Shown here piece after piece: positions 1 to 64,000 of a DNA stretch of 64,000 nucleotides; position 1 is the first letter of the stretch; every line of letters begins with the position of its first letter. The notes below the pieces were generated by a model, which saw nothing but the letters and a program-made list of their open reading frames with translations, searched no databases and was not told where the DNA came from. This DNA comes from Curvibacter sp. (GTDB lineage: Bacteria > Pseudomonadota > Gammaproteobacteria > Burkholderiales > Burkholderiaceae_C), in assembly GCA_004293725.1 (NCBI GenBank), contig REAW01000006.1:62001-126000 (forward strand), given 5' to 3'. Position numbers and translations under genes: made by a program.

Positions 1-474
1 CGCCATTTTCTGGACTATGAGCCAGGCATCCACTGGAGCCAGATGCAGATGCAAAGCGGAACCACAGGAATCAACACGCTGCGCATGTATTCACCCACCA
101 AACAAGCAATGGACCAGGATCCGGAAGGCCTCTTTATCCGCCGCTGGGTGCCTGAGCTGGCCCGGGTTCCCCTGCCCTACCTTGCCGAACCGTGGAAGAT
201 GGATGCCAGTATTCAACACATGGCGGGCTGCATGATGGGGAAGGACTATCCCTTGCCCATCGTGGATGACAAACAGGCCATGAAAGCTGCCAAAGACCGC
301 ATGTATGGCCTGCGCGAAACCCGCGAAGCCCGTCAAGAAGCGAGCAGTGTCCAGGCCCGGCATGGCTCCCGCAAGAGCGGCCTTCCGCCATCCACCCAGC
401 GGCGAGCCACTGCTGCAAAAAGCGTGGCAAAGGTGCCCGCCTCTGCATCCCCCCAGCGCGACTTGTTCGCCTGA
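1..474 (+). CDS. Cryptochrome/photolyase family protein, C-terminal part (5' end outside window)
   Basis: Frame 1 is open from the first base, so the gene begins upstream; 157 residues remain. The segment begins HFLDYEPGIHWSQMQMQSGT and continues through TGINTLRMYSP to DPEGLFIRRWVPEL, which is the end of the FAD-binding domain of photolyases and cryptochromes (Pfam FAD_binding_7). The family binds FAD and either repairs pyrimidine dimers with blue light or acts as a photoreceptor; which applies cannot be told from the C-terminus. After the conserved fold there is a basic, low-complexity tail of about 60 residues (from about residue 98) rich in Arg, Ser and Ala. It is the first visible gene of a rightward run and lies 18 bases before the DUF2256 gene. 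Confidence 0.88.
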   Translation, partial: RHFLDYEPGIHWSQMQMQSGTTGINTLRMYSPTKQAMDQDPEGLFIRRWVPELARVPLPYLAEPWKMDASIQHMAGCMMGKDYPLPIVDDKQAMKAAKDRMYGLRETREARQEASSVQARHGSRKSGLPPSTQRRATAAKSVAKVPASASPQRDLFA

Positions 475-492
475 AGCGCAAAGCCTCGGACC

Positions 493-657
493 ATGAAAAA
501 CGACTTCAAAGGCAACAAGCAGTCATTGCCCAGCAAGCCATGCGCGGTATGCGGTCGCACCATGACATGGCGCAAGGCCTGGGCCAAAAACTGGGAGCAT
601 GTGCTGTATTGCTCTGATGCCTGTCGCGCGCAAAAGTCCACCAAAAAGAATCCATGA
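493..657 (+). CDS. DUF2256 small zinc-ribbon protein
   Basis: A 54-residue protein. Its core is CAVCGRTMTWRKAWAKNWE followed by CSDAC: a CxxC pair, a Trp-rich basic stretch and a second CxxxC pair, the layout of DUF2256. The four Cys suggest a bound zinc, an inference from spacing. DUF2256 genes are commonly found beside photolyase and cryptochrome genes; the molecular role is unknown. The stop overlaps the next start as ATGA, which implies translational coupling to the iron-sulfur photolyase gene. Confidence 0.85.
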   Translation: MKNDFKGNKQSLPSKPCAVCGRTMTWRKAWAKNWEHVLYCSDACRAQKSTKKNP

Positions 658-2240
658 AGCCTGACACACCCACTCCACTGCCGCACAAGGTCCGCCATCT
701 GGTCATTGTGCTGGGTGACCAGCTTGACCTTGAGTCGACCGCGCTGCAGGACTTCGATGCTTCGCAAGATGTGGTGTGGATGGCCGAGGCAGCAGAAGAG
801 TCGACCCACGTGTGGTCGGCCAAACAGCGGATCGCGGTATTCCTGAGCGCGATGCGGCATTTTGCTGATACGTTGCAGACGCGGCGTTTTCCCTTGACAT
901 ACACCCGCTTGGGCGACAGCGCCCATGCGGGGACACTCGCGCAGCAGTTAAAGCAGTCCATTACCCAACTGCAGCCCGCTCGCCTCATCCTCACAGCGCC
1001 TGGCGATTGGCGCGTACTGCAAAGCTTGCGAGCGGTGGCAGATGCACAGGCGTTACCGTTGGACTTGCGCGACGACACGCATTTTTTCAGCACCGTGCGG
1101 GAATTTGCAGCCCATGCCAAAGGCCGAAAGCAACTGCGTCTCGAGTACTGGTACCGCGGACTGCGCCTGAAGCATGGCATCTTGATGGAGGGAAAAGCCC
1201 CAGTCGGTGGGCAATGGAACTTTGATGCGGACAACCGGGAGTCTTTTGGCAAGGCGGGCCCCCAGAATGTTCCGCCGCCCACCCGTTTTGCACCCGACCG
1301 TACGACCCAGGAAGTCATCGCGCTGGTCAACACCCGCTTTGCCGACCACCCCGGCACCCTTGACAGTTTTGGCTGGCCCGTCACCCGCGAGCAGGCGCTG
1401 GCAGCGCTGCAGGGCTTCGTGGCAGAGCGTCTGCCACTTTTTGGATTGTTTGAGGATGCCATGTGGGCTGGCGAGGCGTGGCTGTACCACTCGCACCTGA
1501 GCTGCGCACTCAACCTCAAACTCCTGAATCCGCGCGAAGTCGTGCAAGCCGCCGAAGACGCTTACCGCCGTGGCCATGCACCATTGGCTGCGGTGGAGGG
1601 CTTCATCCGCCAAATTCTGGGCTGGCGCGAATTTGTACGCGGCATTTATTGGACACAAATGCCGGAATATGCAGAGCGCAATGCACTGGATGCCCAGGCC
1701 GAACTACCCGATTGGTACTGGACGGGCGACACAGCTATGGCTTGCTTGAAAGACGCCATTGGCCAGACCCTGGAGCACGGCTACGCCCACCATATCCAGC
1801 GCCTGATGGTGACCGGGCTTTACGCCCTGCTCCTGGGCGTAAAACCGCAGGCCGTTCACGCCTGGTATCTCGGTGTCTATGTCGATGCCGTAGAGTGGGT
1901 AGAGTTGCCCAACACACTCGGCATGGGCCAGTTCGGTGATGGCGGGCTCATGGCCAGCAAGCCCTACGTCGCCAGCGGCAAATACATCCAGCGCATGAGC
2001 AACCATTGCAAAGGCTGCAAATATGACCCCGCGCAATCTATAGGGCCAAGAGCTTGCCCGTTCACCACCTTGTACTGGGACTTTTTGGAGCGCCATGAAA
2101 CGCTGCTGAAAAAAAATCCGCGCATGGCCATGCAACTCAAAAACCTGGCGCGGCTGGATGCTCCCACGCGCAGCGCCATCGCGCAGCAAGCCGCCGCGCA
2201 TCGCTTGGAACAGAGCGCCACTCACCCCAGCCAGAAATGA
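654..2240 (+). CDS. Iron-sulfur bacterial cryptochrome/(6-4) photolyase-type protein (DPRP family)
   Basis: 528 residues, matching the deoxyribodipyrimidine photolyase-related (FeS-BCP) family. The N-terminal half is a Rossmann-like antenna domain (LVIVLGDQL near residue 16) and the C-terminal half binds FAD. Cysteines C364, C452, C455 and C468 have spacings of 88, 3 and 13, the same as the four cluster ligands of Agrobacterium PhrB as I remember them (350, 438, 441, 454), so a [4Fe-4S] cluster is very likely. Characterised members repair (6-4) photoproducts using FAD and a lumazine antenna. The gene overlaps both neighbours by ATGA (starts at 654 and 2237), so DUF2256, this gene and the next are probably co-translated. 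Confidence 0.93.
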   Translation: MKPDTPTPLPHKVRHLVIVLGDQLDLESTALQDFDASQDVVWMAEAAEESTHVWSAKQRIAVFLSAMRHFADTLQTRRFPLTYTRLGDSAHAGTLAQQLKQSITQLQPARLILTAPGDWRVLQSLRAVADAQALPLDLRDDTHFFSTVREFAAHAKGRKQLRLEYWYRGLRLKHGILMEGKAPVGGQWNFDADNRESFGKAGPQNVPPPTRFAPDRTTQEVIALVNTRFADHPGTLDSFGWPVTREQALAALQGFVAERLPLFGLFEDAMWAGEAWLYHSHLSCALNLKLLNPREVVQAAEDAYRRGHAPLAAVEGFIRQILGWREFVRGIYWTQMPEYAERNALDAQAELPDWYWTGDTAMACLKDAIGQTLEHGYAHHIQRLMVTGLYALLLGVKPQAVHAWYLGVYVDAVEWVELPNTLGMGQFGDGGLMASKPYVASGKYIQRMSNHCKGCKYDPAQSIGPRACPFTTLYWDFLERHETLLKKNPRMAMQLKNLARLDAPTRSAIAQQAAAHRLEQSATHPSQK

Positions 2241-3430
2241 CGCTTTTTGTACCCACAAGACTGGCGGCTTTTGAACGGATGGCGGCAGTCGACCCTGATG
2301 CTTACGCCCGTACCCGCAATGACCTCACCGGCGCAGTCACTGGTCTTTCGCCCTACCTGACGCACGGACTGCTGACGCTGCGCGAAGTCTACGATTCGAT
2401 CAACGCCCGCCATGCGCTCGGGGCTCAGCACAAGCTGGTGTTTGAATTGGGCTGGCGTGCCTACTACCGGCATGTATGGACGCATCGGGGCAATGGCGTT
2501 CACCAGTCCCTGCACCCCGGGCCACTGCCTGATGAAGCTTACCGCCCGGCCATCCCCATGGATGTACAAACAGCCTGCACCGGAGTGCCAGCCATCGACC
2601 TTGCAGTGCGCACCCTTTATGAGACTGGATATCTCCACAACCACGCCCGCATGTGGCTTGCTAGCTACCTGGTGCATATCCGCAAAGTGCATTGGCATGC
2701 AGGAGCGCAGTGGATGCTGGGTTACCTGCTGGATGGGGACGTGGCCAGCAACCACTTGAGTTGGCAATGGGTGGCCGGCACCGCCAGCGTGAAGCCGTAC
2801 CTCTTCAATGCAGACAATGTGAAGAAATACGCGCCACGGCCCTGGCATAGCTTTGGCACCGCCATCGACACCCGCTATGAAGCCCTGGATACCTTGTCAC
2901 GTCGCCCCGACCGTGAAGACTGCACTGAAACGATTGGCGAACCAGGCCAGCACAACATCAGACCTGCCTGCACGCCAGCACCCACCGACCAACGCTGGGC
3001 AGCACCCGATCCCAAGGTAGCAAAAGGCAAAGATGTGTGGCTGGTCCACCCATGGTCCATGGGTTCAACGCCTGTAGAACCAACGGACAACATCTGCACC
3101 ATTGCCATCGGTTTGGCAGAATGCCATGCGCCGACTCCGTGGAGCGCGCAGCGCTGGCGTTTCGTCACTGAGGGTGTGGCGGCCCGAACCTCGCATCTGT
3201 GGTGGAGTACTGCAGTGCAATTGGCCGACGCGCTGCATGCAGCGCGGTCCGTCCAATGGCAACCTGACCCGCACATGGATGCCGCCCTGCTCCAAATGCA
3301 AAAGCGTTTACTGACAACCCAAGCGCAAACACATGTGCAGGCACAAGCGGCTGCGCCCCTGTTCGAAAACGTCACACCGCTGTGTGCCAGCTTTGCGCAA
3401 TGGTGGCGCAAGACCCAACTGATGCCCTAA
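2237..3430 (+). CDS. Photolyase-like FAD-binding protein without an N-terminal antenna domain
   Basis: 397 residues. Residues about 1-225 match the FAD-binding domain of photolyases: GLSPYLTHGLLTLREVY, FELGWRAYYRHVW, then NHARMW..ASYLVHIRKVHW and DGDVASNHLSWQWVAGT, the usual flavin-contacting segments. The protein starts directly in this domain, so the normal N-terminal antenna domain is missing. Instead there is a C-terminal region (about 255-397) with strand-like and helical segments (VWLVHPWSMG, NICTIAIGLAE, TSHLWWSTAVQLADALHAA). This might be a relocated antenna-like domain, which is an inference only. The start overlaps the preceding stop (ATGA), and the stop is 2 bases from the convergent dehydrogenase gene. 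Confidence 0.85.
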   Translation: MTLFVPTRLAAFERMAAVDPDAYARTRNDLTGAVTGLSPYLTHGLLTLREVYDSINARHALGAQHKLVFELGWRAYYRHVWTHRGNGVHQSLHPGPLPDEAYRPAIPMDVQTACTGVPAIDLAVRTLYETGYLHNHARMWLASYLVHIRKVHWHAGAQWMLGYLLDGDVASNHLSWQWVAGTASVKPYLFNADNVKKYAPRPWHSFGTAIDTRYEALDTLSRRPDREDCTETIGEPGQHNIRPACTPAPTDQRWAAPDPKVAKGKDVWLVHPWSMGSTPVEPTDNICTIAIGLAECHAPTPWSAQRWRFVTEGVAARTSHLWWSTAVQLADALHAARSVQWQPDPHMDAALLQMQKRLLTTQAQTHVQAQAAAPLFENVTPLCASFAQWWRKTQLMP

Positions 3431-3432
3431 CT

Positions 3433-4134
3433 TCACCACGGAATCTCTTGCCCTTGGTGGTCCACAAAATGTGCGCCCTGTTTGGCCTGGAGGCCGCGCA
3501 ACGTCGAAAGCATCCCGCGCACAGAGTCTTGCGGCTCCAGCAAATGGGGGACGCCTGCCGAAAAAGACTGGGACAACCTGGAGCGCACGGTGCCTGGCTG
3601 AAGGGCGACGACACGCAACTCCGGTTGTTTTCGCTGCAATTCGATCGCCGCTGTTTGCAAATACATGTTCAAGGCAGCTTTGGAAGCACGGTAGCCATAC
3701 CAGCCGCCCTTGTGGTTGTCGCTGATACTGCCCACCCGCGCGGAAAGCTTGGCATAGATGCTCGGACCTGAAGCTAACAAGGGCGCAAAGTAGCGCAACG
3801 CCATCAGGGGTCCCACCGCGTTGATTGCAAACGACTTGGCCAGCAATTCCGGGCGCAGTGCTGCTAGCGATTTCTCAGGTCCCACGCCGTCCATCGTGAG
3901 TGCGCCGGTAGCATCGACGATCAGATCGTAGGGTCCGTTCGCTGCAAGGTCGGCTACAAGTGATGGCAATGCGGCGGTGTCCAACAGATCGAATCTGCTG
4001 TCTTGGGATCGCGACAGCTCTTCTACCCAGATGCAGCGCGCGTCTTCTTGCAGCGCGCTGGCAAAGGCCTGACCAATCGCTCCATTCGCACCCAACACCA
4101 AAGCACGGTATTCGCGTTCAAACAATGAAGTCAT
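3433..4134 (-). CDS. SDR-family NAD(P)-dependent oxidoreductase
   Basis: 233 residues from the ATG at 4134; an in-frame ATG at 4158 is an alternative. It has the short-chain dehydrogenase cofactor motif LGANGAIG (residues 14-21), the NAVG segment near residue 105 and the catalytic pair Tyr148/Lys152 in GYRASKAAL. It resembles the CsgA-like branch of classical SDRs; the substrate is unknown. It is the last gene of a leftward set (98-residue protein, HiPIP, SDR). Similar SDR genes often accompany photolyase loci, so a role in the light response is plausible but not shown by the sequence. Confidence 0.85.
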   Translation of the reverse strand: MTSLFEREYRALVLGANGAIGQAFASALQEDARCIWVEELSRSQDSRFDLLDTAALPSLVADLAANGPYDLIVDATGALTMDGVGPEKSLAALRPELLAKSFAINAVGPLMALRYFAPLLASGPSIYAKLSARVGSISDNHKGGWYGYRASKAALNMYLQTAAIELQRKQPELRVVALQPGTVRSRLSQSFSAGVPHLLEPQDSVRGMLSTLRGLQAKQGAHFVDHQGQEIPW

Positions 4135-4163
4135 GTTTGTCGGAGCCCCATCACCCATAGCGG

Positions 4164-4505
4164 TCAAGCCTTTTTTGCCCACGCGTTGCACCAGCCCTTG
4201 CCTGCGACGCGTTTGCCAGCAAACAAGGGGCAACCACCTGCCGCGGCGCTGGCGGCTCCCTGGAACAGCGCACAGTTCGTGCAGACTTGCCCGGCCACGT
4301 ACTTGGGCTGCTTCGTCTTGTCCACTTTGGTGGCGTCCGCTTTGTAGCCGAAGCCAACGGCCTGAGGTTCCGTCTCTGCCACCATGGCTTGCGCTCTGGC
4401 CTGTAGCGCAGTTGCCGCTGCAGCGACCCCCACGATGGCGTGCATCATGAACACACGGCGAGGGTTCGTAGAAACGGTAGTGGCGAGTTTAAGAGGGTGT
4501 GACAT
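4164..4505 (-). CDS. High-potential iron-sulfur protein (HiPIP), Tat-exported
   Basis: 113 residues from the ATG at 4505, preceded by an AGGA-like ribosome site. Cys75, Cys78, Cys92 and Cys106 sit in QVCTNCALF, GGCPLF and GWCNAW, the classic HiPIP pattern for a [4Fe-4S] cluster. The N-terminus has twin arginines (Arg16-Arg17) followed by a hydrophobic stretch and an Ala-x-Ala site near residue 39, so export of the folded protein by Tat is expected. HiPIPs are periplasmic one-electron carriers, known from photosynthetic and respiratory chains of purple bacteria and relatives. It lies 29 bases upstream of the SDR gene. Confidence 0.93.
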   Translation of the reverse strand: MSHPLKLATTVSTNPRRVFMMHAIVGVAAAATALQARAQAMVAETEPQAVGFGYKADATKVDKTKQPKYVAGQVCTNCALFQGAASAAAGGCPLFAGKRVAGKGWCNAWAKKA

Positions 4506-4548
4506 AGATTTTTCCTGGGGTTTTAGGCTTGCGCCGGTTGCGAAAAAG

Positions 4549-4845
4549 TTAAGGGCTCGGCGCGTGCTGGTAAATGATGCGCTGGGGATGGATACCTTCG
4601 TCATAAATGATGGGGCCCTTGTAGGCGAACCGCACTTCGCTCGGTGTTTCAGCTTCCAGCAAATGCCGTTCGATGACCAAATTGGCAAGGGCCAGACGGT
4701 TGTCGCGGATCTGGCGTTTCAAATGGCCCAGCACATGTGTGAGTTGCGATGCGTCTTCCACATGCACCGTCCACTTCCAAGCTTCGCCCGCCGGAATCAT
4801 GCGAGCTTTCCCGGTCTTGTTGAGGAGCACGTAACTTACTTTCAT
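4549..4845 (-). CDS. Conserved-looking protein of unknown function, 98 residues
   Basis: A small, mixed-charge protein with no signal peptide, membrane segment or Cys. It has an N-terminal beta-like segment (MKVSYVLLN), a central part rich in His, Arg and Leu (LTHVLGHLKRQIRDNRLALANLVIERHLL) and a C-terminal AYKGPIIYDEGIHPQRI. I do not recognise the family. Its position as first gene of the leftward HiPIP-SDR operon, directly facing the MerR regulator, supports it being real and co-regulated. The HiPIP start is 43 bases downstream. Confidence 0.6.
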   Translation of the reverse strand: MKVSYVLLNKTGKARMIPAGEAWKWTVHVEDASQLTHVLGHLKRQIRDNRLALANLVIERHLLEAETPSEVRFAYKGPIIYDEGIHPQRIIYQHAPSP

Positions 4846-4876
4846 GGAACGAATTTAGCACCGCCGGCACAAAAAG

Positions 4877-4925
4877 CTACTCAATTCTGAAAATATTCGA
4901 TTTAAACTATTCAATACCTACTCAA
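4877..4925. promoter_or_regulatory. Three CTAYTCAA direct repeats between divergent genes (candidate MerR operator)
   Basis: CTACTCAA at 4877-4884, CTATTCAA at 4907-4914 and CTACTCAA at 4918-4925, starting 30 and 11 bases apart, so roughly on one face of the helix. The segment is AT-rich within GC-rich DNA and lies between the leftward HiPIP operon and the MerR-type gene. Tandem 11-base repeats are also how the light regulator CarH of Thermus binds its operator (established), which makes these good candidates for autoregulation. Binding is an inference. Confidence 0.5.
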
Positions 4926-4937
4926 AGTCATCCCATC

Positions 4938-5951
4938 ATGCCCCAATCGCCTTCTGCATCGCCAAGCACCGTTGCCAGTCATCGCATCGGTGCGGTATCT
5001 GCCTTGAGTGGTGTGCCTGTTCCCACACTGCGGGTCTGGGAGGTTCGGTATGCCGCTTTCAGTCCCCAGCTCACAAATGGCAACCAACGCGCCTACACCG
5101 ACGATGACGTGCTGCGCGCCACACTGCTCAAGCGCCTGACAGAGCAGGGCCACTCCATCCGCAATATTGCCAACCACACGGTCGCACGACTGAACGACCT
5201 GTTGCAACAGCAGTCGGCCACCCAGCGCCGAGCCAAGGCCCAGCAACCCGAGCAACATGCTGCAAGCGCTGCTGTCATCGGCTTGCCACTCGCAGCGCGC
5301 CTGGCAAGCAAGAAGTTCAAGCAAATTGCGGCGGCCCTTGCCATCGCCACGACCGACATCTACCCTGATCTCGAAACCGCACTGGCAGCCACCCTGACCG
5401 TGCAGCCACAGTTTCTGCTGGTGCGGGTGAACTCGCTACACGCCCTGGTGCAGGTTGATCTGCACCGACTCATTGAGCGCCACAAAATTCCGCAGGTCAT
5501 CGTGCTGTATGGCTTTGGGCAGGAACCGGTGGTTGAATCGATGAAGCGTTCAGGCATGGTGGTGCGCCGTGAGCCGGTATCCGACTATGAGCTCGCTGAC
5601 CTGATCAGCTCCGCCATGCTGATGGATGCGCCACAAGCGATGGAACATACGGGATTTGGCAGCACCATTCCACCACGCAAGTTCGACGACGCTACGCTGG
5701 TGCGCATGGCCGGCATATCCACCAACGTGCTGTGTGAATGTCCCCGGCATGTTGCAGAAATCATTGCGCAACTGGTGAGCTTTGAGCAATACAGCCAAGA
5801 GTGCCTGAACAAAAGCACCGAAGATGCGCGACTCCATGCCTACCTGCATTCTGTATCCGGTTCAGCCCGCGCTCTTTTTGAGCATGCGTTGCAAAGGGTG
5901 GCAGAGCACGAGGGAATAACCTCACTACTCAAGGAGGAAAATCTCTCCTAG
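4938..5951 (+). CDS. MerR-family regulator with Rossmann-like C-terminal domain (LitR/CarH-like layout)
   Basis: 337 residues. Residues 16-85 form a MerR helix-turn-helix (IGAVSALSGVPVPTLRVWE, then NGNQRAYTDDDV). Residues about 108-230 look like a flavodoxin/B12-type Rossmann fold (AAVIGLPLAA, ALAIATTD, FLLVRVNSL, QVIVLYGFG). The cobalamin-binding DxHxxG signature of true LitR/CarH light sensors is not visible. A third region carries C266, C268 and H271 (CECPRH) and a helical tail. Divergent orientation from the HiPIP operon and proximity to three photolyase-type genes suggest it controls this locus. Whether it senses light itself, or works with a B12-binding partner elsewhere, is open. Confidence 0.85.
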   Translation: MPQSPSASPSTVASHRIGAVSALSGVPVPTLRVWEVRYAAFSPQLTNGNQRAYTDDDVLRATLLKRLTEQGHSIRNIANHTVARLNDLLQQQSATQRRAKAQQPEQHAASAAVIGLPLAARLASKKFKQIAAALAIATTDIYPDLETALAATLTVQPQFLLVRVNSLHALVQVDLHRLIERHKIPQVIVLYGFGQEPVVESMKRSGMVVRREPVSDYELADLISSAMLMDAPQAMEHTGFGSTIPPRKFDDATLVRMAGISTNVLCECPRHVAEIIAQLVSFEQYSQECLNKSTEDARLHAYLHSVSGSARALFEHALQRVAEHEGITSLLKEENLS

Positions 5952-5962
5952 CGCTCTCAAAT

Positions 5963-5994
5963 ATTGCGTCAAAAGCTATCAATTAGGGAGCAAT
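5963..5994 (-). repeat. Dispersed Comamonadaceae-type repeat, copy 1
   Basis: On the minus strand it reads ATTGCTCCCTAATTGATAGC and then runs to GCAAT. It begins at the TGA stop of the sigma-54 activator gene. Core elements match the other copies in this window (GCTNN..ATAGCT..CGCAAT). Confidence 0.5.
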
Positions 5995-7916
5995 CAGGTC
6001 TTAAGCTTGCGGTACAACGTCTGCCGGCTGATGCCTAACTGGCGCGCCGCCAGCGACACATTGCCGTGCGCAGCCTCCAGCGCTTGCTGGATGGCGGCGT
6101 GGCCCATCGCCTGCAGACTCTGCGGGGCCTGGACGACGGCGGTCTCCATGGGCGCCACCTTCGCTTGGCTGCCAAGCTTCAGCGCATCCACCAAGTCGTC
6201 CGGCATATGGGCCCAGTCCAGCGTGGACTCAACATCGAGCAGCATGGCGCACGCGGTGCGCAGCACGCTGGCGTACTGGCGCAGGTTGCCCGGCCAGGCG
6301 TGGGCGCTCAAGCGGGCCAGCAGGTCGGGCGCTACCTGCACCTCGCGCTCCGGGCTCAGGTCACGCAACAAACGCTCGGTCAGAGCGCCAAAGTCGCTGC
6401 GCTCGCGCAGCGCGGGCAACTGCACGGTGAGGCCGTTAATGCGGTAGTACAAATCTTGGCGGAACGAGCCGCGCTCGGCGGCCTCCGCCAGCTTGCTGTG
6501 GGTGGCGCAGACCAGGCAGAAGTCCACCGCCACCGCTTTGCCCGCGCCTACCGGTGTTACGGTTCGCTCCTGAAGCACGCGCAGCAGCCGGGTTTGCATA
6601 GGCAGCGGCATGTCGCCAATCTCGTCCAGAAACAGCGTTCCTCCATCGGCCTCACGCAGGCGACCCAGGCTGCCCTCTTTGCGTGCGCCGGTAAAAGCGC
6701 CCGCCACATACCCAAACAGTTCCGACTCAATCAAGCTCTCAGGGATGGCGCCACAGTTGATGGCGACAAAGGGCGCGGCGCGGCGCGGGCCACTGGCATG
6801 TAGCGCGCGTGCAAACAACTCCTTGCCCACGCCCGACTCGCCTTGGATGAGGATGGGAATGGGCTTGGCGACCACGCGACGCGCTTTGTCGGCAGCGCTG
6901 CGCCAGCGCAGGTCGCCGGTGTCCAGGGCTTCCAGTGCATCACTGGCGAGGGTGCTGTTCGGCGCTCGTGCAGACAGGCTGGCGGTTGGCAGCACTGACG
7001 CGTCTACTTGCACCTGCGCAAACAGCATGGCGCCATTGGGTAGCCGCAACGCCTGGGCGTGTTGGGGGCGGCGTTTGTGGCGAGACAACAGATCGTCCAG
7101 CCGCACATCGAGCACACGCTCTAGCAAGGTAGCGCCAATGTCGCCGACATTCAAATGCAGCAGCGCCAGCCCAACGCGGTTGGCGCCCACAATCCAGCCG
7201 TCGTCCGACAGCGCGATGATGCCCTCGGCGACGCTGCCAATGCCTTCGGGCTGGGCATGCAGGTGCAGGCGAATATTGCGCTTGCAGGTGGCCACCATGA
7301 GCCGGTTCTCAATCATCCGGGCTGCAGTGCTGGCCAAGCCCAGCGAATGGCCGTGGCCATGGCGGTGGTCACCTGAGATGTCCAGCACGCCCATGAGCTC
7401 GCCCGTGGCAGAGAGGATGGGTGAGGCAGCGCAGGTCAAAAACCCATTGCGCTCCAGAAAGTGCTCGCCTCCATGAATCTCTACCGCAGTGCGCTCGGCC
7501 AATGCGGTGCCGATGGCATTGGTGCCGCGGTGCGCTTCGTGCCACGAGGCACCGCTGGTCAGCGCCACGCGCTCGGCCTTGCCTACAAAGCTGACATCCC
7601 CCAGGGTGTGCATCAGCATGCCATGCGGATCGGCCAGCACCACCACGCTTTGCCGGTGGCGCACTTGCTCAAACACATATTCCATCACCGGGCGCGAGTG
7701 GGCGAGCAGGACATGGCTATTGGCCAGCGCCTGGCGCAGGCTGGCGCTGCCGGCAAGGTCGGTGGCGGGGCGGCCAGTCGGCGCCAAGCCTGCAGCCAGG
7801 CTGCGGTGCCACGATCGAACCAGATGATCGTCCAGCACGCCCACAGGGCACTGGCCGGTTTCCAGCAGTTGTTGGCGGGCCTGTCGCAAGGCCAGCACGG
7901 GGGAGGTTTGTCGCAC
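5994..7916 (-). CDS. AcoR-type sigma-54-dependent transcriptional activator
   Basis: 640 residues from a GTG at 7916 preceded by CAGGAGACAAC, a good ribosome site; the frame stays open further upstream but has no family similarity there. A GAF-like sensor region (about 60-210, with [15 protein letters not shown] at 127-141) is followed by an AAA+ domain with Walker A GESGVGKE (359-366), the sigma-54 contact loop GAFTGA (406-411) and Walker B TLFLDE (427-432). A Fis-type helix-turn-helix closes the protein (618-638). This is the acetoin/aldehyde regulator family AcoR. It is divergent from an aldehyde dehydrogenase that carries a sigma-54 promoter and is the likely target. Confidence 0.92.
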
Positions 7917-8025
7917 GTTGTCTCCTGTGCAGGGTCGTGTTCGCCCCGCTGGGGCACAGTATGGGGGCGGACCGGTGAAGCAGGCAATGGTGCACACCCG
8001 CCCTTGCGTCCAAGTGTTCCATTTT

Positions 8026-8056
8026 GTGACACCTGTCACTGTGGCGAATCGTGACA
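8026..8056. promoter_or_regulatory. Palindromic upstream activator site plus extra half-site
   Basis: GTGACA-CC-TGTCAC is a perfect inverted repeat at 8026-8039, and a further GTGACA lies at 8051-8056. The sites are about 85-115 bases upstream of the sigma-54 promoter, a usual distance for enhancer-binding activators. Binding by the AcoR-type protein is inferred from position. Confidence 0.55.
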
Positions 8057-8138
8057 GGCTTGGCTTGCGGACAGCTTGCGCGGAATGCTGCAATGCAACA
8101 AACCCAATGAAATCAAGGCTCCAGGGCGGGCGGGCACA

Positions 8139-8154
8139 TGGCACGCGTCTTGAG
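8139..8154 (+). promoter_or_regulatory. Sigma-54 (-24/-12) promoter of the aldehyde dehydrogenase gene
   Basis: TGGCACGCGTCTTGAG matches the consensus TGGCACG-N4-TTGCW with correct spacing; the -12 element reads GA instead of GC. It lies 70 bases before the aldehyde dehydrogenase ATG and downstream of a palindromic activator site, opposite a sigma-54 activator gene. All parts of a sigma-54-controlled unit are therefore present. Confidence 0.72.
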
Positions 8155-8223
8155 ATACCTCAGAACCTGCCGGACAACCCGATGCAGGCTCATTTGAACC
8201 AAGCACAAGAGGACGACACCACC

Positions 8224-9747
8224 ATGGCTATTTACGCAGCACCCGGCGCCGCAGGCGCCAAGATTGCCTACAAGGCGCAGTACAACAACTTCATCGGCGG
8301 CAAGTTTGTGCCCCCGGTCAAAGGCCAGTACTTTGACGTAATCACCCCGGTCAGCGGCAAGGTCTACACCCAGGCCGCGCGCTCCACCGCAGAAGACATT
8401 GAGCTGGCACTGGACGCCGCCCATGCTGCGTCTGACGCCTGGGGCAAGACCGACGCCGCCACACGCAGCAATATCTTGCTCAAAATTGCCGACCGCATCG
8501 AACAAAACCTGGAGCTGCTGGCCTACGCTGAGACCGTGGATAACGGCAAAGCGATCCGCGAAACGCTCAACGCCGACATCCCGCTCACCGTGGACCACTT
8601 CCGCTACTTTGCGGGCTGCGTGCGTGCACAAGAAGGCGCATTGAGCAACATCGACGAGAACACCGTGGCGTACCACATCCAGGAACCGCTGGGCGTCGTG
8701 GGCCAGATCATTCCGTGGAACTTCCCCATTCTGATGGCAGCGTGGAAACTGGCCCCCGCCATTGGCGCAGGCAACTGCGTGGTGCTCAAGCCGGCTGAGT
8801 CCACACCCATTTCCATCCTGATCATGGCGGAGCTGATTGCCGACCTGCTGCCCCCCGGCGTGCTCAACATCGTCAACGGCTACGGCCGCGAGGCCGGCAT
8901 GCCGCTGGCCACCAGCAAACGCATTGCCAAGATTGCCTTCACGGGCTCCACCACCACCGGGCGCGTAATTGCGCAAGCTGCTGCCAACAACCTGATTCCG
9001 GCTACGCTGGAACTGGGTGGCAAGAGCCCCAACGTGTTCTTCGCCGACATCATGGACAAGGACGACGCGTTTCTGGACAAAGCCGTGGAAGGTCTGGTGC
9101 TGTTTGCCTTCAACCAGGGCGAGGTGTGCACCTGCCCTTCACGCGCGTTGATTCAAGAATCCATTTACGACAAGTTCATGGAGCGTGTGTTGAAGCGCGT
9201 AGCAGCGATCCAGCAAAAGAACCCGCTGGACACCGACAGCATGATGGGCGCACAGGCCAGCAAAGAGCAGCTGACCAAGATCTTGTCGTACCTGGACCTG
9301 GGCAAGCAGGAAGGTGCTGAAGTCCTCATCGGCGGCGGACAAGCCCACCTCGGTGGCGACCTCGAAGGTGGCTACTACGTGCAGCCCACGCTGTTCAAGG
9401 GCCACAACAAGATGCGCATCTTCCAGGAAGAAATCTTTGGCCCCGTGTTGGCTGTGACCACCTTCAAGGACGAAGCCGAAGCCCTGGCCATTGCCAACGA
9501 CACCTTGTACGGCCTGGGCGCGGGCGTGTGGAGCCGCAACGGCAACGTGGCCTATCGCATGGGCCGCGCCATCAAGGCAGGCCGTGTGTGGACCAACTGC
9601 TACCACGCCTACCCTGCGCACGCAGCGTTTGGTGGCTACAAGGAATCCGGCATCGGCCGCGAAACCCACAAGATGATGCTGGACCACTACCAGCAGACCA
9701 AGAACCTGCTGGTTTCGTACTCTGAGAACAAGCTGGGGTTCTTTTAA
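8224..9747 (+). CDS. NAD-dependent aldehyde dehydrogenase (acetaldehyde dehydrogenase, AldB/ExaC type)
   Basis: 507 residues. It oxidises aldehydes, most likely acetaldehyde, to the acid with NAD. Catalytic Cys302 (GEVCTCPS), general base Glu263 ([10 protein letters not shown]) and oxyanion Asn166 (PWNFP) are present, and the length fits. The ATG at 8224 is chosen because the family begins with a short xIYAAPGxxGA segment; the frame is open upstream without family similarity. A sigma-54 promoter and a divergent AcoR-type activator precede it and a DUF779 gene follows, the usual context for acetaldehyde dehydrogenases induced by acetoin, ethanol or short aldehydes. Confidence 0.95.
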
Positions 9748-9805
9748 AGAGTTGCTTGAGCCCCTTCTCGCCGGAGGGGAAGCCACGCGGCTACCCAAGG
9801 GGCGC

Positions 9806-9976
9806 CCACCTCATACTGGAGTACCAGAAATCGGTGGTCACCCCTTGGGAATCCACGTGGCGTTTTTGCTATTGAGTGTAGAGCGATAGCACTCCAACGC
9901 CCCAGCTTGGGGGGCTGTGTGGGTGGACACCGATTTCTGGTACCCCAGTATGAGGTGGCCACCCACACAGCCCCCC
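9806..9976. repeat. Two interlocked inverted repeats between aldehyde dehydrogenase and DUF779 genes
   Basis: Outer pair: 9806-9836 is complementary to 9928-9958 over 30 of 31 bases. Inner pair: GGGGGGCTGTGTGGGTGG at 9909-9926 is perfectly complementary to 9959-9976. The right arm of the first pair is the loop of the second, so in a simple transcript the two stems exclude each other unless a pseudoknot forms. The pair fills most of the 266-base gap between the two genes and could be a regulatory structure or a decayed mobile repeat. Confidence 0.75.
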
Positions 9977-10013
9977 ACGCAGCGAGCGCCAACAACACAA
10001 CGGAGACAAAACC

Positions 10014-10391
10014 ATGGTCGACAAAGTCATAGCCACCCCCGCTGCCCTGGAACTCGTGGCCTTTCTCAAAACCAAACACGGCCCCGACCTCATGTTTCAC
10101 CAAAGCGGTGGTTGCTGCGACAACAGCGCAGCCAACTGCTATTTGCCCGGCGAAATCACCATGGGCGCGGGTGATGTGTACCTGGGCGACATCGGTGGCA
10201 GCCCGTTTTACATTGGCATTGGCCAGTACGAATACTGGAAACACACCCAACTCATCATCGACGTGATCGAAGGCCATGGCGGCACCTTCTCCCTTGAAGG
10301 GCCCGAGGGCAAGGCCTTTCACACCCGTTCTCGGGTGTTTACCGATGCAGAGTTGGCAGAGCTGGGAATAGCAAAACCACAGGCCCAGTAG
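10014..10391 (+). CDS. DUF779 protein
   Basis: 125 residues. The pattern GGCCDNSAANCYLPGE at about residues 32-47, followed by GDVYLGDIGGSPFYIG, is characteristic of DUF779, a small cytoplasmic family often placed directly after acetaldehyde dehydrogenase genes. The Cys-rich motif suggests metal or redox chemistry, but no function is established to my knowledge. It shares the strand with the dehydrogenase but is separated by 266 bases holding two interlocked inverted repeats, so its level may be set separately. Confidence 0.9.
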   Translation: MVDKVIATPAALELVAFLKTKHGPDLMFHQSGGCCDNSAANCYLPGEITMGAGDVYLGDIGGSPFYIGIGQYEYWKHTQLIIDVIEGHGGTFSLEGPEGKAFHTRSRVFTDAELAELGIAKPQAQ

Positions 10392-10430
10392 AACTTAATA
10401 GCCAAATTGGCATGGAGCCCATATGGGACG

Positions 10431-10466
10431 TGCGCAAGTAGCTACAAAAACAATAGCGTTTATTGC
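10431..10466 (-). repeat. Dispersed Comamonadaceae-type repeat, copy 2
   Basis: On the minus strand it contains ACGCTATTG, then GTAGCTACTTGCGCA, and overlaps the TAA stop of the DUF1501 gene (10460-10462). A perfect palindrome CCCATATGGG lies just beyond it at 10418-10427. The copy sits between the convergent DUF779 and DUF1501 genes. Confidence 0.55.
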
Positions 10467-11998
10467 ATGAATCCAAGATCGGTTGGATAGTCAGGCCGCC
10501 CGGCAGCGGTGCCGAAGTTGGTAATCTTGGGCAACACCCCCGGCATCTCGGCATCGGTCACGCCAAACCACTTGGCCAGCGTGGCGGCGTACTGGTCGGT
10601 TGATGTGCGTGGCAACAACCGCCCCTGGCCTACATGCCATGCGTTCTCGGGCAGGTAGTTGCCGCCACCGTCCCTGGTGTCACTCACGCTGATCGGGGGC
10701 GCCACGCCGTAAAAGCGCTGGCCATTTACCGCACCGCCCACCACCATGTGGTGGCTGCCCCAGCCGTGGTCGGAGCCGTCGCCATTGGAGGCCAGCGTGC
10801 GACCAAAATCCGACGCGGTAAACGCTGTGACCTGGTTGGCGACCCCCAGCTCCTCGGTAGCCTGGTAGAAGGCCGTCATGGCGTTACTCAAGCGGCTCAT
10901 CAAGGTGGTTTGTTGCGCCACCAGGTTGTCGTGCAGATCAAAGCCCCCCATGGATACAAAGAACACCTGGCGCCGCGCGCCCAGCACACTGCGCCCCTTG
11001 ATCAGGCGCGCCACCATCTGCAATTGCGCGGCCAGGCCATCTGTCCCAAACTGCGCGGTATTGAAGGGTCGTTGATTGGGTGCGCTTCCATAGATCGAAG
11101 GACTCAACGCCAACGCATTGGTAACCGAGGCTTCGGCGGCCAATGCACGTCCGGTCACTATTTTGTATTCGTTCTCCAGCACATGGGTACGCCCCTGGCG
11201 AAGCAGGGTATCGATCGTGCTGCGCACCATGGATGAACCGTACACGGTGTTATCGGTGGCGGGCCGGATTTTGATGGCCCCCGAGGTGCTGACCTGGTAT
11301 TGCAGTGCGGTGTCGCCCGACAAAAACACGGCATTGCCCGACACCGACATGCAGGTGAACAGCGAATTGCTGTTGAGGTTGTCTTGCAGTACCAGATCGC
11401 CCATGTTGCCGCCCCAGCCCACCGTGGACCCCTCGGGCGACGATGATTGCCAGAGCGACTGCTGGTCATTGTGCGAAAAAAGCTGGGGCGGACGCGGGTA
11501 AAGCGTGCGGTTGTTGCTGTTGTACTGGGCACGCGTGAGCGGCACCACCAAGGGCCCCACATTCAGCTGCACTGCAGCCTTGCCCGTGTTGAACAAACCG
11601 GTCAGGCCGGTCATGGCGGGGTGAAAGGCAAATTCCCGGTTCATCGCGCCCAGTGCATCCACCGGTGGGGCCAGGGGTGTTAGCCGCGTGGGAGTGAGTG
11701 CCGCCTTGGCCAGGGCAATGCCGCCGGCCGTTTGTCCGGCGCCGCCGCCGCGAATGGTGTTGTAGAGGTTGTAGCTCGGGTCGTCATAGGCCATGACGGT
11801 GTTGGCATAGTCATTGCCCCCAAACATGAAGACGCAGACCAGCGCTTTGTAGTCGCCAGCAGGGGCATTGAAGGCTGCGGCCTCACCAATGGCAGCGAGG
11901 TTGAGAGCGAAGGGCAAGGCGGTACCCGTCAGGGCGAGCTGGCCACTGCGGCGCAAAAAGGCGCGGCGTGTTTGGAGTTCGGGCGAAAGCAACGGCAT
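10460..11998 (-). CDS. DUF1501 protein, Tat-exported
   Basis: 512 residues. The N-terminus has a twin-arginine signal (TRRAFLRRSGQLALTG near residues 10-25) and an Ala-rich hydrophobic stretch. The body matches DUF1501, an alkaline-phosphatase/sulfatase-like fold: VFMFGGNDYANTV early, and FVSMGGFDLHDNL plus ASDFGRTLASNGDGSDHGWG later, with Asp and His residues typical of metal sites in that superfamily. The substrate is unknown. It lies 9 bases downstream of a DUF1800 gene; the two families almost always occur as a pair, which suggests a two-component periplasmic or surface system. Confidence 0.93.
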   Translation of the reverse strand: MPLLSPELQTRRAFLRRSGQLALTGTALPFALNLAAIGEAAAFNAPAGDYKALVCVFMFGGNDYANTVMAYDDPSYNLYNTIRGGGAGQTAGGIALAKAALTPTRLTPLAPPVDALGAMNREFAFHPAMTGLTGLFNTGKAAVQLNVGPLVVPLTRAQYNSNNRTLYPRPPQLFSHNDQQSLWQSSSPEGSTVGWGGNMGDLVLQDNLNSNSLFTCMSVSGNAVFLSGDTALQYQVSTSGAIKIRPATDNTVYGSSMVRSTIDTLLRQGRTHVLENEYKIVTGRALAAEASVTNALALSPSIYGSAPNQRPFNTAQFGTDGLAAQLQMVARLIKGRSVLGARRQVFFVSMGGFDLHDNLVAQQTTLMSRLSNAMTAFYQATEELGVANQVTAFTASDFGRTLASNGDGSDHGWGSHHMVVGGAVNGQRFYGVAPPISVSDTRDGGGNYLPENAWHVGQGRLLPRTSTDQYAATLAKWFGVTDAEMPGVLPKITNFGTAAGRPDYPTDLGFMQ

Positions 11999-12007
11999 AG
12001 GAGCCCC

Positions 12008-13807
12008 TTATTTTTGAATCAGGTATTCGGGGCAGGCCATCACCATCAGCACGGCCGCGCACACGCGCTGGCGCTTGGTATTGGCCGAAGTGCCAGAGTT
12101 CACAGCCACACCCAGCAGACCGTTGGCAATCGCCGTTTGGGTTGCGGGCGACAACTGTCCAGCACACAACAACAGGTTGAGCTTGCGCACCAGGGCCGCC
12201 GGGTCCAGCACCAAGGTGAGCTCGGTGCTATAGGCCGCGTAAATGTCCCTGCTATTGAACCCCGAATCGATCACACCCATCATGAAGTTGAGGTAGCCCC
12301 CCACACTGCTTTCGGTCACCAACTGAAACTCGGGCGCCACTTTGCCTGCACTCAGCGCAGTGCCGGGAGGCACATACCCTGGGCGAAAGAAGTTGAACAC
12401 CGACGGCGAGCGCAACGGGCTCTGGCCAAGCTGGCTGCCGGCGTTGCTCAGATCACCAATCTTCCAGGCACCGCTGGCAGAGCCCACGCCAAACGTACGC
12501 CCCCATTGCACCAGTCGCACCATGGGCTCACGCAACTTGCCGTACTCCGGCGCCGTGAGGCCGGTGGCGTTGCGCGCCTCGGCATCCAAAACAATAGCGG
12601 CGAACACAAACGCCAGGTCACCGCGCTGGCCCTGGCCGTTGTCGGCAAACACGGCCGCCACGCGGGCCACATACTGCGGACTGGGGTTGCTGGTTACCAG
12701 GCGCTGGATCATTTGCTTGCAAAAGAAGGGCGCAGTGTTCGGGTGGTTAAACAGGGCATCCAGTGCGGTCTTCAGCGCCGCTGGGGCCGGGGTGTCCGCG
12801 TCAATGATGGTGTTGAGAAACTCGACTCGCTCCGGGGAGTGGTCAGTGGCCGTCAAGCGCATGGGCAGGCGGGCAAAGGCCGTATTTCCAACGGTATTGC
12901 CGTTGGCGGTGACGTTGACGTTTTGGCTCATGTCCACGTCGTAGCCGGTAAACACACGTGCCAAGTTGCTCACGTCGCTGGAGGTGTAGGTTTCTTGGGG
13001 GTTGCCGCTGCCATCGAGCTTGAGCGTGCCATCGTTGTTGAGCAGGTGCAGGCCCACCGTGAACAGCTGCATGACCTCACGGGCGTAGTTTTCATCGGGT
13101 TGGCGACCCGACGAGTTTCCTTTTTTGTTGCCCTTGGTGTTGAGGTAGTAGCCCATGGCCACGTTCAGCGTCACCGCCTCCAGCAGCGCACGGAAATTGC
13201 CAAACGAAAAGGCACACAAAGTGTCCCAGTAGTGCGCCATGGCGTGGCTGCGCCAGCGAAAGTCCAGACCGCTGAGCGAGACCACAAAGAACTCCGAGAG
13301 TGCCAGCCCCATGCGCTTGCGCATGGGGTCGTTGGCCGTCATGAGCTGCTGCCACGCCATGTAGTCGCCGGGGTAGCTTTGGTCGTAATAGTTGTTGGTG
13401 TTGAAGGGGTCGCCGTAGCCCTGGCTATTGAGCCAATCCCAGCCTTTGGTGCCAAAGTGTGTACCCACCTGCCGCTCTATCCATCCGGCGTACCCTAGGC
13501 TTCGCACCTGGGCAATGTCTGCATCATTGGCGGAAAACTGGGCCTGCTGCAAAAAACGCGAGGCTTGCTCGTCGCTGATGCTGACGCCGCTCAAGGCACT
13601 GGCAGCGGCCAGGCCCGCCAGAGAAATGGTGCGGCCACCGGTGGGGGTGGCCATGGCGCCACCATCGCTACCCGCGCCACTGCCGCAGGCGGCCAGGGCG
13701 GCAGCGGCTGCCAGGGCAACAGCGGTGAGGGCACCAGACTCCAGTCGGGTAGTGCCGGGGGAAGGGGGGGCCGTTGCGGCATCGGCCTCGTCCACAAACT
13801 CGCGCAT
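12008..13807 (-). CDS. DUF1800 protein, probable lipoprotein
   Basis: 599 residues. A hydrophobic segment ends in a lipobox-like LAAC with Cys41, so lipid anchoring is likely, although the signal is preceded by an unusually long hydrophilic leader of about 25 residues. DUF1800 features include EASRFLxQAxF-like text (DEQASRFLQQAQFSAND), ENYAREVMQLFTVGLHLLN and the late FLNTIIDADTPAPAALKTALDALFNHPNTAPFF. Function is unknown. GGAGCC lies 7 bases before the ATG. It is the first gene of the DUF1800-DUF1501 operon and is divergent from a hybrid histidine kinase, 188 bases away. Confidence 0.92.
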   Translation of the reverse strand: MREFVDEADAATAPPSPGTTRLESGALTAVALAAAAALAACGSGAGSDGGAMATPTGGRTISLAGLAAASALSGVSISDEQASRFLQQAQFSANDADIAQVRSLGYAGWIERQVGTHFGTKGWDWLNSQGYGDPFNTNNYYDQSYPGDYMAWQQLMTANDPMRKRMGLALSEFFVVSLSGLDFRWRSHAMAHYWDTLCAFSFGNFRALLEAVTLNVAMGYYLNTKGNKKGNSSGRQPDENYAREVMQLFTVGLHLLNNDGTLKLDGSGNPQETYTSSDVSNLARVFTGYDVDMSQNVNVTANGNTVGNTAFARLPMRLTATDHSPERVEFLNTIIDADTPAPAALKTALDALFNHPNTAPFFCKQMIQRLVTSNPSPQYVARVAAVFADNGQGQRGDLAFVFAAIVLDAEARNATGLTAPEYGKLREPMVRLVQWGRTFGVGSASGAWKIGDLSNAGSQLGQSPLRSPSVFNFFRPGYVPPGTALSAGKVAPEFQLVTESSVGGYLNFMMGVIDSGFNSRDIYAAYSTELTLVLDPAALVRKLNLLLCAGQLSPATQTAIANGLLGVAVNSGTSANTKRQRVCAAVLMVMACPEYLIQK

Positions 13808-13995
13808 ACAGGCTCCAAATAGGAGTAAACAGGCTGCGAAGGTTAGCGAGGCCCGCCCACGGCGACCAGCAGTCTTACAAAGAATTACCCGGGCAAACCT
13901 TTGCGTTGGGCCGTCGCTGCATGTGGTTCCTCTTCACCAGAGAGCCAAACTGGGGGCAAAATGCACGACAAGGTCACTCTTGATGGAGTCAATGC

Positions 13996-16900
13996 ATGGC
14001 GGGCAACACAACCAAATGGCTTCGTTCGGGCGCATGGCAGCCGATAGTCGTTTTTTTGGCGGGTCTTGCACTGTCCATCGCCATCGCCACGTGGTTGCAC
14101 CGCGAGATCGCATCTGAAGCGCAAAAGGAGTTCACGCGCTTGAGCGAGCGCACTGCAGCGGACATTGTTGCCCGATTTAGCAGGCCCATTTACGGACTGA
14201 ATGGCGCCAAAGGCGTATACGCCGCCAGCCAAACGGTGCAGCGTGACGAGTTTCGCCGGTACGTCGCGTCGCGTGACGTGGCCACCGAGTTCCCTGGCGT
14301 GCGCGGTTTCGGCTTTATCCAGCAAGTCATGAAGCGCGACTTGGAAACCTTTCTTTGGTACGAGCGGCTGGATGATGCCCCCGACCTGGCAGTGCAGCAG
14401 TTGGCTGACACCAGCCACGAGGACTTGCTGATCATCAAATTTATTGAGCCTGCGGCTAACAATGCAGGGGCTCTGGGGCTGGACATAGGGTCTGAGCCGG
14501 TGCGTCGGGCGGGCGCCATGCAAGCCATGGATACCGGTAAACCCGCCATTTCCGGGGGCATTACCCTGGTGCAGGCAGACAAAAAGACGCTAGGCGTTTT
14601 GCTCTTTGTTCCGGTGTATGGGAACGAAAGCAAAACCAACACGGCGGAAGAGCGGCGCGCTGCATTGGTGGGGTTGCTCTATGCGCCCATCGTTGTTGCC
14701 GAGTTGATGGAGGGAATTCCGGACGTGGCATCTGGCAGACTGGATTTTGAAATTATTGACTCCCCCTTGGCTACGCCCGAGGGCGCTGTGTTGTATGACG
14801 CAGACAACCACCTGCAAACCGCGCGCGACGCTGGAAAAGCCGCAGGGGAAGACCGCGACTATTTCGTGCAGCAAGCTCTGCACTTACCAGGCCGTGAATT
14901 GACGTTGAACATGCAAAGCACCGCAGTGTTTGACAACTCCATTCAATACCAAACACCGTGGCTAGTGCTGCTGGGCGGCAGCCTGCTCAGTGCCTTGCTC
15001 GCCTTCACCATGCGCCAGCAGACCACGGGGCGCCAGCGCGCCGAGACGCGGGCACGGGCCATGACCAAAGACCTGGATCAACTCGCGGCGGTGGTGCGGC
15101 ATACCTCCAACGCGGTTGTCATTACCGATGTGCAACGCCGCGTAACCTGGGTCAACGCGGGGTTTGAGCGGGTTAGCGGCTACATGGCGCAAGAAGCCAT
15201 CGGCCGATCTCCTGGCGAAATGTTGCAATGCGCGGATACCGACCCGCAGACCATTGCAGAGTTGCGCGACGCACTGGGCCGTCAGATACCGTATAAGGGC
15301 ACGCTTCTAAACCAGGCCAAGGACGGCACCCGCTACTGGGTGGAGCTTGAAATTCAGCCATTGCGGGACGCCGCAGGCGCGCTAACGGGCTTTATGGCCA
15401 TCGAATCCGATGTCACCCAGCGCAGGGAAAACCGCGCACGGCTGGAAGCCGCGCTGCGCGACAGCGATGCTTTGCTGGGCACCATGAACCTGCATGCGAT
15501 TATTTCAACCACCGATCGCCACGGCGTGATCACTGAAGTGAACGATGCCTTTTGCACCACTAGCGGCTATACCCGCGAAGAGCTGATCGGGCAACACCAC
15601 CGCATCGTCAACTCCGGCACCCACACCGCTGAATTTTGGGTGGACATGTGGAAGTGCATTGAGACCGGCATGCCCTGGCGGGGCGAGCTGTGCAACCGCG
15701 CCAAAGATGGCCGCCTTTTCTGGGTGGACACATTTATTGCACCATTTATTGGCGACGATGGGCAAATCGCAAAATACATATCGATTCGTACCGACATCAC
15801 CTACAGCAAACAAGCCCAGGAAGACGCCGTGCGCAGCTCGGTGTTGCTGCGTGGCTCCATTGAAGCCATAGACGAAGCCTTTATTTTGTTTGACCCGCAA
15901 GACCGCTTGGTGTTTTGCAACGAGAAGTACCGCCAGACTTACCAGGAGGTGGCGCACCTGATGGTGCCCGGGGCGCGGTTTGAAGACATCATTCGCGCCG
16001 GGGCCGAGATGGGCCAGTACGCGGCGGCGATTGGCCGTGTGGATGAGTGGGTAGCCGAGCGGATGGCGGCCCATTTGTCGGGCACCACGGCGCTGGTGCA
16101 GCGCCTGGCCAACGGACGCAGCCTGCGCATCATCGAGCGCAAACTGGCCGATGGGCATATTGTGGGTTTCCGCATCGACATTACGGAGTTGACGCAAGCC
16201 ACCGAGGCGGCCCAAGCGGCATCTCAGGCCAAGAGCCAGTTTTTGGCCAACATGAGCCACGAAATTCGCACGCCCATGAATGCCATTTTGGGCATGCTGG
16301 CACTGCTGCGCAAGACCGACCTCACCCCCCGCCAGGCCGACTACACCCACAAGAGCCAGGGGGCTGCCCGTGCACTGCTGGGCCTGCTCAATGAGATTTT
16401 GGACTTCTCCAAAATCGAAGCCGGCAAGATGACGCTGGACCCGCACCCCTTCTCGGTCGACCAACTGCTGCGCGATCTTTCCGTGATTTTGTCGACCAAT
16501 GTGGGCGAGAAGTCGGTGGAGGTGTTGTTCGACCTGGATCCGACCATGCCCCGGCAACTGGTGGGCGACGCCATGCGGCTGCAACAGATTTTGCTCAACC
16601 TGGGCAGCAATGCCATCAAGTTCACGGAAAAGGGCGAGGTGGTGCTCAGCATCCGCGTACAACAGCGCAGCGACGATGCGGTGACCCTGCAGTTCAGCAT
16701 TCGCGACACCGGCATTGGCATTGCCCCTGAAAACCAGGCCCGTATTTTCAGTGGCTTCACGCAGGCAGAGTCGTCCACCACCCGGCGCTTTGGCGGCACC
16801 GGTCTGGGCGTGGTTATTTGCCAGCGTTTTGTCACCATGATGGGGGGAACGCTGGAACTGGAAAGCACAGTAGGCCAAGGCAGCCGCTTCTTCTTTACCG

Positions 16901-18459
16901 TGACCCTGCCCATTGCGCCCGAAGTGGATGCCCAAGAAAGCGCGCGCATGCGCGCCCGCGCTGCAAGCGCCACCTGGCGCACCCTGGTTATTGACGACAA
17001 CCCTACCGCGCGCGACGTGCTGGAGCACATGGGCCAGTCACTGGGCTGGCACGTAGACCTGGCAGAAAGCGGCGAACAGGCCTTGCGCTTGCTGGAGCAG
17101 TGCACGGCGCAGGGCATTCGGTACCAAGCCATTTTTGTGGACTGGAGTATGCCCGGCATGGATGGCTGGCAAACCAGCCGACACATCCAGGAATTGCAAG
17201 CCAAGACCCCTCAGGGAGTTGGCGACCGCCACGCGCCGGTGGTGGTAATGGTCACCGCCCATGGGCGGGAAATGCTGTCCCAGCGCAGTGCCGAAGACCA
17301 AGCCTTGCTGGACGGTTTTTTGGTGAAGCCGGTTACCGCTTCCATGCTGTTTGACGCAGTGATTGATGCGCGCAGCGACCGCGAACTGCCCCACCCCTCG
17401 CGCAGCGTTGAACTGCGCGACGAACGCCGGCTCGAGGGCATGCGCATTCTTCTGACCGAAGACAACCTCAACAACCAGCAAGTGGCCCGTGAACTGCTGG
17501 AAGACGAAGGTGCGCTGATCCAGATCGCCAACCACGGCCAGGAGGCGGTGGAGGCCGTAGCTGCGGCCGAGCCCATGTTCGACGTGGTACTGATGGACTT
17601 GCAAATGCCGGTGATGGACGGCTTTGCCGCCACCAAGGTCATCCGTACCGACCTGGGGCTCACGGTGCCGATTGTGGCCATGACCGCCAACGCCATGGCT
17701 TCGGACCGCGAGGCCTGTTTGGCCGTAGGCATGAACGACCACGTGGGCAAGCCATTCGATGTGAACGACCTGGTTCGGGTGCTGCGCACGCAAGCGCGGT
17801 GGGGCGGTACGCTGCCCGCAGCGGCAGCCCCTGTGGTTGCACTCAGCGATGCGGTCTCGCAAAGCGCAAGCGCGGCAGGGGTCGACTTGGCCGCCGCTTT
17901 GCAACGCCTGGGCGGAAAACCTGACGTGTACCGGCGCATGCTGCAAACCTTTGCCAACGACTTGCTCACGCTACCCGGTCAGATGCAGGCAGCACAGCCG
18001 GATGACCTCAAGCGCTTGCTGCATACCCTCAAAGGCCTGTCTGCAACCCTGGGTGCCACGGCACTGTCGGCCAGGGCTGCGGCTCTCGAAAAATTGGCCT
18101 TGGCCAATGCAACAGGCGAACCCGTTGCCGGGCTGGCCCAGCAGGCCAGCGACGCGATCACGCGGGCCCAGCCAGGTTTGCAGGCGCTTCTGGAGGCCTT
18201 GCAACCCAGCCCCGCCGACGCATTGGCAAACCAGGACGCGCATCCACTGGATCGCCCCGCGCTGGTGGCGGCCTTGGATGCCATGGCGCAGTTGCTGCAA
18301 GCCGATGACTTTGAGGCCCTGACCGCCATGTCCAACCTGCAACAAGAATTTGGCGATGCGCTGGGCGACGAGATCTCCGCACTGGAGGAAGCGATGGCCG
18401 ACATGGCGTTTGGCCAGGCGTTGGTGCATTGCCAAGCGCTGGCGCAGAAATACGCCTGA
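13996..18459 (+). CDS. Membrane hybrid histidine kinase (CHASE-PAS3-HisKA-HATPase-REC2-Hpt)
   Basis: 1487 residues. Membrane helix about 15-34, periplasmic CHASE sensor about 60-290, second helix about 321-341, then PAS-like domains about 363-480, 492-612 and 616-733. HisKA carries the phosphorylated His755 (SHEIRTPMN); the ATPase domain has GSNAIKF, DTGIGI and GGTGLG. Two receiver domains follow with Asp1049 (FVDWSMPGMDG) and Asp1201 (LMDLQMPVMDG), and an Hpt domain with His1343 (LLHTLKGLSATLG). All phosphorelay residues are intact, so it can carry a four-step relay to an unlinked response regulator. No output regulator is next to it; DUF1800 is divergent upstream. GGAG lies 7 bases before the ATG. 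Confidence 0.94.
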   Translation: MAGNTTKWLRSGAWQPIVVFLAGLALSIAIATWLHREIASEAQKEFTRLSERTAADIVARFSRPIYGLNGAKGVYAASQTVQRDEFRRYVASRDVATEFPGVRGFGFIQQVMKRDLETFLWYERLDDAPDLAVQQLADTSHEDLLIIKFIEPAANNAGALGLDIGSEPVRRAGAMQAMDTGKPAISGGITLVQADKKTLGVLLFVPVYGNESKTNTAEERRAALVGLLYAPIVVAELMEGIPDVASGRLDFEIIDSPLATPEGAVLYDADNHLQTARDAGKAAGEDRDYFVQQALHLPGRELTLNMQSTAVFDNSIQYQTPWLVLLGGSLLSALLAFTMRQQTTGRQRAETRARAMTKDLDQLAAVVRHTSNAVVITDVQRRVTWVNAGFERVSGYMAQEAIGRSPGEMLQCADTDPQTIAELRDALGRQIPYKGTLLNQAKDGTRYWVELEIQPLRDAAGALTGFMAIESDVTQRRENRARLEAALRDSDALLGTMNLHAIISTTDRHGVITEVNDAFCTTSGYTREELIGQHHRIVNSGTHTAEFWVDMWKCIETGMPWRGELCNRAKDGRLFWVDTFIAPFIGDDGQIAKYISIRTDITYSKQAQEDAVRSSVLLRGSIEAIDEAFILFDPQDRLVFCNEKYRQTYQEVAHLMVPGARFEDIIRAGAEMGQYAAAIGRVDEWVAERMAAHLSGTTALVQRLANGRSLRIIERKLADGHIVGFRIDITELTQATEAAQAASQAKSQFLANMSHEIRTPMNAILGMLALLRKTDLTPRQADYTHKSQGAARALLGLLNEILDFSKIEAGKMTLDPHPFSVDQLLRDLSVILSTNVGEKSVEVLFDLDPTMPRQLVGDAMRLQQILLNLGSNAIKFTEKGEVVLSIRVQQRSDDAVTLQFSIRDTGIGIAPENQARIFSGFTQAESSTTRRFGGTGLGVVICQRFVTMMGGTLELESTVGQGSRFFFTVTLPIAPEVDAQESARMRARAASATWRTLVIDDNPTARDVLEHMGQSLGWHVDLAESGEQALRLLEQCTAQGIRYQAIFVDWSMPGMDGWQTSRHIQELQAKTPQGVGDRHAPVVVMVTAHGREMLSQRSAEDQALLDGFLVKPVTASMLFDAVIDARSDRELPHPSRSVELRDERRLEGMRILLTEDNLNNQQVARELLEDEGALIQIANHGQEAVEAVAAAEPMFDVVLMDLQMPVMDGFAATKVIRTDLGLTVPIVAMTANAMASDREACLAVGMNDHVGKPFDVNDLVRVLRTQARWGGTLPAAAAPVVALSDAVSQSASAAGVDLAAALQRLGGKPDVYRRMLQTFANDLLTLPGQMQAAQPDDLKRLLHTLKGLSATLGATALSARAAALEKLALANATGEPVAGLAQQASDAITRAQPGLQALLEALQPSPADALANQDAHPLDRPALVAALDAMAQLLQADDFEALTAMSNLQQEFGDALGDEISALEEAMADMAFGQALVHCQALAQKYA

Positions 18460-18505
18460 CTGCGCCCCCGCAGCACCGCCACCTGCGGCAGCCTGCAGGC
18501 GACGC

Positions 18506-19345
18506 CTAGCGGGTCGCGGCCTGGAGAAGGTCGCGGGTTTTCAGGGCTTCTTGTCGGGCTGCGGCTGCAAAATCCGCGCCGCTGGACGCATACAAAATGG
18601 CACGCGAAGAATTCACCACAATCGGCCCGGTTGTTTGCCCGCCGGCACTGCGCCAGCCGGCTTTGACCGTGGCCAGCGCGTCCCCTCCTTGCGCACCCAC
18701 ACCGGGAATCAGCAACGGCAGCGTAGGGGCCAGTGCGCGCACCCGCTCGATCTCTGCAGGGTAGGTGGCACCCACCACCAGGCCGAGCTGGCCATTCAGG
18801 TTCCAAGGGCCCTGCGCCAAGGCGGCAATGTGCTCGTACAGGCGTGGCTGGCCCGGCAAATCCATCAGGCGTTGGGGCTGAAAGTCATCGCCACCGGGGT
18901 TGGAGGTGCGGCACAGCAGAAAAGCGCCCTTTCCGTGGTGCTTGAGGTAGGGCTGTACCGAGTCAAACCCCATGAAGGGGGACAGCGTGACGGCATCGGC
19001 GCCATAGCGCTCAAAGGCCTCCTTGGCGTACTGCTCGGCGGTGCTGCCAATGTCGCCGCGCTTGGCGTCCAAGATGATGGGCACCTGGGGCGCGGTGCGG
19101 CGCATGTGCTCCATGAGTTGTTCGAGCTGCGCCTCGGCGCGGTGGGCGGCGAAGTAGGCAATCTGGGGCTTGAAAGCGCTCACCAGATCGGCCGTGGCAT
19201 CCACAATGGCGGCGCAAAAATCGTAGATCTTGCTGGCGTCGCCCTGGAGGTGCGTTGGGAACTTGGTCGGCTCGGGGTCGAGGCCCACGCACAACATGGA
19301 TCCGTTTTGGCGCTCGGCAGAGCGCAACTGGTCTAGAAAGGTCAT
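18506..19345 (-). CDS. pyrF: Orotidine 5'-phosphate decarboxylase
   Basis: 279 residues, the longer (type 2) form of the enzyme making UMP in the last step of pyrimidine synthesis. The catalytic motif [12 protein letters not shown] supplies Asp93, Lys95 and Asp98, and the N-terminal [14 protein letters not shown] fits the family. It is the last gene of the leftward order tsaB-rimI-UDG-pyrF, with 20 bases to the preceding gene. It converges with the histidine kinase gene. Confidence 0.96.
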
Positions 19346-19365
19346 GTCCCCATTTTACGGACGCA

Positions 19366-20187
19366 TCAACCCCGCTCCCGTACGTCCATGGCCAGGCACA
19401 AATCGGCCCAGGCCTTGGCCTTGTCGGCACTGTTGCGCAGCAGCAGCTTGGGGTGGTAGGTCACGATGACGGGGATGCCCTGGTACTGGTAGACCGTACC
19501 ACGCAGCTTGCCCAAAGGCTGGGTCGCCAGAGCGCCGTGCTCGCCCAGCAGGGTCTGGATGGCAAAGCGGCCCATGGCCACAATCACTTTGGGCTGCACG
19601 AGCGCAATCTCGCGCTGCAGGTACTGGGCGCACTGCGCGAGGTCGGCGGCTTGCGGAATCTGCCCGTGCGGCGGGCGGCACTTCACGACATGGGTAGCGT
19701 GGGCGCCCTGCGCGCCTTCTGCGCTGCGGCTGGCGCCCACAGCCTTGAGCATGTTGTCCAGCAACAGGCCCGGGGCCTCGACAAACGCTTGCGCGGCACG
19801 GTCTTCATCTTCCTCGGGTGGGTCCCCCACCACCAGCCAGTCGCGCTGGCCGGGTGCGGGCTGCAGCGTGGCATTTTTACGGCCGGCACACAGGCCGCAG
19901 GCCTGGCAGTTAGCAGCGGTGTCGGCCAAGGCCTCCCAGTCCAGGGCCGCCAAGTCCAACGACGTGCCTGCAGCGCGGGCCACTACAGCGGGTGCACGGG
20001 GCATGGGTACCGCACGCACTGGTGCTGGTGCAGGTGCTGTTACTGGTGCCGGATTGGGCTGCTGTGCCGGAGCCGCAGAAACGGCCACCGATGGCGGGTC
20101 GGTTTCGAACTCCGTGTCGGGGAGCCATACGCGCACACCCATCTCCATCAGCATGGCGCGTTGGCGAGGGTCAAGGGTGAGGGCCAT
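19366..20187 (-). CDS. Uracil-DNA glycosylase, iron-sulfur (family 4-like)
   Basis: 273 residues with a Pro/Ala-rich N-terminal extension (about 30-72) before the enzyme domain. Cys94, Cys97, Cys170 and Cys186 match the C-x2-C ... C-x15-C ligands of the [4Fe-4S] cluster in family 4 glycosylases. The motif near residue 121 reads VGDPPEEDEDRAAQAFV instead of the usual GEAPGxxEDxxG, so the water-activating loop is altered, while the distal part (VIVTYHPKLLLRN) keeps the His-containing motif. The protein removes uracil from DNA in relatives. It lies between rimI and pyrF in one operon. Confidence 0.88.
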   Translation of the reverse strand: MALTLDPRQRAMLMEMGVRVWLPDTEFETDPPSVAVSAAPAQQPNPAPVTAPAPAPVRAVPMPRAPAVVARAAGTSLDLAALDWEALADTAANCQACGLCAGRKNATLQPAPGQRDWLVVGDPPEEDEDRAAQAFVEAPGLLLDNMLKAVGASRSAEGAQGAHATHVVKCRPPHGQIPQAADLAQCAQYLQREIALVQPKVIVAMGRFAIQTLLGEHGALATQPLGKLRGTVYQYQGIPVIVTYHPKLLLRNSADKAKAWADLCLAMDVRERG

Positions 20188-20202
20188 GGGCGGTGTGTCT
20201 CG

Positions 20203-20676
20203 TCAGGTTGTCAAAGGCAAGCTCATGACCACCGCGTCTTCGCGCTGGCCATTGCCGGCAGGGTAATAGGCCTTGCGCTGGCCCACGCGGCGGTAGCCAT
20301 ATCGTTCGTACACCTGCAGCGCGCGCAGGTTGCTCACACGCGCTTCCAGCCACAGCCATTGCACGCCCTGGCCACGGGCCCAAATGGTCAACGCGTCCAG
20401 CATCACGCGGGCCCAGCCTTGCCCCTGATATTCAGGGGCCACGGTGATGTTGAGCAGGTGCACCTCGTCCACCCCTTTCATGGCCACAAAGTAGCCCAGC
20501 ACACATCCGTCAGCCACCAGCATTTGCGCCTGGTAGCCGCTGTGCAACGCATCCACAAAATTGGCATGGTTCCAGGGGTAGGCATACGCGCGCTGTTCTA
20601 CGCGCAGGACCTCGTCGAGCCGGTTGGCCAGCAGCGGCTCAAAAGCCGCTTCGGGTGCGCGCGCAAGGGATGACAT
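20203..20676 (-). CDS. rimI: Ribosomal protein bS18 alanine N-acetyltransferase
   Basis: 157 residues of the GNAT fold: the acetyl-CoA loop appears as YQGQGWARVMLDAL and the C-terminal part LEARVSNLRALQVYERYGYRRVGQRKAYY is typical of RimI. It acetylates the N-terminal alanine of ribosomal protein S18. It sits 12 bases after tsaB; the tsaB-rimI order is widespread in proteobacteria and supports the assignment over other GNAT enzymes. Confidence 0.93.
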   Translation of the reverse strand: MSSLARAPEAAFEPLLANRLDEVLRVEQRAYAYPWNHANFVDALHSGYQAQMLVADGCVLGYFVAMKGVDEVHLLNITVAPEYQGQGWARVMLDALTIWARGQGVQWLWLEARVSNLRALQVYERYGYRRVGQRKAYYPAGNGQREDAVVMSLPLTT

Positions 20677-20688
20677 GGTGCAGGTGAC

Positions 20689-21423
20689 TCAGGTGGCAGA
20701 AGCCACGGCGGCTTTTTCGGCCATGCGTTCGGCGGTGGTTTTGGCCACCTTGTCGCGAACGTAGTGGGGCATGGCCTGTGCGGCGTCTACCGCCAGGCCG
20801 GCCGTCAGCATGGCCGGTGCCAGCCGCACCATGGCGGCGGCGGTGGGCAGCGCGGGCACCGTGGCTTGGCCGGCGGACAGGGCTGCGGCCAACCGGTCGG
20901 CATACACGCCAAACACATTGCCGGCCAGCAACATCGGGCCCAGGCTGGCGTCAAGCGCGGGCAGGCGCAGTGCCTCCGGGCGCACCAATACGCTGGGCTG
21001 CAGCACACGCCACTGGCCATGGGCGTAGGCATAGTGGGCGGCGTAGATCTCGTCCATGCGTGCGTCCAGTAGCGCCAGCACGTGCAGAGTGGGCACATCG
21101 GCCATGGCGGTTTGGCGGGCGTCTTCGGCCACCGCCAGCAGGGAGTCCACCGGCACCACCGGCAGCTTGGCCCCGAACGCCAGCCCCTGCACCACCGAAC
21201 AGGCCGTGCGCAGCCCCGTAAAGGAACCCGGCCCGGCACCAAAGGCGATGGCGTCCAGCGCCGACAAGGACAACCCGGCCTGGGCCAGCAGGTCCAGCAC
21301 CCCGCCGATCAGGTCGGTCGACGCGCGCGCGCCGCCGGCGCCGGCGTACTGCCACACGGCCGCACCACGGCCCACGGCAATGGACAGGTGCTCGGTTCCG
21401 GAATCAATCGCCAGCAAATTCAT
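20689..21423 (-). CDS. tsaB: tRNA threonylcarbamoyladenosine biosynthesis protein TsaB
   Basis: 244 residues. The N-terminal MNLLAIDSGTEHLSIAV and the GAGPGSFTGLRTACSVVQGLAF motif are hallmarks of TsaB, the partner and scaffold of TsaD in making the t6A37 tRNA modification. It heads the operon tsaB-rimI-UDG-pyrF. The Sua5-type enzyme that makes the threonylcarbamoyl-AMP for the same pathway is encoded about 2.5 kb away at 23906-24967. Confidence 0.95.
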   Translation of the reverse strand: MNLLAIDSGTEHLSIAVGRGAAVWQYAGAGGARASTDLIGGVLDLLAQAGLSLSALDAIAFGAGPGSFTGLRTACSVVQGLAFGAKLPVVPVDSLLAVAEDARQTAMADVPTLHVLALLDARMDEIYAAHYAYAHGQWRVLQPSVLVRPEALRLPALDASLGPMLLAGNVFGVYADRLAAALSAGQATVPALPTAAAMVRLAPAMLTAGLAVDAAQAMPHYVRDKVAKTTAERMAEKAAVASAT

Positions 21424-21460
21424 GGATACTTGTCTAAATGGCCTTCAGGCCTTATGGATA

Positions 21461-21493
21461 TTGCGCAAATAGCTACATTTTTAGGAGCATATT
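21461..21493 (+). repeat. Dispersed Comamonadaceae-type repeat, copy 3
   Basis: TTGCGCAAATAGCTACATTT continues to AGGAGCA, between divergent tsaB and dacB. It is preceded by an inverted repeat GGCCT-TC-AGGCC (about 21441-21452), as the DUF1501 copy is preceded by CCCATATGGG. Confidence 0.5.
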
Positions 21494-21576
21494 CAGGGCA
21501 AAGCTTCCTGACTTAGCCCCCACAGAGGGAAACGGGCTGTACCCAGATTATCGGGGCTTGCCCGGATAATCCCGCG

Positions 21577-23043
21577 ATGCCTCTGCCCCTTCCTCTGCGC
21601 TCCACCCTTTGGGCCCTTGCCTTGCTGGCTGCCGCCCTACCCGCCCACTCCCAAGTCCTGCCCCCCGAGGTCGACGCCGCCCTGGCCCGCGCCAAGGTGC
21701 CGCGCGACGCGGTGACGTTGCTGGTGGTGGATGCCCAAAACCCCGGCGCAGTACCGCGCCTGGCCCACCGCACCGGCGCGCCCATGAACCCGGCTTCGGT
21801 GATGAAACTGGTGACCACCTATGCCGCGCTCGACCTGCTGGGGCCCGCCTATGTGTGGAACACACCGGTGTACACCGAGGGCGCGGTCAGCAACGGCGTA
21901 TTGAACGGCAACCTCTACATCAAGGGCCAGGGCGACCCCAAGCTGGTGCTGGAACGCCTGTGGCTGCTGCTGCGCCGCGTGCAGGGCCTGGGGATCAAAA
22001 CGATTGCCGGCGACATCGTGCTGGACCGCAGCGCGTTCAACCTGCCCGAGGTGGACCCTGCCTTGTTTGATGGCGAGCCGCTGCGCCCCTACAACGCGAC
22101 CCCCGAGGCGCTGCTGCTCAATTTCAAATCGGTGGTCATGACCTTCACCCCCGACCGCGCCGCCAACCTCGCGCAAGTGCAATACGACCCGCCGTTGGCA
22201 GGCGTGGCCCTGCCGGCCACCGTGCCGCTCAGTCCCGGCGTGGGTGACTGTGGCGACTACCGCGCAACGCTCAAGGCAGATTTCGCAGACCCGCTGCGCA
22301 TCCGCTTTCTGGGCAGCTACCCGGCGGGTTGTGGCGAGAAGGTGTGGCCGGTGGCCTATATCGACCCTAAAACCTACGCGCAGCGCGCGGTGCTGGGGTT
22401 ATGGGAGAGCCTGGGCGGCAAGCTGCAAGGCAGCGTGCGGCTGGGCACCGTACCGCCCGTACTGGCGGCCGGTAAACCCGCGTTTGTGAGCACCTCCGTG
22501 CCGCTGACGGAGGTGGTGCGAGATGTCAACAAATTCAGCAACAACGTGATGGCGCAACAGCTGTTTTTGACGCTGGGCCGTGCCGCCTATGCACCGCAAC
22601 CCGCAGTCGGCACCGAGCCTGCGGAGCTTCCCGTCAGCACCTTACCTGCCAGCCGGGCCGTGCTGCAACGCTGGTGGCGGGAGCGCATGGGCAATGAAGA
22701 AGCGCCGTTGGTGGACAACGGTTCGGGGCTGTCACGCCAGGAGCGCATCACCGCGCAAGCGCTGGGCCGGATGCTGCAAATCGCCTACCTGTCCCCCGTC
22801 ATGCCCGAACTGATGTCCTCCCTGCCCATTTCGGGTGTCGATGGAACGCTGCGCCGCGTCAAAGGCACTGCCAGCGCCCACCTCAAAACCGGCAGCCTGA
22901 GCAATGTGGTGGCGCGGGCTGGCTATGTGCTTGCCGCCAGTGGCAAGCGCTATGTGGTGGTGGCCGTGATCAACCACGCCAACGCCAACGAAGCCCGCGC
23001 CGCCGTGGACGCCCTGGTGGAATGGGCCGGGCGCGATCAATAA
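21577..23043 (+). CDS. dacB: D-alanyl-D-alanine carboxypeptidase/endopeptidase (PBP4 type)
   Basis: 488 residues with a Sec signal (hydrophobic 9-20, cleavage near AHSQ at 23-26). The three active-site motifs of serine DD-peptidases are in place: Ser74-x-x-Lys77 (SVMK), Ser321-Asn-Asn (SNN) and Lys437-Thr-Gly (KTG). Length and order match PBP4, a periplasmic enzyme that trims and cleaves D-Ala links in peptidoglycan. It stands alone on the plus strand, 153 bases from divergent tsaB and convergent with an acyltransferase gene. Confidence 0.95.
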   Translation: MPLPLPLRSTLWALALLAAALPAHSQVLPPEVDAALARAKVPRDAVTLLVVDAQNPGAVPRLAHRTGAPMNPASVMKLVTTYAALDLLGPAYVWNTPVYTEGAVSNGVLNGNLYIKGQGDPKLVLERLWLLLRRVQGLGIKTIAGDIVLDRSAFNLPEVDPALFDGEPLRPYNATPEALLLNFKSVVMTFTPDRAANLAQVQYDPPLAGVALPATVPLSPGVGDCGDYRATLKADFADPLRIRFLGSYPAGCGEKVWPVAYIDPKTYAQRAVLGLWESLGGKLQGSVRLGTVPPVLAAGKPAFVSTSVPLTEVVRDVNKFSNNVMAQQLFLTLGRAAYAPQPAVGTEPAELPVSTLPASRAVLQRWWRERMGNEEAPLVDNGSGLSRQERITAQALGRMLQIAYLSPVMPELMSSLPISGVDGTLRRVKGTASAHLKTGSLSNVVARAGYVLAASGKRYVVVAVINHANANEARAAVDALVEWAGRDQ

Positions 23044-23057
23044 GCCCGTTGAGCCCG

Positions 23058-23891
23058 TCAAGCCTTCTTTTTGCTTGGCGTGACCCAACGCCGCCACCGC
23101 GGTCCGTTCGTCATCACAAAGTCAAGGCACATGGCGAAGAGTATCGAACCGGCAAGCGACAAAATAGCCAATGCATAGCCCTGAAACCTCAGCGTTTGTA
23201 CCGCGACGATGATCAGTGTGTGGCACAGGAAAACCCACACCGAGATACGTGCGCACCAAGCGGAGAATTCAGAAGGCTTCAGTGGCAGTGACAGGGCCAA
23301 CATTGCCAATGAAGTCCCGAACAAAATGGTAAGGTTGTCCGGAGAGGGGCGAAGAACGCTGAGTAAAGCTACGCTTACGACAAGTGAAAAAACCACCCAT
23401 TTCCCGGCTCTAAAGTAAGCGATCCCAATCAATACCGGAATCAACCCAAACATCCAATAGCCCCAAGGCTCGCCCAATGGTTGGTCAACCATACTCACAC
23501 CGATAGCAGCCACTATCGGCAGTGCAAGCGCGATGAACTTCCCTCGGATCCAGGGAGCGAATATGGCAACCACAAAGGCAAATGGCAGGAACCAGAGTTG
23601 AACCGAAGTGCCTGACAGCAACATGTTCATCCGCCACCACCCGAACGGCTCGGCATGGTTTTTGAGCGCGAGCAAAACGCTACCGACTGCGTATATGAAC
23701 GACCAAACGACGAAGGGAACCAGCAGGCGTTGGGCACGCGCCCCTACTCCCGAGCGCGAAGGCAGGGCCAGCAGGACCAGGAAAAACGGCAGCGCGAGGT
23801 AGGCAATGTTTTTCCCGGGTGCCATGGTGTGGAACCATACGATTCCAAGGGAGGCAACCAGGCGGCCGTAATCCACAAGTCCGTTTTTCAC
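23058..23891 (-). CDS. Acyltransferase-3-like integral membrane protein
   Basis: 277 residues from a GTG at 23891; the frame stays open to 23948, which would overlap sua5, so the start is uncertain. The first helix contains the His expected of acyltransferase-3 enzymes (LGIVWFHTMAPG), followed by about eight further hydrophobic segments. Such proteins acylate cell-surface sugars. It is shorter than the usual 330-370 residues. Base composition is clearly lower in GC than the neighbours: two 60-base lines counted here give 50-55 percent, against about 75 percent in a line of sua5. This suggests acquisition by transfer. The substrate is unknown. Confidence 0.75.
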   Translation of the reverse strand: MKNGLVDYGRLVASLGIVWFHTMAPGKNIAYLALPFFLVLLALPSRSGVGARAQRLLVPFVVWSFIYAVGSVLLALKNHAEPFGWWRMNMLLSGTSVQLWFLPFAFVVAIFAPWIRGKFIALALPIVAAIGVSMVDQPLGEPWGYWMFGLIPVLIGIAYFRAGKWVVFSLVVSVALLSVLRPSPDNLTILFGTSLAMLALSLPLKPSEFSAWCARISVWVFLCHTLIIVAVQTLRFQGYALAILSLAGSILFAMCLDFVMTNGPRWRRWVTPSKKKA

Positions 23892-23905
23892 CGTATTCCC
23901 ATTGT

Positions 23906-24967
23906 TCAGGCGCTCGCGCGGGTGAGCCGGTCCCGCACGCCATCCCACTCCAGCGCATCTGGCGGTGTTTCCACCCAGATCAGCTTGACGCCCAAGGCAT
24001 CCATCTCGCGCAGTTTGGAAAACAGCTCGTGGGCGGCCGGCGCCGCATGGCTGGGCATGCGGTGCGGGCTGACCAGCTTGGAGCGCACATGCAGCGGACT
24101 ACGGTGGTAGAGCGCGATGGTGGGGCGCGCATCCGCAGGGCTGGCGCCACTGAGAAGGTCGAGTGCGGTCTGCAAGGCCTTGGCGTCCATCAGCCGCACA
24201 GTGGCGCTGGGGGCGTAGTGTGACTCCAGGGTCCCGGAGGCCCGTGGGCCAGGCCTACTCTGCGCGTCAAGCTCTTCATTCGATAGCAGCTGGCGACCAC
24301 AGGCATCCGCCACTTGCGCAGCGGTAATGGAACCAGGACGCAACAGCACAGGCGCACCGCGGGTGCAATCAATGATGGTGGACTCAATGCCCACTTCACA
24401 GGGCCCGCCATCCAGAATCAACAAGTCGTCGCCAAATTCGCTATGCACGTGCGCAGCCGTCGTGGGGCTCACGCGGCCAAATTTGTTGGCGCTGGGTGCA
24501 GCCACACCCCAGACCTCGGGCGCTCCATCCGACGGCTTGCGCAGCGCGGCCAGCAGCGCTTGGGCCACCGGGTGTGCGGGGCAGCGCAGGCCAATGCTGT
24601 CTTGCCCACCTGCCGCCGCCTCGCCCACACCGGGGCGGCGTGGCAGGATGAGCGTGAGCGGCCCCGGCCAAAAAGCCGACATGAGCTGCTGCGCAAAGGC
24701 CGGCACGCGCGCACAGTAATGCGCCACGCCGCCCATGCCACCGTCAAACGCGGCCACGTGCACGATCAGCGGGTGGTCGGCCGGGCGGCCTTTGGCCGCA
24801 AAAATCTGGCCCACCGCGCGGGGGTTGGACGCATCTGCACCCAGGCCATACACCGTTTCCGTTGGCAATCCAATCAGACCTCCAGCCCTTATCACGTCTG
24901 CGCATGCAGCTATAGAATCAGGAGCAAGCTCAACGCCGTCGGCAAATTGGTAGGCGGACACGATCAT
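23906..24967 (-). CDS. L-threonylcarbamoyladenylate synthase (Sua5/TsaC with C-terminal Sua5 domain)
   Basis: 353 residues from the ATG at 24967. The YrdC domain (residues about 10-205) has IRAGGLIGLPTETVYGLGADA, the KGRPADHPLIVHV substrate loop and VWGVAAPSANKFGRVSPTTAAHV. A linker with PGPRASGTLESHYAPSA leads to the smaller Sua5 domain (about 255-353). The enzyme makes threonylcarbamoyl-AMP from Thr, bicarbonate and ATP for t6A in tRNA. It starts 12 bases after the purK stop. The helix DSIAACADVIRAG is encoded over a copy of the dispersed repeat. Confidence 0.93.
   Translation of the reverse strand: MIVSAYQFADGVELAPDSIAACADVIRAGGLIGLPTETVYGLGADASNPRAVGQIFAAKGRPADHPLIVHVAAFDGGMGGVAHYCARVPAFAQQLMSAFWPGPLTLILPRRPGVGEAAAGGQDSIGLRCPAHPVAQALLAALRKPSDGAPEVWGVAAPSANKFGRVSPTTAAHVHSEFGDDLLILDGGPCEVGIESTIIDCTRGAPVLLRPGSITAAQVADACGRQLLSNEELDAQSRPGPRASGTLESHYAPSATVRLMDAKALQTALDLLSGASPADARPTIALYHRSPLHVRSKLVSPHRMPSHAAPAAHELFSKLREMDALGVKLIWVETPPDALEWDGVRDRLTRASA
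24891..24926 (-). repeat. Dispersed Comamonadaceae-type repeat, copy 4, inside sua5
   Basis: On the sense strand of sua5 it reads GCTCCTGATTCTATAGCTGC and then ATGCGCAGACG, matching the intergenic copies. It encodes PDSIAACAD in a helix that the family normally has, so the reading frame is intact. Confidence 0.45.
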
Positions 24968-24978
24968 GGGCGGTCGGC

Positions 24979-26172
24979 TCAGAATGCGGCAATGCCGAGG
25001 ATGGAGGCGGCCTGCAACGCCGTTGCACGCACCTGTTCCACCGTGGCGCCAGTGATGTTGAGGTGCCCCATCTTGCGGCCCTTCTTCGCGTCCAGCTTGC
25101 CGTACAGGTGCAGGTGGGTACCGGGCAGGGCCAACACGGCGGCCCAATTGGGCACACCGCCTTGGGGCCAAAGGTCGCCCAGCAGGTTCAACATGATGGA
25201 CGGGCTGTGCTGGCGCGGCTGGACCAGCGGCAACCCGGCCAAGGTGCGCACCTGCAGATGGAACTGCGAGACATCGCAGGCGTCCATGCTGTAGTGGCCG
25301 CTGTTGTGCGGGCGTGGTGCCATCTCGTTCACCACCAGCCCCCCCAAGCCGGCCGCAGCAGGGTGGTGCGCGTCCAGCACAAAAAACTCTACGCACAACA
25401 CGCCCACGTACTGCACGCCCTCCGCTATCGATTTCGCAGCTGTAACCGCACGCAGCGCAAGGGCTGGAGGCAGATTTCCTTCATACACCTCGGTGACGGC
25501 CAAGATACCGTCACGGTGCAGGTTGCGCTGAACCGGCAGGTTCACGCAGGTGCCATCGGCCCCGCGCGCCACGATGACGGAGCACTCCAGCGCCAGTGGC
25601 AGCATTTTCTCCAGCACGCAGGGCACGCCTTGCAGGCCGGCCCAGGCCGCAGCCAGTTCGGCTTGGGTTTTCACCCGCACCTGACCCTTGCCGTCGTAGC
25701 CCATGCGGGAGGTTTTCAAGATGCCGGGGAGCAAGTCCGCATCAACATCGGCCAGTTGGGCAGCGGTCTCTATCACGGCGTAGGGTGCACAGGGCACGCC
25801 GCACTTCACAAAGTGGGCTTTTTCAGCTGCACGGTCCTGGGCGATGGCCACTGCAGCACCGCTGGGCGCCACGGGGCGGCGCTGTGCGAGTTGGTTCAAG
25901 GCTTCGGCGGGAACGTTTTCAAACTCGGTGGTGATGGCCGCCGACACCTCTGCCAGGCGGGTCAGCCCCGCTGCATCGGTGTAGCCCGTCTGAATGTGGT
26001 GGTGGCTCACCCGCCCGGCGGGGCTGTTGGTATCAGGGTCCAACACGGCGGTGAAAAAACCCATTTGCTGGGCCGCGTGGGCAAACATGCGGCCGAGTTG
26101 GCCACCGCCCATGACGCCCAGCGTCATCTCTTTAGGCCCGCTCAAACCGGCAGCTGCGCGTTCAGCAGCCAT
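24979..26172 (-). CDS. purK: 5-(carboxyamino)imidazole ribonucleotide synthase
   Basis: 397 residues. It uses ATP and bicarbonate to carboxylate AIR in purine synthesis. The ATP-grasp family signature is clear: TLGVMGGGQLGRMF near residue 17, TTEFENVPAEAL, and KTSRMGYDGKGQVRV. The start at 26172 follows the purE stop directly; an internal ATG at residue 16 is an alternative. purE and purK form one operon with sua5 and possibly the acyltransferase gene. Confidence 0.96.
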   Translation of the reverse strand: MAAERAAAGLSGPKEMTLGVMGGGQLGRMFAHAAQQMGFFTAVLDPDTNSPAGRVSHHHIQTGYTDAAGLTRLAEVSAAITTEFENVPAEALNQLAQRRPVAPSGAAVAIAQDRAAEKAHFVKCGVPCAPYAVIETAAQLADVDADLLPGILKTSRMGYDGKGQVRVKTQAELAAAWAGLQGVPCVLEKMLPLALECSVIVARGADGTCVNLPVQRNLHRDGILAVTEVYEGNLPPALALRAVTAAKSIAEGVQYVGVLCVEFFVLDAHHPAAAGLGGLVVNEMAPRPHNSGHYSMDACDVSQFHLQVRTLAGLPLVQPRQHSPSIMLNLLGDLWPQGGVPNWAAVLALPGTHLHLYGKLDAKKGRKMGHLNITGATVEQVRATALQAASILGIAAF

Positions 26173-26676
26173 TTAGACCGCGCTTCCGGTGATCGGCAAC
26201 ACTGCCTTGCGGGCCAATTCGGTCTGGTCCATGCGAAACGCGTCGAGCTCCATGCGCAGGTCCGGGTTCTCGTTGGCCAGCAAGGCCACAGCAAACAGGG
26301 CCGCATTGGCCGCACCCGCCGGGCCAATGGCAAAGGTCGCCACGGGGATGCCCTTGGGCATTTGCACAATGCTGTGCAGTGAGTCCACCCCCGACAGCGC
26401 CTTGCTCGGCACCGGCACACCCAGCACGGGCAGCGTGGTCTTGGCCGCCAACATGCCTGGCAGGTGTGCTGCACCCCCGGCTCCGGCGATGATGGCCTTG
26501 AGGCCGCGCGCCAATGCGCTTTCGGCATAAGCGAACATGTCGTCCGGCATACGGTGGGCAGAAACTACCTTGGCTTCAAAACGGATGCCAAACTGTTGGA
26601 GAATCTCGACTGCGTGCTGCATGGTCTCCCAGTCGGAACTGGAACCCATAACAACGCCAATTTGAATGGTTTTCAT
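26173..26676 (-). CDS. purE: N5-carboxyaminoimidazole ribonucleotide mutase
   Basis: 167 residues from the ATG at 26676. Family motifs: [22 protein letters not shown] and [27 protein letters not shown]. It converts N5-CAIR, made by PurK, to CAIR. It is first in the purE-purK-sua5 operon and divergent from ybbN with about 100 bases between. In many related genomes purC lies immediately upstream; here purC is about 6 kb away, beyond the copper operon. Confidence 0.96.
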
Positions 26677-26777
26677 AGTGCTTAATGCGCTTTGCGGAGC
26701 GCCAGGTGGACTGGCAGCGCAGGGTTTGCGCACGTGGCCAGAATTGAATTTTACTTTTTCACCCCGAGTTAGCCCCC

Positions 26778-27734
26778 ATGATCAACGTCACCATTGAAAA
26801 TTTCGAAGCAGAAGTCGTCGCCGCATCCCATCAGGTGCCGGTGCTGGTGGACTTTTGGGCCCCTTGGTGCGGCCCCTGCAAGGTTATTGGCCCCTTGCTT
26901 GAAAAAGTGGAAGAGGAATACGCGGGCCGCTTCAAGCTGGTGAAGATTGACTCTGACCAAGAGCAACAACTGGCCCAGGCGTTTGGCATCCGCAGCATTC
27001 CCACTTGTGTGCTCATGATCGGTGGTAAGCCCGCAGATGGATTTATGGGCGCCCTTCCCGAGAGCAAGATCAAGGAATTTTTGGACAAACACATCCCCTC
27101 CGAAGCCGCGCTGGAAGCCGAGGCGGACGTTGACGATGCCCTGGCACTGGCCGCCGCCGGTGACCCCAAAGCTGCGCTGGACAAGCTGCTCGAGGCTTTG
27201 ACCCTCAACCCCGACAACGACGACGCGCGCCACGACTACGTCAAGCTGCTGATCGAAAACGACCTGCTGGAAGATGCCGAGGCCGCGCTAGCGCCCAAAC
27301 TCACCGAGATTCCGCGCCAGCTGCGCTTTGAGGCGCTGGGCCAGTTTCTGGACGCGATCAAGTTCGTGGTAACGGACGACCGTGGCGTCTGGACACCTGA
27401 CCAATTCGATGCCCTGATTGCGACCAACAAACGCGACTTTGACACCCGTTTGGCCAAGGCGCGCGTACTGATGGTGGGCGGCGACTGGACCGGCGCTATG
27501 GACGAGCTGCTGGAAATCATCATGCGCGACAAGGCCTGGGGCGACGCGCTGCCTCGCCGAACCTTTGTGGCGATTTTGGAGCTGCTAAGCCCGCCCAAAC
27601 CCAAGGTCAACCCTGCGGAAGCGGGCAAGACCGCCAGCGGCATTCAGGTAGTTGGCAAAGTGGTGGCCGAAACCGACCCGCAGGCCCAACTGGTGGCGGC
27701 CTACCGGCGCAAGCTCAGCATGGCGCTGAACTGA
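26778..27734 (+). CDS. Thioredoxin-domain/TPR co-chaperone (YbbN/CnoX-like)
   Basis: 318 residues: an N-terminal thioredoxin domain (1-110) with the active site WCGPC (Cys31, Cys34), followed by TPR-like helices (about 120-318). This is the layout of YbbN/CnoX, which holds unfolded proteins and hands them to chaperones in other bacteria. E. coli CnoX lacks the first redox Cys, whereas this one keeps both and may be a working reductase. It lies on the plus strand directly before the copper operon (47-base gap), so read-through is possible. Confidence 0.9.
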
Positions 27735-27781
27735 ATTCAGCCCGCCGGGAACTTTTGCGCGTCCCGCCCTGTCAATACACC

Positions 27782-28150
27782 ATGCGCCGCTTGGTACTCC
27801 TGCTGATCTTGATTGCCCTGGTGCCCTTGCGCACCTGGGCGGGCGACGCTATGGCGATCCAGATGGCGGCGCAAGCCTCTGCAGCTAGCCTTTCAACGGC
27901 AGCCAATCCACCCTCGGCACACAGCGATTGCCATGAGATGCAGGCAGAGCCCGTATCTGCCCCTTTGGCTGGCACGACCGCAGACCCGTGCGCAACCTGC
28001 GCCTCCTGCCAGGCGTGTTTTACCGTCGGTATTGCCATATTCCCCCGGCAAGCAACAACACCTCCGCTGCCCCATGGCTTACCCCAAGCCAGCAACGCGC
28101 ACTTCACCAGCGCCGTGCTCGCGTTAGGCCACAAACCCCCCATTTCCTGA
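27782..28150 (+). CDS. Small exported Cys/His-rich protein, first gene of copper operon
   Basis: 122 residues. A signal peptide (RRLVLLLILIALVPLRTWA) is followed by a low-complexity Ala/Ser stretch, HSDCHEMQ and the Cys cluster PCATCASCQACF. The layout resembles DUF2946-like proteins found with metal-resistance genes, but I cannot assign the family firmly. The Cys and His suggest periplasmic copper binding. It is placed in the copper operon by strand and proximity. A possible weaker start lies 27 bases upstream. Confidence 0.6.
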   Translation: MRRLVLLLILIALVPLRTWAGDAMAIQMAAQASAASLSTAANPPSAHSDCHEMQAEPVSAPLAGTTADPCATCASCQACFTVGIAIFPRQATTPPLPHGLPQASNAHFTSAVLALGHKPPIS

Positions 28151-28156
28151 CCTTCG

Positions 28157-28184
28157 GGCCCTAAGTCCGCCTGGACTATGGGCC
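28157..28184 (+). terminator. Hairpin after the first copper-operon gene
   Basis: GGCCCTAAGTCC and GGACTATGGGCC pair at 10 of 12 positions around a GCCT loop, 6 bases after the stop codon. No T-run follows, so it may be an mRNA-stabilising or attenuating structure rather than a simple terminator. Confidence 0.4.
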
Positions 28185-28204
28185 TGAGAACCCGTGGTGG
28201 CTCC

Positions 28205-28219
28205 GCAACCCTGGGTTGC
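28205..28219. promoter_or_regulatory. 15-base palindrome GCAACCC-T-GGGTTGC (candidate operator)
   Basis: A perfect dyad 46 bases before the start of the second copper-operon gene and 20 bases after the preceding hairpin. It could be a repressor or activator site or a second RNA hairpin. No match to a known copper-regulator box was recognised. Confidence 0.35.
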
Positions 28220-28265
28220 CATGGGCCTCGTCCCACCGTTTCACGCCTTTTGTCAGGAAATTTGT

Positions 28266-28610
28266 ATGCTTTTTTCTTTTTGGTACGTGCGCCGACGGAT
28301 GTATTCGTGGGTCGCTTTGGCCGCGCTCTGTGGGCCCTTCAGCCTCGGTGCCCACGCACAGGCTGCTGGGAATGTCCGCCTGGACCCGACGTCGACACTG
28401 GAGGCTAGCCAGGCCGCCACAGCAGTCCCCGCCCTGATCTATCGTTCTGTCTTTGCCGACCTGCCACAAGGCGTGGAGGCCACGGCGCTGGACTGGAAAG
28501 CAGCCAACGCCCAAGTGGGCCAATTCAAACGGGGCCATGCCGATCTGTTGAAGTGGGAGCTGGAACAGGCCCGCAAACCGGCGCAGCTGCAACCGGGAGG
28601 TCAACCATGA
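28266..28610 (+). CDS. Small exported protein of metal-efflux loci
   Basis: 114 residues from the ATG at 28266, which has CAGGAAA 5 bases upstream; a longer frame from 28194 is less likely. A signal peptide (hydrophobic SWVALAALCGPFSLGAHAQA) is followed by a short mature domain with the pattern PALIYRSVFADLP ... ALDWKAANAQVG. I recognise this pattern from small proteins encoded just before TolC-type genes in copper and heavy-metal clusters of betaproteobacteria; no function is known. Its stop overlaps the next start (ATGA), so it is translated with the TolC-like gene. Confidence 0.75.
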   Translation: MLFSFWYVRRRMYSWVALAALCGPFSLGAHAQAAGNVRLDPTSTLEASQAATAVPALIYRSVFADLPQGVEATALDWKAANAQVGQFKRGHADLLKWELEQARKPAQLQPGGQP

Positions 28611-29758
28611 AAGCCCACCTGTCTGCCTTTGCTTTGCTGGTGTGCAGCGGTCTGAGCTGGGCTGCTCCCGTCGATGGCGGCATAGAAGGCCTGTACGCCG
28701 GCGTAGCGGGTAACGTCATTGGAATCGAAGGTGCCAAGGCGCAACTGCCGCAGCCCGGAGTCGATCCGCGCGACGCCCTTGCTGCCTTGCTGGCAGCACC
28801 CCTTTCCGCCGACGCCGCCGTGCGCATCGCCCTGCTGAACAACCCGGAACTCCAGGCCGCGCTGGGCGCTGAGGGATTGTCCATCACCGACGCAACAGGC
28901 CGCGAAACACCAGCCAAGCTGCGTGCCCAACAGGCCGTTACGGTCCTGTCCGCCCAAGCCTTCAAGGCCTGGGTAAACGCAGTCGCGACGGCGCAGGCGG
29001 CCCAACTGCTGCGCGAGGCGAAAGCCACGGCCGAAACGAGCGGTGAACTGATGCGGCGCATGGTGCGGGTGGGCAATGTGAGCAAGCTCGCACAGGCCCA
29101 AAGCCAGGCAGCGTTGTCAGATGCCGCGCTGGCAGTGGTGCGCGCAGAACAGGCTGCATTTGCCGCACGCGAAGCACTTACGGTGACCCTGGGGCTGTGG
29201 GGCAATTCCGCCCAATTCACTTTGCCCAACAAGCTGCCTGACTTGCCGGCGCAGGCGCTGGACCTGCCCGACGTGGAGGCCCGTGCCGTGCAAGCGCGCA
29301 AGGACCTTCAGGCAGCAGCGCAGCAATGGCAGCGCAAGCAACAGACCTCTGTACCCGGCAGCGCGGACGCTCTGTGGGACGCCATGGGCGACGCAGCCAG
29401 CGTGCGTGCGCAGGCGGTGCAATTGCGCAGCCAGGCGCGCACGGCTTACTTTACCTACCGCAGCAACTGGGACATAGCCAACGACCTGCACACCCACGTG
29501 CTGCCGTTGCGCCAGTTCATCCATGATGAATTGGTGTTGCGCTACAACGGCATGCTGACCAGTCTGTTTGAGGTGTTGGCCGACCGCCAAACCCAGACCC
29601 TGGTGGGCAACGCCAGCGTCATGGCGCAACGCGACTTCTGGTTGGCCCACGCCAACCTGCAGGCTCTGCTGGCGGGTGCTCCGCTAGACGCCATTGGCAC
29701 TGACGCCATTGGCAGCGCCGGTGAGGCACGCGCGGCCTCAAGCAAGGTTGGCCACTAA
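28607..29758 (+). CDS. Reduced TolC-like protein, apparently without the beta-barrel segments
   Basis: 383 residues with a signal peptide (SAFALLVCSGLSWA). The helical parts are TolC-like: ALLNNPELQAALGAEGLS, AFKAWVNAVATAQAAQLL, ELMRRMVRVGNVSKLAQAQSQAAL, REALTVTLGLWG, and later TAYFTYRSNWDIANDL and LRYNGMLTSLFEVLADRQ. Normal members have a beta-hairpin of the outer-membrane barrel after each NNPxLQ-type repeat. Here the first is replaced by about 15 residues (ITDATGRETPAKLR) and the second by QQTSVPGSADALWDAMG. The protein is shorter than the usual 420-480 residues and may be a periplasmic coiled-coil protein. It is placed before the multicopper oxidase. Confidence 0.8.
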   Translation: MKAHLSAFALLVCSGLSWAAPVDGGIEGLYAGVAGNVIGIEGAKAQLPQPGVDPRDALAALLAAPLSADAAVRIALLNNPELQAALGAEGLSITDATGRETPAKLRAQQAVTVLSAQAFKAWVNAVATAQAAQLLREAKATAETSGELMRRMVRVGNVSKLAQAQSQAALSDAALAVVRAEQAAFAAREALTVTLGLWGNSAQFTLPNKLPDLPAQALDLPDVEARAVQARKDLQAAAQQWQRKQQTSVPGSADALWDAMGDAASVRAQAVQLRSQARTAYFTYRSNWDIANDLHTHVLPLRQFIHDELVLRYNGMLTSLFEVLADRQTQTLVGNASVMAQRDFWLAHANLQALLAGAPLDAIGTDAIGSAGEARAASSKVGH

Positions 29759-29782
29759 ATGAAGCAGACCCAAGGAAACTCC

Positions 29783-31180
29783 ATGAACCGACGCAACTTT
29801 TTCAATGGTGCAGCTGCCACCGCAGTGGGGGCCGTAGCCGCTGCTTCGGTGAGCCGCGTGGCTATGGCCGCGCTTCCCGAGCCGGTGCTGCAGGCATCAG
29901 CCAACACCATGCCGCCCCTAGTACCTTCCAGTGGGCGCCCCTACAACCCCGTGGTCACGCTCAACGGCTGGACGCTGCCGTGGCGCATGAACCAAGGTGT
30001 CAAGGAATTTCATTTGGTGGCCGAGCCGGTGGTGCGCGAAATGACACCCGGCTTCAAAGCCCATATGTGGGGCTATAACGGCCAGAGCCCCGGCCCCACC
30101 ATCGAAGTGGTGGAAGGCGACCTGGTGCGCGTGTTTGTTACCAACAAGCTGCCGGAACACACCAGTGTGCACTGGCACGGCCAGCGGCTCCCCAATGGCA
30201 TGGACGGTGTTTCCGGACTCAACCAGCGTGCCATTGGCGTGGGCAAGACCTTTGTCTATGAGTTTGTGGCACGGCGCCCCGGCACCTTCATGTACCACCC
30301 GCACGCGGATGAGATGACGCAGATGGCGATGGGCATGATGGGCTTTTGGGTGACGCACCCCAAGACCAAGAACCCGCTTATCAGCGAGGTGGACCGGGAC
30401 TTCTGCTTCCTGCTGAACGCCTACGACATCGACCCTGGAAGCATGACCCCGAAGATCATGACCATGCTGGACTTCAACATCTGGAGCTGGAACAGCCGCG
30501 TGTTCCCGGGCATCGATACCCTCAACGTGCGGTACAAGGACAAAGTGCGTATCCGCGTCGGCAACCTCACCATGACCAACCACCCGATCCACCTGCACGG
30601 CCACGAGTTTGAAATTACTGGCAGCGACGGCGGGCCGTGGCCGCTGGCAGCGAGGGTGCCGGAGATCACCGCCGACATTGCGGTGGGGCAGATGCGCCAG
30701 CTGGAGTTTCTGGCCGACGAAGAAGGCGACTGGGCATTCCATTGCCACAAGAGCCACCACACCATGAATGCCATGGGCCACAACGTGCCCACCATGATTG
30801 GGGTGGACCACCGGGGGCTGGTGGGCAAGTTGCAAAAAGCCGTACCAGATTACATGGTGATGGGGGAGCGCGGCATGGCCGACATGGGCGAGATGGAGAT
30901 GGCCCTGCCGGACAACACAGCGCCCATGATGACGGGCCAGGGTCCCTACGGCGGCGTGGAAATGGGGGGCATGTTCAGCATTCTGAAAGTGCGCAAAGAC
31001 CAGAAGCCCGGCGACTACAAAGACCCGGGCTGGTTCAAGCAGCCTGCGGGAACGCAGGCCTTTGAATGGACCACCCCCCTGCCCGACCCCGCACGTTTCA
31101 AAGCCGAAAGCCCAGGCGCCAAAACGGCACCCGCCACGGAAGTGCAGGTACGCAAACCCACCTCCCATAAACACCACTAA
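29783..31180 (+). CDS. Multicopper oxidase, Tat-exported (copper-resistance type)
   Basis: 465 residues from the ATG at 29783, preceded by CAAGGAAACTCC; an in-frame ATG at 29759 directly after the previous stop is the alternative. Twin-arginine signal MNRRNFFNGAAATAVG. Copper ligands: HWHG 130-133, HPH 172-174, HPIHLHGH 267-274, and His320-Cys321-His322 with His325 or His326 and Met331, so the type 1 site and trinuclear cluster are complete. A Met-rich stretch (about 390-420, MGERGMADMGEMEM) is typical of copper-handling members. It probably oxidises Cu(I) in the periplasm. It is shorter than CopA (about 600 residues). Confidence 0.93.
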   Translation: MNRRNFFNGAAATAVGAVAAASVSRVAMAALPEPVLQASANTMPPLVPSSGRPYNPVVTLNGWTLPWRMNQGVKEFHLVAEPVVREMTPGFKAHMWGYNGQSPGPTIEVVEGDLVRVFVTNKLPEHTSVHWHGQRLPNGMDGVSGLNQRAIGVGKTFVYEFVARRPGTFMYHPHADEMTQMAMGMMGFWVTHPKTKNPLISEVDRDFCFLLNAYDIDPGSMTPKIMTMLDFNIWSWNSRVFPGIDTLNVRYKDKVRIRVGNLTMTNHPIHLHGHEFEITGSDGGPWPLAARVPEITADIAVGQMRQLEFLADEEGDWAFHCHKSHHTMNAMGHNVPTMIGVDHRGLVGKLQKAVPDYMVMGERGMADMGEMEMALPDNTAPMMTGQGPYGGVEMGGMFSILKVRKDQKPGDYKDPGWFKQPAGTQAFEWTTPLPDPARFKAESPGAKTAPATEVQVRKPTSHKHH

Positions 31181-31197
31181 CCACAAGGAAAGTCAGG

Positions 31198-31674
31198 ATG
31201 AAAAATACTATGCATTTGATAGCTGCTAGCGCTTTACTGACGCTGGCTGGAACTGCTTTTGCCGCTGGAAGTCATGCGGGCGGGCATGGCACAGATTCGA
31301 TTGGCAAACCGGGCATCGCGGCCAAAGTCACGCGCACGATTGCCATTGACATGAGCGACGCCATGCGCTTCACCCCGAGCAAGATCAAGGTTCGGCGCGG
31401 CGAAACCATTCGCTTTGTGGTCACGAACTCGGGCAAACTCAAACATGAGTTCAACCTGGGAACCGACGCCGATTTAAAGGCGCACTACGCAGAAATGCTG
31501 AAGTTCCCAGAGATGGAACACGATGAACCCAACCTGGTGAGCCTGGAGCCCGGGAAAACTGGTGAGGTGCTGTGGCAGTTCACCAAAGCCGGTAACGTGA
31601 GTTTTGCCTGCCTGCACGCCGGCCACTACGATGCGGGCATGAAGGGCAGTGTCTCGGTGAGTTCCAAGCCATGA
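31198..31674 (+). CDS. Cupredoxin-family periplasmic copper protein
   Basis: 158 residues: signal peptide (MHLIAASALLTLAGTAFA), a His/Gly-rich linker (AGSHAGGHG) and a cupredoxin domain. Type 1 ligands are visible as His in KLKHEFN and Cys-His-Met in ACLHAGHYDAGM. Such proteins pass copper or electrons next to multicopper oxidases. It lies 17 bases after the oxidase and overlaps the DUF411 gene by ATGA. Part of the signal-peptide code (about 31203-31231) is a copy of the dispersed repeat. Confidence 0.92.
   Translation: MKNTMHLIAASALLTLAGTAFAAGSHAGGHGTDSIGKPGIAAKVTRTIAIDMSDAMRFTPSKIKVRRGETIRFVVTNSGKLKHEFNLGTDADLKAHYAEMLKFPEMEHDEPNLVSLEPGKTGEVLWQFTKAGNVSFACLHAGHYDAGMKGSVSVSSKP
31203..31231 (+). 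repeat. Dispersed Comamonadaceae-type repeat, copy 5, inside a signal-peptide code
   Basis: GCATTTGATAGCTGCTAGCG within ATACTATGCATTT... matches the family core (CTAT..TTGATAGCTGCTAGCGC) and encodes HLIAAS of the cupredoxin signal peptide. Confidence 0.4.
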
Positions 31675-32135
31675 GCGTGCACCTGCAACATCGCCGCCTT
31701 CTGCTGGCGGCCGGACTGACTGCCCTGTCCATGCCCCTGTGGGCCAACAAGGTGCGCACCACCATTCAAGTCTGGAAAGACCCGAACTGCGGCTGCTGCA
31801 AGGACTGGGTGGTTCACCTCGAGCAAGCCGGATTTCGTGTGACCGTGCAAGACACCGGTAATGCCGAGGCGCGCAAGCGTTTGGGCATTTCTGAGGCTTT
31901 GGGCTCTTGCCACACGGCCGAAGTTGCAGGATATGCCATCGAGGGCCATGTGCCCGCGAAGGAGATTCAGCGCTTGCTGCGCGAGCGCCCCCTTGCGCTG
32001 GGCATCGCCGTGCCTGGCATGCCGGTGGGATCGCCTGGCATGGACGGCCCGATTTACCAAGGCCGCAAAGACCCGTATGACGTCGTGTTGATCGCCAAAA
32101 ACGGCTCCACATCGATTTTCCAAAGCTACCGTTAA
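31671..32135 (+). CDS. DUF411 metal-binding protein
   Basis: 154 residues with a signal peptide (RRLLLAAGLTALSMPLWA). The thioredoxin-like DUF411 domain shows VWKDPNCGCCKDWVVHLE, GSCHTAEVAGYAIEGHVPA and IAVPGMPVGSPGMDG. The CxCC cluster, one more Cys and several Met and His are likely copper ligands. DUF411 proteins are common in copper and silver resistance clusters; binding is known in general but the mechanism is not. It overlaps the cupredoxin stop and is followed at 10 bases by the CusF-like gene. Confidence 0.92.
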   Translation: MSVHLQHRRLLLAAGLTALSMPLWANKVRTTIQVWKDPNCGCCKDWVVHLEQAGFRVTVQDTGNAEARKRLGISEALGSCHTAEVAGYAIEGHVPAKEIQRLLRERPLALGIAVPGMPVGSPGMDGPIYQGRKDPYDVVLIAKNGSTSIFQSYR

Positions 32136-32145
32136 GGACACAACC

Positions 32146-32454
32146 ATGCCATTTCTTCACGCCTCGCGCACGCTGCTGGCCGTCGCACTCTTGGGCGCCC
32201 TTGGCGCAACAAGCGCCTGGGCGCAAGCCACCGACATGAGTAACGGTGAAATCCGCAAGATCGACAAGGCAACCAGCAAAATCACCATCAAACACGGGGA
32301 AATCAAAAACTTGGACATGCCCCCCATGACCATGGTGTTTCAGGTGCGCGATGCCTCTTTGCTGGACAAAGCCAAAACGGGGGAGAAGGTGCGCTTCACC
32401 GCCGAACTCAAAGAAGGTGCCTACGTCGTCACGGCGCTGGAAGCCGCGCCGTAA
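32146..32454 (+). CDS. CusF-like periplasmic copper-binding protein
   Basis: 102 residues: signal peptide (LLAVALLGALGATSAWA) then a small OB-fold CusF domain. The Cu(I) ligands of the family appear as His in ITIKHGEIKNL and Met in LDMPPMTMVF. CusF proteins carry Cu(I) or Ag(I) to CusCBA-type pumps; no such pump is encoded in this window, so the partner may be elsewhere, or the oxidase. It is the last gene of the copper operon and a GC-rich hairpin overlaps its stop codon. Confidence 0.93.
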   Translation: MPFLHASRTLLAVALLGALGATSAWAQATDMSNGEIRKIDKATSKITIKHGEIKNLDMPPMTMVFQVRDASLLDKAKTGEKVRFTAELKEGAYVVTALEAAP

Positions 32455-32471
32455 GCGGCGGGAGCTTACGG
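32449..32471 (+). terminator. Hairpin at the end of the copper operon
   Basis: CCGTAAGC at 32449-32456 pairs perfectly with GCTTACGG at 32464-32471 around a 7-base loop; the stop codon of the CusF-like gene is in the left arm. No T-run follows, so termination strength is uncertain. Confidence 0.45.
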
Positions 32472-32567
32472 CAGCGCGGGTCTGTGCTTCAGGCTGGACA
32501 CACGTGCCGCTGGGTGGGCAACATGGCGCAGCGCGGCGTGGCTGCTCCCTTGCACCTCGGCGATGCT

Positions 32568-33473
32568 TCAGGCGGTGAGGCGGGCCAGCGCTTCCTGGTA
32601 CTTGGCGGCGGTTTTTTGGATGATCTCGCGCGGCACGCGAGGTGCTGGCGGGGTTTTGTCCCACGGTTTGCCGTCGACGAGGGCTTGCTCCAACCAGTCG
32701 CGCACAAACTGCTTGTCGTAACTGGGCGGGTTGGTGCCTTCTTGGTAGCTCTCTTGTGGCCAAAAGCGGCTGGAGTCGGGCGTCAACACTTCGTCCATCA
32801 GGGTCAGGGTGCCGTCCTTGTCCAAGCCAAACTCAAACTTGGTGTCTGCAATGATGATGCCTTTGGTCAACGCAATTTCGGCTGCGGCTTGGTAGATTTG
32901 AATGCTCAAGTCACGAATTTGCGTGGCCAGGTCCAGACCAATCATTTCCACGGTTTTCTCGAAGGTGATGTTTTCGTCATGGTCCCCCACAGCAGCCTTG
33001 GCCGCCGGGGTGTAGATCGGCGCGGGCAACTTGCTGGCGTTTTTCAAACCAGCGGGCAATGGGACACCACATACGGCCCCTTTTTCCTGGTATTCCTTCC
33101 AGCCACTGCCGGCAAGGTAGCCACGCACCACTGCTTCCACGGGCAGCGGCTTGAGTCGCTTGACCAGCATGGAGCGGCCCGTCACCTGCGCCACTTCAGA
33201 AGGCAGAACCACACTTTCTGGCACATCACCAGTCAGGTGGTTGGGGCAAATGTTGGCGCCATTGGGACCCAGCTTTTCGAACCAAAACAAGGCCATCTGG
33301 GTCAGCAAGGCGCCCTTTCCCGGGATCGGCTCGCCCATGATCACATCGAATGCACTCAAGCGGTCGCTGGCCACCATAAGAATCCGGTCGTCGCCAACAG
33401 CATAGTTGTCACGCACCTTGCCACGGGCAAGCAAGGGAAGCGACAAGGCGGAGGTGTGCAGTGCAGAGGTCAT
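32568..33473 (-). CDS. purC: Phosphoribosylaminoimidazole-succinocarboxamide synthase
   Basis: 301 residues from the ATG at 33473; the frame extends 11 codons further upstream without support. SAICAR synthetase motifs: [43 protein letters not shown] and [31 protein letters not shown]. It joins aspartate to CAIR in purine synthesis. It follows fba on the same strand after a clear terminator (33484-33524), so it probably has its own promoter. It is convergent with the copper operon. Confidence 0.97.
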
Positions 33474-33483
33474 GGCATCCAAC

Positions 33484-33524
33484 AAGTAAAAGGGCTCTGC
33501 CCCCACGCCGGGAGGCAGAGCCCT
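33484..33524 (-). terminator. Rho-independent terminator after fba
   Basis: AGGGCTCTGCC at 33491-33501 and GGCAGAGCCCT at 33514-33524 are perfectly complementary (11 pairs, 12-base loop). On the minus strand the stem is followed by TTTTACTTG, as expected for termination of leftward fba transcripts. Confidence 0.8.
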
Positions 33525-33558
33525 CGATTATCGCAAGTTATGCGCAGAGAGGGGTTAT

Positions 33559-34623
33559 CTACTGAACGACTTGTGCCAACTCACCACGGGCGTATTGTCC
33601 GGCCACCACTTGCAGACTATTGCCTTTGACTGTGGCGGCCTGGCCTTCACAACCGAACTCGATGTAGCGCTGCTTGCAGAGCTGCTTGGCGGCTTCGCGG
33701 GCGGGCTTGAGCCATTCGCGCGCATCAAACTTCTCGGGATTTTCAAACATGAACTTGCGCACCGCAGCGGTCATGGCCATGCGGATATCGGTGTCAATAT
33801 TGACCTTGCGCACGCCAAAGGGAATAGCGCGCTGCACTTCCTCGACCGGCACACCCCACGTCTGGGCCATCTTGCCGCCGTATTGGTTAATGGCGGCCAG
33901 CAGGTCTTGCGGGACGGCGCTTGAGCCGTGCATCACGAGGTGGGTATTGGGAATGCGGGCGTGTATTTCCTTGATGCGCTCGATGGCCAAAATATCGCCT
34001 GTAGGTTGACGGGTGAACTTGTAGGCGCCGTGGCTGGTGCCGATGGCGATAGCCAAGGCGTCGAGCTGGGTACGCTTGACAAAATCAGCAGCCTCCTCCG
34101 GGTCCGTGAGCAGTTGTTCACGTGTCATGGTGGCATCAGTGCCATGGCCGTCTTCTTTGTCGCCCTTCATGGTTTCGAGGGAGCCCAGGCAACCCAATTC
34201 ACCTTCTACGGTTACACCCAGCTTATGGGCCATGTCCACGACCTTGCGGGTAACTTCCACGTTGTACTCGTAGCTGGCGATAGTCTTGCCATCAGCCTCG
34301 AGCGATCCATCCATCATCACGGAGCTGAACCCGAGGTCAATGGCGCCTTGGCAGACCGCAGGGCTCTGGCCGTGGTCTTGGTGCATGACCACGGGAATGG
34401 AGGGGTAGCTTTCCACTGCAGCCTGGATCAAGTGCTTGAGGAAATGCTCCCCAGCGTATTTGCGCGCACCGGCACTGGCCTGCATGATGACGGGGGCACC
34501 AGTTTCCTTGGCCGCCTCCATGATGGCCTGGACCTGCTCCAGGTTGTTGACGTTGAAAGCCGGAATTGCGTAGTTGTGCGTTGCCGCGTGATCAAGAAGC
34601 TCACGCATCGAGACGAGTGCCAT
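33559..34623 (-). CDS. fba: Class II fructose-bisphosphate aldolase
   Basis: 354 residues, the Zn-dependent CbbA-like subtype. Motifs include [20 protein letters not shown] with the Zn-binding His, [11 protein letters not shown] and [11 protein letters not shown]. It splits fructose 1,6-bisphosphate in glycolysis and runs in reverse in gluconeogenesis. It lies between terminators for pyk (upstream) and itself (downstream), in the conserved block pgk-pyk-fba-purC. Confidence 0.97.
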
Positions 34624-34727
34624 GAATATCCCCAGGAAGTTGAAAACTTGCAGCCGCGATTTGGTAACCGCTTGGTAACTTTTACCGATTCGGCATTCTA
34701 CCCGTGCTGATTCCCCTGGTCACGAGC

Positions 34728-34752
34728 AAAAAAAGGGGCCACTGGCCCCTTT
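34728..34752 (-). terminator. Rho-independent terminator after pyk
   Basis: AAAGGGGCC and GGCCCCTTT (34732-34740 and 34744-34752) form a 9-pair stem with a 3-base loop, followed on the minus strand by seven T. It lies 16 bases after the pyk stop. Confidence 0.88.
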
Positions 34753-34768
34753 CGGGGGCTGCGACGTT

Positions 34769-36202
34769 TTAATTCACCGCACAGATTTTGAGCATATTGG
34801 TGCCACCTGGGGCCCCCATGGGTTCTCCGCAAGTAATCGCATAAATATCGCCTGTTTGGACAATGCTGCGCGTCTTGAGATGCTTTTCTGCGTCCAGAAG
34901 CGCAGTATCGCGGTCTGCACTTGTGCCCATTAACAAAGGACGTACATTGCGATAAAGCGTCATCTTGCGCTGGGTGCTGACCTTGGGCGTGAGCGCATAA
35001 ATCGGCACATGAATCAGGTGCCGGCTCATCCATAAAGCCGTGCTGCCGCTGTCGGTCATGGCGACGATGGCTTTGGCACCCAAGTGGTGAGCGGTGAACA
35101 ATGCGCCCATGGCGATCGACTGATCGATCCGGGTAAAGGTCTTGCCAGTGAAATCAGCGTCTAACTTGACGTGTTCGCTGCCTTCTGCGGCCAGGCAAAT
35201 TTTGGCCATTTCGATTACGGTTTCCAGCGGGTACTTACCAGCGGCGGTCTCGGCGGAAAGCATGACGGCATCAGTGCCGTCGAGCACTGCGTTGGCTACG
35301 TCGCTCACCTCGGCGCGCGTGGGCACCGGGTTGGTAATCATGGATTCCATCATCTGCGTAGCAGTAATGACCACCTTGTCATGCTCACGGGCCAGCTTGA
35401 TCATATGCTTTTGTAGCGCAGGTACCGCAGCGTTCCCTACTTCCACGGCCAAATCTCCCCGGGCGACCATGATGCCATCGGAGGCCAACAGTATTTCCAA
35501 CAGCTTGGGGATCGCTTCAGCCCGTTCGATCTTGGCGATGAGTCCGGGCTTGTGGTTGTATTCGGCAGCAGCCACATTGCACAGCTGCCGTGCCATTTCC
35601 ATGTCGGTGGCATTCTTGGGGAAGCTAACGGCCACATAGTCGGCCTGGAAGCTCATCGCGGTACGGATGTCTTCCATATCCTTGCCGGTCAGCGCAGGTG
35701 CGGTCAGTCCGCCACCCTGTTTGTTGATGCCCTTGTTGTTGGACAATTCTCCACCGAGTTTGACGGTAGTGTGCACTTGCTCGCCTTTGACAGCGTCCAC
35801 CGTGATCACAATCAAGCCGTCGTTGAGCAGCAGCACATCACCGGCCTTTACCTCGTATGGCAAGGCCTTGTAGTCCAAGCCCACGGCGTCAATGTCGCCC
35901 AGCTCGACGCGGCCCGCGTCCAGAATGAATTTTTGACCCGGCTCCAGAAAAACTTTGCCTTCAGCGAACTTGCCCACGCGGATCTTGGGACCTTGCAAGT
36001 CGGCCATGATGGCCACTTCGCGGCCGGCGCGCTGGGCGGCTTCGCGCACCAGGCGTGCACGGTCGATGTGGTCTTGGGCCTTGCCGTGACTGAAGTTCAG
36101 CCGCACCACGTTGACGCCGGCACGGATCATGTGCTCCAGCAATGAGGGATCGCTGGAGGCGGGTCCGAGGGTAGCGACGATTTTGGTAGCGCGACGGTGC
36201 AT
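34769..36202 (-). CDS. pyk: Pyruvate kinase
   Basis: 477 residues. Motifs: TKIVATLGPASSDPSLLEHMIRAGVNVVRLNFSHG at the N-terminus, IMVARGDLAVEVG and KVVITATQMMESMI. It makes pyruvate and ATP from phosphoenolpyruvate. AGGAGAC lies 6 bases before the ATG. It is followed by a strong terminator. Upstream the conserved neighbour pgk is separated by a diguanylate cyclase gene on the other strand. Confidence 0.97.
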   Translation of the reverse strand: MHRRATKIVATLGPASSDPSLLEHMIRAGVNVVRLNFSHGKAQDHIDRARLVREAAQRAGREVAIMADLQGPKIRVGKFAEGKVFLEPGQKFILDAGRVELGDIDAVGLDYKALPYEVKAGDVLLLNDGLIVITVDAVKGEQVHTTVKLGGELSNNKGINKQGGGLTAPALTGKDMEDIRTAMSFQADYVAVSFPKNATDMEMARQLCNVAAAEYNHKPGLIAKIERAEAIPKLLEILLASDGIMVARGDLAVEVGNAAVPALQKHMIKLAREHDKVVITATQMMESMITNPVPTRAEVSDVANAVLDGTDAVMLSAETAAGKYPLETVIEMAKICLAAEGSEHVKLDADFTGKTFTRIDQSIAMGALFTAHHLGAKAIVAMTDSGSTALWMSRHLIHVPIYALTPKVSTQRKMTLYRNVRPLLMGTSADRDTALLDAEKHLKTRSIVQTGDIYAITCGEPMGAPGGTNMLKICAVN

Positions 36203-36318
36203 GTAACTGTCTCCTAGAGTGAGTTACCTATTTTCACACGCTTGCTTGTACTTTGGTTACATAGGGTGCACAGACTCAAGCGGGCGGGGTTAGCCCGTAG
36301 AGCGTTGGCCGTAGCGAT

Positions 36319-37329
36319 ATGGTTGAATGGCGGCTTGCCCTATCCATGCAGCAGCCGTCCATGAGCGCCCCAGTTACCCCCTCCGCTGCTTTGCTGGATA
36401 GCACGCATGGAAAACCCAAACTCTTGGTGGTGGATGACCAGCCTGGCAACATCCAATTGCTGGTACAGGCTTTCGCTGGGGACTACCAAGTATTCATGGC
36501 CACATCCGGCCAGCAGGCATTGGCGGTTTGCCAGAACGACCCACCCGACTTGGTTCTGCTGGATGTGCTGATGCCGGGCATGGACGGTTTTGCGGTGTGC
36601 CGCCAGCTCAAGGCACAAGAGGCTACGGCACATATTCCCATTATTTTGGTCACCGCACGACCGGATGCCGGCCAGGAAACCCACGGCCTGGGCCTGGGCG
36701 CGGTGGACTTTATCTCCAAACCAGTCAATCCCGCCGTCGTGCGCGCCCGGGTGCAAACCCACCTCACGCTCAAGTTCCAGTCTGATTTGCTCAAAAAACT
36801 GGTGCTGCTGGATAGCCTGTCCGGTGTATTCAACCGACGTTACTTCGACCAGCAGTTGGCCAGCGAATGGGCCCGGGCAGCGCGCAGTCGTCTGTCTTTG
36901 TCATTGGTGCTGCTGGATGTGGACCAATTCAGCGCGTACAACGAGCGCCATGGCTACCAAGCCGGTGACGATTGTTTACGAATGATTGCTGTCACGCTCA
37001 AGTCCGTGTTGCGCCGCCCGGCGGATGTCGTTGCGCGCTTCGGGGGAGAGGAGTTTGCGTGCCTGCTACCCGACACATCCCATGAAGATGCCCAGACTTT
37101 GGCGCAAGAAATGGAGCGCCGTATCCGCCAGCTTGGGTTGCCTTCTGGAAACGGCCATGGCGCCGGGGTGGTGTCGGTCAGCGTGGGCTTGGGAACCCGG
37201 GTGAGCCCCCACAGCGGCCAAGCCAGTGACCTGTTGTCTTTGGCGAGCGCACAACTGGAACTGGCCAAAAGCCATGGGCGCGGCCAGGTCCGCTACGCCA
37301 GCCTGGACACCACACCGGCGCAGCTGTAG
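36319..37329 (+). CDS. Response regulator with diguanylate cyclase (GGDEF) domain
   Basis: Up to 336 residues; the start is uncertain (ATGs at 36319, 36349 and 36364, none with a good ribosome site). Receiver domain about 33-150 with phosphorylated Asp82 (LLDVLMPGMDG) and Lys134. The GGDEF domain (about 165-325) has the active GGEEF (242-246) and the inhibitory I-site RPAD (233-236) five residues before it, so it should make c-di-GMP with product inhibition. No partner kinase is adjacent. It interrupts the otherwise co-linear pgk and pyk genes on the opposite strand. Confidence 0.92.
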   Translation: MVEWRLALSMQQPSMSAPVTPSAALLDSTHGKPKLLVVDDQPGNIQLLVQAFAGDYQVFMATSGQQALAVCQNDPPDLVLLDVLMPGMDGFAVCRQLKAQEATAHIPIILVTARPDAGQETHGLGLGAVDFISKPVNPAVVRARVQTHLTLKFQSDLLKKLVLLDSLSGVFNRRYFDQQLASEWARAARSRLSLSLVLLDVDQFSAYNERHGYQAGDDCLRMIAVTLKSVLRRPADVVARFGGEEFACLLPDTSHEDAQTLAQEMERRIRQLGLPSGNGHGAGVVSVSVGLGTRVSPHSGQASDLLSLASAQLELAKSHGRGQVRYASLDTTPAQL

Positions 37330-37387
37330 CACCTCCACAAGCACAATGCGTTTTTTGGCAAAAGTACTCTCAGCCTATATTCCACAT

Positions 37388-37419
37388 GCGCAGACAGCTA
37401 CGCATTTGATAGCAATCTA
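37388..37419 (-). repeat. Dispersed Comamonadaceae-type repeat, copy 6
   Basis: On the minus strand it begins at the pgk stop: TAG followed by ATTGCTATCAAATGCGTAGC and TGTCTGCGCATG. It fills part of the gap between convergent pgk and the diguanylate cyclase gene. Confidence 0.55.
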
Positions 37420-38610
37420 GCCTGCAGCGCGCTTGGTCAAAATCTCGAATGCAGGCAGGGTCTTGCCTTCCAGAACTTCCAAGAACGCGCCGCCACCGGT
37501 ACTGATATAGCCCACCTTGTTTTCAATGCCATATTTGGCAATCGCGGCTAACGTATCACCACCACCTGCGATGCTGAAAGCGCTGCTGGCGGCAATGGCT
37601 TGCGCAATTACCTTGGTTCCGTTTTCAAAAGCTGCGAATTCGAATACACCCACCGGTCCGTTCCACACGATGGTGCCGGCCTTCATAAGCTGGTCGGCCA
37701 GGGTCTGGGCCGTTTGCGGGCCGATGTCCAGAATGAGGTCGTCATCGGCGACATCGGTGGCGGCCTTCACTGTTGCCACTGCGTCGGCGGCAAAGGTCTT
37801 GGCAGTCACTACGTCCGTGGGAATAGGCACTGCCGCACCCCGGGCCTTCATGGCTTCGATTACTGCCTTGGCTTGGTCCAATAAATCGGGTTCCGCCAAG
37901 CTCTTGCCGATTTTCAAACCAGCGGCCAGCATAAAGGTATTGGCAATGCCGCCGCCAACGATCAGTTGATCCACGTTCTCTGCCAGGCTCTTCAAAATAG
38001 TCAATTTGGTAGAGACCTTGGACCCGGCGACGATAGCAACCAGCGGGCGCTTGGGGGCCAAAAGAGCTTTGCTGATCGCATCCATTTCAGCCGCCAACAA
38101 CGGGCCCGCGCACGCGATGGGCGCGAACTGGGCGATGCCGTAAGTTGATGCCTCGGCACGGTGGGCCGTGCCAAAAGCGTCGTGCACAAAAATATCGCAT
38201 AGGGCGGCCATTTTCTTGGCCAGTTCCTCGTTGTTCTTTTTCTCTCCTTTGTTGACGCGGCAGTTTTCCAGCATCACCAATTGGCCGGGCTTCACGTCCA
38301 CGCCGTCGGTCCAGTTTGCCAACACAGGGATATCGCGTTGCATCAGTTCGCCCATGCGCTTGGCCACTGGGGCCAAAGAGTCTGCCGGCTTGAACTCACC
38401 CTCCGTGGGTCGACCCAGATGGCTGGTCACCATGACTGCAGCACCGGCGTCCAACGCCATTTGAATGGCAGGAACACTGGCACGCACACGCGTGTCTTCG
38501 GTGATGTTGCCCGCATCGTCCTGCGGCACATTCAAGTCGGCACGGATGAAAACGCGCTTGCCAGCGACTTTGCCTTGGGCAATCAAGTCAGAGAATCGAA
38601 TTACTTGCAT
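37417..38610 (-). CDS. pgk: Phosphoglycerate kinase
   Basis: 397 residues from the ATG at 38610, chosen because GAGG lies 8 bases upstream and it gives the normal length. Motifs: [35 protein letters not shown] and the C-terminal [14 protein letters not shown] (nucleotide binding). It makes ATP from 1,3-bisphosphoglycerate. A copy of the dispersed repeat starts directly at its stop codon. Confidence 0.97.
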
Positions 38611-38745
38611 GGGAAACACCTCAGGTAGTTAGAAGCGCGCGCGGGTGCGGCAACACCCGGCATTGTAGAAGTGCGCTGCCAGCGGTTGGCGCGTAACGGT
38701 GATGTAACCGCGCAGCGGCACTTCGCTTGGCGCTATTCGCTATTG

Positions 38746-39114
38746 CTACCAACCGAGCCCGATATGCAGCGGCAGATAGACCGCCATACCGGAAGCGATG
38801 GTGCCAAGCACGGCTTGGTCAGCACCGCGGCGCCAGGCAAAGAAGGCCAAGCCAGCCGCCACAGCATAGAGACGCGCGTCTTTCAGTGTGTCAATGAGCT
38901 GGCCTTGCGACATGACGACTTCGGGCACGATGACTGCCGAAAGCGCCGCTATCGGCGCGTATTGCAGGCCGCGCTGGGCCCACGCCGGCAGTGACCAGTC
39001 TTTGTCGGTAATGAAGAAGAACGAGCGTGCAATCACGGTGACACAGGCCAGCCCGAAAGTGGTCAACAGCGTCCATCCGTCCGTCGCCCCGACAAAAAAA
39101 CTGCTTTCGTTCAT
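38746..39114 (-). CDS. azlD: AzlD-family branched-chain amino acid exporter subunit
   Basis: 122 residues with about four hydrophobic segments: TLLTTFGLACVTVIARSFFF, QYAPIAALSAVIVPEVVM, LYAVAAGLAFFAW and VLGTIASGMAVYLPL, the size and layout of AzlD. The start overlaps the azlC stop by ATGA (39111-39114). It pairs with AzlC to export branched-chain amino acids or analogues such as azaleucine. The stop lies within a degenerate relative of the dispersed repeat. Confidence 0.87.
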   Translation of the reverse strand: MNESSFFVGATDGWTLLTTFGLACVTVIARSFFFITDKDWSLPAWAQRGLQYAPIAALSAVIVPEVVMSQGQLIDTLKDARLYAVAAGLAFFAWRRGADQAVLGTIASGMAVYLPLHIGLGW

Positions 39115-39863
39115 GCAGGGTCCTTGGGTTCGTGGAGGCTCGGGTGTTCTGTTTTCGGGCGGGTGTCCAGCAGCAGACATACCGCAACCGCCACGGCGAT
39201 GGCCACCAAAATATTGAGCTTGAGCGGCAATGCAAACGCTGCCACACCTGCGGCGCCCGCCACACCCGCGGAAACCCAGCGCAGACGACTGGTCGCCAGC
39301 GAGGCCATCATGCCCACCAACGCCAAGATGCCAGCAAATCCCAGCCCCCATGACGTGGGCACATAGTTGGCCAGTACCACGCCAACCACGCTGCTGGCCG
39401 TCCAGCTTATCCAATTGACGCCACCGTTTCCGGCCAGATAGGCCATTTGGGCAAGGCGGCCGGCATCGTCGTCTGCTGGTTGCTGATAGCGCTTGACGAA
39501 CAAGACATAGGTCAGATCGGCAGACAGGTATCCGGTCACCATGCGCTGCCAGCGCGGCAGATGCATCAGGTAGGGTCGCATGTGCGCGCTGAACACCACG
39601 AATCTCAGATTTACACAAAACCCGGTGACGAGAATCACCCACATGGGCGCTCCGGCAATCAGCAATGGCACTGCCGCCAATTGGGAACTGCCGGCAAACA
39701 CCGTGAGAGCCATGAATAGCGCTTCAAAGGTGCTCATACCGGACTTGACCATGGCCACGCCCGTCATCAACCCCCAGGCAGCAATGCCAGGCGCAACGCC
39801 CAACATATCGTTAACGCCTCGGCGGAACTCTGGATGGCGGTAGTGGCAGCGGCGAAAGAACAT
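39111..39863 (-). CDS. azlC: AzlC-family branched-chain amino acid exporter subunit
   Basis: 250 residues, multi-spanning. Family features: RRGVNDMLGVAPGIAAWGLMTGVAMVKSGMS, TVFAGSSQLAAVPLL and NLRFVVFSAHMRPYLMHLP. The start overlaps the fmt stop by one base (TGATG) and the stop overlaps azlD, so fmt-azlC-azlD are probably co-translated. Confidence 0.92.
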   Translation of the reverse strand: MFFRRCHYRHPEFRRGVNDMLGVAPGIAAWGLMTGVAMVKSGMSTFEALFMALTVFAGSSQLAAVPLLIAGAPMWVILVTGFCVNLRFVVFSAHMRPYLMHLPRWQRMVTGYLSADLTYVLFVKRYQQPADDDAGRLAQMAYLAGNGGVNWISWTASSVVGVVLANYVPTSWGLGFAGILALVGMMASLATSRLRWVSAGVAGAAGVAAFALPLKLNILVAIAVAVAVCLLLDTRPKTEHPSLHEPKDPA

Positions 39864-40882
39864 CAGGAGGCGTCAGGCACTACGGAACACTCAAAGTACT
39901 GACCCACCTGTAGCGCGCAGCCTCGCAGAAACTCAGATGCAGGCAACCGCTTGCCGCCCGGCCGCTGTAGTTCCGTCAATACCACTACTGATTCGATAGC
40001 AGCCACCGCAATACCAACGGGATTTATCGCCACTATGTGTCCAGGTTTTTCAGTAACGCTTCCTTGTCCGACATGGGCACCCCACACCTTGATGATTTCG
40101 CCATTCAACACGGCAGTGGCGCCTGGAAATGGATTGAAGGCCCGGACGCGGCGAACGATGCTTTCAGCATCCAGACGCCAGTTGATCGGCGCTTCATGCT
40201 TTTCAATCTTGTGCGCGTACGTCACGCCTTCTACAGCCTGCTTCACAGGCAAGAATCCGCCATGGGCAGCCAGGTTTAGTGCCTGTACCACCATCACTGC
40301 ACCCAACTCCGCCACCTTGTCATGCAACGATGCTGTGGTGTCGGTGTTGGCAATTGGCAGGCTTTGTTTCAGCAACATGTCGCCGGTATCCAGCCCAGCG
40401 TCCATTTGCATGATGGTGACGCCAGTTTCCGCGTCCCCCCATTCAATAGCACGATGAATTGGTGCTGCACCGCGCCATCGTGGCAACAGGGAGCCATGAA
40501 TATTGATGCAGCCAAATTTTGTCCCTTGGGCCATGTGGTCGAGCACCCACTGGGGCAAGATCAGGCCGTAGGCGGCCACCACCATCACGTCGGCTTGGGC
40601 GTCCGCCATCGCCTGTCGCGCTGATTCGGCGTCTTGGGGGAATTTGCCATCCAGCCGCAGGCTACGCGGCTGCGCCACAGGAATCGAGTGCTCTAGGGCA
40701 AACTGCTTCACTGCAGAGACCTGCAACTTCAGTCCACGTCCCGCCGGGCGGTCGGGCTGACTCAGTACGAGGGCTATCGTGTGGCCACTTGCATGCAACC
40801 GCGCCAGTGCCACACGCGCAAAATCCGGCGTACCGGCAAAAATGACACGCAGTGGCTTCGTCGTCAGGCTATGGACCTGCAC
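39863..40882 (-). CDS. fmt: Methionyl-tRNA formyltransferase
   Basis: 339 residues. Motifs: [55 protein letters not shown] and [14 protein letters not shown]. It formylates initiator Met-tRNA. The start is a GTG at 40882 directly after the def stop; no closer ATG exists before the first motif. It is in the operon def-fmt-azlC-azlD. Confidence 0.96.
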
Positions 40883-41392
40883 TTAGCGGGATTCCTCACG
40901 CTGGGCCTTGATCATTTTGGTTTTGATCCGGTTGCGTTTGAGTGGCGACAGGTATTCCACGAAGACTTTGCCCAACAGATGATCCATTTCGTGCTGAACA
41001 CACACCGCCAGCAACCCATCCGCTTCGATCACGCGGTTGTTGCCGTTTTCGTCCAGCGCATTGACGTGTACGGCGTCGAAACGGGTTACTCCATCGTAGA
41101 TGCCGGGAACGGACAAACAACCTTCTTCATTCAAATGGGTGGTTGGGCTTGACCAAACCAGTTCAGGGTTGATGAGAACCAGGGGCTGGTTCCGTTCCTC
41201 GGACACATCGATAACGATCAATCGTTCATGAACGTCGATTTGCGTAGCGGCCAAGCCGATACCTTTCGCGTCGTACATGGTTTCCAACATGTCGACAACC
41301 AGTTGCTGAATGCGCGCATCCACTGCGGCAACGGGTTTGGCGACGGTGTGGAGTTTGGGGTCGGGGTAACAAAGAATGGAGAGTAAAGCCAT
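40883..41392 (-). CDS. def: Peptide deformylase
   Basis: 169 residues. All three deformylase motifs are present: GIGLAATQ (44-51), EGCLSVPG with metal ligand Cys92, and HEMDH (His134, Glu135, His138). It removes the formyl group from new proteins and is paired with fmt as usual. It is divergent from the LysM-protein gene with about 140 bases between. Confidence 0.97.
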
Positions 41393-41533
41393 GGAAACTA
41401 CCTAAGAGATGTGGGTATTTTCGCCACTTTTACGATTGCTTGCACCCCCAATAGGCTAAAAACGTTGCCGAATCAAGGGCTTGAGCGCAAAATCGTGCGT
41501 AACTTATCAAGTTCAATCACCCATTCGCACCTT

Positions 41534-42748
41534 ATGACGACACACCTGATGGCGAAATCCCGCGTGGCGCTTGCCGCAATTGCTGTATTGGCCGGCGCTC
41601 TGACTGCTCAGGGCGCTTGGGCGCAGAACTTCCCCATTTCCGCGGCCCAGAAACAAACCGCCAACGAAGTTGCGCAAAAAGGCGTTCCGTTGAGCGAACT
41701 GGCACCGAATGCCCCCGACAGTTACACCATCAAGAGTGGTGACACTTTGTGGGACATCTCCAAGTTGTTCCTCAAGAGCCCATGGCGTTGGCCGGAACTA
41801 TGGGGCATGAACCTCAACGATATTAAGAACCCTCACCGGATTTACCCCGGGCAAGTGCTTCTCTTGGAACGATTAGGCGACAAGGCCACACTCCGGGTAG
41901 CGGGTAGTGGCGGCGATGGTGCCGCGCCTGAGACTATTCGCGTCACACCCCGTACACGCTATGAATCGTTGGCTGACCTAGCCCTTCCTGCCCTCAAAAG
42001 TCGGATCATTGAGGCTTTTTTGGCAGAGCCACTGGTTGTGGATTCGGCAGAGTTGCAAGCCGCTCCGCGAATAGTTGCTACACAGGAAGATCGAGTGCTG
42101 CTCACCCGTGGAGACCGGGCGTATGCGCGGAGTTCCAATGGCTCACCACTGATGGACGACCAGGCTAGGCAGCAGTCCTTCCGACTGTTCCGCAATGCAA
42201 CCCCGCTCAAAGACCCAGGCACGGGCGAAGTGCTTGGTTATGAGGCGCAATATATTGGCAAAGCCCAGTTGATTCGCAGCGAGACAACCGGTGAAGTCCT
42301 GGGCGCCAAAGGACAGCCCGAAAGTGCGGTCATCCCGGCAACGATCGACATCGTCTCTGCCAAAGAGGAAATCCGTGTCGGTGACCGTATGCTTCCAGAA
42401 CCTGCGCGAGATCTGTCCACCTACACACCCCGGGCGCCCACCCAAACGGTTGAAGCACGCGTTGTTTCCGTCTACGGAAGCGCTGTGATTAACGCGGGGC
42501 AAAATCAAGTGGTCGCCATCAATCAAGGGGCCCGGGATGGCATGTTGGCAGGCCATGTGCTCGCGATCCTGAAGGATGGGCAACGCATTGTTGACAAGAC
42601 CGACGCGACGCGACCACTCATGAAGCTTCCCAACGAGCGCAATGGCTTGCTGATGGTGTTCCGCACCTTTGATCGGGTGTCTTACGCGCTGATACTTGAA
42701 ACCACAGACAGCGTGCGTGTGGGTGACCGTCTGGTCAATCCACGCTGA
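41534..42748 (+). CDS. Exported LysM-domain protein
   Basis: 404 residues from the ATG at 41534 (another at 41549). Signal peptide SRVALAAIAVLAGALTAQGAWAQ. A LysM domain follows at about 60-110: YTIKSGDTLWDISKLFLKSP and IYPGQVLLLE, with the insert WRWPELWGMNLNDIKNPH typical of the betaproteobacterial proteins encoded next to def and dprA. The rest (about 120-404) is a conserved-looking extracytoplasmic region without known motif. It is likely peptidoglycan-bound. The frame reaches upstream to 41411 without signal-like sequence. Confidence 0.9.
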   Translation: MTTHLMAKSRVALAAIAVLAGALTAQGAWAQNFPISAAQKQTANEVAQKGVPLSELAPNAPDSYTIKSGDTLWDISKLFLKSPWRWPELWGMNLNDIKNPHRIYPGQVLLLERLGDKATLRVAGSGGDGAAPETIRVTPRTRYESLADLALPALKSRIIEAFLAEPLVVDSAELQAAPRIVATQEDRVLLTRGDRAYARSSNGSPLMDDQARQQSFRLFRNATPLKDPGTGEVLGYEAQYIGKAQLIRSETTGEVLGAKGQPESAVIPATIDIVSAKEEIRVGDRMLPEPARDLSTYTPRAPTQTVEARVVSVYGSAVINAGQNQVVAINQGARDGMLAGHVLAILKDGQRIVDKTDATRPLMKLPNERNGLLMVFRTFDRVSYALILETTDSVRVGDRLVNPR

Positions 42749-42783
42749 ATTCCGCGCACTGATCATCCCGGGCTTCTTCTCAC

Positions 42784-43944
42784 GTGGAGCGCGACGAACT
42801 TTCTGCTTGGTTGCGTTTGCAGCTCACCCCAGGTGTTGGAAACGCCAGCGGCCGTAAGCTGTTGGCCCGCTTTGGGCTTCCTCAGCAGATTTTTGACCAG
42901 AGTATTGGTTCTTTGGAGGCCTGTGTCAGCGCCAAGCAGGCCCAAAGTCTTCAGCTATTGCCATCTGAGCTGGCAGCGCTGCTGCAAACTACCTGGGATT
43001 GGCTGGAACAAAACAGACAGACGCGCCACGTGTTGACATTGGGTGATCCCTGCTACCCAGCCGCCCTTCTTGACACGGAAGACCCGCCACTACTGCTCTA
43101 TGCGATGGGGGAGGCCCATCACGTACAACAAGGCTGGGACCGCAGCGCATCGACCACTATCGCGGTTGTTGGCAGTCGCAACCCCACCGCACAAGGCGTA
43201 GCAAACGCTCGGCAGTTTTCCGAGATACTGGCACAAGCAGGGCTGACCGTTGTGTCTGGGCTCGCTCTGGGCATTGACGGAGCGGCCCACGAAGGGGCGC
43301 TGGACGGTGCGCCACCCGGTCAACTGGCCACGATCGCCGTCGTCGGAACCGGATTGGACAGGGTTTACCCGAAAGCACATTTTCAGTTAGCCCATCAGAT
43401 TGCCCAGAATGGGCTTCTTATCAGTGAGTATCCCTTGGGTACTCCGCCTTTATCCGCCAACTTTCCCAAGCGCAACCGCATCATCTCCGGACTCTCACAC
43501 GCCACTTTGGTGGTCGAAGCTGCGCTTCAATCGGGCTCACTGATTACCGCACGTTTGGCGGTGGAACAAGGCAAGGACGTGTTTGCCATTCCGGGCTCGA
43601 TTCACGCCACGCAGGCGCGCGGATGCCATGCGCTGATCAAGCAGGGGGCTAAACTGGTAGAGAGTGCTCAGGACATACTTGAAGAGTTCTCGCTACCCAC
43701 CCTTATAGATGGAATCAAAGACCCCGAGACTCAATGCCCCGGTGCGTTAGCCTCCGATAGCTTCTCTGCCAATGAGCATGCGTTGCTGACAGCGATGGCT
43801 TTTGAATCCGCCGGTTTGGATGCACTGCAAGCGCGCACTGGGTTGGACACTCCGACCCTGCAGGCTTTGCTGATGGGGTTGGAATTACAGGGCCTCGTGG
43901 CGCGGCTTCCGGGCGGTCTGTTTCAGCGCCTCGCGCGAGGCTAA
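42784..43944 (+). CDS. dprA: DNA-processing protein DprA
   Basis: 386 residues from a GTG at 42784. The Rossmann core is typical: TIAVVGSRNPTAQG, VSGLALGIDGAAHEGAL, VGTGLDRVYP, SEYPLGTPPLSANFPKRNRIISGLS and ALQSGSLITARLAVEQGKDVFAIPG. A C-terminal winged-helix-like part follows (about 320-386). DprA loads RecA on incoming single-stranded DNA during natural transformation. It is followed by smg as in many betaproteobacteria. Confidence 0.95.
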   Translation: MERDELSAWLRLQLTPGVGNASGRKLLARFGLPQQIFDQSIGSLEACVSAKQAQSLQLLPSELAALLQTTWDWLEQNRQTRHVLTLGDPCYPAALLDTEDPPLLLYAMGEAHHVQQGWDRSASTTIAVVGSRNPTAQGVANARQFSEILAQAGLTVVSGLALGIDGAAHEGALDGAPPGQLATIAVVGTGLDRVYPKAHFQLAHQIAQNGLLISEYPLGTPPLSANFPKRNRIISGLSHATLVVEAALQSGSLITARLAVEQGKDVFAIPGSIHATQARGCHALIKQGAKLVESAQDILEEFSLPTLIDGIKDPETQCPGALASDSFSANEHALLTAMAFESAGLDALQARTGLDTPTLQALLMGLELQGLVARLPGGLFQRLARG

Positions 43945-44012
43945 AAGCAGGAAAAGGAGGACTGTTTCGCCCGCAGAGAAAACGTGCTTTTTTCTGCGCT
44001 ATATTGGCACCC

Positions 44013-44522
44013 ATGTTTGAAGTGCTCGCCTTCGTTTACGAAAACTATTCCGCTGTTGAGGGCTGCCCGGAGCCGTTGCACCTTCAGCGAAAACTCAGTG
44101 CCGTCGGCTTTGAAGCGGACGAGATTGAAGATGCGTTGGTTTGGCTACAAGGCCTTAACCGCGCTGCTCTTCGTGTCCCCCCGAAGTCGGCCAGTGAAGT
44201 GGAGGCTGTTGTTAGCCCTGTTACCGAGTCTTGGTTGCGCCAACCTCTTGCCACCAGCGTGCGTATCTACCCACTGTACGAACAAATCCATTTAGGCCCC
44301 CAGTGTTTGGGTTTCATTCGGTTTTTGGAGTCCGTGAAGGTACTCCCGGCACACCTGCGGGAGGTCGTGATTGACCGTGCCATGGCGGCTCCTGGTGGCC
44401 CGGTGGAACTGGATGACCTGAAGTTGATCATCTTGATGGTGTTCTGGGGCTTTGGGCTTGAGCCCGATGCACTAATTCTGGACGAGCTCTGCGACGATGT
44501 AACTGAGCGGGTTGCCCACTAG
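44013..44522 (+). CDS. smg: Smg family protein (DUF494)
   Basis: 169 residues from the ATG at 44013 (MFEVLAFVYENY). Hallmarks: KLSAVGFEADEIEDALVWL near the N-terminus and LDDLKLIILMVFWG near the C-terminus. The function is unknown; the family is almost always encoded beside dprA (formerly smf). It is acidic, with no signal or membrane segment, and convergent with the DUF1631 gene. Confidence 0.93.
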   Translation: MFEVLAFVYENYSAVEGCPEPLHLQRKLSAVGFEADEIEDALVWLQGLNRAALRVPPKSASEVEAVVSPVTESWLRQPLATSVRIYPLYEQIHLGPQCLGFIRFLESVKVLPAHLREVVIDRAMAAPGGPVELDDLKLIILMVFWGFGLEPDALILDELCDDVTERVAH

Positions 44523-44556
44523 CCAGTGGACAGGCCCAATGAACGCCGACCCATTT

Positions 44557-47100
44557 TCAATCTAGCAGACGCTCTGGATTTGCTTCCAGTTTTGCGAGCG
44601 CATCGCGTGTCGCACGTACCGTAAGCGCCTCCTCTTCCTGTGGCAGGAGGAGCCCCGCTTGCAAATATGCGGCCAGTCGGCCGCCCTGAATCAAGAAGCT
44701 CTTGCCAGCACTGGAGGCAAACAAATTCAAGTGTTTGCGGTCGCTGCGCCAAGCGAACTGCACTTGGGTAATCTGGTTGTTGTGATCCAGCGTAAACCAC
44801 GACCCGAGCTGCAACTCTTGTGCCCAAGCCAGCATGGCCCCTGTAGGTTTGGATCCGCCATTTGCGACCACTTCAATGGCGGAAGCATCTATGCCCAGCA
44901 TCATTTCGATGCTTTCGGCATCCAGGGGCAAATCACCCATACCGTCTTCAGACAAGAAGTCTTCAAGATTGCCAAGTCGTTGCGCCATCGCATCGATCTG
45001 GGCTTGCGGAATGGCTTGTGTTTTCGACATGAAGGCATCCGCCAACGTGTCGCTGATACGCTTCACATGCCCTTCCTGTTCACTTGGCGCCATGGCGAGC
45101 AGAGTCATGCCGGAACGCAAACGCAACAGCAAATTGGGAAGATCCTGAATCACTTTGGCGCGATCCGCACGATTGGGCTTGGCGCTAGCCGCCCAAACCA
45201 AGTCTGTCGCCGATTTTTTGAGTATCAATGTATCGGCATGCTGCGGGCCTTTGCGCACACCAGCCACGGCCAAAACCTCTGCCCAGACCTTAAACAAGAA
45301 ATCCCGAATTTCATCGCGCACCGGCATGTCTTTCAACATGTTCCGCATCTCGATGGTGTACTGGATCGTCAAGGTTTCTTTTTGTTCGACCTGCTGCGCC
45401 ACACTGACCAGTTTTTGATTGGAGCCTTTTTCGGTCAGAAACTTGGAGAGGAACTTTTGGAATTCCTCAAACACAATTTGGTAGACCTTTTTGCCAGTCT
45501 CAGGGTATTGTTCGACGACCTGCACAATCCGCTTGATCTCGACTTCCATGGCGCCACCCTTGACACCCGAGGCATCAAAGCCCATCACACAGGAGCCCAT
45601 GCGGTCAATCAGCTGGCGCGCAGGATGGTCCGCTGTTCCAAAGAAATCTGGGTCTTCCAGTGCCACACGCAACACGGGCATTTGCAAGCGCGCAAACCAA
45701 ACGCGGATACCCGGTGGGATGCGTTCTTCCGCCAAAATGGCCTGAAACATGAGCGCCACGATTTCAATCGTGGCTTTTTCACTTTTGGTCTCGGCTTTTT
45801 TCTTGAGCTCTGTCGTTTTTTCGCGCAAGTCTCCGGCAATCCGGGCCATACCTGCGGGGCTGTAGTCCTCGTACAGTGTGCCACCCGTGGCATATGCCAT
45901 GCCCCCTGTGCCACCCGGGGCTATCGCAGCGGCCAAAGCGGGTGAAGGCGCGTGGTGAGCCGTACGGTCGAAGTCACCACCCGCATGACTCACGAACAAA
46001 CGTCGAATTTGCCCAAGTACACCCTGGGCCCGACTGCGCGCTCGCGCTATCGGGGAGGCTGCAGTAAGCATACGGGTCTCTTCCCCGGCGCCATACGCCT
46101 GACCCGACAGGCTCTGAGAACCAGAGGACTGGCGCCAAAAGGTCGAAGAAGATGAGGGTCCACCCTGCGGCTCAGCGGGCGCAGATGCTGGCGCATTGCC
46201 ACTACCCCACCCTAAGCGACCGCCAAAAAGCCCGCCTCCTGACCGAGGAGCTGCGCTAGGCATACCCGCAGCGGATTGGCCATTTGCTGACTCCATACCT
46301 GCATGCCCCGTGGGTGCATAGGCTTGCGAACCAGCCCTCCCCGGATCTCCGCCAGGGCCCATTCCCCCATAACCACTGTTGAACTGCTCGTTTGGCGGCG
46401 CAGGCATGCCAGGTGAAGAGGGCAGAGGACGGGGGCGGTGTGGCACACGCACCGGAGCTTTAACACGGTCTTTCAGCTCAATGGTCGGCATCACGCCCTT
46501 GCTAATGAGCAAATCATTGGCGTTTTTGTAGGCCACCAAAAGACGTTCAATCAACAGCTTCTGCACCACCTCGTTGACCAAGCTCCAAGATTCGCCCGCC
46601 ATGCCCGACTTGGCCCATTGCTCCACCATAAGCAGCACCAGCACCTCGGGACGGAGCAAATCGTGGCCTTCCAATTCATCGCGCCCTTCAAGAACGCGCA
46701 TGCGCACACGTAAATCGTCTAGTTGGGGGAGAACCTTCTCATTCACAGCCAGCACCAAACGCGATGCCAGAATTTTGTTCTCAACAACTTCTGTTCCGAC
46801 CAACTCAAGGCCTGCGGCCTGAAGGCCTTCAACCTTTTTTTCCTTGGGCGGCTCCAAGCAATCACGCCAGACCTTCATGGTGCCATCCACCCAGATGGGC
46901 CTGCAACGCTTGTAGGCCATCCATGTATCGCGACGCACCTGCGATTCACGTGCGTTGATCAGCTCATCCATTAGTGTGGTAAGTCGCTCTTGCACCGCGC
47001 CGCTAATCTCGAGCGCCGCTTTTCCGGCTTCTGCCAGAAACCGCTCGCGCAAGGCACGCGCAAGCTGCGCACGAGGAGTCGATGCAGGAGTAGTGCTCAT
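44557..47100 (-). CDS. DUF1631 protein
   Basis: 847 residues, cytoplasmic, no signal. The N-terminus (RALRERFLAEAGKAALEISGAVQERLTTLMDELI) and the region IRVWFARLQMPVLRVALEDPDFFGTADHPARQLIDRMG are typical of DUF1631. A Pro/Gly/Ala-rich disordered linker spans about 215-365. The C-terminus (ELQLGSWFTLDHNNQITQVQFAWRSD ... FASSAGKSFLIQGGRLAAYL) looks like a PilZ-type beta-barrel, which suggests c-di-GMP control; this is an inference, as the RxxxR motif of PilZ is not evident. Confidence 0.88.
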   Translation of the reverse strand: MSTTPASTPRAQLARALRERFLAEAGKAALEISGAVQERLTTLMDELINARESQVRRDTWMAYKRCRPIWVDGTMKVWRDCLEPPKEKKVEGLQAAGLELVGTEVVENKILASRLVLAVNEKVLPQLDDLRVRMRVLEGRDELEGHDLLRPEVLVLLMVEQWAKSGMAGESWSLVNEVVQKLLIERLLVAYKNANDLLISKGVMPTIELKDRVKAPVRVPHRPRPLPSSPGMPAPPNEQFNSGYGGMGPGGDPGRAGSQAYAPTGHAGMESANGQSAAGMPSAAPRSGGGLFGGRLGWGSGNAPASAPAEPQGGPSSSSTFWRQSSGSQSLSGQAYGAGEETRMLTAASPIARARSRAQGVLGQIRRLFVSHAGGDFDRTAHHAPSPALAAAIAPGGTGGMAYATGGTLYEDYSPAGMARIAGDLREKTTELKKKAETKSEKATIEIVALMFQAILAEERIPPGIRVWFARLQMPVLRVALEDPDFFGTADHPARQLIDRMGSCVMGFDASGVKGGAMEVEIKRIVQVVEQYPETGKKVYQIVFEEFQKFLSKFLTEKGSNQKLVSVAQQVEQKETLTIQYTIEMRNMLKDMPVRDEIRDFLFKVWAEVLAVAGVRKGPQHADTLILKKSATDLVWAASAKPNRADRAKVIQDLPNLLLRLRSGMTLLAMAPSEQEGHVKRISDTLADAFMSKTQAIPQAQIDAMAQRLGNLEDFLSEDGMGDLPLDAESIEMMLGIDASAIEVVANGGSKPTGAMLAWAQELQLGSWFTLDHNNQITQVQFAWRSDRKHLNLFASSAGKSFLIQGGRLAAYLQAGLLLPQEEEALTVRATRDALAKLEANPERLLD

Positions 47101-47109
47101 GTAAAAAAC

Positions 47110-48063
47110 CTAAACCGTGGCGCCCGCGTTAGGGTCGTTGGGGTCTATATCCTTCTTCGGCCCACTTTTTACGAGATCTTCACGTTGGATACCGAGCCAC
47201 ATAGCAATTCCGGCCGCGACAAACACTGAAGAATAGATTCCAAACAGAATTCCGATGGTCAATGCCAAGGCAAAGTAATGCAGGGTTGCTCCGCCAAAAA
47301 GCAACATCGACAACACCATCATCTGGGTGGAGGCATGGGTGATGATGGTACGGCTGATCGTCGAGGTGATCGCGTTGTTGATGATTTCTTCTGTGTTCAT
47401 CTTGCGGTAGCGACGAAAGTTCTCTCGGATCCGGTCAAAAATCACCACCGATTCATTGACAGAATATCCCAGCACCGCAAGCACCGCGGCCAGCACGGGC
47501 AAAGAGAATTCCCATTGGAAGAACGCAAAAAATCCAAGAATGATGATCACATCATGCAGGTTGGCGATGATCGCCGCCACCGCGAATTTCCACTCAAAGC
47601 GAATGGCCAAGTAGGCCATGATACCCAACACCACAAAAGCAAGGGCCTTCAGCCCGTCTGTCGCCAGTTCATCCCCCACCTGAGGGCCTACAAACTCGGA
47701 TCGGCGCATATTGGCAGATGCATCTGCGGCCTTGAGCGCGACCATGACCGCATCGCTTTGCTGGCCTGAAGTGCTGCCTTTTTGAACCGGCATGCGAATC
47801 AAAACATCTTGCGCCGTTCCAAAATTTTGAACTTGCACGTCTTTGATACCGAGCTTGTCCAGCGTGCTACGGATCCCATTCAAGTCAGCGGGCTGGGAGT
47901 AGCTCACCTCCATCAGCGTACCGCCCGTGAATTCCACCGACAGATGGAGGCCACGCGAAAAGAGGAAAAAGACAGCGGCAATAAATGTCACCAAAGACAC
48001 CAAATTCAGCACCATCGCGTGGCGCATGAAGGGGATATCTTTGCGGATTTTGAAAAACTCCAT
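47110..48063 (-). CDS. secF: Protein translocase subunit SecF
   Basis: 317 residues with six membrane helices. RND features: SVEFTGGTLMEVSYSQP near the N-terminus and LGYSVNESVVIFDRIREN in the fourth-helix region. With SecD it uses the proton gradient to help release proteins on the periplasmic side. It follows secD with 12 bases between. Confidence 0.97.
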   Translation of the reverse strand: MEFFKIRKDIPFMRHAMVLNLVSLVTFIAAVFFLFSRGLHLSVEFTGGTLMEVSYSQPADLNGIRSTLDKLGIKDVQVQNFGTAQDVLIRMPVQKGSTSGQQSDAVMVALKAADASANMRRSEFVGPQVGDELATDGLKALAFVVLGIMAYLAIRFEWKFAVAAIIANLHDVIIILGFFAFFQWEFSLPVLAAVLAVLGYSVNESVVIFDRIRENFRRYRKMNTEEIINNAITSTISRTIITHASTQMMVLSMLLFGGATLHYFALALTIGILFGIYSSVFVAAGIAMWLGIQREDLVKSGPKKDIDPNDPNAGATV

Positions 48064-48075
48064 GCTCTTTTCCCT

Positions 48076-49956
48076 TTAATTGGTGGTGACTTGATGACCC
48101 GCATCGGGACGCCACACCGTGCCGATTGACACGCTTTTGAGCTTCTTTTGCCGACCGTACCACAAATTCACGACGCCTCGCGAGAAGAAGACTCCAGAGA
48201 ACATGCTGGTCAGAATGCCCAGGCAATGCACCACGGCAAACCCTCGAACCGGGCCAGAACCAAAAGCCAACAGGGCAAGGCCAGCAATCAGTGTCGTCAC
48301 ATTCGAGTCAATGATGGTGGCCCAGGCTCGGTCGTAGCCGGCGTGGATGGCGGCTTGTGGCGACGCCCCATTGCGCAACTCCTCGCGCACACGTTCGTTG
48401 ATCAGCACGTTGGCGTCAATCGCCATGCCCAACACCAAAGCCATGGCCGCCATGCCGGGCAGCGTAAGCGTGGCTTGTAGCATCGACAACACGGCCACCA
48501 GCAACAGCAGGTTGAATGCCAGCGCAACACTGGAGATCACGCCGAACAGCATGTAATAAAAGCACATGAAGATGGCAACAGCCAGAAACCCCCACGTCAC
48601 ACTGTTGAAGCCCTTGGCAATGTTTTCCGCACCCAGGCTAGGGCCGATGGTGCGCTCCTCAATGATTTCCATGGGTGCGGCCAAAGAGCCGGCACGTAGC
48701 AACAGCGACGTGTCTGCCGCTTCCGTAGTAGTCATGCGCCCCGAAATTTGGACGCGACCGCCGCCGATTTCCGATCGGATCACCGGCGCCGTCACTACTT
48801 CGCCTTTGCCCTTTTCGAACAAAATAATCGCCATGCGCTTATTGATGTTCTCGCGCGTTACGTCGCGGAAAATGCGCGCCCCTTTGGCATCCAGAGACAA
48901 GTTAACTGTGGGCTCTTGGGTCTGACCATCAAAACCAGGCTGGGCATCGGTCAGGTTCTCACCGGTCAGGATGACCTGTTTTTTGACAATTACCGCTTGA
49001 CCATTGCGCTCAAGATAACGCTCGGAACCAAAGGGCACCGGACCAGCACCGGATTCGGCTGCACGGGCTTCTGTGCCTTCGTCCACCAACCGGATCTCCA
49101 GCGTGGCGGTACGCCCCAAAATATCCTTCGCCTTGGCAGTGTCCTGCACACCGGGCAACTGCACCACAATGCGGTCCAACCCTTGCTGCTGAATGACCGG
49201 CTCGGCCACACCAAGTTCATTAATCCGGTTATGCAATGTGGTGATGTTTTGCTTGAGCGCTTGGTCTTGCACCGTGCGTGCAGCCAGTGGCTTGATGGTC
49301 GCAACCATCTTGATATCAGTGCCTTCCGCTGCTTCTACGGTGTCAAGGTCCGCAAACTGGTCTTGGATGATGCGTTTGGCAGCTTGGGCCGTCGCAGCGT
49401 CTCGAAATCGGATCTCAATCGCCTGGCCGTTGCGGGTAATGCCTCCGTGACGCACATTCTTCTCACGCAAGACGCTGCGGATATCACCTGACAGCGATTC
49501 CGCTTTTTTGGTCAGGGCGGCCTGCATGTCCACTTGCAACATAAAGTGCACGCCGCCACGCAAATCCAGGCCCAAGTACATGGGTGAAGCGCGCATCGCG
49601 GTCAGCCACGCGGGGGAACGGGAAAGCAGGTTGAGTGCAATCACATAGGCGGGATCCGCCGCATCGGGGTTCAGCGCCTTTTGCAAGGCGTCTTTGGCCT
49701 TCAGCTGCGCATCCGTGTTGGCAAAGCGGGCCTTGATAGAGCCGTTGTCCAGACTGATGGCGTCCGGGCTCAAGCCTGCAGCCTTGAGCACCTCTTCGAC
49801 CTTGACCATAGAGGTGGGATCCAGCTTTACTATGGCCTTCGCCGGCGACACCTGCACCGCAGGGGATTCACCAAACAGGTTAGGCAGGGCATACAACCCT
49901 GCTACCACGAGCGCGATCAAAAGGATCGCGTACTTCCACACCGGATAACGGTTCAT
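48076..49956 (-). CDS. secD: Protein translocase subunit SecD
   Basis: 626 residues. First helix about 8-27; then LGLDLRGGVHFMLQVDM, the P1 domain repeats, RIVVQLPGVQDTAKAKDILG and the membrane part from about 450 with GMAIDANVLINERVREELRNG. The length and motifs are normal. The gene order yajC-secD-secF is conserved in nearly all proteobacteria. It begins 24 bases after the yajC stop. Confidence 0.97.
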   Translation of the reverse strand: MNRYPVWKYAILLIALVVAGLYALPNLFGESPAVQVSPAKAIVKLDPTSMVKVEEVLKAAGLSPDAISLDNGSIKARFANTDAQLKAKDALQKALNPDAADPAYVIALNLLSRSPAWLTAMRASPMYLGLDLRGGVHFMLQVDMQAALTKKAESLSGDIRSVLREKNVRHGGITRNGQAIEIRFRDAATAQAAKRIIQDQFADLDTVEAAEGTDIKMVATIKPLAARTVQDQALKQNITTLHNRINELGVAEPVIQQQGLDRIVVQLPGVQDTAKAKDILGRTATLEIRLVDEGTEARAAESGAGPVPFGSERYLERNGQAVIVKKQVILTGENLTDAQPGFDGQTQEPTVNLSLDAKGARIFRDVTRENINKRMAIILFEKGKGEVVTAPVIRSEIGGGRVQISGRMTTTEAADTSLLLRAGSLAAPMEIIEERTIGPSLGAENIAKGFNSVTWGFLAVAIFMCFYYMLFGVISSVALAFNLLLLVAVLSMLQATLTLPGMAAMALVLGMAIDANVLINERVREELRNGASPQAAIHAGYDRAWATIIDSNVTTLIAGLALLAFGSGPVRGFAVVHCLGILTSMFSGVFFSRGVVNLWYGRQKKLKSVSIGTVWRPDAGHQVTTN

Positions 49957-49980
49957 GATCGCGCGTCGCTTTGAGGAAAT

Positions 49981-50310
49981 TTACTTGATGGAACCCTTGG
50001 GCAGCACTTGCACAACGGCACTGCGCTGGATTTGTACTTCTACGCCGCTGGCGACTTCCAGACCTACATAGCTTTCACCAAGCTTGGCAACCTTGCCCAA
50101 CACGCCACCAGCGGTGACGACTTCGTCCCCTTTGGTAAGGGCATCGAGCATGGTGCGGTGCTCCTTTTGTTTCTTCATCTGTGGTCGGATCATCACAAAA
50201 TACAAAACCACGAACATCAACACAAGAGGCAGCATGCTCATCAAAGTGGACTGCATGTCACCACCGGCAGCAGCGGGGGCGGTTTGGGCAAAAGCAGAAG
50301 AAATGAACAC
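49981..50310 (-). CDS. yajC: Preprotein translocase accessory subunit YajC
   Basis: 109 residues from a GTG at 50310 with TTGGAG 9-10 bases upstream; the longer open frame upstream covers leader hairpins and is not family-like. One membrane helix (SMLPLVLMFVVLYFVMI) followed by RPQMKKQKEHRTMLDALTKGDEVVTAGGVLGKV, the YajC signature. The N-terminal SSAFAQTAPAAAGG is a short exposed segment. It binds SecDF. Confidence 0.95.
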   Translation of the reverse strand: MFISSAFAQTAPAAAGGDMQSTLMSMLPLVLMFVVLYFVMIRPQMKKQKEHRTMLDALTKGDEVVTAGGVLGKVAKLGESYVGLEVASGVEVQIQRSAVVQVLPKGSIK

Positions 50311-50346
50311 AGGCAAACTCCAAGAAATGAATCTAGTTACTAAAAG

Positions 50347-50363
50347 CGCCCCCGTAAGGGGCG
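50347..50363 (-). terminator. Hairpin with T-run in the yajC leader
   Basis: CGCCCC and GGGGCG form a 6-pair stem with a 5-base loop (CGTAA on the plus strand); on the minus strand CTTTTAG follows. It lies only 37 bases before the yajC GTG, so it is either a second terminator for the upstream gene or a leader attenuator. Confidence 0.45.
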
Positions 50364-50416
50364 GACACGCGCAGCCAAACTCGCACATGTGCGAGCAACT
50401 GACCATTGTAAGCGGG

Positions 50417-50443
50417 TGAAAAGCCCGCCCAGAATGGGCGGGC
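50417..50443 (-). terminator. Rho-independent terminator after the indolepyruvate oxidoreductase gene
   Basis: GCCCGCCC at 50423-50430 and GGGCGGGC at 50436-50443 pair perfectly with a 5-base loop; on the minus strand TTTTC follows. It lies 7 bases after the stop of the large gene. Confidence 0.8.
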
Positions 50444-50449
50444 AAGGCC

Positions 50450-53400
50450 TTACGCAGCCTGGGTATGTTTCACAGCGGCTTGCTGGTATTGCGCCAACGA
50501 AACCGCCCATTGCTGGCGGACGGCGTGCAGATGTCGGGCTTTGACATGGCCAAATCCGCGTATTTGCTCCGGCAGCCGGGCAAAAGTGGCTGCGGCATCG
50601 CGGTTGTCCGCGCACAACGTAGGCAGCAATGATTCGATCGCCTGGCGATACTCGACCACCAAGGCGCGCTCCTCGCGGCGCTCTTGGGTGTAGCCAAACA
50701 CGTCCAACGCTGTTCCACGTAGCACCTTGAGCGGTGCAAGCAACCCAAACGCGACCCGCACCCAGCCGCCAAACCGCGATTTCTGCAGCTCGCCCAGGTC
50801 ATTTTTACGGGCCAGCAGGGGGGGTGCCAAATGATAGGCCAGCTTAAAGTCGCCTTCGAACATGCTCTCTACCTTGGCACGGAAGGCCGTATCGGTGTGC
50901 AGACGTGCCACCTCGTACTCATCCTTGTAGGCCATCAGCTTGAATAAATAACGTGCAACGGCCTCCGCCAACGGGTGTTTGTCGCCACCCACAGCCGATG
51001 CCTCTGCTACACGGACCTTGTTGACAAAATCGGCATAACTTTGGGCATAGGCCGCATTCTGGTAGGAGGTTAAAAACTCCGCACGCTTGTGAATCAGAGC
51101 GTCCAATGACTGGATCTGTCGGGGCACGAAGGCGACTACCTGCCCGGGGTTGATGGCCCGCTGCACCGCCGGCCAGTCCACTGCGGCACGGCGGCCCCAC
51201 TCGAAGGCTACCTTATTGTTGGCCACGGCTACTGCATTGAGCTCGATGGCACGCATCAGAGACGCCAACCCCAAAGGAATCCACCCCTTTTGCCAAGCAA
51301 AGCCCAGCATGATCGGGTTGGTATAAATGCTGTCGCCCATGAGATGGGTGGCGGCAGCGTCGGCATCGAAAACCCCCACGTTGTCAGCACCTACCGCCTT
51401 GGCAATATCGGCTACACATTGTTCACCGGGGTTGGCCCAGTTGGCATTCTTTACAAAGGCCGCGGTGGGTGCGCTGTTGGAGTTCAGCGCCACGTGGGTA
51501 CGCCCAGGGCGCATGCGCACCAGTGTCTCTTTGCCCGCCACCACAATCGGGTCGCAGCCCAGCACCAGGTCTGCTGACGCTGTGCCAACTCGGGTCGTGC
51601 GAATGGCATTCTGGTTGGCACCTATCAACACATGGCTCCAGGTGGCGCCTCCTTTTTGCGCCAAACCGCCGGCATCCTGCGTAACGATGCCTTTGCCCTC
51701 CAAGTGCGCAGCCACCCCCAGCAATTGCCCGATCGTAATCACGCCAGTCCCGCCAACACCCGCCACGATAGTTCCCCAGACGCCACCGGGCGTGTTGTTT
51801 ACATCAGGAATTTGCGGATCTGGCAGGACTGGCCACGACGCGGAGCCCCCCAGACCGGCCTTGGCCTTTGCGGCTTTTTTCAGCGAGCCGCCTTCCACTG
51901 TCACAAAGCTGGGACAAAACCCCTTGACGCAGGAAAAATCCTTGTTGCAAGTGCTTTGGTTGATCTGGCGTTTGCGGCCAAATTCGGTTTCCAATGGCTC
52001 CACGCTCATGCAATTGCTCTGCACGCCGCAGTCACCGCAGCCTTCGCAGACCAGCTCATTAATCACCACCCGTTTGGAGGGATCCACCAGACTACCGCGC
52101 TTGCGACGACGGCGTTTTTCAGTAGCGCAAGTTTGGTCATAAATGATGACGGTAGTGCCCTTAATCTCACGGAATTCGCGCTGGATGCGGTCCAACGCAT
52201 CGCGGTGCTCAATGGCGATCCCTTCGGGGAGGCCCTGCACAGCGGCGTATTTCTCGGGCTCATCCGTTACTACTATTATTTTTATAGCACCCTCTGCACG
52301 CATGCTCTGGGCAATCTGCACGACGGAGTGCCCCTCGGGCCGCTCGCCAACCTGCTGGCCACCCGTCATCGCCACGGCGTCGTTGTAGAGAATTTTGTAA
52401 GTTATGTTCACACCCGCAGCAATGCTCTGGCGTACGGCGAGCAAGCCGCTGTGGAAGTATGTACCGTCACCCAGATTGGCAAAAATGTGTTGGTCGTGGG
52501 TAAAGGGCTGCTGGCCCACCCATGGAACACCTTCGCCGCCCATTTGGGTGAAGCCATCGGTGCTGCGATCCATCCAAATGGTCATGAAATGGCATCCGAT
52601 GCCTGCCATGGCGCGTGATCCCTCTGGCACCTTGGTCGACGTATTGTGCGGACAACCCGAACAGAACCAAGGCTGGCGGTCGGCTCCCTTGGTACCCGAC
52701 AGTTCGATCACACGCATGGCGCGCTCTTTGGCCTCCAAAATTGCCATCTGCGCATCAATGCGCGCATTCGTGTCTGCGTCCAGCCCCAGCTTTTTGATGC
52801 GTTGGGCAATGGCACGCGCGATGAGGGCTGGCGAAAGGTCGGCGTTGGCGCGCAACAGCGTGTTGGCTGTGGGGTTGGGCATGGACCATTCACCGCCTGC
52901 GCCGTAGTGATCCGCAGTCTCCACCTCGTTGAACTTGCCAAGCACGGTGGGGCGGACGTCCGAACGCCAGTTGTAGAGCTCTTCTTTCAATTGGTATTCG
53001 ATGACTTGGCGCTTTTCTTCCACCACCAAAATTTCCTGCAGGCCGGTGGCGAATTCGCGGGTGAGCTGGGCCTCTAGGGGCCAAACGACGCCCACCTTGT
53101 GCAATCGAATACCGATACGCCTGCATGTCGCATCGTCCAGCCCCAAATCCAGCAGTGCTTGGCGCGTGTCGTTGTAGGCCTTGCCACTGGCGATGATGCC
53201 AAAGCGGTCATTCGGGCCTTCGATCACGTTGTAGTTCAGGCGGTTTGCGCGAATGTAGGCCAGCGCGGCATACCACTTGTAATCCATCAGCCGGGCCTCT
53301 TGCTCCAAGGCGTGATCAGGCCAACGAATGTGCAGCCCTCCCGGGGGAATCTCGAAATCTGCCGGGATGCGGGTGACAACGCGGTCGGGGTCAATCATCA

Positions 53401-54082
53401 CCGTAGCGCTGGACTCGACGATTTCCTGGATCGTCTTCATGCCCGCCCAGACTCCGGAAAATCGGCTCATGGCAAAGGCATGCAGACCTAGATCCAGTAT
53501 TTCCTGCACGTTGGCGGGAAAAAACACGGGGGTTCCGCACGCCTTGAAGATATGGTCGCTCTGGTGAGCCGCAGTCGAGCTTTTGGAAATATGGTCGTCG
53601 CCGGCCACCGCAATCACGCCACCCCACTCCGTGGTGCCGGCCATATTGGCATGTTTGAACACATCGGAACAACGATCCACACCAGGTCCTTTGCCGTACC
53701 AGATGCCAAACACACCGTCGTACTTGTTCGAGCCTGGCGGGGCAAAGCCCAGTTGCTGGGTACCCCACAACGCGGTAGCGGCCAACTCTTCGTTAACCCC
53801 CGGCTGGAAATGGATGTGGTGGGCATGCAAATACTTTTCCGCCTTGACCAAAGACTGGTCGTAGGTACCCAGCGGTGAACCCCGGTACCCGCTGATGAAA
53901 CCGGCTGTGTTCTTGCCTAGGCGCTGGTCGCGAACGCGTTGCAGCATAGGCAGCTTGACCAGGGCTTGTACCCCGCTCATAAAGGCGCGGCCGTAGTCCA
54001 GCGCGTATTTGTCGTCCAGGGTGACCGATTCCAACGCCGTGCGGATGTGCTCGGGCAGGTCGCGGTTGAGGGGTGCATTCAT
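50450..54082 (-). CDS. Indolepyruvate:ferredoxin oxidoreductase, single-chain (fused) type
   Basis: 1210 residues from the ATG at 54082; the frame runs upstream into the Lrp gene region without similarity. N-terminal pyruvate-binding part (GYRGSPLGTYDQSL), TPP domain near 470-620 (CSGCPHNTSTKVPEGSRAMAGIGCHFM), Cys-rich iron-sulfur segment near 665-715 (VCEGCGDCGVQSNC, CNKDFSCVKGFCP), and the gamma-type domain after about 760 (GVGGTGVITIGQLLGVAAH). It oxidatively decarboxylates aryl-pyruvates from aromatic amino acids to acyl-CoA and reduces ferredoxin. Betaproteobacteria have this fused form, whereas archaea have separate IorA and IorB. A divergent Lrp regulator probably controls it. Confidence 0.95.
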   Translation of the reverse strand: MNAPLNRDLPEHIRTALESVTLDDKYALDYGRAFMSGVQALVKLPMLQRVRDQRLGKNTAGFISGYRGSPLGTYDQSLVKAEKYLHAHHIHFQPGVNEELAATALWGTQQLGFAPPGSNKYDGVFGIWYGKGPGVDRCSDVFKHANMAGTTEWGGVIAVAGDDHISKSSTAAHQSDHIFKACGTPVFFPANVQEILDLGLHAFAMSRFSGVWAGMKTIQEIVESSATVMIDPDRVVTRIPADFEIPPGGLHIRWPDHALEQEARLMDYKWYAALAYIRANRLNYNVIEGPNDRFGIIASGKAYNDTRQALLDLGLDDATCRRIGIRLHKVGVVWPLEAQLTREFATGLQEILVVEEKRQVIEYQLKEELYNWRSDVRPTVLGKFNEVETADHYGAGGEWSMPNPTANTLLRANADLSPALIARAIAQRIKKLGLDADTNARIDAQMAILEAKERAMRVIELSGTKGADRQPWFCSGCPHNTSTKVPEGSRAMAGIGCHFMTIWMDRSTDGFTQMGGEGVPWVGQQPFTHDQHIFANLGDGTYFHSGLLAVRQSIAAGVNITYKILYNDAVAMTGGQQVGERPEGHSVVQIAQSMRAEGAIKIIVVTDEPEKYAAVQGLPEGIAIEHRDALDRIQREFREIKGTTVIIYDQTCATEKRRRRKRGSLVDPSKRVVINELVCEGCGDCGVQSNCMSVEPLETEFGRKRQINQSTCNKDFSCVKGFCPSFVTVEGGSLKKAAKAKAGLGGSASWPVLPDPQIPDVNNTPGGVWGTIVAGVGGTGVITIGQLLGVAAHLEGKGIVTQDAGGLAQKGGATWSHVLIGANQNAIRTTRVGTASADLVLGCDPIVVAGKETLVRMRPGRTHVALNSNSAPTAAFVKNANWANPGEQCVADIAKAVGADNVGVFDADAAATHLMGDSIYTNPIMLGFAWQKGWIPLGLASLMRAIELNAVAVANNKVAFEWGRRAAVDWPAVQRAINPGQVVAFVPRQIQSLDALIHKRAEFLTSYQNAAYAQSYADFVNKVRVAEASAVGGDKHPLAEAVARYLFKLMAYKDEYEVARLHTDTAFRAKVESMFEGDFKLAYHLAPPLLARKNDLGELQKSRFGGWVRVAFGLLAPLKVLRGTALDVFGYTQERREERALVVEYRQAIESLLPTLCADNRDAAATFARLPEQIRGFGHVKARHLHAVRQQWAVSLAQYQQAAVKHTQAA
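52268..52298 (-). repeat. Possible degenerate copy of the dispersed repeat inside the oxidoreductase gene
   Basis: On the sense strand GGTGCTATAAAAATAATAGT resembles the first half of the family core and is strikingly AT-rich; the GCGCA half is missing. It encodes GAIKIIVV, a normal beta-strand. Confidence 0.25.
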
Positions 54083-54199
54083 GGTGCTTGTCTCCGTTGT
54101 AACTGCGGCAAAGTGTATGCCTGCAAGGCGGATATGTCTTTGCGTTCTTTGCCTCAATAACCCCATGAAACGAACGAATCTTTCTCCATAATCACGTTT

Positions 54200-54712
54200 A
54201 TGGAAACACTTGACCGTTTTGATCTCGCCATCCTGCACGAACTGCAAAACGATGGTCGTCTGAGCAATGCCGAACTGGCCAACCGCGTAGGCCTGAGTGC
54301 AGCACCCTGCTGGCGTCGCGTGAAGGCCTTGGAGGAAAGCGGCTTTATCACGGGCTACCGCGCCGAAATCAACCGCCACAAAATGGGTTTGGGCGTGCTG
54401 GCCTTTGTGCGACTGGACGCCAACCGCAATAGCGGCGATGTGTTGAACGCACTGGAAGAAGCCATACGGCAAATTCCCGAGGTCATCAGCTGCCACTACA
54501 TCAGCGGAACCGGTACCTTCGAACTGCAGGTGGTGAGCCGCGACCTCAACACCTTCAGCCAGTTCGCGCGCGAAGTTCTGATCAATCTGCCCAATGTGAA
54601 AGACGTGCACACCAGCTTTTCGCTCGGCGAGGTGAAAGCCAGCAGCGCCTTGCCACTGGGCCATTTGCAGCCCCAGCCCACCACCGCAACCCCAACCCGG
54701 AACCGTTTATGA
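54200..54712 (+). CDS. Lrp/AsnC-family transcriptional regulator
   Basis: 170 residues. N-terminal helix-turn-helix (RFDLAILHELQNDGRLSNAEL, VGLSAAPCWRRVKALEESGFI) and C-terminal RAM domain (LGVLAFVRLDA, VISCHYISGTGTFELQVVSRDL). Such regulators respond to amino acids. It is divergent from the indolepyruvate oxidoreductase gene with 117 bases between, so it probably controls aromatic amino acid breakdown (inference). Its stop overlaps the next gene (ATGA). Confidence 0.94.
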   Translation: METLDRFDLAILHELQNDGRLSNAELANRVGLSAAPCWRRVKALEESGFITGYRAEINRHKMGLGVLAFVRLDANRNSGDVLNALEEAIRQIPEVISCHYISGTGTFELQVVSRDLNTFSQFAREVLINLPNVKDVHTSFSLGEVKASSALPLGHLQPQPTTATPTRNRL

Positions 54713-55341
54713 AACGCCGCGACACCCTGCTCTTTGCATCAATTTGGCCCCTAGCACTTGCTGTCAATGCGCAACCAGCTCTCAATTCAATAGCAAATCA
54801 AGCACCCCTGCCGTTGCGCAATCTACTGATTGAAGTGCGCCAGGTACAAGCCGACAATAGCCAGCGCAGCGGCGTTGAGCTGGGAAACCAGCCGGGCGTG
54901 CAAATGAACCAAGCGCGCAACAGCGGTACGGCCACGCAACAAGCGCTGGTGCTCAACGGCAGGCCCGTGCGCCTGGGCCTGCAGACCACCACACCCATTC
55001 GCTTGCGGCAGAGCTGGGTACGCAATGGCCAGCTAATGACGGCCGTGGGCACCGTATTGCTGGAAGCTGGTACCGGTTTCAGCGCCACGCCGCGCTGGGA
55101 CGGCGGTACGTTGTTGGAGCTGGAACTGGCGGCACAGCAGGCACTACGTTCTGGCAATGCCGTGCCGGGCGCCATGGCATCGTCCAGCGCGAGCAGCGTG
55201 CTTGCGCTGCCGCTGGACGAATGGACGACGGTGGGGGAGTCGGAGCAAAACAGCCAGTCCAGCACCAGCGGGCTGACCGGCGCGCAGCTGCAAAGTGGGC
55301 AAACGCGCACCGAAGTGCAAGTGCGCGTTTCGCTGCGCTGA
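54709..55341 (+). CDS. Exported protein of unknown function
   Basis: 210 residues. A signal peptide (TLLFASIWPLALAVNAQP) is followed by a mainly beta-like domain: LLIEVRQVQADNS, then polar Gln/Asn/Ser stretches, ALVLNGRPVRLGLQTTTPIRLRQSWVRNG, and TEVQVRVSLR at the C-terminus. No Cys and no membrane helix beyond the signal. The repeated LxVRQV / VQVRVSL ends recall secretin-associated domains, but I cannot assign it. It is coupled to the Lrp gene by an ATGA overlap, an odd pairing. Part of the code after the signal peptide overlaps a copy of the dispersed repeat. Confidence 0.7.
   Translation: MKRRDTLLFASIWPLALAVNAQPALNSIANQAPLPLRNLLIEVRQVQADNSQRSGVELGNQPGVQMNQARNSGTATQQALVLNGRPVRLGLQTTTPIRLRQSWVRNGQLMTAVGTVLLEAGTGFSATPRWDGGTLLELELAAQQALRSGNAVPGAMASSSASSVLALPLDEWTTVGESEQNSQSSTSGLTGAQLQSGQTRTEVQVRVSLR
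54768..54796 (+). repeat. Dispersed Comamonadaceae-type repeat, copy 7, inside an exported-protein gene
   Basis: TGCGCAACCAGCTCTCAATT followed by CAATAGCAA, matching the family core in the plus orientation. It encodes residues around the predicted signal cleavage site (NAQPALNSIAN). Confidence 0.45.
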
Positions 55342-55348
55342 TTTTCAG

Positions 55349-56302
55349 CTAGCGTTGCAAAACATCCGCAATGGTTGCGGCCAATTCTTCTTCCACAAAT
55401 TTGGCAATGTAGGCGTCGGCGCCCACGCTCTTGACGTGGCCTTCGTTGGTCGCCCCGGTCAGGGACGAGTGGATGATGACCGGGATTTTGCTAAATCTGG
55501 GATCCTGCTTGATGTTGCGCGTGAGCGTGAAGCCGTCCATTTCTGGCATTTCCAAGTCGGTCAACATCAACGCCACTTTGTCCTTGATCGATTTGCCTTC
55601 AGCTACCGCTGTGGCGTGAATGGACTGCAAACGCTCCCAAGCTTCTTTGCCTGTCTTGGTCATGACGTAAGGCAGGTCCATGGCCTTGAGGCCTTTTTCA
55701 ATCATCATGCGGGCTACCGCAGAGTCATCCGCCGCGAGGATGATTTGGCCTGGCTGCAGGTGAAATCTTGGGGTAGGTTTTGCCTCGTCAGACTTCACTT
55801 CTTGGGGCAAGACGTCACGCAGGATCTGCTCGACATCCAGCACTTGCGCCAAACGGGTGTTTTCGGCCGCGCCGTCCAAGCGTGCAATGCTGGTCACAAG
55901 GCCCCCGCCCGAATTTTCGGCAGAGAGCACATGCTTCCATTCCAGACGCACAATTTCATTCACTTCTTCCACGGCAAACGCTTGCGTGGTGCGGGCAAAC
56001 TCCGTTACCAGCAATATGCCCAAGCCCTTGGAAGGCTTGCAGCCCACCACCATCGGCAGGTCGATGACCGTGATCATCTGGCCACGAATATTGGCCACGC
56101 CCATCACTTGGGGGGGAGAGTTCACCATGGCAGTGATCTCGGGCATGACCAGGATTTCGCGTACCTTAAAGACGTTGATACCAAACAGCTCACGCCGCTC
56201 CGAGTTATTGGCGGCCTCGCCCAATCGAAACAAAAGCAACTCAAACATGCTGTTGGCAGCCAGGTTGGTGCGTTCATCAATGTCGCGCATTTCTTTGCTC
56301 AT
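55349..56302 (-). CDS. cheV: Chemotaxis protein CheV (CheW-receiver fusion)
   Basis: 317 residues. The CheW-like domain (about 18-165) contains FGINVFKVREILVMPEIT and GVANIRGQMITVIDLPMVVG. The receiver domain (about 187-315) has the acidic pair AADDSA (191-193), phosphorylated Asp249 (LTDLEMPEMDGF) and Lys near the C-terminus (AYIAKF). CheV couples receptors to CheA and adapts by phosphorylation. No other chemotaxis gene is adjacent. Confidence 0.95.
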   Translation of the reverse strand: MSKEMRDIDERTNLAANSMFELLLFRLGEAANNSERRELFGINVFKVREILVMPEITAMVNSPPQVMGVANIRGQMITVIDLPMVVGCKPSKGLGILLVTEFARTTQAFAVEEVNEIVRLEWKHVLSAENSGGGLVTSIARLDGAAENTRLAQVLDVEQILRDVLPQEVKSDEAKPTPRFHLQPGQIILAADDSAVARMMIEKGLKAMDLPYVMTKTGKEAWERLQSIHATAVAEGKSIKDKVALMLTDLEMPEMDGFTLTRNIKQDPRFSKIPVIIHSSLTGATNEGHVKSVGADAYIAKFVEEELAATIADVLQR

Positions 56303-56362
56303 GGGGTCCGTCCTATAGAGAGCGATAAAGTTGCTTGTGTTGCCATGGTAACGCCATATGGC

Positions 56363-57496
56363 CTATTTGGGCCAGATGGCCCACATCTGAAGTGGCTGGC
56401 GCAGGCGCCCGGCCAGATCTCCTGCCTCACTGCCCCAGCCTGCAAAGTAGTCTGCACGCACGGCGCCCGTGATGGCGCTGCCTGTATCCTGCGCCAAGAC
56501 CAGTTTTTGCAGGCTGGTTTGGGGGCCGGGCGATACCAGCCAGACCGGCGTTCCATAGGGAACACTTCCCGGGTCTACGGCAATGGAGCGGCCCGGCGTC
56601 AGCGCCACACCCTGCGCGCCACGCGGGCCAAAGACAGATTCCAGCTCGTTCAGGCTTTCTTCCTTGAAAAACACGACACGCGGATTGCTCCATAACAACT
56701 CTTGCTGTCGACCCGGGTTTTGCGCCAACCACGCCTTGATTCCGGGCCAGGAAGCATCTTTCACCAGCCCCTGGTCCAGCAACCAACGACCCACGCTGCG
56801 GTAGGGCTGCTCATTGGTGCCAGCGTAGGCCAGCCGCACCCAGCGCTGGCTGCCATCGGCCTGGGCCATGCGCACCCGCCCCGACCCCTGGATCTGGAGG
56901 ATCAGCGCATCCACCGGGTCCGCCATGTAGGCAATCGCACGCCCTTTGAGCACGGCCTGGGCTTCTGGCAAGGTGTCCATCTCTTGCCGGCTAAACCAAG
57001 GTTTGCGCTGGGCCAAACCTGGGGGTGGCCCATACAGCGGCACCATAAACCCGGGCGCAGGCACGCGGCTCGCCTCAATGATTGGCTCAAAGTAGCTGGT
57101 CAAAAGCCCCGTTGACTCGCCCGATGCCGACGCGATGCGGTAGGCCTGCAAGCGCGACTCTATCCAGGCCAGTTGCTCTTGGGCGTTGCCAATACTGAGT
57201 CGGCGCACCTCGGGGCACAAGGCAGACCAGGGCGGGAGCGGTTTCTCACAACTCTTGAGCCAGGCGTTCCAGGCTTCAAACAGGTTGTCGCCCCCCCAGC
57301 CGGGCAGTTCGGACCATGGCACGGGCACCCAGGTGCTACGCGTCTGTGTCAGTGCCCCTTCCGGCGCGGCGGCGGTTGTCGTGCGAACGGGGGCAGAAGC
57401 CGGACTTTCTGCAGGGGCGTATACGGGCACTGTGCCGCAGCCCGCCAGCGTTCCTACAATCGCCAGCATTGCTACGACCATGCCATAACGCCCCAT
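56363..57496 (-). CDS. mltA: Membrane-bound lytic murein transglycosylase A (lipoprotein)
   Basis: 377 residues from the ATG at 57496. Lipobox LAGC with Cys20 after a short hydrophobic stretch. MltA domain: TSYFEPIIEASR, AVLKGRAIAYMADPVDALILQIQGSGRVRM, then the 3D domain with AVDPGSVPYGTPVWL and AQDTGSAITGAVRADYFAGWGSEAGDLAGRL, including the conserved Asp residues. It cuts the glycan strand to anhydromuropeptides at the outer membrane. Its start codon overlaps that of a small divergent gene (CATG). Confidence 0.95.
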   Translation of the reverse strand: MGRYGMVVAMLAIVGTLAGCGTVPVYAPAESPASAPVRTTTAAAPEGALTQTRSTWVPVPWSELPGWGGDNLFEAWNAWLKSCEKPLPPWSALCPEVRRLSIGNAQEQLAWIESRLQAYRIASASGESTGLLTSYFEPIIEASRVPAPGFMVPLYGPPPGLAQRKPWFSRQEMDTLPEAQAVLKGRAIAYMADPVDALILQIQGSGRVRMAQADGSQRWVRLAYAGTNEQPYRSVGRWLLDQGLVKDASWPGIKAWLAQNPGRQQELLWSNPRVVFFKEESLNELESVFGPRGAQGVALTPGRSIAVDPGSVPYGTPVWLVSPGPQTSLQKLVLAQDTGSAITGAVRADYFAGWGSEAGDLAGRLRQPLQMWAIWPK

Positions 57497-57635
57497 GACA
57501 CTGCTGCTGCTTGAAGCCTTAGGCGCTGGACTGATATTTGTTGCCATTGTTTGGTGGACCATGTTTTCCGGACGCAACCGGGGCGAGCTTCCGCCCCAGG
57601 ACAGCGATGTCAAGACGCCCCCCAAAGAGGATTGA
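57495..57635 (+). CDS. Small single-pass membrane protein, 46 residues
   Basis: ATG at 57495, within two bases of the mltA start on the other strand; stop TGA at 57633-57635. Translation begins MTLLLLEALGAGLIFVAIVW, a clear membrane helix, then WTMFSGRNRGE and an acidic/Pro-rich tail ending in KTPPKED. The helix followed by a positive then charged cytoplasmic tail is protein-like, not random. I recall similar short proteins beside mltA in relatives, but no function. No clear ribosome site. It could also be chance, given its length. Confidence 0.55.
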   Translation: MTLLLLEALGAGLIFVAIVWWTMFSGRNRGELPPQDSDVKTPPKED

Positions 57636-57671
57636 TTTGTATGCCTTTTGTGGCTCCAGGCCATGCCAGTA

Positions 57672-57704
57672 TTGCGCGATAAGCTCCGTTTTTTATAGCA
57701 CTCA
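57672..57704 (-). repeat. Dispersed Comamonadaceae-type repeat, copy 8
   Basis: On the minus strand it starts at the stop of the nitrilase-family gene: TGA, then GTGCTATAAAAAACGGAGCT and TATCGCGCAATACTGG. The relation to the stop codon is the same as in copies 1, 2 and 6. Confidence 0.55.
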
Positions 57705-58520
57705 TGCCAACACCCGATGCTGCAAGGAAGGCAGTTGGCTGCGCACCTGCTGCAAACGGCCTACTTCGCATTCGGCCAGCACCACGCCCGCCCCTTGCGC
57801 TTGCTGGGCCAGCACCTGGCCCCAAGGGTCTGCCACCAGCGACTGGCCCCAGGTGCGCCGCCCACTGGGGTGCATCCCGCCTTGGGCGGCTGCAATTAGA
57901 AACGACAGGTTCTCAATGGCGCGCGCGCGCAACAGAACCTCCCAGTGCGCTTGGCCCGTCACATGGGTGAACGCGCTGGGGGCCACAATCAAATCCACAC
58001 CCTGCGCGGCATAGCTGCGGTAAAGCTCAGGAAACCGCATGTCGTAACAGACACTCATGCCGACGCGCCAAGTGTGGCCGTCGCGTGAAGGCAGCGCAAA
58101 AACCGTGGGGCTGCTGCCGCGCTCCAACACGCGTGACTCGTCGTAACTCTCACTCCCGTTGTCAAAACGGAACAGGTGAATCTTGTCGTACCGCGCCACA
58201 CACGCACCCAGCGGGTTGTAGGCCAGCGAACTGTTGAACACCCGGTCCTTCTGGTCAGCCGTCAACGGCAAGGTGCCAGCCACAATCCACAGGCCCAAGC
58301 GGCGCGCCGTGGCGGCCAAAAAATCTTGAATGGGGCCACTCCCGAATGGCTCCTGAATCGCGAGTTTGTCCGCATCACGTTGGCCTATCAGGCAAAAATA
58401 CTCGGGCAACACGGCCAGCTCAGCGCCGGCTTGTGCGGCCTGTTCGAGCAGGGTCTGGGCTTGTTGCAAATTATCTGACAGTTGGTCCGTAGACACCATC
58501 TGGAGGGCGGCGACATGCAT
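57702..58520 (-). CDS. Nitrilase-superfamily carbon-nitrogen hydrolase
   Basis: 272 residues. Catalytic triad Glu40 (LPEYF), Lys113 (YDKIHLF) and Cys158 (VCYDMRFPEL) are intact. The fold matches the NIT1/deaminated-glutathione amidase-like branch found next to yhdP in betaproteobacteria. The likely reaction is amide hydrolysis of a damaged metabolite such as deaminated glutathione, inferred from family. It follows yhdP by about 20 bases on the same strand. Confidence 0.9.
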   Translation of the reverse strand: MHVAALQMVSTDQLSDNLQQAQTLLEQAAQAGAELAVLPEYFCLIGQRDADKLAIQEPFGSGPIQDFLAATARRLGLWIVAGTLPLTADQKDRVFNSSLAYNPLGACVARYDKIHLFRFDNGSESYDESRVLERGSSPTVFALPSRDGHTWRVGMSVCYDMRFPELYRSYAAQGVDLIVAPSAFTHVTGQAHWEVLLRARAIENLSFLIAAAQGGMHPSGRRTWGQSLVADPWGQVLAQQAQGAGVVLAECEVGRLQQVRSQLPSLQHRVLA

Positions 58521-58539
58521 GGCTATTGCTCCTGAAACG

Positions 58540-61500
58540 TTAGCGGCGTTCGACTTTGGTTACGCGCGGGTCCACCCACGAACCATCGATCGTAAATTCC
58601 TGGGTGGCCGCGCTAATGAGGGGGCCCCGCAAAATGAGCTGGGCCAAGAAGGTACTCAACGCCACCACGGGGTTGATGGCAGCCGCAATCAACGAGGCAC
58701 TCCCGGCATTGATCTCTGGCACCACCACCACCCGCAGGTTTTGGGTTTCCTTCGCAATGTCGGCCTGGCCATCCATCAAAACGGCCGCATTGACACCTTT
58801 CATCTGCAGATTGGTGGTGCGCGCCACGCCTTGTTCAATGGCAATGTCCCCGCGGAAATAGTCAAAGGAAAAGCCTTCGCTGAACACGTCACGAAAGTCC
58901 AGTGTCAGGCGACGCGGCAGGGATTGCAGACTCAACACCCCCAACAACTTGGCAATGCCGGGCTCTGCCTTGAGGAATTGCCCAGACTCCACGTTGACAT
59001 TGAAGTTGCCCCCCATGCTGGGGTAGTCCACGGTTATCGGGGACCCCAACCAAGCCACCTGACCCTCGACCTTGCCCTTGCCTTTGCGCACGACTCCGGG
59101 CATGCCGAACCGTGTAAGCAATTCGCCCGAATCGTTGATATCGAGCTTGAAGTTAAGCACCGTACGCCGGCGCTCTTTCAGGCTACGGCCTGCAGTTGCA
59201 CCCCCAAGGTTGGCCCAGTTGCCGCTCGCGGTAAGGGAAGCCTCCGGTGTTTGAATGTTGAAGCGACTCAAGCGCCATTCGCGCGCGCCAGCCGTTCCCA
59301 GATTCACGGCCTCCAGGTCCAATCGGCCCAGCTTTTTCCCGCGCAACTCAAAGTCTTCCACTTCAATGTCCAGCGCCGGAATCGTGGCTGGCTGCTCGTC
59401 CAGCAGGGTTTCCACATCTTGCGCAGTGCTTTGCCCCACAGCCAGGCGGGCCAGGCGGGCGTACACGCGCCCTGGGTTCGCCGCAGTCGGCTGGCGGTAC
59501 TCCAAGTAGCCGTTGAGTTCGTTGGCATCCAAGTTGGCACGCCAGACCAGTCCGTCGCGCCCACCGCCGAGTACCAGGTTGTTGAGCTTGCGCCCGGCGA
59601 CCGTAAGCTCCCTGGTGCGCACTGCCAATACCGTAGGCAAGTAGCCCATTGCCACGCCAGCGCCTGAACTTCCCAAAGTGTCCACGGGCAGCCCCTCACC
59701 GGCCATACGATCCAACACATCACTCCAGGCATCGGCATCCAAAACTGCCAAATTGGCGTTGGCCACTACGCCTTCATCCGGCAAAGGAGCAGACTCGTCA
59801 TCGGCCAGTCCCAGCGCAATCGCGCCACGCACCACGCGCGGCTGCGCAGCCGAGACATCCCTTACATAGACAGCCGAGGCGACCCGCCCTACCTCCAGGC
59901 GCAACTGCTCCAGCGCACGGATGGGTGCCGCCCCCGAGGCTGGACGCAACATGGTGCTGTCCAGCCGCAAGGGCAAAGCCGCTTCGGCTGGCTTGGCAAA
60001 TGGCGCTGGCAGGGTCAGGGCCATCCCCACCAAGCTGGAGTTGATCTGCCATTCCAGTGCGCCAGCACGCAGGCCCAACGCCACGCTATAAGGGGTAGCT
60101 CCCCGCATGTCGTCCGCCAGGCGGGCCAACGGGCCCAATTCTTTGGCTTGGCGCAACCCTTCGGCAGTAGCCGTGCCCTGCAGGCGCAGGATTGCAGGTA
60201 CAACGGCTCGCACAGAGGCGGCGGCGCTGGCCGGCGCGGCAGTTGCCAAACTCAAGCCCCCGTCGATACGGACATCGCCGCCCAGCGCGCGCGCGCTGCC
60301 ATTGCTGACAGTGAAGCCCGTCTCGGTAAACGCCACACTACCCCGCGCCCGTAGCAGACGAGGTAAGTCGTTCGAGATTTGCAGGTCATTGCCTGGCAAT
60401 ACGATGGAGCCGGCCACTGTGGCTCGCTCCACATCGGCAATCGGAAACCCAAGCTTGAGCTTGTAGTCAGCAGGCCCCGTGGCGCTTGCATTCACCAGCA
60501 CGTTGTCCAGCAACTCCCCCAGGGGCGAACGATTGACAACTCCCAGCAGATCGGGCAAGGGCCCTTTGGCTTCCGCTGTGACGAGCAATTGCGCACTGTC
60601 GTAGAGGTTGGTCATTTGCGCGTCTAACTTGCCCAACTGGATAGCGGTGCCCGCAAGAACTCCCCGATCGACCTTGGCCCGTAAGGTCGCATGTTCAATG
60701 ACCAGTTCCCCATAGAGTTGTTGCAGGGAGGGCCAAGGCAGACTGTCCTTGGGCAACAGATAAGCAGGCACGTAAGCGAGGGTGGCGTTTTGAACGTTGG
60801 CCGAGATGCGGAAATCGCCTTGCTTGGCATCCGAAAATGGAAACCGTGCCAGATCGCCGTTGAGCTTGAACTTCACCCCTGTGGCGGTACCGGCCAGGAC
60901 CGCACTGTGTAGATAGTCTCGCACCTCTTGGTCAATATCCAGCGGCAAATAGCGGTGCACCCGGGTGCCCTCTGCGCGGCCCAGGCTGCCTTGCAATTCC
61001 ATGACACCGGGGCCGTTGGGTGCCGACTGCCATTTGAATTGCAGCTCTCCTTGGGCATCGGCATTGGCAAACTTGACATTGCTGCCCGACACCATCAAGG
61101 CCTCGCCCTGCCGCTGCCAGGCTACATCGGCCCGCATCTGCTCAAAAAACACAGGCCCACCTTCCAAAATTCCGTTGGCATCCAAGGTCCCTTTGTCCAG
61201 GGAGAGTTGGACCTTGCCACCGGCCTGGTTCAGGTCAAAGTCCACGTCGAGGCCTTCAAAACCGGGTCTTGCCGCCGCGTTATCGGACTGCGCCGGGATG
61301 CTGAGTTGGCTGATGCGCCCTTTGAGTGCATAGTTTTGCGGCCGCTCCAGAGCGCCACGCCAATTGCCATCCACTTGCTCCACCAGCCCACGTGCACCCC
61401 AACGTTTCAGTTCGGCGTGCAACGCATCCCCCAATGGCAAGCGCTGCGCAATGTCGCCCATTGCGGCCAAATCCAGACGATCGGCGACGATTTCACCACG

Positions 61501-62571
61501 GGCGGGAGTGGGGCCTTCAGCGTCAAATCGGCGCAACCGAACATTGCCACCAGGCCAACGAAGGCCATCGTCAGTTTCAAACTGCAAGGCTTCGGTAAAA
61601 AACTCGGAACCGCCCTCCAAACGCAGCGCCCCGACCCGGCCTGACACGGTGCGCAGGGCCAGCGCCGGAAGTTTTTCTCCGGCGGTCAGCTGCACCCCGG
61701 CCATTTGCACATCGGCAGTGGCGCCAGTGGCCAGCCCCTTTTTGACATCCACCCAAGCCCGCATGGCCCCTTTACCTTGCGCCAGGTCCACGCCCAGATC
61801 CACATAACGACGCAAAAACGCCAAGTCCACTTGTGGAAAACTGGCGTAGAGCTGGCCATCCCAGCTGCGCCAATGGCCAGAACTGCGCGACAGAAGGGGC
61901 TGGCGAAACTTGCCTGACAGGGTAAAACTCTCCCCCCCCGCTTCGGGCGCTTGGGCATCGAGCCTAAGCGCATGCGTCCGCAAGCCGTTGCGCAACACCA
62001 GGTTGACCTTTTCCAGTGCCAGCACAGGCGCGCCACGCAGATCATCGATCCACTGCACGGTGCCGTCCACGATGGCCAACTCGGACTGCGCAAACAGCCA
62101 GTCAAGGGCAGGGCTGTCTTCACTGCTTCCCTCCGGTAGCGGCATACCCGCAATCCACAACCGGCCATCGGCCGTGCGGCGGATAGCCAGGACCGGCTTG
62201 GCAATGTAGAGCTGCTCCACCCCCATGCGCAAAAGAGAGTGGGGTGAAAGTGCGGCCTGGATGGATGGCAACACCAAGGCATCGCGACCCTGCAGGTCCA
62301 GCAAGCGCACTTGGGTCAGTTCAATGGAGGGAATCAGGCCATTGGAAATGGCGGCAATACCGCCGATCTGCACCGGGATTCCCAGTACGGCAGAGGCCCG
62401 TTGTTCCAGCCATGGGCGAAGTTCGCCGATTCGGGGCACAATCCAAAAATGCAGCCCCGCCCAAGTCAAGCCCATTACCAACCAAGCAGCTAACAACAAG
62501 CGTAGCGCCCACTTTGCAGTCATAGCAGACGCTTTGAGCCAGAGCGAGGGAGCGGGTGTCAAATCATTCAT
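58540..62571 (-). CDS. yhdP: AsmA-like envelope protein YhdP
   Basis: 1343 residues. One N-terminal membrane helix (about 20-45), then a very long beta-rich body typical of the TIGR02099/DUF3971 family: LDLQGRDALVLPSIQAALSPHSLLRMGV near the start and, at the end, LGVLSLQSLPRRLTLDFRDVFSEGFSFDYFRGDIAIEQG and AAAINPVVALSTFLAQLILRGPL. In E. coli, YhdP with TamB and YdbH bridges inner and outer membrane to move phospholipid. It heads the yhdP-nitrilase operon and is divergent from glnE with only 15 bases between start codons. Confidence 0.94.
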   Translation of the reverse strand: MNDLTPAPSLWLKASAMTAKWALRLLLAAWLVMGLTWAGLHFWIVPRIGELRPWLEQRASAVLGIPVQIGGIAAISNGLIPSIELTQVRLLDLQGRDALVLPSIQAALSPHSLLRMGVEQLYIAKPVLAIRRTADGRLWIAGMPLPEGSSEDSPALDWLFAQSELAIVDGTVQWIDDLRGAPVLALEKVNLVLRNGLRTHALRLDAQAPEAGGESFTLSGKFRQPLLSRSSGHWRSWDGQLYASFPQVDLAFLRRYVDLGVDLAQGKGAMRAWVDVKKGLATGATADVQMAGVQLTAGEKLPALALRTVSGRVGALRLEGGSEFFTEALQFETDDGLRWPGGNVRLRRFDAEGPTPARGEIVADRLDLAAMGDIAQRLPLGDALHAELKRWGARGLVEQVDGNWRGALERPQNYALKGRISQLSIPAQSDNAAARPGFEGLDVDFDLNQAGGKVQLSLDKGTLDANGILEGGPVFFEQMRADVAWQRQGEALMVSGSNVKFANADAQGELQFKWQSAPNGPGVMELQGSLGRAEGTRVHRYLPLDIDQEVRDYLHSAVLAGTATGVKFKLNGDLARFPFSDAKQGDFRISANVQNATLAYVPAYLLPKDSLPWPSLQQLYGELVIEHATLRAKVDRGVLAGTAIQLGKLDAQMTNLYDSAQLLVTAEAKGPLPDLLGVVNRSPLGELLDNVLVNASATGPADYKLKLGFPIADVERATVAGSIVLPGNDLQISNDLPRLLRARGSVAFTETGFTVSNGSARALGGDVRIDGGLSLATAAPASAAASVRAVVPAILRLQGTATAEGLRQAKELGPLARLADDMRGATPYSVALGLRAGALEWQINSSLVGMALTLPAPFAKPAEAALPLRLDSTMLRPASGAAPIRALEQLRLEVGRVASAVYVRDVSAAQPRVVRGAIALGLADDESAPLPDEGVVANANLAVLDADAWSDVLDRMAGEGLPVDTLGSSGAGVAMGYLPTVLAVRTRELTVAGRKLNNLVLGGGRDGLVWRANLDANELNGYLEYRQPTAANPGRVYARLARLAVGQSTAQDVETLLDEQPATIPALDIEVEDFELRGKKLGRLDLEAVNLGTAGAREWRLSRFNIQTPEASLTASGNWANLGGATAGRSLKERRRTVLNFKLDINDSGELLTRFGMPGVVRKGKGKVEGQVAWLGSPITVDYPSMGGNFNVNVESGQFLKAEPGIAKLLGVLSLQSLPRRLTLDFRDVFSEGFSFDYFRGDIAIEQGVARTTNLQMKGVNAAVLMDGQADIAKETQNLRVVVVPEINAGSASLIAAAINPVVALSTFLAQLILRGPLISAATQEFTIDGSWVDPRVTKVERR

Positions 62572-62586
62572 CGTGCTATCGGGACT

Positions 62587-64000
62587 ATGTCAGGAATTAT
62601 GACCCGCATTGAGCAGCCGCCTCGCTCCGAGGGTTCTCGCTTTGGCCAGCGTATCCGCCGCCGTTATGCTGACCAATTGCACCTCTGTCACAACAGCGCA
62701 CTTCAACGCCCGCAGCTACAGGACCTGCTACAGACCCTGCTTGATCAAGGGTTCGACGCTAGCGCGGCCTTGCGCATGACGCGCCAGCTTGCAATGGAGC
62801 GGCTCTTGCGCCTCGACTGCGAGGAGCAGGCGACCCTGAGCGACGTGACGCGCGTGATGACTGAACTAGCAGAAATGGCTTTGGATCTGGCCTACCAGCA
62901 CAGCTATGCAGCGCTGGAGCAGCAACACGGCAGCCCGCGTACACCCCAGGGAGAGTTTTGCCAGCTGTGCATCATTGGGATGGGCAAGCTGGGGGCGCGA
63001 GAACTCAATGTGTCCAGCGACATTGACCTGATTTACGTCTATGACCAGGACGGGGAAACCTCTGGTACCAGCGCGGGCCGAGGTCGCATTTCTAACCAGG
63101 AGTTTTTTGCCAAAATGGTCAAGGCCATTTTTGCGTTGGTGGGAGACACTACTGAGCATGGCCTGGTGTTCCGGGTGGACTTGGCGCTGCGGCCGAATGG
63201 CAACTCGGGTCCCCCGGCAGTTTCGCTGGGCGCGCTGGAAGAATACTTCCACGTGCAGGGGCGCGAATGGGAGCGTTTTGCGTGGCTCAAGAGCCGGGTG
63301 GTGGCGCCAGCCCAGGCGATTGGTTCTGCCTGTGCACAACAGTTGCGCGGGCTGGTTGTCCCTTTCGTGTTCCGCCGTTATTTGGACTACAACGTGTTCG
63401 ACTCCCTGCGCGGACTGCACCGCCAGATTCGTGACCACGCAGCCAAACGCAGTGCTGGGCGCCCCGAGCGCAGCAACGATGTGAAGCTTTCGCGCGGGGG
63501 TATCCGCGAGATCGAATTTACGGTCCAACTGCTGCAGGTGGTCCGCGGTGGCCAGTATCCTGAGCTGCGCACCCGCCCCACCGTAAGTGCATTGCAGCGT
63601 TTGGTACGTGCCGGACTGATGACGCAGGCCACCGCCGATGGGCTGACCTTGGCCTATGTCTTCTTGCGCCAGGTGGAGCACCGCATCCAGTACCTCGACG
63701 ATCAGCAGACCCACGTGCTTCCAACGAGTGAGGCCGACCTGCAATGGATTGCCCAAACTTTGGACTTGCCAGACAGCACCGCTTTGCTGCAGGAGCTCGA
63801 CAAACACCGCGAGCTGGTAGCCCAAGAGTTTGACTCCCTGCTGGGCGGTACCCAGACCGAATGCCGTGGCTGCACTGGTAAGAGCGGTTCAAGTACTCTT
63901 TCCTCGGACTTGGATGCCGTGCTGGAGCAACTGGAAGGTCGCTTCAAAGAACGCATTGCGTTGTGGCGTGACCACCCGCGTGTACTGGCCCTGAAGGATG
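62587..64000 (+). CDS. glnE: Bifunctional glutamine synthetase adenylyltransferase/deadenylase, N-terminal part (3' end outside window)
   Basis: Open from the ATG at 62587 (or 62599) to the window end, 471 codons. The nucleotidyltransferase signature IIGMGKLGARELNVSSDIDLIYVYD lies at about residue 125-150, followed by EFFAKMVKAIFALVGDTTEHGLVFRVDLALRPNG and LSRGGIREIEFTVQLLQVVRGG, all characteristic of GlnE. This N-terminal half removes AMP from glutamine synthetase; the adenylylating half should follow beyond 64000. The region before the signature is shorter than usual (about 120 residues), so an upstream part may be missing or the true start may be elsewhere. Confidence 0.93.
   Translation, partial: MSGIMTRIEQPPRSEGSRFGQRIRRRYADQLHLCHNSALQRPQLQDLLQTLLDQGFDASAALRMTRQLAMERLLRLDCEEQATLSDVTRVMTELAEMALDLAYQHSYAALEQQHGSPRTPQGEFCQLCIIGMGKLGARELNVSSDIDLIYVYDQDGETSGTSAGRGRISNQEFFAKMVKAIFALVGDTTEHGLVFRVDLALRPNGNSGPPAVSLGALEEYFHVQGREWERFAWLKSRVVAPAQAIGSACAQQLRGLVVPFVFRRYLDYNVFDSLRGLHRQIRDHAAKRSAGRPERSNDVKLSRGGIREIEFTVQLLQVVRGGQYPELRTRPTVSALQRLVRAGLMTQATADGLTLAYVFLRQVEHRIQYLDDQQTHVLPTSEADLQWIAQTLDLPDSTALLQELDKHRELVAQEFDSLLGGTQTECRGCTGKSGSSTLSSDLDAVLEQLEGRFKERIALWRDHPRVLALKD

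Follow-up and report, generated by a model that had tools for sequence, protein, structure and literature searches.

High-potential iron-sulfur protein (HiPIP) genes and photolyase genes are recurrently paired in a bacterial family, and this pairing, newly found here together with that of HiPIP and MerR genes, is not accidental. Of 200 genomes of the family, 63 contain both a HiPIP gene and a PF04244 photolyase gene, and in 16 of these the two are no more than 15 kb apart (0.65 expected); a HiPIP gene and a MerR gene of the type described below are equally close, at up to 15 kb, in 13 genomes (0.23 expected). The genes compared are kin, so that these counts are not independent. Outside the family no HiPIP-photolyase linkage was found in a small sample (five genomes with both). 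Also new is the class III-type LitR identity that the MerR protein probably has, with a direct repeat in its promoter and five invariant cysteine and histidine residues. The window is a stretch of 64,000 nucleotides from Curvibacter sp., a Rhodoferax-like freshwater bacterium (contig REAW01000006.1, positions 62,001 to 126,000), which begins with the locus.

Gene content of the locus

Three photolyase-superfamily genes and a DUF2256 gene run rightward and face the U98-HiPIP-SDR operon, from which the MerR gene diverges (Table 1). The sequence has ATGA overlaps at 654/657 and 2237/2240, and convergent stops can be read at 3430/3433. The three photolyase-superfamily genes, their overlaps and the convergence had been predicted correctly; the predicted span of 3.4 kb was too short, since PHR1 (519 amino acids in all) is cut by the window edge, its gene starting 1085 bases before the window (window -1085), and the span is about 4.5 kb. 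Outside the window PHR1 is preceded by a DUF2805 gene and this in turn by uvrA (named by reading its sequence). For the SDR a start at 4233 was set aside; 4134 is more likely, as the match of a relative begins at residue 1 of the 4134 version.

Table 1. Positions of genes and promoter elements of the locus, counted from the first base of the window
Feature	Position	Strand	Evidence
PHR1, class-I-like photolyase/cryptochrome, 3' part	1..474	+	FAD_binding_7 PF03441, 3.8e-30 (Pfam)
DUF2256 small protein	493..657	+	PF10013, 2.4e-20 (Pfam)
Fe-S prokaryotic (6-4)-type photolyase, FeS-BCP/PhrB/CryB family (predicted)	654..2240	+	DPRP PF04244, 1.8e-74 (Pfam)
Short photolyase-like protein, NewPHL type, N-terminal FAD domain	2237..3430	+	PF03441, 1e-24, residues 69-187 only
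Short-chain dehydrogenase/reductase (SDR)	3433..4134	-	adh_short PF00106, 4.6e-11 (Pfam)
HiPIP with twin-arginine signal	4164..4505	-	HIPIP PF01355, 2.7e-24 (Pfam)
U98, conserved 98-residue protein	4549..4845	-	no family match
Single operator-like box CTACTCAA, U98 side	4877..4884	+	sequence; alignment of five close relatives, the window among them
Candidate LitR operator CTATTCAA-N3-CTACTCAA, 11-bp direct repeat	4907..4925	+	exact-match, kin and spacing tests
MerR-type regulator, class III LitR-like	4938..5951	+	MerR_1 PF13411, 3.3e-14 (Pfam)

The product of the gene at 654..2240 is matched over its full length by the solved structures 9hnk (1.9e-156), PhrB (4dja, 3.3e-154) and CryB (3zxs, 3.7e-148), and its cluster cysteines, as read from the alignment, align with those of FeS-BCP structures; by domain and cysteines it belongs to the FeS-BCP family, with a predicted function in (6-4) photoproduct repair. 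In the short photolyase-like protein, residues 30-197 are matched to the FAD domain of solved photolyase chains, and the photolyase matches from Pfam and PDB leave about 200 residues at the C-terminus uncovered. In NewPHL photolyases the catalytic domain is at the N-terminus, where an antenna domain is absent, and a lid domain is at the C-terminus; they repair CPDs in single-stranded DNA. Set against this class definition, the window protein resembles them in having an N-terminal catalytic FAD domain and no antenna domain. The repair targets of the three photolyase families are CPDs, (6-4) photoproducts and single-stranded CPDs, respectively.

The HiPIP scores 85.7 bits with PF01355 (cut-off 22) and has the PF01355 domain, the four cysteines and an export signal (signals were judged by eye). 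U98 has no family match in Pfam or NCBIfam; a pattern-limited scan that covered 84,980 species, with one genome per species, located it at 12 loci. It has a dN/dS of 0.05-0.14 in all eight pairs compared and is modelled confidently for residues 1-60 only. The NCBIfam entry nearest to the SDR is PRK09009 (151 bits, cut-off 330). At 8 of the 12 U98 loci the MerR gene and U98, or the sites where they would be expected, are separated by an Rrf2-family gene (Pfam).

Linkage in relatives

The 12 U98 loci contain a MerR gene in 10 cases, an SDR gene in 10 (two are cut by a contig end), a photolyase-superfamily gene in 9 and a HiPIP gene in 7. At three of them (L016, L019 and L020) U98, HiPIP and SDR are followed downstream by the Fe-S photolyase gene in the same orientation. 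Seen from the regulator, a photolyase-superfamily gene is located no more than 8.5 kb away at 30 of the 40 MerR-type loci, and 14 of the 40 have a HiPIP gene; 10 are without the former in reach and 26 without the latter, some of these loci being on short contigs. HiPIP genes are present at 2 of the 17 loci with the nearest MerR proteins versus 12 of the 23 with more distant ones, and of 16 HiPIP contexts read, 10 had no photolyase match. The leftward genes remain with the photolyase genes in many relatives; the outcome that the original prediction had named as speaking against it, a lack of such conservation with nothing but random neighbours, did not occur. The locus is real and conserved and, because its gene set is kept in kin, is not a chance run of open reading frames.

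Regulator and candidate operator

The MerR protein matches no B12-binding family in Pfam, and NCBIfam gives only a CarH match at the level of the HTH (25 of 400 bits). The best solved match of a profile of 48 MerR sequences is likewise CarH (5c8d, 2e-12), for the HTH part only. The middle domain has a Rossmann/receiver-type fold, for which CarH is only one of many comparable matches; the B12 domain originally predicted for this protein is not supported by sequence. The LitR/CarH-like character of the regulator is borne out by its HTH and by the operator layout. An extra C-terminal helical domain harbors C266, C268, H271, C289 and H300, which are invariant in all 48 homologues.

Over residues 1-327 the protein is 34% identical to the MerR protein of a Burkholderia anthina cluster that contains DUF2256, GTP cyclohydrolase I, sigma-70 family sigma factor, DUF3429, SDR and photolyase genes. 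Because it matches no B12 family and has this full-length relative in a Burkholderia light-type cluster, the window MerR is probably a class III-type LitR (as known from Burkholderia multivorans), the sequence comparison being that with the B. anthina relative. Class III LitR proteins have, in the available parts of two accounts, a C-terminus without similarity to B12 domains and are reported to be light-responsive without B12, needing another chromophore (PMC9758184, PMC6739363); their absorption is reported to change with light (PMC9758184).

The promoter shared by the MerR and U98 genes contains the 11-bp direct repeat CTATTCAA-N3-CTACTCAA, of which the 2.95 Mb assembly holds no second exact copy and which is present with no or one mismatch at all 17 loci compared. 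Of 54 upstream regions, 40 contain a TCA pair with a spacing of 11, and no other spacing between 5 and 24 was seen in more than 10 of them; the 14 regions without it include those of L022 (a near relative with U98), Burkholderia, Caballeronia and Methylomagnum. For CarH, the operator in the promoter is described as consisting of 11-bp direct repeats in tandem (PMC9304148), and the repeat at 4907..4925 is by its layout a candidate LitR operator. In the promoter region of the photolyase operon of this genome no operator copy was found, and the rightward operon may therefore have other control.

Readings of the locus and known systems

We propose, with a probability of about 0.6, that the locus is a module against photo-damage and photo-oxidative stress with a class III-type LitR, a MerR-family protein without a recognisable B12 domain, as local switch. 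Control by light would operate as follows: in the dark the regulator would sit on the direct repeats and repress the U98-HiPIP-SDR operon as well as the MerR gene itself, and light, sensed by a non-B12 cofactor probably in the C-terminal helical domain, would lift the repression. The three photolyases would share the repair of CPDs, (6-4) photoproducts and single-stranded CPDs; the exported HiPIP would carry single electrons in the periplasm during light stress, with no feed to the photolyases; SDR and U98 would be accessory. Speculative and rather doubtful is a HiPIP branch in Burkholderiaceae that is dedicated and under light control, in which the CxCPxH...C...H domain of a class III-type LitR would bind a metal, Fe-S cluster or haem as non-B12 sensor of light or photo-oxidation and switch on the periplasmic carrier and the photolyases, respiration being kept up under light stress.

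That the HiPIP instead donates electrons in photosynthesis or in ordinary respiration, its proximity to photolyases reflecting a general grouping of light-related genes without common function, we consider unlikely, although the nearest solved HiPIP is 1hlq (2.1e-24), which we take to be that of Rhodoferax fermentans, and no HiPIP besides that of the window was found in the assembly. A photosynthetic HiPIP is disfavoured because no reaction-centre gene (PF00124) was found in the 82.65%-complete assembly, and in the HiPIP tree, which rests on few columns and has many open forks, the cluster-linked members group together (10 label changes versus 19.3 in shuffles, none of the 500 shuffles reaching so low a value). 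This suggests that the cluster-linked HiPIPs are a lineage retained with such clusters. Direct electron transfer between HiPIP and photolyases, and with it the originally suggested coupling of flavin photochemistry to the HiPIP, is very improbable, since all 24 HiPIPs compared (by eye; 22 distinct places, one a fragment) carry a twin-arginine export motif and the HiPIP is thus predicted to be periplasmic, whereas photolyases act on DNA. Such a path would fit with HiPIP and Fe-S photolyase both being 4Fe-4S proteins by family, with their adjacency in many genomes and with EPR signals of oxidised photolyase clusters that are, in the available parts of two reports, similar but not identical to that of HiPIP (PMC12082625, PMC3204975).

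We give almost no credence to a chance neighbourhood of two unrelated converging operons: the two units have separate promoters and the operator is in one only, but relatives keep the gene set intact, including the same-strand order at three loci, and HiPIP linkage greatly exceeds the number expected. A minority possibility to be kept in mind is that the regulator senses photo-oxidative or redox stress, via a metal, Fe-S cluster or thiol at its five invariant residues, and not light itself. The invariance of these residues and the Rrf2-family gene at U98 loci are in its favour, as is a MerR-like protein beside phr in Vibrio cholerae that is required for the blue-light response and on which, in the model figure of the source, ROS acts (PMC5241685); the reported light-dependent absorption change of class III LitR argues for light itself (PMC9758184).

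If the regulator of the proposed photo-damage module is truly a class III LitR, five candidate ligand residues and an operator are on offer for the question of its chromophore. The recurrent linkage suggests a role of HiPIP beyond photosynthesis and plain respiration, in the light-stress physiology of freshwater bacteria.

Compared with FeS-BCP or prokaryotic (6-4) photolyases (PhrB, CryB), the Fe-S photolyase of the window differs in none of the features considered (PF04244, full-length match, cluster cysteines). The locus resembles the class II LitR system of Pseudomonas (PplR/PmlR), to which a LOV partner protein belongs, in its photolyase, cryptochrome-like and SDR genes and their predicted control by a LitR, whereas a HiPIP is not named in the available part of that account (PMC9758184). 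Class I CarH/LitR of Thermus, Bacillus and Myxococcus has in common with the window the HTH (5c8d) and a promoter with 11-bp direct repeats arranged in tandem (PMC9304148), but the window MerR has no B12-binding family match and has the extra C-terminal helical Cys/His domain, and its box is TnnTCA versus TnnACA for CarH. In the class III comparison the gene table of the B. anthina cluster, which is incomplete, lists no HiPIP, U98, Fe-S photolyase or NewPHL, and the CTAYTCAA pair of the window type was not found in front of the Burkholderia gene. Like the class III LitR of B. multivorans, the window MerR is a Burkholderiales MerR-type regulator without a recognisable B12 domain, and it is a full-length relative of the B. 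anthina MerR located beside photolyase-type light genes.

Arrangement of the genes around MerR

The rightward run begins with a DUF2805 gene and continues with a class-I-like photolyase (PHR1), DUF2256, the Fe-S photolyase (PF04244) and a short NewPHL-like protein without antenna domain; the start codons of the last two genes each lie within the 3' end of the preceding gene. It converges with a leftward run of U98 (a conserved 98-residue protein without family match), HiPIP (PF01355) and SDR, the genes ending at 3430 and 3433. The LitR-like MerR gene (probably class III) is divergent from U98, with a gap of 92 bases. The window occupies G000:C23:62001-126000 of a Rhodoferax-like genome. In the host uvrA, named from reading the sequence, adjoins the DUF2805-photolyase operon directly on its 5' side, which makes excision repair and photorepair genes neighbours. 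The sigma-54 activator and the aldehyde dehydrogenase gene divergent from it seem unrelated to the light cluster.

Features of the locus in window positions (minus numbers, bases upstream of the window start)
Feature	Position	Direction	Remark
uvrA	-4590 to -1555		contig G000:C23; L007 (own-genome upstream stretch) 3410-6445
DUF2805 gene	-1427 to -1095	rightward run	Pfam
PHR1	-1085 to 474	rightward run	class-I-like photolyase
U98	4549-4845	minus	
Third operator-like box	4877-4884		
Candidate operator CTATTCAATACCTACTCAA	4907-4925		direct repeat, 11-bp period; 12 bases 5' of MerR start codon
MerR	4938-5951	plus	
Sigma-54 activator	5994-8144	minus	GAF domain (Pfam)
Aldehyde dehydrogenase	7918-9747	plus	reads as NAD-dependent

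A candidate operator and the neighbours of MerR

The 2.95 Mb assembly contains no second exact copy of the operator site. In 17 of 17 loci checked the pair recurs a short way 5' of MerR, with one mismatch or none; L022, outside this set, has an upstream region without it. TCA pairs at spacing 11 were found in 40 of 54 upstream regions versus no more than 10 for each of the other spacings between 5 and 24, and TCAA pairs at spacing 11 in 24 of the 54 versus a mean of 0.33 and a maximum of 3 in 300 shuffles. CarH binds sequences of the form nnnnTnnACAn, arrayed as tandem 11-bp direct repeats (PMC9304148). In the promoter region of the photolyase operon itself no such site was seen with up to four mismatches allowed.

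With a MerR profile, 48 of 399 family genomes yielded matches at E 1e-60 or better, 50 in total. We read 40 neighbourhoods (35 of these matches and five of nine from relatives), in which tblastn within 8.5 kb of MerR detected Fe-S photolyase in 21, DUF2256 in 19, PHR1-type and NewPHL-type genes in 15 each, HiPIP in 14, and DCC and Rrf2 in 13 each. At least one photolyase-superfamily gene was present in 30 of the 40, including 10 of the 14 with HiPIP; HiPIP occurred in 2/17 loci with nearer MerRs versus 12/23 with more distant ones. At L068 (10684-11220) the gene 3' of MerR encodes about 178 residues with no Pfam match; the cluster to which this protein belongs occurs in 6 of 54 compared loci, with a look-alike at L023 9215-9748.

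U98, a rare protein under selection

A pattern-limited scan (84,980 species, one genome each; 100 candidate stretches) yielded 12 U98 loci, three on contigs also read in the separate search of relatives; every one comes from a record named Rhodoferax, Comamonas, Comamonadaceae or uncultured beta proteobacterium. MerR and SDR are kept at 10 of the 12 each, a photolyase-superfamily gene at nine and HiPIP at seven, several contigs stopping within the cluster; an Rrf2 regulator gene lies between MerR and U98 in eight. U98 itself is rare: searching whole genomes turned it up in 5 of 61 relatives and in 2 of 399 genomes of the family, each count including the own genome. Its dN/dS of 0.05-0.14 in 8/8 pairs, several dS being close to saturation, indicates purifying selection.

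Genes added in relatives are SOUL, DUF3429 and, 3' of U98, a DCC-type thiol-disulfide oxidoreductase. In L016, L019 and L020 U98-DCC-HiPIP-SDR-DUF2256 and then Fe-S photolyase (truncated in L019, where the contig stops), all on one strand, look like one operon. A distant relative (L025 5561-12152; U98 27% identical) has MerR, Rrf2, U98 and a DUF2805-like gene in one stretch with genes reading as photolyase, DUF2237, folB-like and pterin dehydratase, a set that suggests pterin or folate supply to photolyase antennae. A response-regulator-like protein is encoded shortly 3' of U98 at L025 10532-11362 (Pfam Trans_reg_C) and L021 6143-6868 (judged by sight).

HiPIP and its linkage to photolyase genes

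Among 200 family genomes PF01355 occurs in 96, PF04244 in 102 and both in 63. Counted independently of MerR, 16 of these 63 have HiPIP and PF04244 no more than 15 kb apart, versus 0.65 expected from random placement in 4.5 Mb genomes; HiPIP and MerR are that close in 13 of the 200, versus 0.23 expected. Outside the family linkage to PF04244 was found in 0/5 genomes having both. Sixteen HiPIP contexts were read closely: HiPIP adjoins photolyase genes in four of the linked genomes (L159-L162) and in L151 and L158, which the linked count did not include (L151 has a weaker MerR match); ten gave no photolyase match. The 16 kb read at L154 contain a HiPIP-SDR gene pair (6911-8025) and nothing that matches a photolyase; the pairing may thus exist apart from the photolyase cluster.

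The tree of 58 HiPIPs is built from few columns and leaves many forks open; in it the linked ones cluster (10 changes versus 19.3 in shuffles, 0/500 as low), and the window HiPIP falls in a supported group of six, all linked. The twin-arginine motif, seen by eye in 24/24 HiPIPs compared (22 distinct places, one a fragment), would put HiPIP and the photolyases on opposite sides of the membrane.

Linkage and operator are the strongest facts shown for the module. We infer that it is under light control, that the C-terminal domain of MerR would house the sensor, and that HiPIP would serve a periplasmic electron route during light stress. The locus is a real, conserved variant of the LitR-photolyase theme; that theme is already known, and what is new and testable is the HiPIP branch, together with the candidate sensor site, the Cys/His of the MerR C-terminal domain.
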